In this document: positions 1 to 26,235 of the stretch, in pieces | Position numbering within the stretch: the first letter of the stretch is position 1 | Layout: every line of letters starts with the position of its first letter | Virus record (IMG/VR): IMGVR_UViG_3300021425_000164 | Coordinates: 1 to 26,235 of that record | Source of the DNA: a virus | DNA length: 26,235 nucleotides | Direction: 5' to 3' (one strand) | Translations under genes and position numbers: made by a program | Notes under the pieces: model-generated | Told to the model about the DNA's origin: nothing | The model's input: only the letters and a program-made list of their open reading frames with translations | The model's database searches: none

Positions 1-2
1 CT

Positions 3-1556
3 CCGTTCCGTCGGGCTGTCAAAGACTTTTTGGTCTTTGGGCACGGCTGGCTCAAGGTGGGTTGGAAGTTCGTAGAGCAGGAACAGAGCATCGGGGAACT
101 TGCCAGAGAAGAAATGATCAACTCGGCCATGAACGAGATCGATCAGATTGCTATCGAAAGCTTCATGGATGGTGTCGAACCGCCGTCGTTTGACGACATC
201 GTCGCCAGTATTCCTTCTACAGAGATGCGGATTGTTGAAGATCAGCCGTTTGTAGAACGAATTAGTGTCTATGACGTTTACGTCGACCCTGCAGCGACCT
301 GCATGGAAGACGCACGTTGGATCGCACAGCGGATTGTGCGGCCACTAGAGGAAGTAGAGAAGGATCGGCGCTACAAGCCGTCAGCCCGCAAGAAGCTGAT
401 CGCTAACTACAGCCGTGACATCTACAATGAGAACCCCAACGACGACAAAGTTCAGTATCTGGAAGACCAAGTCGTCCTCTGGGAATACTACGACATCATG
501 GACAACACGTTGTCTGTGTATGCCGACGATGCTGATGAGTTCCTTGTGGACCCCGTCGCAATGCCGTACGCATACGGCCATCCGTTCGTCATGCTGCGGA
601 ACTACGACATTCCCGATCACTTCTACCCGATGGGTGATCTAGAGGCGATCGAACCGTTGCAGCTTGAGCTGGACAAGACTCGTAGCCAGTTGATGAACGA
701 TCGTAAACGGTACGCACGGAAGTATCTGTATCACGAACGGTCGTTTGGGCCTGCAGGCCGTGAAGCGTTGGAGTCTGAAGACGACGGACGCTTTGTGCCT
801 GTTATTGACGAGAACAAGCCGTTGGATCAGGTCGTGATGCCGTTGCCGCAGGTTCCGCTGTCGGCAGAGATTTACAACTACTCCAACATTATTGCGAACG
901 ACATCAACACGGTGTCGGGTGTTTCGGAGTATGCCCGTGGCGCTATGCCCGAGATTCGACGTACCGCTACGGAAGCGTCGATCATTGCGGATGCTGCGAA
1001 CGCTCGTGCGGCTGACAAGCTGGCGATCGTTGAGATCAGCATTGCTCAGGTAGCGAAGAGGGTTGTGCAGCTTCTGCAGCAGTTTATGACGGGCGAAGCG
1101 ATGGCCCGAGTGGCTGATGCAGGCGGCGAAGACTTGTTTATTCCGTACGGGCGTGAAGAGATTGTTGGCGAGTACGACTTTGTTGTGCAGGCTGGTTCTA
1201 CGCAGCCGATGAACGACACGATTCGTCGCCAGCAGGCTGTTTCGTTGTTGAACGCTGTTGCGCCGCTGGTGGGGTCGGTTATTGATCCTGCAGCGTTGGC
1301 ACGGCACGTTCTGGAAGATGGTTTTGGGATTAAAGACCCCGACAATTTCCTTATGGGACAAGCACCGCAGCCGCAACCAGGCCAAGAGCCTGGTGGCGGT
1401 CCAGTGCCCCCGCAAGGAGCACCAATGCCGCCTGGAATGGGCGGCGCACCAGTCCCTCAGGCCCCAGGTGGAGCGTTCGCTCCAACTGGAGGGGTGCCTC
1501 CTGAGTTGCTAGCGCAGCTTCAGGGGCAGATGGGCATGGAGCTACCGTCCCTGTAG
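3..1556 (+). CDS. Phage portal protein (5' end outside window)
   Basis: The frame is open from the first bases of the window, so the gene starts upstream; the TTG at 30 is only an internal codon. About 517 residues are visible. Portal proteins form the dodecameric ring at one capsid vertex through which DNA is packaged and ejected. The sequence has the look of podovirus portals: a stretch around DVYVDPAATCMEDARW, then a wing/clip region, then a long alpha-helical stretch with TATEASIIADAANARAADK. The last 70 residues are rich in Pro, Gly and Gln and probably disordered. The next genes are scaffold and major capsid protein, the usual head-gene order, which supports the call. The stop TAG overlaps the first copy of the AGTGGGACA junction motif. 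A terminase gene would be expected just upstream, outside the window. Confidence 0.9.
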   Translation, partial: PFRRAVKDFLVFGHGWLKVGWKFVEQEQSIGELAREEMINSAMNEIDQIAIESFMDGVEPPSFDDIVASIPSTEMRIVEDQPFVERISVYDVYVDPAATCMEDARWIAQRIVRPLEEVEKDRRYKPSARKKLIANYSRDIYNENPNDDKVQYLEDQVVLWEYYDIMDNTLSVYADDADEFLVDPVAMPYAYGHPFVMLRNYDIPDHFYPMGDLEAIEPLQLELDKTRSQLMNDRKRYARKYLYHERSFGPAGREALESEDDGRFVPVIDENKPLDQVVMPLPQVPLSAEIYNYSNIIANDINTVSGVSEYARGAMPEIRRTATEASIIADAANARAADKLAIVEISIAQVAKRVVQLLQQFMTGEAMARVADAGGEDLFIPYGREEIVGEYDFVVQAGSTQPMNDTIRRQQAVSLLNAVAPLVGSVIDPAALARHVLEDGFGIKDPDNFLMGQAPQPQPGQEPGGGPVPPQGAPMPPGMGGAPVPQAPGGAFAPTGGVPPELLAQLQGQMGMELPSL

Positions 1557-1563
1557 TGGGACA
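1555..1563 (+). promoter_or_regulatory. AGTGGGACA junction motif, copy 1
   Basis: The 9-mer AGTGGGACA overlaps the portal stop codon and opens the 61-nt gap before the scaffold gene. TTAGGA follows 15 nt after the motif, and a second CTTAGGAGG serves as the ribosome-binding site further on. The same 9-mer occupies the same place relative to the stop at 10140 and 18185. Its role is unknown; a phage promoter element or RNA processing site is possible. Confidence 0.35.
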
Positions 1564-1617
1564 TAGTTCACATTAGTCTTAGGAACACCTTTTCGAAGAT
1601 TCCTTAGGAGGATCATA

Positions 1618-2331
1618 GTGTCCGAAGAAACCGAAGCAACTGAACCCACGTCCGTGGACACCTCGGAAGTTTCAGCAGAGGCAAGTCAGGAACCTGCTTA
1701 CACCGTCAAGATTGACGGCGAGGAGCATCAGGTCACCCTGGATGAGCTTCAAAAGGGTTACCAGCGCCAAGCGGATTACACCCGTAAGACGCAAGAGGTA
1801 GCCACCGAACGGGAACGTTTGCAGCAAGCCGAAGCAATCGTGTCTGCTCTGGAGAGTGATCCAGAGGGGACTCTTGGGACTTTGGCTCAGACATTTGGTA
1901 TCAACATGAGTTCTGGTCAGACAGAAGAGTCTGGCTGGGATGACATGGACCCTTCTGACAAGAAGTTGGCTGAGCTTGAGCGCAAGATCGAATCGCAGGA
2001 GCGAGCTGCCCGTCTCCAGCAAGTAGACAAAGAAGTAGATCGACTGAAGGAACGGTACGGAGACTTCGACAAACAGGATCTTCTACACCACGCCGTGACG
2101 AACAAGATTACGAATCTTGAAGCGGCGTACACGCATTGGCAATTCAACGACGTGAAGTCCACCGCAGACAAGCTGCGGCAAGATCAGGACATTACGGAGA
2201 AGAAGCGGGATGCGTCGGTAGTAGCTCCTGGCGGGTCAACCCAGGCGGGAACCCAGCCTGAAGTGTCTGATACCAAGGTGACTTCTCTTCGTGAAGCCTT
2301 TGCTCTTGCAAAGAAGCAAATGACCACTTGA
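1618..2331 (+). CDS. Capsid scaffolding protein
   Basis: A 237-aa protein that starts with GTG, 6 nt after a strong AGGAGG ribosome-binding site. Scaffolding proteins guide coat subunits into the procapsid and then leave. The sequence fits: an acidic Glu/Thr/Ser-rich N-terminus, the short segment YTVKIDGEEHQVTLDEL, then YQRQADYTRKTQEV, a form common in phage scaffold families, followed by long charged coiled-coil-like helices (about residues 60-200). A short amphipathic Lys-containing helix at the extreme C-terminus could bind coat protein. The position between portal and major capsid protein is canonical. The family call rests on composition, a remembered motif and gene order. Confidence 0.82.
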   Translation: MSEETEATEPTSVDTSEVSAEASQEPAYTVKIDGEEHQVTLDELQKGYQRQADYTRKTQEVATERERLQQAEAIVSALESDPEGTLGTLAQTFGINMSSGQTEESGWDDMDPSDKKLAELERKIESQERAARLQQVDKEVDRLKERYGDFDKQDLLHHAVTNKITNLEAAYTHWQFNDVKSTADKLRQDQDITEKKRDASVVAPGGSTQAGTQPEVSDTKVTSLREAFALAKKQMTT

Positions 2332-2348
2332 TTCACTAAGGAGCCATC

Positions 2349-3320
2349 ATGGCTTTCGGCAACTCCAGCTTCGATGAGATTCTCTCAACGACGCTGAAAA
2401 ACTATGTCCCCAAGCTTACCGACAACATCTTCGGTGCGCGTCCGCTGTTCTACGCACTGACCAACGGTCAGACCATGCGTCGTGTCGGTGGCGGTGCGAA
2501 GATCGTTGTTCCCGTCCTCGGCAAGACCAACGCTACCGCTTCGTCTTACTCGGGCACTGACACTATTGCTACCACCGCTTCGGACGGCATGACCGCCGCC
2601 GAGTACGACTGGGGCCAGTACGCAGTGACCGTGACGATCAGCGGTATCGAAGAAGCCAAGAACAGCGGCGAGGAGCAGATCATTGACCTGCTGGAAGGCA
2701 AGATCTTCCAGGCTCAGGAAACCGTGATCAGCAACATGAACTCCATGCTGTTCGCTGACGGTACTGGCAACAGCGGCAAGGACTGGAACGGCATCAACAA
2801 CCTTGTCAGCGCTGTTGGCACCATCGGTGGCATTGACGCTACCGACGGTGACAACGCTTGGTGGCGTTCGACCGTTACCGACCATGCGGAAGCCAACCTG
2901 TCGCTCAACGCTATGGGTTCGCTGTACAACACCGTTTCGGTGGGTAACGACCAGCCGACCATCATCATGACCAGCCAGCTCGGCTACGAGGCGTACGAGG
3001 CGCTGCTTACCAGCAACGTCCGCTACACCGACACCGACATGGCGAACTCGGGCTTCCAGAACCTCATGTTCAAGGGCGCCCCTGTCGTGTTCGATGATGA
3101 CATCCCTGCTGGCACCACCGCTGGCTCGGGCCGCATGTACATGCTTAACACCAAGTACCTGTCGCTCGTCGGTCACTCCGATGTCTGGTTCAAGCCCACT
3201 CCGTTTGTGCGGCCCACCAACCAGGACTCGGTGTTCTCGCAGATCCTGTGCTACGGCCAGCTTACGATTAGCAACCGTGCTCGCCAGGGTGTGCTTGACG
3301 ACATTGGTGACGCTGCCTGA
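2349..3320 (+). CDS. Major capsid protein
   Basis: A 323-aa protein starting at ATG, with an AAGGAG ribosome-binding site 5 nt upstream. Size and place (directly after scaffold) are those of an HK97-fold coat protein. It begins with STTLKNYVPKLTDNIF, a pattern common in phage coat proteins in which an N-terminal helix precedes a beta-rich segment (ITVTISG-like strands near residue 100). It continues with an alpha-rich middle including NMNSMLFADGTG, and ends in a beta-rich P-domain-like segment. Codon choice is more C-ended than in neighbouring tail genes, as expected for a highly expressed gene. A strong hairpin follows 12 nt after the stop and may set its transcript level or stability relative to downstream genes. 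Confidence 0.85.
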   Translation: MAFGNSSFDEILSTTLKNYVPKLTDNIFGARPLFYALTNGQTMRRVGGGAKIVVPVLGKTNATASSYSGTDTIATTASDGMTAAEYDWGQYAVTVTISGIEEAKNSGEEQIIDLLEGKIFQAQETVISNMNSMLFADGTGNSGKDWNGINNLVSAVGTIGGIDATDGDNAWWRSTVTDHAEANLSLNAMGSLYNTVSVGNDQPTIIMTSQLGYEAYEALLTSNVRYTDTDMANSGFQNLMFKGAPVVFDDDIPAGTTAGSGRMYMLNTKYLSLVGHSDVWFKPTPFVRPTNQDSVFSQILCYGQLTISNRARQGVLDDIGDAA

Positions 3321-3332
3321 TAGGCAATAGTT

Positions 3333-3357
3333 GGGGAGGGGCATACGGCCCCTCCCC
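3333..3357 (+). terminator. GC-rich hairpin after capsid gene (attenuator-like)
   Basis: A perfect 10-bp inverted repeat, GGGGAGGGGC / GCCCCTCCCC, with a 5-nt loop ATACG, 12 nt after the capsid stop. No T-tract follows, so it may be a partial terminator or a 3' stabiliser of the capsid message rather than a full stop. It rules out the TTG at 3331 as a start, since that would place the whole hairpin inside a coding region and ignore the ribosome-binding site downstream. Confidence 0.65.
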
Positions 3358-3375
3358 CGCTACCTACGAGGATTT

Positions 3376-3624
3376 ATGGGACGAGAACTCGCAATCGGTT
3401 ACGGAACTAACGTTCGCCCTGCTGGGCAACCACACGATGGCATTTCTGCCGATGTGAAAGTCCCGAGTTATGTAGCAGGCCGCAACGTGCAAGCGATGCA
3501 GCCTGTGTTTACTGGTGTGGAAGAGCCGACGGGTTGTTCGGCTACAAAGAAGAACGGTGATCCATGCAAGGGCCGCCCCTTGGAGGGGTCATCGCTGTGT
3601 GTGTTTCATAGAGAAGCTGGGTAA
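3376..3624 (+). CDS. Small protein with C-terminal Cys3His zinc-finger-like motif
   Basis: An 82-aa protein. The ATG at 3376 is chosen over the upstream in-frame TTG because CGAGGA sits just before it and the upstream part would lie in the hairpin. The N-terminal 50 residues match nothing I recognise. The C-terminus carries C54-x9-C64-x10-C75-x2-H78 with the wording CSATKKNGDPCKG, which resembles the small DUF5763-type zinc-binding modules seen in phage and bacterial proteins. A single bound Zn is likely. Its place between capsid and adaptor genes suggests a head or packaging-related role, but this is inference; it could equally be a regulator expressed late. Confidence 0.6.
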   Translation: MGRELAIGYGTNVRPAGQPHDGISADVKVPSYVAGRNVQAMQPVFTGVEEPTGCSATKKNGDPCKGRPLEGSSLCVFHREAG

Positions 3625-3627
3625 ACC

Positions 3628-4356
3628 ATGAGCAGAATGACCTTGGCGCAGATTCGAAGTCAGGTCCAAGGCATGCTGGACATTGCCGAGGGAGACATCC
3701 CGAACTCGGTGTTGGACACGTTTATTGCTCAGGGGTTTGACGCAATCGTTTACAGCGAGAAGCGTTGGCCTTTCTTTGAGGTTTCGACCACGTTTTCTAC
3801 GGTCGCAGACCAGTCTGATTACACGCTGTCTGCAGTGGGAACTGGGATCACGCAGGGGATGCGTGAGATCTTTTCGCTGCGGACTGACGATCAGATCTGT
3901 CAGTATGTGGGGCGGGATCTGGCCGATTACAACTATCCGCTGAACACGTCGGGCAGTGGTAGCCCGACGCATTGGTCTTGGTGGGATGACACGGTTCGGT
4001 TGTATCCGACGCCGAGTAGCGTCGAAACAATTTATGTGCGTGGCATCAGGAACCCGACTGACTTTCCTGACACGATGGACGGGTCGCCGTCAGATGTAAA
4101 CGTTTATCCTGATTTGCCTGCGCCGTTTCATCCTTTGTTGTCGATGTATGCAGCTTCGAAGGCGTACATGCAGCAGGAAGACCCGATGATGGCGGCGCAG
4201 TACGACCGCCTGTTCCAAGTGGAGCTAGATAACTTGGCTCGTCGGTTTGCTGATACTCCTGCGCCGCAGCCGATGATGTTGAATCGGCGGCAGCGCAACG
4301 TCAACGATTTCGTGTATCCCAAGCGGTACGAGAACTCTAACGGCGTGATCTTCTAG
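3628..4356 (+). CDS. Head-tail adaptor (neck) protein
   Basis: A 242-aa protein that starts with ATG 3 nt after the preceding stop. The N-terminus (MTLAQIRSQVQGMLDI, then LDTFIAQGFDAIVYSEKRWP) is typical of podovirus adaptor proteins of the P22 gp4 / T7 gp11 functional class: an N-terminal helical bundle that docks on the portal, then a beta-rich part (FSTVADQSDYTLS) and a C-terminal helix and extension (MYAASKAYMQQEDPMMAAQYDRLF). It is followed at once by the predicted tail hub gene, matching the portal, coat, adaptor, nozzle order. The call relies on pattern, length and context. Confidence 0.75.
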   Translation: MSRMTLAQIRSQVQGMLDIAEGDIPNSVLDTFIAQGFDAIVYSEKRWPFFEVSTTFSTVADQSDYTLSAVGTGITQGMREIFSLRTDDQICQYVGRDLADYNYPLNTSGSGSPTHWSWWDDTVRLYPTPSSVETIYVRGIRNPTDFPDTMDGSPSDVNVYPDLPAPFHPLLSMYAASKAYMQQEDPMMAAQYDRLFQVELDNLARRFADTPAPQPMMLNRRQRNVNDFVYPKRYENSNGVIF

Positions 4357-4364
4357 GGGCTGTT

Positions 4365-5981
4365 ATGGCAGGTAATGGCTACAGCCTGATCAGCCTGGAT
4401 GATTTCCGAGGCGGGTTGAACTACCGAACTGACGTGTTTGATTTGGAGCTGAACGAGTCTCCTGATTTGTTGAATGTCAACGTGGACGCTAGGGGCGGCA
4501 TTCTGCTGCGTGACGGTGTCAAGACGTTGGCGCAGACTGCGTTGCCAAGCAACGTTAAAGGCATTTGGTCGTATCACAACGACGACGGCACTTCCAAAGT
4601 GCTGGTGAACTACGGCACGACTGTTGCTGTTTACAGCGGCGTTGATTTCGATTCGACAGGGGCGAGCACCATTACGGCTCGTAGTGATGGTTCTCGCACT
4701 TACGGCGTGACGATCAACAACGTTGCGTACGCCGTGTCGGGCGATGTCACGTCGTTCTATTACAACGGCACGAGCTTCACGAACCTGGGCACAACTTTGG
4801 ATGGTAGCCCTGGTAACTTCCCGATCGCTCAATACGTTGAGCACTGGAACAACTTTGCATGGGTCGGGAACACGGTAGAAGGGGGCACTGCCGAGAAGAA
4901 CCGCATCAGGTTCTCGCATGCCAACCTGCCGACCCAGTGGAACGATCTAGATTTCATCGACATTGGCAAGGGCGAGGGCGGCGACTACATCACTGGGATC
5001 GTCGGCCACAACGACCGTCTGGTGATCTTCAAGTCAAACTCTATGTATGCGCTGTTCGGCTTTGATGCTGACACGTTCCAGTTGGTGCCGATTTCTGAAA
5101 CTGTCGGGTCTATGCCGCTGTCTAGCCCCGTGTCTACGCCGTATGGCGTGTTCTTCTGGCACGACCGCAAGGGCGTGTATTTGTACAACGGCGACAATAC
5201 GATCTGGCTGTTTGAGAAGCTGCAGCCTGCGATTGATGACGGACGTATCAGTTTCAGCGAAGCACCACAGTTGGCTTGGGCGAACAACAAGCTGTATGTG
5301 ACTGTCCGATACAACAACCCTGACACAAACGCTCTTGAGCAGCGCGTGTTTGTTTATGACCCGACAACGAATGCTTGGGTGCTGTGGGATGTTGATGCTT
5401 TGGTGCTGCATGCTCATCAGCCACCGAACGCTGAGGCGGTCTTGTACGGCGCTTGCGTGGCGAACACTGGGCGTGTCGTGTCGATCGATAACTCTGACTT
5501 TGCTGGCGACAGGTACACCTACGATTCGGTCAGCGGCAACTATGAGACGACGAACATTCCGTCGTACTTTAGAACTGCTTGGGTCAAGACGAAGAACCCG
5601 ATTGTTAAGAAGCGTTGGGGCCAGATTCGTTTGATTATGGCAAGTGAGCAGACTGTTGATCTGGGTCTGGACGTGTTTCACGATTACGATCCTGCTACGG
5701 AACGCAGGCAGTACACGACGAGAGTTGAGGGGCGTGGCGGTTCTACGTCGACGTGGGCTGCTGATGCGGCAGGCACGACGACGTATCAGAACGCTGCGGG
5801 CACGTTGGGTAACGGTACTTGGGCGACGTTTGGCGGCAACGCTCCTGTCGATGTTAAGAAGTTGGGGACTGGCGGCACGGCGGCTTCGATCTGCGTGAAG
5901 ATCGTTGGTCCGACGTTGCAGAACGCTACTTGGGAAGTTAACGGGCTTGCGTTCCCGTACATATCACGAAGGATGCGCTGA
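4365..5981 (+). CDS. Tail nozzle / stabilization protein (P22 gp10-like)
   Basis: A 538-aa protein. The N-terminus (SLDDFRGGLNYRTDVFDLEL, with NVNVDARGGILLRDGVK) is the hallmark of short-tail hub proteins, which begin by contacting the adaptor. The middle is made of beta-propeller-like blades with repeated aromatic/Gly turns, for example IRFSHANLPTQWND, IVGHNDRLVIFKSNSMY and GVFFWHDRKGVYLYNGDN. Such proteins form the tube-like nozzle under the portal and anchor fibres. The stop and the next start share a base (TGATG), so the fibre gene is translationally coupled. No tape measure or tail tube gene lies nearby, which supports a podovirus plan. Confidence 0.75.
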   Translation: MAGNGYSLISLDDFRGGLNYRTDVFDLELNESPDLLNVNVDARGGILLRDGVKTLAQTALPSNVKGIWSYHNDDGTSKVLVNYGTTVAVYSGVDFDSTGASTITARSDGSRTYGVTINNVAYAVSGDVTSFYYNGTSFTNLGTTLDGSPGNFPIAQYVEHWNNFAWVGNTVEGGTAEKNRIRFSHANLPTQWNDLDFIDIGKGEGGDYITGIVGHNDRLVIFKSNSMYALFGFDADTFQLVPISETVGSMPLSSPVSTPYGVFFWHDRKGVYLYNGDNTIWLFEKLQPAIDDGRISFSEAPQLAWANNKLYVTVRYNNPDTNALEQRVFVYDPTTNAWVLWDVDALVLHAHQPPNAEAVLYGACVANTGRVVSIDNSDFAGDRYTYDSVSGNYETTNIPSYFRTAWVKTKNPIVKKRWGQIRLIMASEQTVDLGLDVFHDYDPATERRQYTTRVEGRGGSTSTWAADAAGTTTYQNAAGTLGNGTWATFGGNAPVDVKKLGTGGTAASICVKIVGPTLQNATWEVNGLAFPYISRRMR

Positions 5982-6658
5982 TGGCTACTTTGGCTAGAAA
6001 CACGTTTGCTGCTGGTGATGCGATTATTGCCAGCGACATGAACTCAAACTTTACGAACGTTGAGAACCTGATTAATCAGGTGCTGAGCGGCAATGAGTCT
6101 TTCACGAGTCTTGTGGCTACGGGCACTTCTTCGTTTGCGGCGTTGACGGCGACGGGGACTGTTACGGCGAATGCGTTTTCGACTACGGGTGCGGTGACGG
6201 CTGCAGGCGGTTTCACGGGCAACGTGACTGGTAACGTTACGGGCAGTTCGGGGTCATGCACGGGCAACGCTGCTACTGCTTCTGAATGGTTGAATGCTCG
6301 GACTTTGACGGTTGACGGCGACATGACGGGCAGTGTCAGCATTGATGGCAGCGGAGATGTCTCATTGACGTTGTCGGCGGCTTTGGAAGCTGCCGACATC
6401 CCAAACTTGAACGCCAACAAGATTACGGCAGGCACGTTCCACGTCGACCGTATTCCGAGTTTGTCTGGGGCCAAGATTACCAGCGGCATTGTCGACAAGG
6501 CCTACATTGACACCGAGATCGCCCGTTACAACCAAGTGTACGGCTTCGGATCAGGGTCCAGCGCCACCTACAACATCACTACGGGTTCTGGATCTGGCAC
6601 ACCGTCATCCTCGGTGCATCCGTCACCCAACGACGGCGACATTCACATCTGGTACTGA
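5981..6658 (+). CDS. Tail fibre / appendage protein
   Basis: A 225-aa protein whose ATG overlaps the stop of the nozzle gene (TGATG). The N-terminal segment (NTFAAGDAIIASDMNSNFTNVENLIN) resembles trimerising head domains of phage appendages. It is followed by Thr/Ala/Gly/Val-rich repeats (SFAALTATGTVTANAFSTTG) typical of beta-structured fibres, and by the module ARTLTVDGDMTGSVSIDG, widely seen in phage fibres and structural repeats. The C-terminus is Ser/Gly-rich. It lacks a recognisable receptor-binding or enzymatic domain, so it may be a connector to the larger fibre encoded at 7677. Confidence 0.72.
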   Translation: MATLARNTFAAGDAIIASDMNSNFTNVENLINQVLSGNESFTSLVATGTSSFAALTATGTVTANAFSTTGAVTAAGGFTGNVTGNVTGSSGSCTGNAATASEWLNARTLTVDGDMTGSVSIDGSGDVSLTLSAALEAADIPNLNANKITAGTFHVDRIPSLSGAKITSGIVDKAYIDTEIARYNQVYGFGSGSSATYNITTGSGSGTPSSSVHPSPNDGDIHIWY

Positions 6659-6669
6659 TCGGAACTGCT

Positions 6670-7446
6670 ATGGAGTTTTACATCCGAGATGGCGGTTCCT
6701 GGCGGCAAGCCGATCCCGCCAAAGGCATCTACGTCTACAACAGCGGTTGGAAAGAAGCCCAAGAGGTTTGGATCAGGAACGGCGGCGCTTGGCACAAGGG
6801 CTACCAGAAGTCTGACCCTGTGACGTACACGATGGAACTCAACGTGTTTAGTTCGTACCAGTCTCGGTTTGCTCGTGGAACCAGTTGGGGCACCAGCTCT
6901 AACGGTCCTGCTAGTGGCACGTCAGGCACGAGAACGATTGCGTGTGGCAGGTACTTCACAGGCGGCAACACGAAGCGGTACTACGGCCTGATGAACTTTG
7001 CGTTTGCTGCGAACCCCAACGAAGCCACTGAGTTTCTGGCTACCAAAATGCAAACTCGCCCTGTGGTCACGTCTGCAACTCTCAGGCTGACCCGAGACAC
7101 TGTGACCCATGGGTCGGCCAATCCTAGCTCTGGAAGCATCTACATTGCGCCGTACAACGGCGGCACTCTTGATTCCGCTCCAGACCCTGCTGACGTAGAC
7201 TTTACAAAAGCTGAATCTGCGTCGGTAGTTGGGCTGGCCCGAGGGTCAGACATTACCATTGACCTAGACCAAGACATTATTGACGAGCTGGCTTCAACTG
7301 GCACTCTTGCGGTCACTAACGTTAACTCGGGGTTGGACAACTCTGGTTCTTCGCTGGACCAGAGCTATATGTGGTTCTTTGGCATGCACAACGTTACGGA
7401 TGCGTCTAAGCGGCCACTTATTACTGTCACTTTGGATTACGCGTAG
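6670..7446 (+). CDS. Putative minor tail / appendage protein
   Basis: A 258-aa protein that begins with two imperfect copies of a short motif of the form (I/V)-x-R/N-G-G-x-W: IRDGGSWRQA and IRNGGAWHKG, with VYNSGWKEAQEV between. This pattern occurs at the start of many actinophage minor tail proteins. The rest (about residues 50-258) is Ser/Thr/Gly-rich and beta-like, with TSATLRLTRDTVTHGSAN and a later beta-strand array that resembles a jelly-roll stalk or carbohydrate-binding module. The gene sits between two fibre genes, 11 nt after the first. A role in the adsorption apparatus is inferred; no catalytic motif is visible. Confidence 0.6.
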   Translation: MEFYIRDGGSWRQADPAKGIYVYNSGWKEAQEVWIRNGGAWHKGYQKSDPVTYTMELNVFSSYQSRFARGTSWGTSSNGPASGTSGTRTIACGRYFTGGNTKRYYGLMNFAFAANPNEATEFLATKMQTRPVVTSATLRLTRDTVTHGSANPSSGSIYIAPYNGGTLDSAPDPADVDFTKAESASVVGLARGSDITIDLDQDIIDELASTGTLAVTNVNSGLDNSGSSLDQSYMWFFGMHNVTDASKRPLITVTLDYA

Positions 7447-7458
7447 GAATCAGATGAC

Positions 7459-7680
7459 ATGGCTGAATGGGCAGCAATCTTCGGAGGAACAGGAGCAGCT
7501 CTGGTGACAGGGCTGTTTGCTGTGTTCGCTTCAAGGTTCCGCAAAGAAAACTCTGACCAGCACGCCGCTAATCTGCGGCGGCTGGATGACATTTCCGAAC
7601 GCATCGGTGAGGTGCGGGACGATGTGAAAGAAGTCCGTCGTCGGCAGGACGACCATTTGGAATGGCACGCTGAACAATGA
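7459..7680 (+). CDS. Small membrane protein with C-terminal coiled coil (holin-like candidate)
   Basis: A 73-aa protein. Residues 5-25 ([20 protein letters not shown]) are a single hydrophobic span. It is followed by a basic patch (SRFRKE) and a charged heptad-like helix at about 36-68 ([20 protein letters not shown]). One span plus a cytoplasmic coiled coil is seen in phage holin-like proteins and in some membrane-associated lysis regulators. Its place between two fibre genes, with ATGA overlap into the next, is unusual for a lysis gene, and a better holin candidate lies at 19279. It could instead be a virion membrane-interaction protein. The function is unproven. Confidence 0.6.
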
Positions 7681-9995
7681 GCACACCGAATTTTCAGATC
7701 AACAAGAATCTTGAGCCAGTTGTTCAGTTGGACATTGACGACGGGTTGTCGTACCAGGGCACATATTCGGCGTCTGCTACTTATGCGGTGGGAGATGTCG
7801 TTACCTACAACGGGTCGTCGTATGTTGCCCGTGCGAGCACGACGGGCAACACCCCTGGGGATAACACTCATTGGCAGACGTTGGCGGCACAGGGCAGTAC
7901 GGGGGCACAGGGCGCTACGGGTGCGACTGGAGCTACGGGGGCTACTGGCGCTACGGGTCCACAGGGCGCTACTGGCCCTACGGGTTCGGCTGCAACCATT
8001 GCTGTTGGTACGACATCTTCTGTTGATAACTCTGGAACTGCGAGCGTTACTAACAGTGGTACTTCTGGTGCCGCTACGTTTGATTTTGTCCTGCGTGACG
8101 GCCCCACTGGTCCTACTGGTGCGACGGGTGCAACGGGTGCTACGGGGCCGCAGGGTGATGCGGCGACGATTGCGGTCGGTACTACCAGTTCGGTTACGAA
8201 TAGCGGGACTGCGTCTGTAACGAACAGCGGCACTTCAGGTGCGGCTGTGTTTGACTTTGTGCTGCGTGATGGCCCGACAGGGCCAACGGGTGCTACTGGT
8301 CCTCAAGGGGCTACGGGTGCTGCAGGCGCAGACGGGTCTGACGGTGCGGCTGCAACCATTGCTGTTGGCACGACGACTTCTGTTGTTAACTCTGGAACTG
8401 CGACCGTTACTAACAGCGGCAGTTCTAGCGCCGCTACGTTTGATTTCGTTCTGCGTGACGGACCTACTGGTCCGACTGGGGCGACTGGTCCTCAGGGTGC
8501 AACAGGTGCTCAAGGACCACAAGGCGATACTGGAGCTACGGGGGCTACGGGTCCGCAGGGTGCGACAGGCCCCCAGGGTGCTACGGGAGCAACTGGCGCT
8601 GCTGGTGCTGATGGTGCGGATGGTGCTGATGGTGCGGCTGCGACGATTGCGGTCGGTACTACCACATCTGTTGCGAACTCGGGTACGGCGTCTGTCACCA
8701 ACAGCGGGTCGTCTAGTGCAGCTACGTTCGACTTTATTCTGAGGGACGGGCCGACTGGCCCGACTGGTGCAACGGGCGCTACTGGCCCAACGGGCGCTAC
8801 TGGCCCGCAGGGGCCAGCAGGTGCAGACGGTGCAGACGGTGCAGACGGTGCTACTGGACCTCAGGGTCCGACGGGTGCCACGGGTGCGACTGGCGCTACT
8901 GGCCCGCAAGGCCCGCAGGGGCCAGCGGGCACGACTGCTGCTGCGGATCTAACTGGTTCGACGTTGGCTTCTGGGGTGACGGCTTCGTCGCTGACCTCGG
9001 TCGGCACGTTGACTGGTCTGACTGTTTCGGGCGATGCCAACTTTGACAGCGGCACGTTGTTTGTAGACGTGTCTGCTAATCGTGTCGGAATTTCAGATAC
9101 CACCCCGAGTTACAAACTGGACGTAGCAGGCACGATTCGTGCCACGAATGATATTTATTGCAACGACGATCTCTTTGTCGGGTCGAACGGCAGTGGCGAC
9201 AGCCGCATCTACTTCTACGACGACAACTCAAACGCCAACCGTGTTCTCTTCTGGGACGACAGCGCTAACCGATTTGATCTTGGCGGAAATACGCGCATCA
9301 ATGGCTCAGGCACTATTGAAAACAAGCTGTTTGTCCAAGGTAACGGCAGCGACCTTCTTAGGCTCCGAGACACAGGCAGCACTGATACGGGTGGCTACAT
9401 CTCGTTTGAGCAAAGCGCTGGCACCCGCATGGGCTACATCGGGTACGGCAACAACGACGATATTCACATTAAGAACGACAACTCGGGTGGCAACATCTAC
9501 TTCGGAGTGCAAGCAGGTTGGGCGCTTCAGATCGACACCAGCAGGAACCTTCTTCCGTACACTGACAATACTCACAGCCTCGGCGCATCGGGGCGAGCGT
9601 GGAACCACTTCTACCTGCACCAAGGCAACACGTTCTCGTCGGGCGGCTACTGGACGCTGCGGTCCCGAGACTCCGACCGACAGGTCATGGAGTACGTTTC
9701 CAGCGAACGGTTCAAGAAAGACATCGTAGACCTATCGACTGAAGAGGCGTATCAGATTCTTGATGCCCGTCCTATCAAGTTCCGAGGCATTGACGACGAC
9801 GACGACGTTCCGTTGGAAGCTGGTCTGTCTGCCGAAAGCTTGCACGAAGCGGGCTTTGAGTATGCGGTCCGTTACGACGAGGGACATTGGGGTGAGACGC
9901 CTCGCAGCGTCTACTACGACATGCTTACTGCACCGCTCATCAAGATCTGCCAAGACTTGAACGCTCGGGTTACTGCACTAGAGTCAACACCATGA
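7677..9995 (+). CDS. Collagen-like tail fibre with C-terminal S74 intramolecular chaperone
   Basis: A 772-aa protein starting in an ATGA overlap. Residues about 25-70 ([20 protein letters not shown] ... HWQTLA) resemble a ChiA/CBM5-12-type carbohydrate-binding module. Residues 73-421 are Gly-X-Y triplets ([10 protein letters not shown] type), interrupted four times by a 38-aa beta-like module that starts AATIAVGTT and ends FDF(V/I)LRDG. A beta-rich shaft and tip domain follows (about 430-670, with [20 protein letters not shown]). The C-terminal 98 residues are a Peptidase_S74 domain: S675-SERFKKDI carries the Ser/Lys pair that in this family releases the chaperone after trimer folding. The triple-helix shaft and self-cleaving chaperone indicate the main receptor-binding fibre. 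Confidence 0.88.
7893..8937 (+). repeat. Gly-X-Y repeats with four interspersed 38-aa modules
   Basis: Within the fibre gene, triplet-coding DNA of the kind GGTGCNACG alternates with four copies of a module of about 114 nt, beginning near 7989, 8161, 8349 and 8635. Modules 1 and 3 share GCTGCAACCATTGCTGTTGG, while modules 2 and 4 share CGACGATTGCGGTCGGTACT. This points to duplication of a two-module unit. Triplet tracts between the modules differ in length, so this is a likely site of slippage or recombination. Confidence 0.85.
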
Positions 9996-10141
9996 ATGTA
10001 ACAGCAGAAGAAGTAGTTGCCATGATGCAGAATCGGTTCCCCAAGGAACTAGAGATCTGTGTTCTGGCTATCCAGAACCAGAAGGCAATGCAGCAGATCG
10101 CTGAGTTGTCTCCTCAACCAGAAGAGGAACCGTCCGAGTAG
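9992..10141 (+). CDS. Small hypothetical protein (49 aa)
   Basis: A short gene that starts in an ATGA overlap with the fibre stop codon. It encodes 49 residues beginning [20 protein letters not shown] and ending in an acidic tail (PQPEEEPSE). A single amphipathic helix covers most of it. The ATGA overlap and the exact fit of its stop against the AGTGGGACA motif argue that it is translated. No family is recognised. Similar tiny helical proteins behind fibre genes can be fibre assembly helpers, but nothing here proves that. Confidence 0.6.
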
Positions 10142-10148
10142 TGGGACA
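10140..10148 (+). promoter_or_regulatory. AGTGGGACA junction motif, copy 2
   Basis: The 9-mer overlaps the stop codon of the 49-aa gene and starts the 33-nt gap before the 151-aa virion gene. GTAGGAG, the ribosome-binding site, follows 13 nt later, and the ATG lies at 10175. The AGGAG itself sits in the loop of a small stem, TGAAG / CTTCA (10158-10173). Together with the copies at 1555 and 18185 it marks the start of a new gene block. Confidence 0.35.
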
Positions 10149-10174
10149 TTCCTGCCATGAAGTAGGAGCTTCAC

Positions 10175-10630
10175 ATGGCATATGCACCTAATTATCAAGA
10201 CATTCTGTCGTCGCAGATGAGCAAGACCGCTCCCAACTCTGCGAACCAGTACAACCAGGCGAGTCTGAACGTTCAGCGCAACATGACTCAGCGCCAGTTT
10301 AATCGTGACCAGATGGGTCGCGATTACACGCGTGCTCAGAGCGATATTGGCCGTCAGGCCGATCAGGCGTTTCGTCAGCTTCCTGGGGCGTTTAACCGTC
10401 GGGGGATGTTGGATAGCGGTTCGTACATCCGTGGCGGTCGTGAGACAGCTGCGAACGTGTTGCGGACGCAGAACCGTCTGCGTGAGGACTTCAATCAGCA
10501 GATGGCGGGTTCACGGTTGCAGGACTCGTTGGATATTGCTGATTTGGCTGGTTTGCGGGAACAGTTGTCTTCTGCTGATTATCAGAACTTGGTTGCGAGT
10601 TTGTACGGCAATCAGATGCGAGGTGCATGA
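10175..10630 (+). CDS. Putative internal virion / ejection protein (151 aa)
   Basis: A 151-aa, Gln/Arg/Asn-rich, almost wholly helical protein with an AGGAG site 6 nt before ATG. The segment FRQLPGAFNRRGMLDSGSY has a form (RRGMLDSG) that recurs in small phage proteins placed just ahead of large ejection proteins. It is flanked by long helices (QRQFNRDQMGRDYTRAQSDI and RETAANVLRTQNRLREDFNQ). It has no signal peptide or membrane span. Its place before two large Ala/Gln-rich proteins suggests it belongs to the set of proteins packed inside the capsid and ejected with the DNA, as P22 gp7/16/20 or T7 gp14/15/16 are. This is inference from position and composition. Confidence 0.55.
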   Translation: MAYAPNYQDILSSQMSKTAPNSANQYNQASLNVQRNMTQRQFNRDQMGRDYTRAQSDIGRQADQAFRQLPGAFNRRGMLDSGSYIRGGRETAANVLRTQNRLREDFNQQMAGSRLQDSLDIADLAGLREQLSSADYQNLVASLYGNQMRGA

Positions 10631-12102
10631 TGGCTAACGGGAACAAGCCAGACCGAGAAACTCCTCTGTTGGAGCAACTGTCTGCTCAGCAGGACTTTGA
10701 TTATTCGGGTGGCATTTTTGATCAGGTGCTGAACAACACCACTCCTGTTTTTGGCAAAGATCCGATTGTTAAGGGTTCTCCTGGGTTTGCTGGGGGGCCT
10801 CGTGATGTTGGCTACACGCAAGGCGAGTACAACGATTTACTTCGCCAAAATCGAGAACGCCCTCGTCGCCCGACGGGCGGCCAGTCAGCTATTGACCCTC
10901 GGGACATTATGCGCCGAGACGGCATTTTGCCTACGCCCAGCAGTGGTCGGTCGCCAGGGGACATGGCTCTTGAGGACTTGATTGAAGCGAATCGCGACGA
11001 CGGTGGTGGTCCTCGTGGGCCTGCTGGGCCTCGTGGCCCGTCGATCTACGACCTGCAGAAAGGCGGTCTAGATCGCCTACTTGCTTCGCAGAGAGAGGGC
11101 TTTGGTCAGCAGCGAGATCTGGTAGAGCAGCTTGCTGATTTGCGTGAGCAGGGCATGGCTGGGCAGGAGCAGTTTGCTAAGGACACTGCTGGCGCCCGTG
11201 AGACGTTCTTGGACGAGCAGAATGCTACTCGTCAGGAGAAAGAGCAGCAGCGTGCTCTTGAGCGAGAAACTCAGAAGAACACTGAGTTGGCCCGTCAACG
11301 CAACCAGCTTGATGAGGCGTTGCGTGCGACTGGTGTTGATACCAACGCTGCTACTGCACGTCTGGAATCGTTGGGTATTGACCCTGGTCAGTTTGCTGAT
11401 CGGGAAACGAACGAGACGACTGCGATGCTGTATTCGCAGAGCATGTCGTCAGCCAACTTTGTTAACCAGATGGATGCGATCTCGCAGAGCGCTGCCCAGT
11501 TTGCGTCTGATGCGAACGATCAGGCTACGGCTCAGGCGATGTTCGGTATTGGTCAGGATTTGGCTGCGTCGTTGCAGACGATTAACCAGGCCCGCCAGCA
11601 GGGTCTGATTGATGACACTATGGCGTTGCAGGCTATTGCTGATCAGGAACGGACTGCGGAGCAGCAGTACGACGCCAACTTGACTTCGTTGAATGTTCAG
11701 ACGGCGCAGGCAGCGCAGGCTGCTGCGGCGGCGGCTGCACGTCGGGCTGAGCAGGAGGCTGCTCAGCAGCGCGCGTTGCAGGTTAATGCTACTGCGTTGG
11801 CTGGTTTGCAGGCTTACTCGGCTGGTGAACAGCCTTCGCCTGAGATGTTGTATGCGTTTAGTGAGGCTGGTCTGGGCGATGCGTTCCTTGACATCACGTC
11901 GGGGATGGTTGATCAGGACAATGCTTTGGAGCTTCTTGCTGCGAATCTAGCGGCAGATGGCGGTTCGGGGATGACGTTACCTGGCGGCATGCCGATGGAC
12001 GATTTCTTGGACCTTTACAAAGTGTTGCCATACGAAATGCAGGACGAGTATTCGCCTTACCTAGACCAAGTCATTCAGTATCAGACTGGCGTGAGTGAGT
12101 GA
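10627..12102 (+). CDS. Putative internal virion / ejection protein (491 aa)
   Basis: A 491-aa protein whose tandem ATGATG start overlaps the stop of the previous gene. The N-terminal 150 residues are low-complexity, Pro/Gly/Arg/Asp-rich, with a short collagen-like patch (GGGPRGPAGPRGPS near residue 126). The middle (about 160-260) is a long charged coiled coil rich in Glu, Gln and Arg. Residues about 340-400 are Ala/Gln/Arg-rich helix (AQAAAAAAARRAEQEAAQ), and the C-terminus is a compact helical domain. No enzymatic motif was found. Length, helical and Gln/Ala-rich make-up and the place before the giant gene fit podovirus internal core proteins. Confidence 0.6.
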   Translation: MMANGNKPDRETPLLEQLSAQQDFDYSGGIFDQVLNNTTPVFGKDPIVKGSPGFAGGPRDVGYTQGEYNDLLRQNRERPRRPTGGQSAIDPRDIMRRDGILPTPSSGRSPGDMALEDLIEANRDDGGGPRGPAGPRGPSIYDLQKGGLDRLLASQREGFGQQRDLVEQLADLREQGMAGQEQFAKDTAGARETFLDEQNATRQEKEQQRALERETQKNTELARQRNQLDEALRATGVDTNAATARLESLGIDPGQFADRETNETTAMLYSQSMSSANFVNQMDAISQSAAQFASDANDQATAQAMFGIGQDLAASLQTINQARQQGLIDDTMALQAIADQERTAEQQYDANLTSLNVQTAQAAQAAAAAAARRAEQEAAQQRALQVNATALAGLQAYSAGEQPSPEMLYAFSEAGLGDAFLDITSGMVDQDNALELLAANLAADGGSGMTLPGGMPMDDFLDLYKVLPYEMQDEYSPYLDQVIQYQTGVSE

Positions 12103-12103
12103 T

Positions 12104-15100
12104 ATGGATCGTAGCGAGATTGTCAGATCTCTAAAGCCAATAGACGCTTCCTCCATGCTGGAGGAGCTGGACTACTCCAACATGCCTGAGCCGATTGCTC
12201 AGGTAGCTGAACCGCAGTCGTTCCAGTTGCCAGCAGGGCTGAGTTCTGGCCGTGCGGCGTTTCTTGAGGCGTTGGAGCAGCGGTCTGGCAATGTGCTGCC
12301 TGCGTTTACACCGCCTGAGCCAGAGCCAGGGCGTAGCGGGATCTTTGACATTCCTGTTCTGGGGCCTGTGCTTGACGTGTTGGACACGCCTCGTGCGGCA
12401 ATTGTTTCTACGATTCAAGAAGTTGGCGACATCTTTGGCGACGGCGATGCGTCGTTGTCGCAGTGGTGGACGCAGACCCGTAACCACATCAGCGCTCAAG
12501 AAGTAATGCGGGATTGGAACGTTGACCTTCCAGGCCCGCTGGACTTTGTAGTCGGGCTGGGTCTTGACATTGCGTTGGACCCGTTGACGTATGCGTTTGG
12601 TGCTGGTGTTGCTATGCGTGCTTTCCGTGGCGGTGAGCAGCTTGTCGATACGGCTTTGGACGCTGCCCGTGTGGCCGAGGCTGCGGGTGACGCTGGCAAG
12701 GCTGCGAGGCTGAGGAACGTTTCTGAAACGATCCGCCAGAACCCCGCTGGTGGCGTGATGATGGCTGCTGGCAGTGAGCCGCAGTTGATGCGCGAGCTTG
12801 GCGTAGATGTGGGTTTGCGGTTCTCTCGTCCTGGCACGGGTCGTTTGGGGCGGGCGATTATTGATCGCCCGCTGGGTGCGATTTCTAAGACGTATCAGGC
12901 ACGGGCTGCTGCACGGCGGACGAGTCAGCTTCCGCAGTTTGCGGTTGACGCTAACCCTGCGATTCGTCGCTCTCTGGATATGTCTGACGAGGCGACTCAA
13001 AGGCTGATTACTGCCCGCCAGATGGGCCAAAATGTTGGCGACGAAGCGATTGAGGTCGCTGCACAAATGGCTGGGCGTATGCCTGTCCAGTCGAAGTTGC
13101 TGACGGGTGAGCGGACTTCTGAGGTTACGGCGAAGGCGTTGGGGTTGTTGGCGTCTCCGTTTGGTACTGGCAGTAAGCGGGTAGCGCAGGCTTCGTGGTA
13201 TGCGGGCAAGGTTGATCAGGCGACAGGCAGCAGGGTCGGCGGTTTGGCGAGCAAGTTTAATTCGCAGGCTTCGATCAATGCTGCTAAGCGTGGTACGGAC
13301 GCCAACGTTGCGTGGGTTGCGCGCACGGTGGAGCGTGTCGGGCGTACGGCGAACATTGATGCGGGCTTGTGGAACAAGAAGACTTTGGATGAGCTGAACC
13401 AGCTTGTTCGGGATTTTAAGGCCAGCAGGTTTGAGCCTGATGATCTGAACGAGTTGATGTTTGAGGTTGCTACGACTCCGAACGATCAGCTTTTGGCGAA
13501 CCCAGCGTTCTCTCGGTTTGTCGGCCCTAACGGTCAGCTTGATCCGATGGTGCAGAAAGCCAAGGATTGGTGGAAGTCAGCGGGCGATCGGGCTGGTTTC
13601 ACTCAAGAGGGCGAGCTTGAGGATCTGCTGTACGCAGCCCGTATGCGTGACGACATCAGGGCGGGTCGCAAGAACCGAGACGTTATCAATGTGTTTAGGG
13701 AAGACGGCGAGGGCATCTTGTTGTCGGGTAACCCGTTAACTGGTCGTCATTTGTTGGAGCCGAAGATCATTGTTGAACGCATGACGGGCTATCGACAAGG
13801 TCTTTTGACTGGAACTACGGATCAGCAGGCTTTGGCGTTTGCGGACGATGTTCAACGACTGGAGCGCAAAGCTGCGGCTCAGCTAGACGACAGCGTTTCT
13901 CGGGCTGCCCCTGAGTTCGAAGAGCAGTTTGAGATTGCGTTGCGTGCGGAACTTGAAGATGGTGTCCGTTACGGTGACAAGAAGTCGAACGTGATGACGA
14001 ACGTCTACGCAGAGGAAGCGTTGAAAGACGTTTCGGAAGCGGGTTCGATTCTGACGCAGATGGACGAGATTGCTAAACGGCAAGGCGTTGATTTTAGTTC
14101 GTTTAAGTTTACGGACGATGCTGCGGCGGTGCTGCCTCGTTATGTAGCGTTGATGACTTCAGGCATCCGCACACGTTCGGTGTTGGGCCAGTCGGTAGAA
14201 GCAGGTTTGCTTCTACCCAACTCTCGGTTTGCTAAAGGCCAAGTTGTTGAAGACATGGAACGGTTGTTCGCTCAGAGCGACAACTTGGACGAACAGTTTG
14301 AGTTGGCTCGTCAGCAGATCATTGGTCTAGGCGCTGACCCTGATACTGATGAGATTGCTAATATTCTGGCGAACTTGGCTGGCGACGCCCGAGTCCCGCC
14401 TGATCAGGTTGCTGACTGGTTGAAGACTGCTCAGGGGGAGATTGCTGGCGAGTTCGCACGGCTGGAGTATCAGTCTGGTTTGATGTCTGAGATTCTGAAC
14501 GCCAGCGTCAACGGCCAGTTCTATTCGGGCTTGTCTGACGAGGCAAAGCTGCTGTTGACCCAGCACGGGTTCCGTGATGTTGGAGACAGCGGTGTTCTGA
14601 CCAAGACGGAGCGCAATGCTCTGGCGAAGATCCAGAGCAGCACTGATGCCCGTCTAGCTGCCATTGAAGATGCTACTGAGTATGTCCATGAAATGGCGGT
14701 GGCGTTGGGCAAGCTTCAGACGCAGCGTAATCAGATTGCTGCTGCGTTGAAGCAGTTGGAGTCTGGGGCGATGCGTCGCCCGCAGACTCTTGAGAAAATG
14801 TTCGGTGATCTTGGGCAGGAACTAGCGTCGCTTCAACGGTCGCTGCAATACTTGTCCGAAACCATCGGTGACAACTTGGCTGCGTTCGACCCAACTTTGC
14901 TGGCGGGTCGCGGCTTGCAGCGGCTGGCCGACCCCGATTTGCTTCGCAAGACGCAGGACGAACTGGCCGAGACGGCATTGGCGACGGGGGCTACGGCTGA
15001 AACGTTGGATAACGTTGCTCGGACGTACGGCGATTTGCCTGCTAACGGGCGTTTTGTGCAGCTCAAGTGGCAGGGGCCGAACAGGGGTTGGGAAGTTCGT

Positions 15101-17422
15101 TGGAACAGCCAGCCTTTGTCGGGGCAAGGCAACCGTACGACGCTGCGAACGTTCTTGGGTGACGACCGTTCAGATGCGCTGTTCCAAGTGTTGAAGCAGC
15201 TAGATAACTCTCCTGCTGGTCAGGCTCAGGCTGCTGTGCTGGAGTCGATTGAAAACATTCGGATTCTGCAGAACCGTTTGCCCAACATTGTTGGCGACAA
15301 CGCTTTGTTGTCGCAAGTAGAGCAGTCACTGGACGATCTAGACGCTTTGTCGTTCTTGATTGCCCGTGAAGGGCAGTCTGATTACGAAGTCGCTTTGAAC
15401 GCAATGCTGGATCGACGCATGGGCGCTGGCTTGGCACGTCAACCTGCAAAGACTCGTGAGTTCTTGAACGACACTATTGGCGAGGCCAAAGCCATTATTG
15501 ATGCTCAGAACCAAGCCACGGTTGATGCGTTGGTGAAGATTGGTCAGAACGTTACTGACATCGGTCATCGTCGGGCGTTGATTGCCGCCCAACTAGCTGA
15601 TGCCAATCATCGCACCCACAAGCTTGCTGAGCGGGTCATAAACGGCGTTTCTCCGAACCCTAACAACGATTTCCAAGGCTCGGTGCGTGCGGCGTTGGAG
15701 CTGGCTGACAGCCCTGAGGCTGCGTTGCGGGCTGTTGCTAGCGGGCAGGGCAACGCTGCGTTTGTTGACGCATACATGGAGAGCTTTGAGCAGTTCATGG
15801 GCGATCAGTTGTTGTACAGCTATCGCAACGTCAACAGCGACTTCTTCTCACCGACTGTTTCTAATCTGACAAAGTCGAAGTTGCAGCGTTACTCGTTTGT
15901 TGCTCCTGTTGCTGGGGTTGGCACTGCCGAGCCAGTAACCCGAGAAGTCGCCGCACAAATGGCTCGTGAGTTCAGTGAGATGTTTGAGGCGGTGGCTCGT
16001 ACGACTGATCCTGTTCAGTTGAGTGCGTGGTCAAAGAAGGTCAACAGGATTGCTAACTGGTGGAAGGCTGGTGCGGTGGGCACGCCTGGTTTCGTTATGC
16101 GAAACATGATTGGCGCTGCTTGGATGAACAATCAGCTTGCTGGTGTGCCGCTTTCGCAGATGGTGCGGGTGAAGATGATCCGTGATCAGGCTGCGGCTGC
16201 TGCAAAGGCAGCGAAGCAGGAAGGCAACATTGCTGCTGGGTTGGAGATTCTGGTCAAACAAGGCAAGGGCCTCAAGCTGACTGGTCCAGGCAGTGCGCTG
16301 GCTGGCGGCAAGACTGTTAGTGCTGGCGAGTTGGAGACGTTCCAGTCGTGGTATTCGACGGGTATGGCGTCGGGCACGGGTGGCCGTGGTATCGACATTG
16401 TGTCTGAGCTTGACCGTCCAGGCAACATTATCGAAGGTAAGGGATTGAGGTCTGGTTTCAGGGCTGGTTCTTTGAAGCCAACTTCTGACTTCAAGTGGTT
16501 TACTGCTATTCGTGGCTGGAACGGCGACGTTGAGTTCATGGCTCGTGGCAGTTTGGCTCACCATGTAGCTATGGGTGGCGGGTCTTTGGAAGACGCCGCT
16601 ACCCAGGTAATGAAGTACCACTTCGATTACAGCGACCTGACGGCGTTTGAACAGAAAACAAAGCAGTTTATCCCGTTCTACACCTGGCAGCGGCGAATCG
16701 TTCCTGTGTTGGTGGAGTCGATCGGCACCAACCCGACGGCGTGGAACCGTGTCACGCAGCTCAAGGCAAACGTTGAGCTGCAGTCCGAAGCTGAAGGCAT
16801 CGTGCCTGAATACTTCGGGGAGAACATGGACATTCGTTTGCCGTTCAAAATTGGCGGTTACCGCAGCTACGCCCTGCCACAGTTGCCGTTCACTGACTTG
16901 GCAAACTGGGCTAAGGGGATTGACTCCAACAATCTTCCCGAGGGCGCTAGCCCGATTGATGTTGCATTGAACCTGGGCAGGCCAGTCATTGAGTCGGCTT
17001 TGCCGTTCTACAAGTACCCGATCGAAAGCTTGATGGACACGAAGACGTTCAATCAGGTGCCGTTCCGAGATACTTACGAAGCTGCGCCTGAGTGGGCGCG
17101 AATGCCGATTATTAGCCAAGCGTTGCAGTTTGCTGGTATTGGCGAGCGTGGCCGTAGCGGCGAGTGGATGATGACTGACCGTCAGCGGTATCAGGTCGAG
17201 CAGTTTATCCCGACGTTTGCTCAGTGGTCACGTCTGCGGCCTGCAGACGTGCCTGAATGGCGGCAATCTGACGCTGCTAAGCAGATTGGTACGTTGTTGA
17301 GTATTACGGCTGGTATCGGCTTGCGAGTTAATACTCCTAAAGAGAAGCGCAACGAGATGCTGCGTCGGCAGTATCGTGAAAGCGAAGACATGGCAAACCG
17401 CCGTGCCATTGCTTTTGGATAG
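12104..17422 (+). CDS. Giant internal virion / ejection protein (about 1772 aa)
   Basis: The largest gene of the window. The ATG at 12104, 1 nt after the previous stop, is preferred; a GTG at 12095 in frame would add three residues. It is predicted as a virion protein ejected into the cell, by size and place. Near residue 144 is GPLDFVVGLGLDIALDPLTY, a hydrophobic motif I associate with very large phage structural proteins. The middle (about 550-1250) is helical and coiled-coil-like. Near 1323 is TPGFVMRNMIGAAW and near 1506 HFDYSDLTAFEQKTKQFIPF, a pair resembling the C-terminal part of phage polyvalent/ejection proteins. I could not find lytic transglycosylase, protease or RNA polymerase motifs by eye, though a diverged one could be missed. 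The endolysin gene follows 7 nt later. Confidence 0.65.
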   Translation: MDRSEIVRSLKPIDASSMLEELDYSNMPEPIAQVAEPQSFQLPAGLSSGRAAFLEALEQRSGNVLPAFTPPEPEPGRSGIFDIPVLGPVLDVLDTPRAAIVSTIQEVGDIFGDGDASLSQWWTQTRNHISAQEVMRDWNVDLPGPLDFVVGLGLDIALDPLTYAFGAGVAMRAFRGGEQLVDTALDAARVAEAAGDAGKAARLRNVSETIRQNPAGGVMMAAGSEPQLMRELGVDVGLRFSRPGTGRLGRAIIDRPLGAISKTYQARAAARRTSQLPQFAVDANPAIRRSLDMSDEATQRLITARQMGQNVGDEAIEVAAQMAGRMPVQSKLLTGERTSEVTAKALGLLASPFGTGSKRVAQASWYAGKVDQATGSRVGGLASKFNSQASINAAKRGTDANVAWVARTVERVGRTANIDAGLWNKKTLDELNQLVRDFKASRFEPDDLNELMFEVATTPNDQLLANPAFSRFVGPNGQLDPMVQKAKDWWKSAGDRAGFTQEGELEDLLYAARMRDDIRAGRKNRDVINVFREDGEGILLSGNPLTGRHLLEPKIIVERMTGYRQGLLTGTTDQQALAFADDVQRLERKAAAQLDDSVSRAAPEFEEQFEIALRAELEDGVRYGDKKSNVMTNVYAEEALKDVSEAGSILTQMDEIAKRQGVDFSSFKFTDDAAAVLPRYVALMTSGIRTRSVLGQSVEAGLLLPNSRFAKGQVVEDMERLFAQSDNLDEQFELARQQIIGLGADPDTDEIANILANLAGDARVPPDQVADWLKTAQGEIAGEFARLEYQSGLMSEILNASVNGQFYSGLSDEAKLLLTQHGFRDVGDSGVLTKTERNALAKIQSSTDARLAAIEDATEYVHEMAVALGKLQTQRNQIAAALKQLESGAMRRPQTLEKMFGDLGQELASLQRSLQYLSETIGDNLAAFDPTLLAGRGLQRLADPDLLRKTQDELAETALATGATAETLDNVARTYGDLPANGRFVQLKWQGPNRGWEVRWNSQPLSGQGNRTTLRTFLGDDRSDALFQVLKQLDNSPAGQAQAAVLESIENIRILQNRLPNIVGDNALLSQVEQSLDDLDALSFLIAREGQSDYEVALNAMLDRRMGAGLARQPAKTREFLNDTIGEAKAIIDAQNQATVDALVKIGQNVTDIGHRRALIAAQLADANHRTHKLAERVINGVSPNPNNDFQGSVRAALELADSPEAALRAVASGQGNAAFVDAYMESFEQFMGDQLLYSYRNVNSDFFSPTVSNLTKSKLQRYSFVAPVAGVGTAEPVTREVAAQMAREFSEMFEAVARTTDPVQLSAWSKKVNRIANWWKAGAVGTPGFVMRNMIGAAWMNNQLAGVPLSQMVRVKMIRDQAAAAAKAAKQEGNIAAGLEILVKQGKGLKLTGPGSALAGGKTVSAGELETFQSWYSTGMASGTGGRGIDIVSELDRPGNIIEGKGLRSGFRAGSLKPTSDFKWFTAIRGWNGDVEFMARGSLAHHVAMGGGSLEDAATQVMKYHFDYSDLTAFEQKTKQFIPFYTWQRRIVPVLVESIGTNPTAWNRVTQLKANVELQSEAEGIVPEYFGENMDIRLPFKIGGYRSYALPQLPFTDLANWAKGIDSNNLPEGASPIDVALNLGRPVIESALPFYKYPIESLMDTKTFNQVPFRDTYEAAPEWARMPIISQALQFAGIGERGRSGEWMMTDRQRYQVEQFIPTFAQWSRLRPADVPEWRQSDAAKQIGTLLSITAGIGLRVNTPKEKRNEMLRRQYRESEDMANRRAIAFG

Positions 17423-17429
17423 GAGCGAA

Positions 17430-18185
17430 ATGAAAACTGTGATTAACCGTGCAGGGTGGAACGCTACGTCGCCTGCCAGACCGTTTACCGTGCGACGCCG
17501 TACAGACGGCGTTGTGCTGCATCACTCGGGTGTGAAGGGCGCTGAGCCTGGGCCTGCTCAGGTGAAGAGCTTTGAGCAGTACCACATGCGGGTGCGTGGC
17601 TGGCGTGGCATTGCGTACAACTGGCTGGTTGACGCTGACGGCGTCATCTACGAGGGCCGTGGCCGTGGCGCTGTGAGCGGCGCTACTCGGGGCTGGAACT
17701 CTAAGACGGTATCGATCTGTTACACAGGGTGGGGTTCTGGTGAAGTTCCTGAACGTGCATTGGATTCTATTGCTTGGCTTATTTCTGATATTCAGAGTCA
17801 GTATGGCAATCGGCTCTGGGTGAAGGGTCATCGGGATCTGGCTGCAACGTCGTGTCCTGGCACGACGTTGTATCACTGGCTGCAGAGCGGCATGGAGCTG
17901 AAGCAGGACAGCAGCCCCGAGGTGGATTGGGTTGCTATCCGTAAGTACATCGACGCTTTAGGTGCTCAGGTGGCGAAGAAGCCGTTGTCTCGGCGTCGTC
18001 GTAGCCGTGGGCAGGCTGTCAGGCTTGTGCAGCGCCATCTGAACGGTTTGGGGTTCGAATGTGGGCCTGTGGACGGCGTTTACGGACGTAAGACGGTTGA
18101 TGGTGTGAAGGCGTATCAGCGTTCTGTTGGGCTGAAGCCTGACGGTGTGGTTGGTAAGCACACTTGGAGCCGAATGTTTCTTTAA
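17430..18185 (+). CDS. Endolysin: N-acetylmuramoyl-L-alanine amidase with peptidoglycan-binding domain
   Basis: A 251-aa protein; the ATG follows AGGAG by 4 nt, and that site overlaps the stop of the giant gene. Residues about 20-150 form an Amidase_2/PGRP domain: LHHSG supplies the first Zn ligand (H31 or H32), Y63 in AYNWLVD is the usual catalytic-site tyrosine, and KGHRDLAATSCPG supplies H134 and C142. It cleaves the amide bond between N-acetylmuramic acid and the stem peptide. After a basic linker (SRRRRSRGQ) comes a PG_binding_1 domain (about 197-250, with VQRHLNGLGF and GVKAYQRSVGL). It has no signal peptide, so a holin is needed for release. The domain order, catalytic then cell-wall-binding, is typical of phages of Gram-positive hosts. 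Confidence 0.93.
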   Translation: MKTVINRAGWNATSPARPFTVRRRTDGVVLHHSGVKGAEPGPAQVKSFEQYHMRVRGWRGIAYNWLVDADGVIYEGRGRGAVSGATRGWNSKTVSICYTGWGSGEVPERALDSIAWLISDIQSQYGNRLWVKGHRDLAATSCPGTTLYHWLQSGMELKQDSSPEVDWVAIRKYIDALGAQVAKKPLSRRRRSRGQAVRLVQRHLNGLGFECGPVDGVYGRKTVDGVKAYQRSVGLKPDGVVGKHTWSRMFL

Positions 18186-18193
18186 GTGGGACA
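18185..18193 (+). promoter_or_regulatory. AGTGGGACA junction motif, copy 3
   Basis: The 9-mer begins on the last base of the endolysin stop and opens the 36-nt gap before the 54-aa gene. TTAGGAGG follows 13 nt later as the ribosome-binding site. The same arrangement (stop codon, motif, 13-15 nt, TTAGGA or GTAGGA) is seen at 1555 and 10140. Confidence 0.35.
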
Positions 18194-18221
18194 CTTTGTC
18201 TCTTTATTAGGAGGTGGCGAC

Positions 18222-18386
18222 ATGCCAGCTAAGGGTGGGGCTTACGAGCCTGACGAACAAATTCAGGACTCTACGTCGGAGGCCAACAAGTACGCGATGG
18301 GGCGCAAGGCTGCTGATAGCGCAGCGATGTTGCGTTCTACCCAGCTTGCTAATGCACATACGGGTGGACGCCCGTTCGGGAAGTAG
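18222..18386 (+). CDS. Small hypothetical protein (54 aa)
   Basis: The ATG at 18222, with a very strong AGGAGG 7 nt upstream, is chosen over the GTG at 18186, which would read through the junction motif and the ribosome-binding site. The 54 residues run from MPAKGGAYEPDEQIQDS to GGRPFGK. They are hydrophilic, with a central helix (ANKYAMGRKAADSAAMLRS) and no membrane span. No family is recognised. It opens a run of four small genes between endolysin and holin, and the strong ribosome-binding site suggests high expression, perhaps as a minor virion component. Confidence 0.55.
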   Translation: MPAKGGAYEPDEQIQDSTSEANKYAMGRKAADSAAMLRSTQLANAHTGGRPFGK

Positions 18387-18391
18387 GAATC

Positions 18392-18679
18392 ATGGCTTAC
18401 AGGTCACCTCGTCGTCGTCGGCCTATGGGTGGGCCGAGCAAACCACCAGGCCACCGTCGTCAACGACCTCAGCGCAAGCCGACGAAGCCTCGCACGAAGC
18501 CTGCGCTGGGTAGGCCGTCTGCGTCGCGCAAGCCGTCACGTCCTGCAACCAAACCGTCTCGTCCAAGAACGAAGCCTGCGTTGGGTAGGCCGTCACGTCC
18601 TGCAAGTAAGCCAGGAACACGTCCGTATGGGGCGGGTCGTCCGAAAGCTCGGCGTACTCGTACTCGTCGGATGCGTTGA
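18392..18679 (+). CDS. Protamine-like Arg/Lys/Pro-rich protein (95 aa)
   Basis: Starts with ATG 5 nt after the previous stop, with TAGGAA as ribosome-binding site. By eye it has about 25 Arg and 9 Lys in 95 residues, many Pro, and no Asp or Glu at all. The core has two copies of RTKPALGRPS, and the tail ends in RRTRTRRMR. It must be intrinsically disordered and bind nucleic acid by charge, like histone-H1 tails or protamines. I infer a role in condensing phage DNA or coating RNA, or as a packaged basic protein. The possibility that this is an out-of-frame artefact is small because the gene has its own start signal and tight spacing. Confidence 0.6.
   Translation: MAYRSPRRRRPMGGPSKPPGHRRQRPQRKPTKPRTKPALGRPSASRKPSRPATKPSRPRTKPALGRPSRPASKPGTRPYGAGRPKARRTRTRRMR
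18494..18605 (+). repeat. Direct repeats inside the protamine-like gene
   Basis: A 26-nt unit at 18494-18519 recurs at 18569-18594 with one mismatch (coding TKPALGRPS), 75 nt apart. A 17-nt unit, GCCGTCACGTCCTGCAA, occurs at 18532-18548 and exactly again at 18589-18605, 57 nt apart. Both distances are multiples of three, so expansion or loss would keep the frame. Confidence 0.75.
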
Positions 18680-18709
18680 GATTCATTAATCAAGTAAGGA
18701 ACAATAACA

Positions 18710-19282
18710 ATGGCTAGTTACAAGAGTCGTGGACAGGGTCGTGGGCGCATGGCCTCTGGTACAGCCCGCCAGAGGGCAGCGGCGTCTCGGAATCGGAATC
18801 GACCCAAGGGTCGTGGCATCAAGGAAGCCGCCGCAGCGCGACGTAAGCGCAACACGAGCACGCGCTCTGGGAGCAGTTCTACTCGTACTAGTAGCCGAGT
18901 GCCGAAGGGCCGTGGTGCGGAAGCTGCCCGTCGTGGCAGTGGGCGTAAGCCGCAGGGAGCAGCTCGTAAGTCTACGGGTACCAGCACGATGGAGCAGCGT
19001 CGGGCAAAGGCTCGTTCGCTGGGCGAAGCCCGTACTGGAAGCCGTGGCAGCGGACGCCGTCCGCAAGGCCGTGGCAGCGCTACTCCGAAGCCACGGAAGC
19101 CGAGGCAGCGTCCTGATCCGACGGCTAAGCCTTCCAACAACGATACGGTAGCGTTTAGGCGTTTCGTTTCTATGACTCCTGCTCAGCAGCGGTACGTTAT
19201 GAACTTGTACGAAAAGAAGCCCCGAGGCAAGTCGGGGGTTAAGAACACGCCTTCGTCCAAGCCCCGAGGTAAGTCAGGATGA
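18710..19282 (+). CDS. Second Arg/Lys-rich basic protein (190 aa)
   Basis: ATG with AAGGA 9 nt upstream. The first 140 residues are Arg/Lys/Gly/Ser/Ala-rich with very few acidic residues and repeated (P)KGRG and GSGR(K/R)PQG motifs, as in RGG-like nucleic-acid-binding tails. The last 50 residues contain a short ordered-looking element (TVAFRRFVSMTPAQQRYVMN) and end in two PRGKSG repeats. The basic part is probably disordered and binds DNA or RNA. The C-terminal helix could target it to another protein. The DNA for the PRGKSG copy at 19220-19237 also forms a 6-bp hairpin (CCCCGA / TCGGGG). Its stop overlaps the holin start (ATGA). Confidence 0.6.
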   Translation: MASYKSRGQGRGRMASGTARQRAAASRNRNRPKGRGIKEAAAARRKRNTSTRSGSSSTRTSSRVPKGRGAEAARRGSGRKPQGAARKSTGTSTMEQRRAKARSLGEARTGSRGSGRRPQGRGSATPKPRKPRQRPDPTAKPSNNDTVAFRRFVSMTPAQQRYVMNLYEKKPRGKSGVKNTPSSKPRGKSG

Positions 19283-19479
19283 GTGTTGACGCAACCCCGC
19301 TCAACCATCACCTTCGTGATGTTTGCGAGCGCGCTCTGTACACTGCTGCAGAGGCGTTCCTTGCGGTATTTGTTGTTACAGATTTGTCAACGGTTGAAAG
19401 CGCTTTGTCAGCGGCTGGCGCTGCGCTGCTTTCCGCAGTCAAGACCATTGTTATTGAGCGCAAGCGAGCGCTTGGCTAA
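19279..19479 (+). CDS. Holin (r1t-like)
   Basis: A 66-aa protein starting in an ATGA overlap with the basic protein. It has a short polar N-terminus, then LYTAAEAFLAVFVVTDL and ALSAAGAALLSAVKTIVI, two short hydrophobic helices separated by a turn, and a charged C-terminus (ERKRALG). This is the layout of r1t-type holins of phages of Gram-positive bacteria, in which an (E)RALYTAAEAFL-like first helix is common. It would form the membrane lesion that lets the endolysin at 17430 reach the wall. The four genes between the two lysis genes are unusual. An alternative is a non-holin membrane protein. Confidence 0.72.
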   Translation: MSVDATPLNHHLRDVCERALYTAAEAFLAVFVVTDLSTVESALSAAGAALLSAVKTIVIERKRALG

Positions 19480-19480
19480 C

Positions 19481-19798
19481 GTGGACAACTTTGACGATGT
19501 CTGGAATGACTGGCTGGAAGCAGTCGGGGTAGACATTGATTGCGAGATCGAAGAGAACTTCGAACGCTCGCAGTTTATGTTGGACATGGATGACGGGACT
19601 CACGCACAGTGGCGTGAGTCCCAGCTTGGTGTGCTTCTGATCCTGTCACGGGAAGAAGTAGAAGAACTCGTACTTGCCCGTGCTTTGGCAAAGCAAGGCG
19701 AGCTTCAGGGGTGGATCGCCATGACCTCGTGGGTCATGGGGTTCACTACGTTTCTGGATCAGTGCCTGACATACGCTGAAGATCAGGATGACCTTTAG
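19481..19798 (+). CDS. Small acidic hypothetical protein (105 aa), last gene of the plus operon
   Basis: The frame is open further upstream, but that part overlaps the holin in a less likely frame. GTG at 19481, 1 nt after the holin stop, is the best start; TTG at 19472 is an alternative. The protein is acidic (VDNFDDVWNDWLEAVGVDID) with a helical middle (SREEVEELVLARALAKQG) and a weakly hydrophobic WIAMTSWVMGFTTFLD near the end. No family is recognised. Its 3' end overlaps the convergent sigma-like gene by 53 bp, and it contains an 11-bp perfect hairpin. The weak ribosome-binding site suggests coupling to the holin. Confidence 0.5.
   Translation: MDNFDDVWNDWLEAVGVDIDCEIEENFERSQFMLDMDDGTHAQWRESQLGVLLILSREEVEELVLARALAKQGELQGWIAMTSWVMGFTTFLDQCLTYAEDQDDL
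19595..19622. other. Perfect 11-bp inverted repeat between the convergent operons
   Basis: GGGACTCACGC (19595-19605) and GCGTGAGTCCC (19612-19622) pair perfectly around a 6-nt loop, ACAGTG. The repeat lies inside the last plus-strand gene and about 125 nt beyond the stop of the last minus-strand gene. It would form on either RNA strand. No T-tract follows on either side, so a classical terminator is not shown. It may still act as a barrier for the minus-strand transcript or a 3'-end stabiliser. Confidence 0.5.
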
Positions 19799-20273
19799 CT
19801 AGATGGTCGATTACTGCTTGGTGGCGTAGTAGCTCGTTCTTGATCTTGAGGGCTAGAGCGTCACGTCTGCGGGCGAACGTGGTTTTTGGGGTGCCGAGTG
19901 CGAGGGCTACGAACCGCATGGATAGCCCTACGTCTACGAGCATGTGGTAGATCCACCGTTCGGTTTCGGTGAGCGTTGCCCACGTTTCGCTAACGGCTTC
20001 GAACAGGGCCTGCTGAGTTTCGTTGATCTCTTCAGCGCTCTCAACAGGGTTGTGGTGCGGCGCTGCTTGTTGCAGCGCCTGCAACTCTGTCTCGGGTGTG
20101 ATCTCGGCATGCTCCCACGGAGTGAAGTCAAGCCGAGATGGCTCTACTGGGAACTCCCAGTATTTCCAAGTTACCTCGTCGTTGTCTCGGGTGGGTTGTA
20201 GCGCTGGCAGTTGTGCTGCATGCAACGCTTTGAAGATCCTTGCGCCTTCTGAAGCATCAAGCTCTTCATCCAT
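19746..20273 (-). CDS. Sigma-region-4-like HTH protein (putative transcription regulator)
   Basis: A 175-aa protein, last gene of the minus operon. Residues about 96-149 (ETWATLTETERWIYHMLVDV, then SMRFVALALGTPKTTFARRR) have the pattern of the helix-turn-helix of sigma factor region 4 or related response-regulator-like HTH: a helix with conserved Glu-Arg, a turn, then a recognition helix rich in Thr/Lys/Arg. The N-terminal 90 residues are acidic and Pro/Trp-containing, without a recognisable region 2. It may redirect host RNA polymerase to phage promoters, or act as an activator. The start overlaps the stop of the previous gene (ATGGATGA), so it is coupled. The 3' end overlaps the convergent plus-strand gene by 53 bp. 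Confidence 0.65.
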   Translation of the reverse strand: MDEELDASEGARIFKALHAAQLPALQPTRDNDEVTWKYWEFPVEPSRLDFTPWEHAEITPETELQALQQAAPHHNPVESAEEINETQQALFEAVSETWATLTETERWIYHMLVDVGLSMRFVALALGTPKTTFARRRDALALKIKNELLRHQAVIDHLAKGHPDLQRMSGTDPET

Positions 20274-20715
20274 CCTGCCATTCTAGAAGCTTTGAAGAAA
20301 TACTCAAGTATTTCTTCCCTTCATGGAAGTTGCCGAGCGAAACATCGTTCTTATTTATCAACGTCATCAGGTCGCTGTACCTGATCTGGGCGTAGGCGTA
20401 GCGGGTAGATGACCACACCCACAGCCACACGTCCATGCCTGACGAGTTCCACCAGTTGAGCGCTGCGAGCTTCTCAAGCTTCAGCTTGAGGGGCTTAGAC
20501 CCCATGCCCATCACCTCAACCAGACGGGCAGGGTCTGACTGGATGTAGTCAGGCGCCGCACGAATGTTCAGGCTGATCTGGTAGAACTTCGACACGTCGG
20601 GTCGGTTGAACCCGAACCGAATGTAGTTGGTGTTGAGCCGTTCAAAGTGGGACTCGGCTTCGTCGCCCATCGACTGGAATCGTTCCCCATACGATCCAGT
20701 GTGGAACGCATTCAT
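20266..20715 (-). CDS. Putative PD-(D/E)XK nuclease-like protein (149 aa)
   Basis: Starts in an ATGA overlap with the resolvase. The layout resembles small PD-(D/E)XK-fold nucleases: an N-terminal helix with E19 (SMGDEAESHFERL), a strand with PDYI (D56), then LVEVMGMG with E67, then a Lys-rich helix (KPLKLKLEKLAAL, with K77, K79 and K82) and VWLWVWSS. The usual E-x-K is E67-V-M69 here, so the catalytic lysine is missing from its normal place and may be replaced by one on the next helix, as in some family members. Its neighbours are a resolvase and replication genes. An inactive or DNA-binding-only role is possible. Confidence 0.5.
   Translation of the reverse strand: MNAFHTGSYGERFQSMGDEAESHFERLNTNYIRFGFNRPDVSKFYQISLNIRAAPDYIQSDPARLVEVMGMGSKPLKLKLEKLAALNWWNSSGMDVWLWVWSSTRYAYAQIRYSDLMTLINKNDVSLGNFHEGKKYLSISSKLLEWQDG
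20294..20317. other. 24-bp near-perfect palindrome upstream of the sigma-like gene
   Basis: GAAGAAATACT (20294-20304) and AGTATTTCTTC (20307-20317) are perfect inverted arms around a 2-nt centre, CA. It lies in the 3' part of the nuclease-like gene and ends about 21 nt before the start of the sigma-like gene on the minus strand. It could be an operator for a dimeric regulator, or a hairpin (RNase processing or translation control) in the minus-strand RNA. It is AT-rich, unlike the surrounding coding sequence. Confidence 0.55.
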
Positions 20716-21065
20716 TTTTTGCGGCCTGACAGCTTGTGGATCTGTCGGTCGTCTTCGTAGGCGACGCCGTTGAGAGCGTCGCTGACCGATTTGATGTAGT
20801 TGTCCACGTCCCCTCGCAATTTCGAATCAGGCTCGTCTGGCATCTCGGTGATGCAGACGGTGATCCGCTTGGGGCTGAACGTTACTGCCAGAGATACGGG
20901 ACCGTCAAACATCGGTCCTTTGTAGTGGTCTTTGACGAGTTGTTCGAACGTGCGGGTCTTGGCTGACGTGTAGGCGTAGCCACCCTTCATGGAGAACCGT
21001 GGCCGCTCCTTAGCTTTGGGGCGGTGCGGGATAACGAACTTGTGCTGCTTCCCTTTGGATGGCAT
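20712..21065 (-). CDS. rusA: RusA-like Holliday junction resolvase
   Basis: A 117-aa protein, close to the 120 aa of E. coli RusA. RusA enzymes are dimeric Mg-dependent endonucleases that cut four-way junctions, in phages probably resolving branched replication and recombination intermediates. The N-terminus has the typical PHRPKAKERPRFS pattern. The catalytic block is RGDVDNYIKSVSDALNG followed by VAYEDDRQI, giving acidic residues D86, D88, D96 and D105/D106. Its ATG shares a base with the primase stop (TAATG), and GAGGAG precedes it. The next gene starts in its stop codon (ATGA). The context with primase, helicase and nucleases fits a replication/recombination operon. Confidence 0.88.
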   Translation of the reverse strand: MPSKGKQHKFVIPHRPKAKERPRFSMKGGYAYTSAKTRTFEQLVKDHYKGPMFDGPVSLAVTFSPKRITVCITEMPDEPDSKLRGDVDNYIKSVSDALNGVAYEDDRQIHKLSGRKK

Positions 21066-21952
21066 TAGAGGCTCCTCAGCGCTGCTTCAACCATCCGTTC
21101 GATCTGGCGAGGCCCGTCTTCACGGTCTTTGAACTTGCCAACCCGTTCGTCTAGTTGGGTTACCCAATGAATTGTAGCCTCAATGGAGTAGTCACGTTCA
21201 AGGAGCGACACGGCGAAGCGGTACAAGGTGCTGCTGCGGTCTTGTTCGAACGGGTTCTCCCAGATGCGGCGAGCACGGCCCGTGAAGTCGTCGGAGTCTT
21301 GGTTGCCGCTGTAAGCGAACGCAGGTTTGGCTGGTTCGGTCTGCAGGTACAGGGCGTGGAGCCGTTCGAACTGTTCGGTGGGGCAGCGGGTTTCCCATGC
21401 TTGGTCGGTGAACTCTTCCCAGGTGAGGTCGCCCATCTGTTGCCGTCCGATGTTGCGGGTGTGGGCGTAGGGGAGGCGTAGGCAGTTGCCGATCTTGCCT
21501 GGGCCGAGCTTGGTTTGTTTGGGGTAGACCTCTTTGATGGGCGTGTTAACGATGCGGCATGCGCCGATCATGCAGTTGCGTGCCATCGCAGCCTGAAGGG
21601 GCTGCTGCAGGTACACCCAGACGTGGAAGCCTTTGGACCGTGATGGTTCTTTCCAGGCTTGGATGGAGAGCCGTGACAGGACGGCTACGACGTTGTCGGC
21701 GTGTGGTTCGGAGGCGTCGCCTTCGTCTAGGTCTACGGCGACCCAGTTGACCCAGAACAGGCCGTTCTGTTCGACCAGTGGGTACACGCCGAGGGCTTCG
21801 TCGCCGTACAAATGCTGTTCTATGAGTGCCGTGTAGCTGTCACCACGAGCTACTACAACCTCATCGTTTTCCAGCATTGGCCGTACCCCCTCGGCCACGT
21901 CGGCAACGAAACCCCCAGCGTGGAGAGCTGCGAACTTGTCTACCCGATCCAT
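21065..21952 (-). CDS. DNA primase of the archaeo-eukaryotic (AEP) type
   Basis: A 295-aa protein. The ATG at 21952, beginning MDRVDKFAAL, is chosen because the frame further upstream is a shadow of the helicase gene; the start overlaps the helicase stop by 13 nt. Motif 1 is VAVDLDEGD (D74, D76). Motif 2 is EPSRSKGFHVWVYL (H110). It is followed by EVYPKQTKLGPGKIG and CLRLPYA, a block shared with TOTE-type and phage AEP primases. The C-terminal 80 residues are helical, like the PriCT-type domain that often follows AEP domains. It would make RNA or DNA primers for replication, beside the DnaB-like helicase. AEP primases are less common in podoviruses than the T7-type primase-helicase fusion. 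Confidence 0.8.
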   Translation of the reverse strand: MDRVDKFAALHAGGFVADVAEGVRPMLENDEVVVARGDSYTALIEQHLYGDEALGVYPLVEQNGLFWVNWVAVDLDEGDASEPHADNVVAVLSRLSIQAWKEPSRSKGFHVWVYLQQPLQAAMARNCMIGACRIVNTPIKEVYPKQTKLGPGKIGNCLRLPYAHTRNIGRQQMGDLTWEEFTDQAWETRCPTEQFERLHALYLQTEPAKPAFAYSGNQDSDDFTGRARRIWENPFEQDRSSTLYRFAVSLLERDYSIEATIHWVTQLDERVGKFKDREDGPRQIERMVEAALRSL

Positions 21953-22917
21953 CGGTCGTCGTGGGGTACGTCGGACTCGTAGTAGGTCCGCACTAGGCCG
22001 CAGTCGGGGTCCATGAAGTAGTCGATCGGGGGTGAGGTGATCTGACAGGGTGGACGTTTGTTTTTGCACAGATCCAAGCTGATCGACACGGAGTGGATTC
22101 GTTTCTCAGCGTCGGTGAGCTTGGGGTCGTCTCGTTTGCGGAACACGTTGAGCTGCAGGATGGCGTACTCGTCGGCGTTGAACTTGCCGTCGTCCATGCC
22201 TCGGCTGGAGCCTCGGGTGGAGCCTTTGCCTGACTGGTGAACCAGCCCGACGGGCAGGTTCTCGTTCTCGGTCCATTCCTTGAGGTTCTTGAGCACCTTG
22301 GACACGCCTTCGTAGCCCGATGCCATCGGAAGCTGTTCAAGGAAGTCGACCATCACGAACTTTGGTTTGTGCTGCCAGTAGTCCTCGCATTCCCTCATGG
22401 CTTCCGACATCTGCGGGAACTTGAGGGCGCTGGGAAAGATCTTGAGACGGTCTAGGTACCGTTCCTTGGCCTCCGTGATCTCGGCCATGTAGAGGGGGTC
22501 TTCGGCAGCGAGTGCTTGTTCTACTTCAGCAAGGTTGCGTTGGTACAGCAGTGCGTAGAGCTTGGCGACCACGAGAACTTCGGGTTCGTCGGGGGTGAAG
22601 ATCACGCCGTGGAACTCTTCGTCTTCTTTGAGGTTCCAGGCCAGCGACGAGAGCAACACAGCCGACTTGCCGCTGTGTGCCCTGCCTGTGACGACGAGCA
22701 CGTCTGACGGCCACACGCCACGCATGCGCTGATCGATTTCGTCTAGCCCGAGGTAGAAGCAGTCTTCTGATCCTTTGGCGTACTGCACCCAACGGTCGAC
22801 GGCGTCGCCTGTCGGTGTGAAGTATTTGTATTCCTTTGAAGCCCCCAGAGGGAGATCGACGCCCCCCAACAGGGCGTCGATCTCCTCAGTGCTGAGGGCG
22901 CTTTCGCCCTCACTCAT
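21940..22917 (-). CDS. Replicative DNA helicase, DnaB-like (SF4 RecA fold)
   Basis: A 325-aa protein starting in an ATGA overlap with the previous gene. It has a RecA-type ATPase core: Walker A G78-RAHSG-K84-S85; the region FTPDEPEV with the catalytic Glu (E111) after a strand; and Walker B KFVMVDFLEQL (D191). A sensor-type LVHQSGKG lies at about 225-232, and NVFRKRDD at about 257-264 fits motif H4 with an Arg finger. The N-terminal domain of full DnaB (about 150 aa) is reduced to about 50 residues, so this resembles a DnaB C-terminal-domain-only phage helicase. It would unwind the fork as a hexamer, working with the AEP primase encoded downstream. Confidence 0.85.
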   Translation of the reverse strand: MSEGESALSTEEIDALLGGVDLPLGASKEYKYFTPTGDAVDRWVQYAKGSEDCFYLGLDEIDQRMRGVWPSDVLVVTGRAHSGKSAVLLSSLAWNLKEDEEFHGVIFTPDEPEVLVVAKLYALLYQRNLAEVEQALAAEDPLYMAEITEAKERYLDRLKIFPSALKFPQMSEAMRECEDYWQHKPKFVMVDFLEQLPMASGYEGVSKVLKNLKEWTENENLPVGLVHQSGKGSTRGSSRGMDDGKFNADEYAILQLNVFRKRDDPKLTDAEKRIHSVSISLDLCKNKRPPCQITSPPIDYFMDPDCGLVRTYYESDVPHDDRWIG

Positions 22918-23660
22918 CAGCGGCCCTGGTAAGCGAACTGCTGAAGTTCAGAGCGGCGGGTAGCCCAATCCCAGTCTCGGGCCTGATCCTGCGTCTCTCC
23001 GTTGAGGACATCCCAGACCTTGAGCGGCACATTGCTGTCGCCTGCGTTGATCCAGATACCCATGTCGCGCTCAACAAAGATGCCTGCCATTCCCAACGCA
23101 GCAGCAGTGACGCTGAAGTTCGGGTAGTTGGTACCCTTCTGGGTGGTGTCGGTGGTGCCATCGGCCTTCTCCTTCACCTTGTAGGCTTCCACGCCGTTAT
23201 CCCACTTGGCGGGATGGAAAGCGAGGATGTTGAACGCTGCCTGCTTCTTGTCGGCGTCCTTGCCGACAGCAAACTCGGTGCGGGGCATGACCCGACCGCT
23301 CATTCGCCCGCCGTTCCCTGCGGGAGCGGGGGGAGCTGAGGGTGCCGTGGTAGAGGACACAGCGGCACTTGATGCCGTCGGGCCACCACTGGGCGCTGCT
23401 GGGGCGGTGGGTTGCGTAGGAACTGCAACGGGCCGAACGCCTGTTTCCAACCTCCGCATAACGAGGCCGTCTTGGGTCAGGTCGTACTCGCAACCTGCCT
23501 GCTTGAGCACCTCGCTCTTGACCTGAGCAAACAGATCCTTCGCCACGGCGATCGGATCGGTGAGTTCGTCAAACTCCTGCTCAATGATGAGCGAGTAGTC
23601 AGCCGTTTCGTACGGCTGCTCGCTGACCTTCTGCGTGAAAGACACGCTTACTTTGGGCAT
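22917..23660 (-). CDS. Hypothetical replication protein with Pro/Ala-rich linker (possible ssDNA-binding role)
   Basis: A 247-aa protein with an AAAGGA-type ribosome-binding site. It has three parts: an N-terminal domain (about 1-70, KVSVSFTQKVSEQPYETADY, a beta-then-helix pattern), a disordered Pro/Ala/Ser/Thr linker (77-118), and a C-terminal domain (about 120-247) with aromatic-rich segments such as AAFNILAFHPAKWDNGVEAY and GIFVERDMGIWINAGD. The latter may be an OB-like beta barrel. The place directly before the helicase, with ATGA coupling, suggests a replication accessory, possibly an ssDNA-binding protein. An acidic SSB-type C-terminal tail is absent. The assignment is an inference from location and layout. 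Confidence 0.5.
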   Translation of the reverse strand: MPKVSVSFTQKVSEQPYETADYSLIIEQEFDELTDPIAVAKDLFAQVKSEVLKQAGCEYDLTQDGLVMRRLETGVRPVAVPTQPTAPAAPSGGPTASSAAVSSTTAPSAPPAPAGNGGRMSGRVMPRTEFAVGKDADKKQAAFNILAFHPAKWDNGVEAYKVKEKADGTTDTTQKGTNYPNFSVTAAALGMAGIFVERDMGIWINAGDSNVPLKVWDVLNGETQDQARDWDWATRRSELQQFAYQGR

Positions 23661-23681
23661 TTCCCTTTTCCTTTCTGGTGT

Positions 23682-24470
23682 TTACCAAGGGTCTTGGCCG
23701 AGGTGTTGACCTCGGCATCGTCCTGCTTGCCACACTGGGCACCACTTCGGGGAGCAGTGCCAGCCTTCCCATCGCATGGGCCATGTGGGTGCGTTGGAGA
23801 GCATAGTCGGAACAATCGACCAGCACATCTCAACAAACGCATTCTGCGCTTCTTCGGTTCGTTCAATCTCAATCACCTGCAGCTTGCCCTTTGAGAACAC
23901 TGCAAGGTTGAACTGGGTCAGGCCATGTGCCCAGGTGTAGGCGTGGGACTGAATATCCCAACGCTTCTTCTCCCAAGCTTCGTAGTGACGTGACGGGTTC
24001 TTCCAGTCCCAGATCACACCGCTCTCGTCAATCCAGTCGGCAGTGCCGACAAGGTTCAGCTTCACGGGCAAGTCGTAGCCTTCGACTTCTCGTATGCCCA
24101 TGTTCTTGATGAACATGCGTTCGATCCCGTCGGGGCGAGGGAAAAGGATCGGGTTGAGTTCGGTGTGCCAACACTCAACGTTGGCACGCACCGTTTCGAC
24201 CAGCGGTTCAAGGTCGGTACGCCACACGTCAACCTCGGCAGCGTGGTCAGAGATGTACCGCTCCGCTGCGGTGAGCATCATGTCTAGTTCTACTTCACGG
24301 CCAGAAAGCTTGGCTGCACCAGCTTCTTCGATGGCGTAGTGAACTGCGTTGCCTCGCAGCATGTCGCTGGACTCTTGCTGCTGTACAAGACCTGCCCTTT
24401 CCTGTCGGGCTTGTTCTGGACAGCGTAGAAACGTGGAGATCCACGATTGACGCAAGTTGAGTTCTATCAT
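23682..24470 (-). CDS. RecB/Cas4-like PD-(D/E)XK exonuclease with probable Fe-S cluster
   Basis: A 262-aa protein from ATG 24470, with AAGGAG 5 nt upstream; the frame extends further, but that part lies in the structured intergenic region. The nuclease motifs are in order: H44 in RGNAVHYAIEEA, D145 in GTADWID, D155-W-K157 in VIWDWKN, and Q174 in WDIQSHAY. The cysteines C17 (LRCPEQ), C239, C244 and C252 (CSPKWCPVWQAGRC) match the Cas4/AddB plan of one N-terminal and three C-terminal Cys that hold a 4Fe-4S cluster, although the spacing is slightly wider than usual. A 5'-3' or 3'-5' ssDNA exonuclease role in recombination or DNA processing is likely. No CRISPR genes are nearby, so a stand-alone phage Cas4-like enzyme is inferred. 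Confidence 0.8.
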   Translation of the reverse strand: MIELNLRQSWISTFLRCPEQARQERAGLVQQQESSDMLRGNAVHYAIEEAGAAKLSGREVELDMMLTAAERYISDHAAEVDVWRTDLEPLVETVRANVECWHTELNPILFPRPDGIERMFIKNMGIREVEGYDLPVKLNLVGTADWIDESGVIWDWKNPSRHYEAWEKKRWDIQSHAYTWAHGLTQFNLAVFSKGKLQVIEIERTEEAQNAFVEMCWSIVPTMLSNAPTWPMRWEGWHCSPKWCPVWQAGRCRGQHLGQDPW

Positions 24471-24489
24471 CCTGTCTCCTTGGGATGGT

Positions 24490-24539
24490 GATGGCGGGAA
24501 GACGGGAAAGGAGAACAGAAAAACCGTCCTCCCGCCATC
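24490..24539 (-). promoter_or_regulatory. Hairpin ahead of the nuclease gene with an anti-Shine-Dalgarno loop
   Basis: On the minus strand GATGGCGGGAGGACG and CGTCTTCCCGCCATC form a 15-bp stem with one G-U wobble and a 20-nt loop. The loop contains TCTCCTT, exactly complementary to AAGGAGA at the ribosome-binding site of the nuclease gene just downstream (24475-24481). A pseudoknot or alternative pairing could hide the site. This is the second of two stacked hairpins in the 124-nt gap. Confidence 0.6.
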
Positions 24540-24551
24540 GTACCTGTACTG

Positions 24552-24585
24552 GGGGGAGGGGGGCTGTGGGAGGCCCCCCTCCCCC
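24552..24585 (-). promoter_or_regulatory. 13-bp GC-only-type hairpin with G-quadruplex potential
   Basis: GGGGGAGGGGGGC (24552-24564) and GCCCCCCTCCCCC (24573-24585) pair perfectly around 8 nt. It lies right after the HTH gene on the minus strand. There is no T-tract, so it may be a partial terminator or a stabilising hairpin. The plus strand has G runs suited to a G-quadruplex. The arms resemble those of the capsid-gene hairpin at 3333. Confidence 0.6.
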
Positions 24586-24588
24586 ACT

Positions 24589-24598
24589 GTAACGTTAC
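24589..24598. other. 10-bp palindrome GTAACGTTAC at the HTH gene stop
   Basis: The perfect palindrome GTAACGTTAC covers the stop codon of the HTH gene and lies 3 nt before the G-rich hairpin. It could be an operator, perhaps for the HTH protein itself, but the same 10-mer also occurs inside the fibre gene at 6231-6240, so it may be chance. Confidence 0.3.
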
Positions 24599-24966
24599 TG
24601 TACCTCGCCTGCAACCTTTTTCAGTGGGTGATGTCCTGCGAGGCGTTCATGTGCGGCTTTCTGGGCTTGATCTGACACGCGCTGTCGTGACACGCCCATC
24701 TCTCGGGCGAGCTGAGACGACGAGCCACGCCCACCAAAGAACACCACGTCGTGGACGGTCTGGCGCTTCTCGTAGTGCAGCAGCGCCAGCATCTTCTCCA
24801 ACGACTTGACGCACTTGTCGATTGACCCAAGGCGCTGCACCTTGGAGGGCAGCTTCATTGGGACTAGCTCTTGCCTGAGCTGTTCAAACTCGGCAATGAC
24901 CGAGTCCCAATCAGTCTCGTTGATTTCTTTCCAAACCCCGTTTACGGGGTGAAACGGTTCAGCCAT
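24595..24966 (-). CDS. HTH DNA-binding protein (putative regulator)
   Basis: A 123-aa protein. Residues 82-108 (SSSQLAREMGVSRQRVSDQA) form a clear helix-turn-helix: a positioning helix with Ala-Arg-Glu, a turn Met-Gly-Val-Ser, then a recognition helix RQRVSDQ. The sequence resembles the HTH of sigma factors and of MarR/Xre-like small regulators (LAREMGVSRQRVSD). A long charged helical N-terminal part (about 20-70) could mediate dimerisation. No metal or ligand site is seen. It is coupled to the preceding 53-aa gene. The structured leader of the nuclease gene follows its stop, so it may regulate the downstream block. Confidence 0.72.
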   Translation of the reverse strand: MAEPFHPVNGVWKEINETDWDSVIAEFEQLRQELVPMKLPSKVQRLGSIDKCVKSLEKMLALLHYEKRQTVHDVVFFGGRGSSSQLAREMGVSRQRVSDQAQKAAHERLAGHHPLKKVAGEVQ

Positions 24967-25120
24967 CTCGTGTTAGCTCCTCTTTCTTCCGTTCGACGTA
25001 ACGAATGGCTTCCGTCTCGGTGCGGAACCATTCAATCAGCTTGTCGTCTCTGATGACGATCCAGCCAGGGATGAACTTACCCCGCCCAAGGGCGGTTGTG
25101 TAGCGCCTGATCTCGTACAT
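24959..25120 (-). CDS. Small hypothetical protein (53 aa)
   Basis: ATG at 25120 with GGGAG 6 nt upstream; the stop overlaps the HTH gene start by 8 nt. The 53 residues begin MYEIRRYTTALGRGKFIPGW, then IVIRDDKLIEWFRTETEAIR, with a charged C-terminus. It has the shape of a short beta-beta-alpha protein, in the style of many small phage DNA-binding or modulator proteins. No family is recognised. The overlap and the good ribosome-binding site support translation. Confidence 0.65.
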   Translation of the reverse strand: MYEIRRYTTALGRGKFIPGWIVIRDDKLIEWFRTETEAIRYVERKKEELTRDG

Positions 25121-25122
25121 GT

Positions 25123-25383
25123 TTACTCCCTAAAGAATTGAAGTTTCGTGAAGATCGAAGTCACGTTGTCGTGCTGCGACAGGTCTTCTTCGATCCGATC
25201 AACTGTCCATTGTTCAAAGGCTGCAACCACCTCTCTATGGGCTTTCTCAAGCGACTGAAGATCGATCTGCGAAGCAGCAGGGTGCTCTTGCATGGGGATG
25301 AGCCATTCGATCACGTCGAATGTCTCATCCAGCAAGCTCAGCAAGGCATGCCGATCAACAGGGATTGTGTTGTCGTCACTCAT
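25123..25383 (-). CDS. Small hypothetical protein (86 aa)
   Basis: ATG at 25383 (MSDDNTIPVDRHALLSLLDE) is preferred over an upstream alternative start because AAAGGA lies 6 nt before it and the upstream part overlaps the small membrane-protein gene in another frame. It is acidic and helical (QSLEKAHREVVAAFEQWTVD), with no membrane span. No function is recognised. The gene ends 2 nt before the next start on the minus strand. Confidence 0.6.
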   Translation of the reverse strand: MSDDNTIPVDRHALLSLLDETFDVIEWLIPMQEHPAASQIDLQSLEKAHREVVAAFEQWTVDRIEEDLSQHDNVTSIFTKLQFFRE

Positions 25384-25462
25384 CAAGATCCTTTGTGATG
25401 ACGATGAAGTACAGAACAGCAATCGACCACATCAAGATGAATAGAAGCAGGAACTTAATCAC
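25376..25462 (-). CDS. Tiny single-span membrane protein (28 aa)
   Basis: GTG at 25462 lies inside the stop region of the previous gene (GTGATTAA), and its own stop overlaps the next start by 8 nt. The 28 residues, VIKFLLLFILMWSIAVLY onward, are one hydrophobic span flanked by Lys and an acidic tail (TKDLDE). Because both ends overlap neighbouring genes it is probably a real micropeptide. Such proteins in early phage operons often affect host membrane functions or superinfection exclusion, but no specific role can be assigned. Confidence 0.5.
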   Translation of the reverse strand: MIKFLLLFILMWSIAVLYFIVITKDLDE

Positions 25463-25598
25463 CGTTCATCTCCTTGAGTCGTTTGATCCATTCGCCAGGG
25501 GTTTCGTTCGGACGAATGTCTGTGTCTGAATCTTTCTTGTGCTTGTTGAGGTCAGCGGCCTCACCCTCTTCGATAAACACCATCCGCAGATCAGCCAT
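25455..25598 (-). CDS. Small hypothetical protein (47 aa)
   Basis: ATG at 25598 overlaps the stop of the preceding gene by 8 nt. The 47 residues begin MADLRMVFIEEGEAADLNKH and end in ETPGEWIKRLKEMNGD. It is charged and hydrophilic, with a C-terminal amphipathic helix. No family is recognised. The tight overlaps on both sides support translation. Confidence 0.5.
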   Translation of the reverse strand: MADLRMVFIEEGEAADLNKHKKDSDTDIRPNETPGEWIKRLKEMNGD

Positions 25599-25830
25599 CA
25601 AGAAGCCCCTCTGGGAACGTCAGCTCATCAGAGGACACAACAACGTATGACTCGTCCACAAGCGTGGCGGCAACGGAGATCTCCTCGTTCAACTGAGTCA
25701 GCATCTTGTCGATTTGCTCCTTGGCCCAGTGGTCTGGCCCGTCTCGTAGCGTCTGCTTGGCTTCTTGCAATGTTGAGCTAGCTAGGCTCAGCAGCCCTTG
25801 CAGTGATTTGTAGTCGTCTTCGTCTAACAC
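25591..25830 (-). CDS. Small hypothetical protein (79 aa)
   Basis: GTG at 25830 is chosen because AAGGGAG lies 5 nt upstream and matches the leader of the 53-aa gene at 25120 (GGGAGTAA in both); a TTG at 25860 in frame is a weaker start. The protein starts MLDEDDYKSLQGLLSLASST and is helical and acidic (IDKMLTQLNEEISVAATLVD), ending FPEGLLDG. No family is recognised. An inverted repeat lies just upstream. Confidence 0.6.
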   Translation of the reverse strand: MLDEDDYKSLQGLLSLASSTLQEAKQTLRDGPDHWAKEQIDKMLTQLNEEISVAATLVDESYVVVSSDELTFPEGLLDG

Positions 25831-25854
25831 TCTTACTCCCTTACTCAGATTGTC

Positions 25855-25867
25855 CCGCAACTTGCGG
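25855..25867. promoter_or_regulatory. Short inverted repeat upstream of the 79-aa gene
   Basis: CCGCAA / TTGCGG with a 1-nt centre forms a 13-bp near-perfect palindrome in the 42-nt gap before the 79-aa gene. On the minus strand it overlaps a GCGGGACA stretch, similar to the GTGGGACA core of the plus-strand junction motif. It could be an operator or a short hairpin; the evidence is weak. Confidence 0.3.
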
Positions 25868-25872
25868 ATGAC

Positions 25873-26235
25873 TTATGATACCTCACGAATGAACCCGTGC
25901 ACATCCTTGTTGTTGCCCTTCATACGGACGAGGACAGCCCCAGGGCCAAGGATGTTGTTGTAGTGGTCCAAGAACCTGAGGTCGTGCTTGTCGCCGTCGA
26001 TAACGGTGCGGCCCATGAACGTCTTGGGGAGCGGTTCGCCCTTGGGTACGTTGACGGGGAACACGACGTTGCCTCGGTTCTTGATGGTCACTTCGGTGTC
26101 ACGCTCGGTGCCTGACGACACGACGTAGCGGTTGGCTCGGGTCCAGCCTGTCTTGTACGGCCCCTTGAGGTAGTCCTGAAAGATCACGTCGGGGTGCATG
26201 TCCAGAATCCACGGGGCTTGCTCCTCAATGTTGAT
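25873..26235 (-). CDS. Hypothetical protein, cut by the right edge
   Basis: The frame is open to the window edge (12 codons before the first ATG at 26199, ending PWILD), and no good ribosome-binding site precedes that ATG, so the gene probably starts outside. The visible part, about 120 residues, includes DVIFQDYLKGPYKTGWTRAN, then a beta-rich stretch (TEVTIKNRGNVVFPVN) and RFLDHYNNILGPGAVLVRMK near the end. No family is recognised. It leads the small-gene chain of the minus operon inside this window. Confidence 0.6.
   Translation of the reverse strand: MNIEEQAPWILDMHPDVIFQDYLKGPYKTGWTRANRYVVSSGTERDTEVTIKNRGNVVFPVNVPKGEPLPKTFMGRTVIDGDKHDLRFLDHYNNILGPGAVLVRMKGNNKDVHGFIREVS

Follow-up and report, generated by a model that had tools for sequence, protein, structure and literature searches.

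The leader of a Cas4-like nuclease gene in this phage DNA probably carries a conserved cis-acting pseudoknot, in which the loop of a hairpin pairs with the Shine-Dalgarno (SD) sequence of the gene and occludes ribosome binding; on sequence comparison we put the probability of this reading at roughly 0.8. That the loop/SD pseudoknot itself is real seems very likely, and the messenger is probably able to hide its own start, perhaps as a regulated translation switch. The sequences show the hairpins, the complementarity, the covariation of the stem and of the loop with the SD, and the specificity for this gene.

We infer both formation of the pseudoknot in the messenger and repression of translation by it, and propose the following course of events. 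Hairpin B would fold upon transcription and display the anti-SD in its loop, and the SD, emerging a few nt later, would pair with that loop (S2, 7–10 bp) to form an H-type pseudoknot. The SD would be concealed from the 16S rRNA tail in this form, leaving nuclease translation low or conditional, and the pseudoknot could be opened by 30S/S1 melting, by a phage or host protein, or by mRNA processing.

Hairpins and loop/SD complementarity in the leader

The window, meaning the whole 26,235-nt stretch of DNA analysed, is a 26.2-kb IMG/VR virus record. On its minus strand, a 124-nt gap between an HTH-like gene and the nuclease gene holds hairpins A and B (Table 1). The initial annotation had described a pair of strong hairpins ahead of the nuclease gene, separated by 12 nt, which the coordinates and folding energies bear out; it had given hairpin B a 15-bp stem and a 20-nt loop, and here the strong stem-loop stands while the sizes become 16 bp and 18 nt. 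Folding of the 191-nt region was 6.25 standard deviations better than that of dinucleotide shuffles, with 0/200 equalling it.

Table 1. Features of the nuclease leader and adjoining genes, in positions of the window
Feature	Position	Strand	Remarks
HTH-like gene, 123 aa	24966–24595	−	upstream of leader
Putative −35, TTGCAG	24609–24614	−	3/6 consensus matches; within end of upstream gene
Quasi-palindromic 15-mer, CAGTAACGTTACAGT	24586–24600	−	common to window-clade leaders and L012/L117/L122
Putative −10, TACAGT	24586–24591	−	17-nt spacer; directly adjoins hairpin A
Hairpin A	24552–24585	−	5′ arm G-rich, 3′ arm C-rich; −33.1 kcal/mol folded alone
A-to-B spacer	24551–24540	−	exactly 12 nt
Hairpin B	24539–24490	−	16-bp stem GAUGGCGGGAGGACGG/CCGUCUUCCCGCCAUC, one G-U; −30.6 kcal/mol
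Stem S1, 5′ arm, GATGGCGGGAGGACGG	24524–24539	−	13/13 examined pairs covary among relatives
Hairpin B loop, TTTTTCTGTTCTCCTTTC, 18 nt	24506–24523	−	UUUUU-CUG-U-UCUCCUU-UC
Anti-SD strand of S2, CTG-T-TCTCCTT	24508–24518	−	pairs with 24481–24472; covaries with SD in relatives
Stem S1, 3′ arm, CCGTCTTCCCGCCATC	24490–24505	−	covariation as for 5′ arm
Pseudoknot linker L3, ACCATCCC	24482–24489	−	8 nt
SD region, AAGGAGACAG	24472–24481	−	3′ strand of S2
Nuclease gene, 262 aa	23682–24470	−	start ATG; PD-(D/E)XK (PDDEXK_1, RecB/Cas4-like)
Next gene	23660–22917	−	start 21 nt after nuclease stop; SD-like stretch of its own

The loop segment UCUCCUU (24514–24508) is the exact 7-bp complement of AAGGAGA at the SD (24481–24475), 26 nt downstream. 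This is the match that had been pointed out for the nuclease SD, and it turned out to be longer than claimed, as CUG-U-UCUCCUU with AAGGAGA-CAG gives 10 bp with one bulged U at −14.9 kcal/mol. The caution that a pyrimidine-rich loop may match an SD by chance was also justified. When the window loop alone was shuffled by mononucleotides, a match of at least 7 arose in 1324/20,000 cases (6.6%) and the energy was reached in 569/20,000. Since 6.6% of shuffled loops match equally well, the window by itself is weak evidence for loop/SD pairing, and it is the comparison with relatives that decides.

The loop in the window is complementary to the downstream SD and can pair with it while the stem stays intact: by an estimate from A-form geometry, L3 must have at least about 6 nt to span an S1 of 14–17 bp, and L3 in the window has 8. 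Such a stem is longer by one turn than the classical short optimum. In some leaders L3 has only 2–4 nt, and 2–4 of the bottom S1 pairs would have to open.

Covariation among relatives

Relatives of the nuclease, the most distant at about 41% identity, were collected from viral contigs by scanning with profiles and with single proteins. Upstream of the gene they share a layout of hairpin A (with a counterpart in nearly all relatives), hairpin B with CUCC in its loop, and then a GGAG-containing SD near the start, and this hairpin/SD layout is kept in about 18 clades. In stem S1, all 13 examined pairs covary, each with several standard pair types and with 26–35 sequences paired per position among 35 leaders; these counts come from hand-anchored leaders, as a MAFFT alignment had put the 3′ arm of some clades out of register.

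The GGAG/CUCC core of S2 is invariant and so incapable of showing covariation. The position preceding it switches from C-G to U-A, and the downstream flanks of the SD covary with the loop, as CUG/CAG in the window, UUG/CAA in L107, GCUUCUCC/GGAGAAGC in L012, UUCUCCUUU/AAAGGAGAA in L106, UUUCUCCCU/AGGGAGAAA in L127 and GUUAUUCUCCCU/AGGGAGAAUAAC in L116, where pairing extends up to 12–13 bp. A C to U change in L171, a neighbour of L116, keeps its pair as G-U, and two leaders (L152 and L154) have an additional small hairpin between hairpin B and the SD and retain the loop/SD pairing. Two relatives at 63% identity (L112/L115) have the nuclease and the SD behind a different leader without an anti-SD loop, and these count against the pseudoknot explanation.

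Every loop resembles an anti-SD, and for this reason each loop was compared with its own and with swapped SDs. Across 18 clade representatives, own pairs reached −14.04 kcal/mol against −11.56 ± 0.44 for swapped pairs (z −5.7; 0/200,000 permutations, which leave the phylogenetic tree unmodelled). With 12 broad groups z was −4.8, and it stayed between −3.8 and −5.0 when any one group was omitted. In L113 and L162 the own SD fitted no better than other SDs. The arrangement is also specific to the gene: a hairpin loop with at least 6 exact complements near the start was found in 42/52 of the nuclease leaders scored, a set with many related members, and in 2/445 other SD-preceded genes on the same contigs, these being two related copies in which no SD core is involved.

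The initial annotation had proposed that the loop and the nuclease SD form a pseudoknot, and had said beforehand that relatives without covariation of stem and loop would speak against it. In the relatives that keep the gene, both the stem and the loop/SD pair covary, which argues for the structure.

Alternative roles of the loop and the hairpins

It is possible, though we consider it unlikely, that the pseudoknot forms yet aids translation, docking the mRNA on the 30S as a standby or rpsO-like platform before protein S1 melts it. The rpsO and tisB pseudoknots do recruit 30S/S1 and that of timP activates (PMC3858243, PMC11295053), and strong SDs such as these are odd for a gene needing only low expression. 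Against this, S2 covers the SD core, and loop:SD pairing was stronger than pairing of the SD with the 16S tail in 20/20 leaders checked, so that occlusion is favoured.

Occlusion by simpler folds was also considered. Nested sequestration of the SD was rejected, being inconsistent across leaders (P(GGAG unpaired) 0.13–0.97). An RNA thermometer, with its SD in a weak stem that melts near growth temperature, is conceivable, as is a ligand-binding riboswitch with conserved unpaired pocket nucleotides; the pairing of −10 to −20 kcal/mol lies in a pseudoknot and not in a weak nested stem, and the leaders, read by eye, had no conserved unpaired segment except the anti-SD.

In a high-GC sister clade the nuclease start has no SD, and CATACT or a similar −10-like box lies about 6 nt before the ATG. 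Starts of this kind, with CATACT or TAGGGT about 6 nt upstream, occur in L172, L198, L199, L208, L217 and L218, and they suggest a leaderless nuclease mRNA and leaderless translation. Within the clade, hairpin B is missing in L199, L200 and L215–L223 and its loop is altered in L202 and L206; SD and loop are both retained in L212–L214, and L172, L198, L208 and L209 retain the loop UCCUCUCC although the SD is gone. For the most part this pattern favours pairing with the SD as the purpose of the loop, the retained loops being the exception. Since UCCUCUCC is kept without an SD in four members, it may have another role too.

Those four leaders are also what gives a slim chance to the idea that the pyrimidine loop is a binding site for an S1-like or phage protein, its SD complementarity arising through shared 16S-tail-like pairing; pyrimidine-rich loops do often match SDs, as the 6.6% of shuffled window loops did. 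A protein site of this kind would not account for own loop/SD pairs beating swapped ones even though every loop is anti-SD-like, nor for the covariation of flank pairs outside the SD, and the loop is lost or altered in most SD-less leaders, the clade having mostly lost or changed the hairpin.

The region upstream of hairpin A resembles a promoter. Most clades carry a sigma70-like promoter there whose end meets hairpin A exactly (L156, for example, has TTGACG-16-TATAAT), and the clades have a mean promoter score of 8.6/12 against 2.2 at random positions. The window has a weak version at the same place as the relatives' strong ones (TTGCAG-17-TACAGT, 7/12), which a standard promoter scan did not call. 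With such a promoter adjoining hairpin A in most relatives, the leader probably begins the transcript, as the 5′ end of a transcription unit beyond a mere operon gap. With normal promoter spacing the first transcribed base would fall within the 5′ arm of this hairpin, which is thus expected to lie close to the 5′ end of the transcript. The initial annotation had framed the leader as dedicated control of one gene inside an operon, and this framing has to be revised in view of the promoter-like element.

In the window (24552–24591) and in most clades, the −10 hexamer abuts the inverted repeat of hairpin A, which overlaps the expected transcription start. The repeat may serve there as a DNA operator or as a 5′-end stabiliser. 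The 15-mer CAGTAACGTTACAGT occurs in the leaders of two clades, one of which has it ahead of hairpin A and the other in the stretch from A to B; it was discarded as a marker, its viral matches being mostly unrelated.

Such an overlap of hairpin A with promoter and start site, together with the palindrome CAGTAACGTTACAGT in the window-clade promoter, would fit inverted repeats that act as DNA, as an operator or replication origin, and not as RNA. We regard this as very improbable for the leader as a whole, because it leaves unexplained both the loop/SD covariation of hairpin B beside the start codon and the S1 pairs kept amid freely changing sequence. Chance proximity of a stable pyrimidine-loop hairpin to a purine SD, which has a few-percent probability in the window alone, is refuted by covarying conservation in about 18 clades and near-absence at 445 other gene starts, leaving it next to negligible.

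Known leaders, possible recurrence and gene neighbourhood

Pseudoknots at translation starts are known from other systems. The rpsO (S15) operator, with examples in E. coli and mycobacteria and thus an actinobacterial one, likewise has in its 5′ UTR a pseudoknot, made of a hairpin loop and downstream sequence, that sits at the ribosome-binding site (PMC8470358, PMC3858243). In contrast to rpsO, S2 here covers the SD itself, S1 has 13–16 bp, the controlled gene encodes a nuclease of a phage, and no protein is known to bind the leader. Membership in the rpsO/S15 operators was rejected, as the gene encodes a PDDEXK nuclease and not ribosomal protein S15. The T4 gene 32 leader likewise has a pseudoknot in the leader of a phage replication/recombination gene, but about 67 nt upstream and with the SD not included, and its repression requires cooperative gp32 binding. 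A 2010 review considered it possibly the sole viral pseudoknot in translational autoregulation (PMC3014915). This class was rejected too, the gene here being a nuclease and not a self-repressing single-strand binding protein.

In the type I toxin mRNAs timP and aapA the SD is likewise masked by a co-transcriptionally folding anti-SD, with a pseudoknot in timP (PMC11295053, PMC6733600). They differ in relying mostly on nested hairpins or on an activating pseudoknot, with an antitoxin RNA. SD-sequestering riboswitches of the preQ1 and SAM-II type form an H-type pseudoknot that contains the SD and has a conserved ligand pocket. The nuclease leaders differ from these: read by eye, they show no sequence conservation beyond the pairs, and Rfam has no model that fits them, as 10 relatives gave no family at the gathering threshold, and the window gave sub-threshold chance matches only. 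The best reading is that the leader functions like the SD-masking pseudoknots and belongs to no described family, and no earlier description of such a phage leader was found in the open-access literature. It would add another phage pseudoknot that lies at a translation start, independent of that of T4, conserved across many clades, strongly supported by comparison and with the SD inside. About 18 natural variants with co-evolved loop and SD are on hand for reporter tests, and the reason why phages would so consistently gate a Cas4-like nuclease is a question raised by these leaders.

Similar GC-rich hairpins with an anti-SD loop were seen before a tail-chaperone-like gene (L352), an HNH-endonuclease gene (L188) and unassigned genes (L181, L330). 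A pattern scan gave anti-SD-loop hairpins among the matches listed and none among the 50 hits of the scrambled control, a difference that, with such small numbers, is not statistically significant. Tentatively, and with some doubt, the nuclease leader could be one lineage of a recurrent phage gate, a hairpin with an anti-SD loop before unrelated genes, which would tie nuclease synthesis to an infection-cycle signal, with a factor of phage or host origin opening or locking the pseudoknot.

The nuclease matches Pfam PF12705 (E 1.2e-11) and PHROG exonuclease families. An N-terminal extension of the protein through the leader was rejected, the nuclease frame being open in 13/52 leaders, less than either other frame. 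The genes around it had been described as all coupled by overlap, which is partly right; the exception is the gene that follows the nuclease, with its 21-nt gap and own SD-like stretch. Its product (22917–23660) is a conserved protein of 240–257 aa with an SFTQKVSE..YETADYSL motif, adjoins the nuclease in many relatives, and had no match in Pfam, PHROG or PDB. It was rejected as an SSB-like autoregulator, its AlphaFold model being weak (mean pLDDT 67) and without a PDB match; conserved beside the nuclease, it could be a candidate regulator with no recognisable fold.

Contigs from MAGs with the titles Actinomycetota and Acidimicrobiaceae TMED189 carry nuclease relatives, and a WhiB-like gene (Pfam E 6e-16) lies directly upstream in one relative (L012:2168–2473). 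Because of the MAG titles and this WhiB gene, phages of Actinobacteria are the likely source of these leaders. The INPHARED phages gave no DNA match and a single distant nuclease at 28% identity. Elsewhere in the window, positions 21065–22069 encode a primase of the archaeo-eukaryotic type (AEP-TOTE); a DnaB-like helicase and RusA lie next to it.
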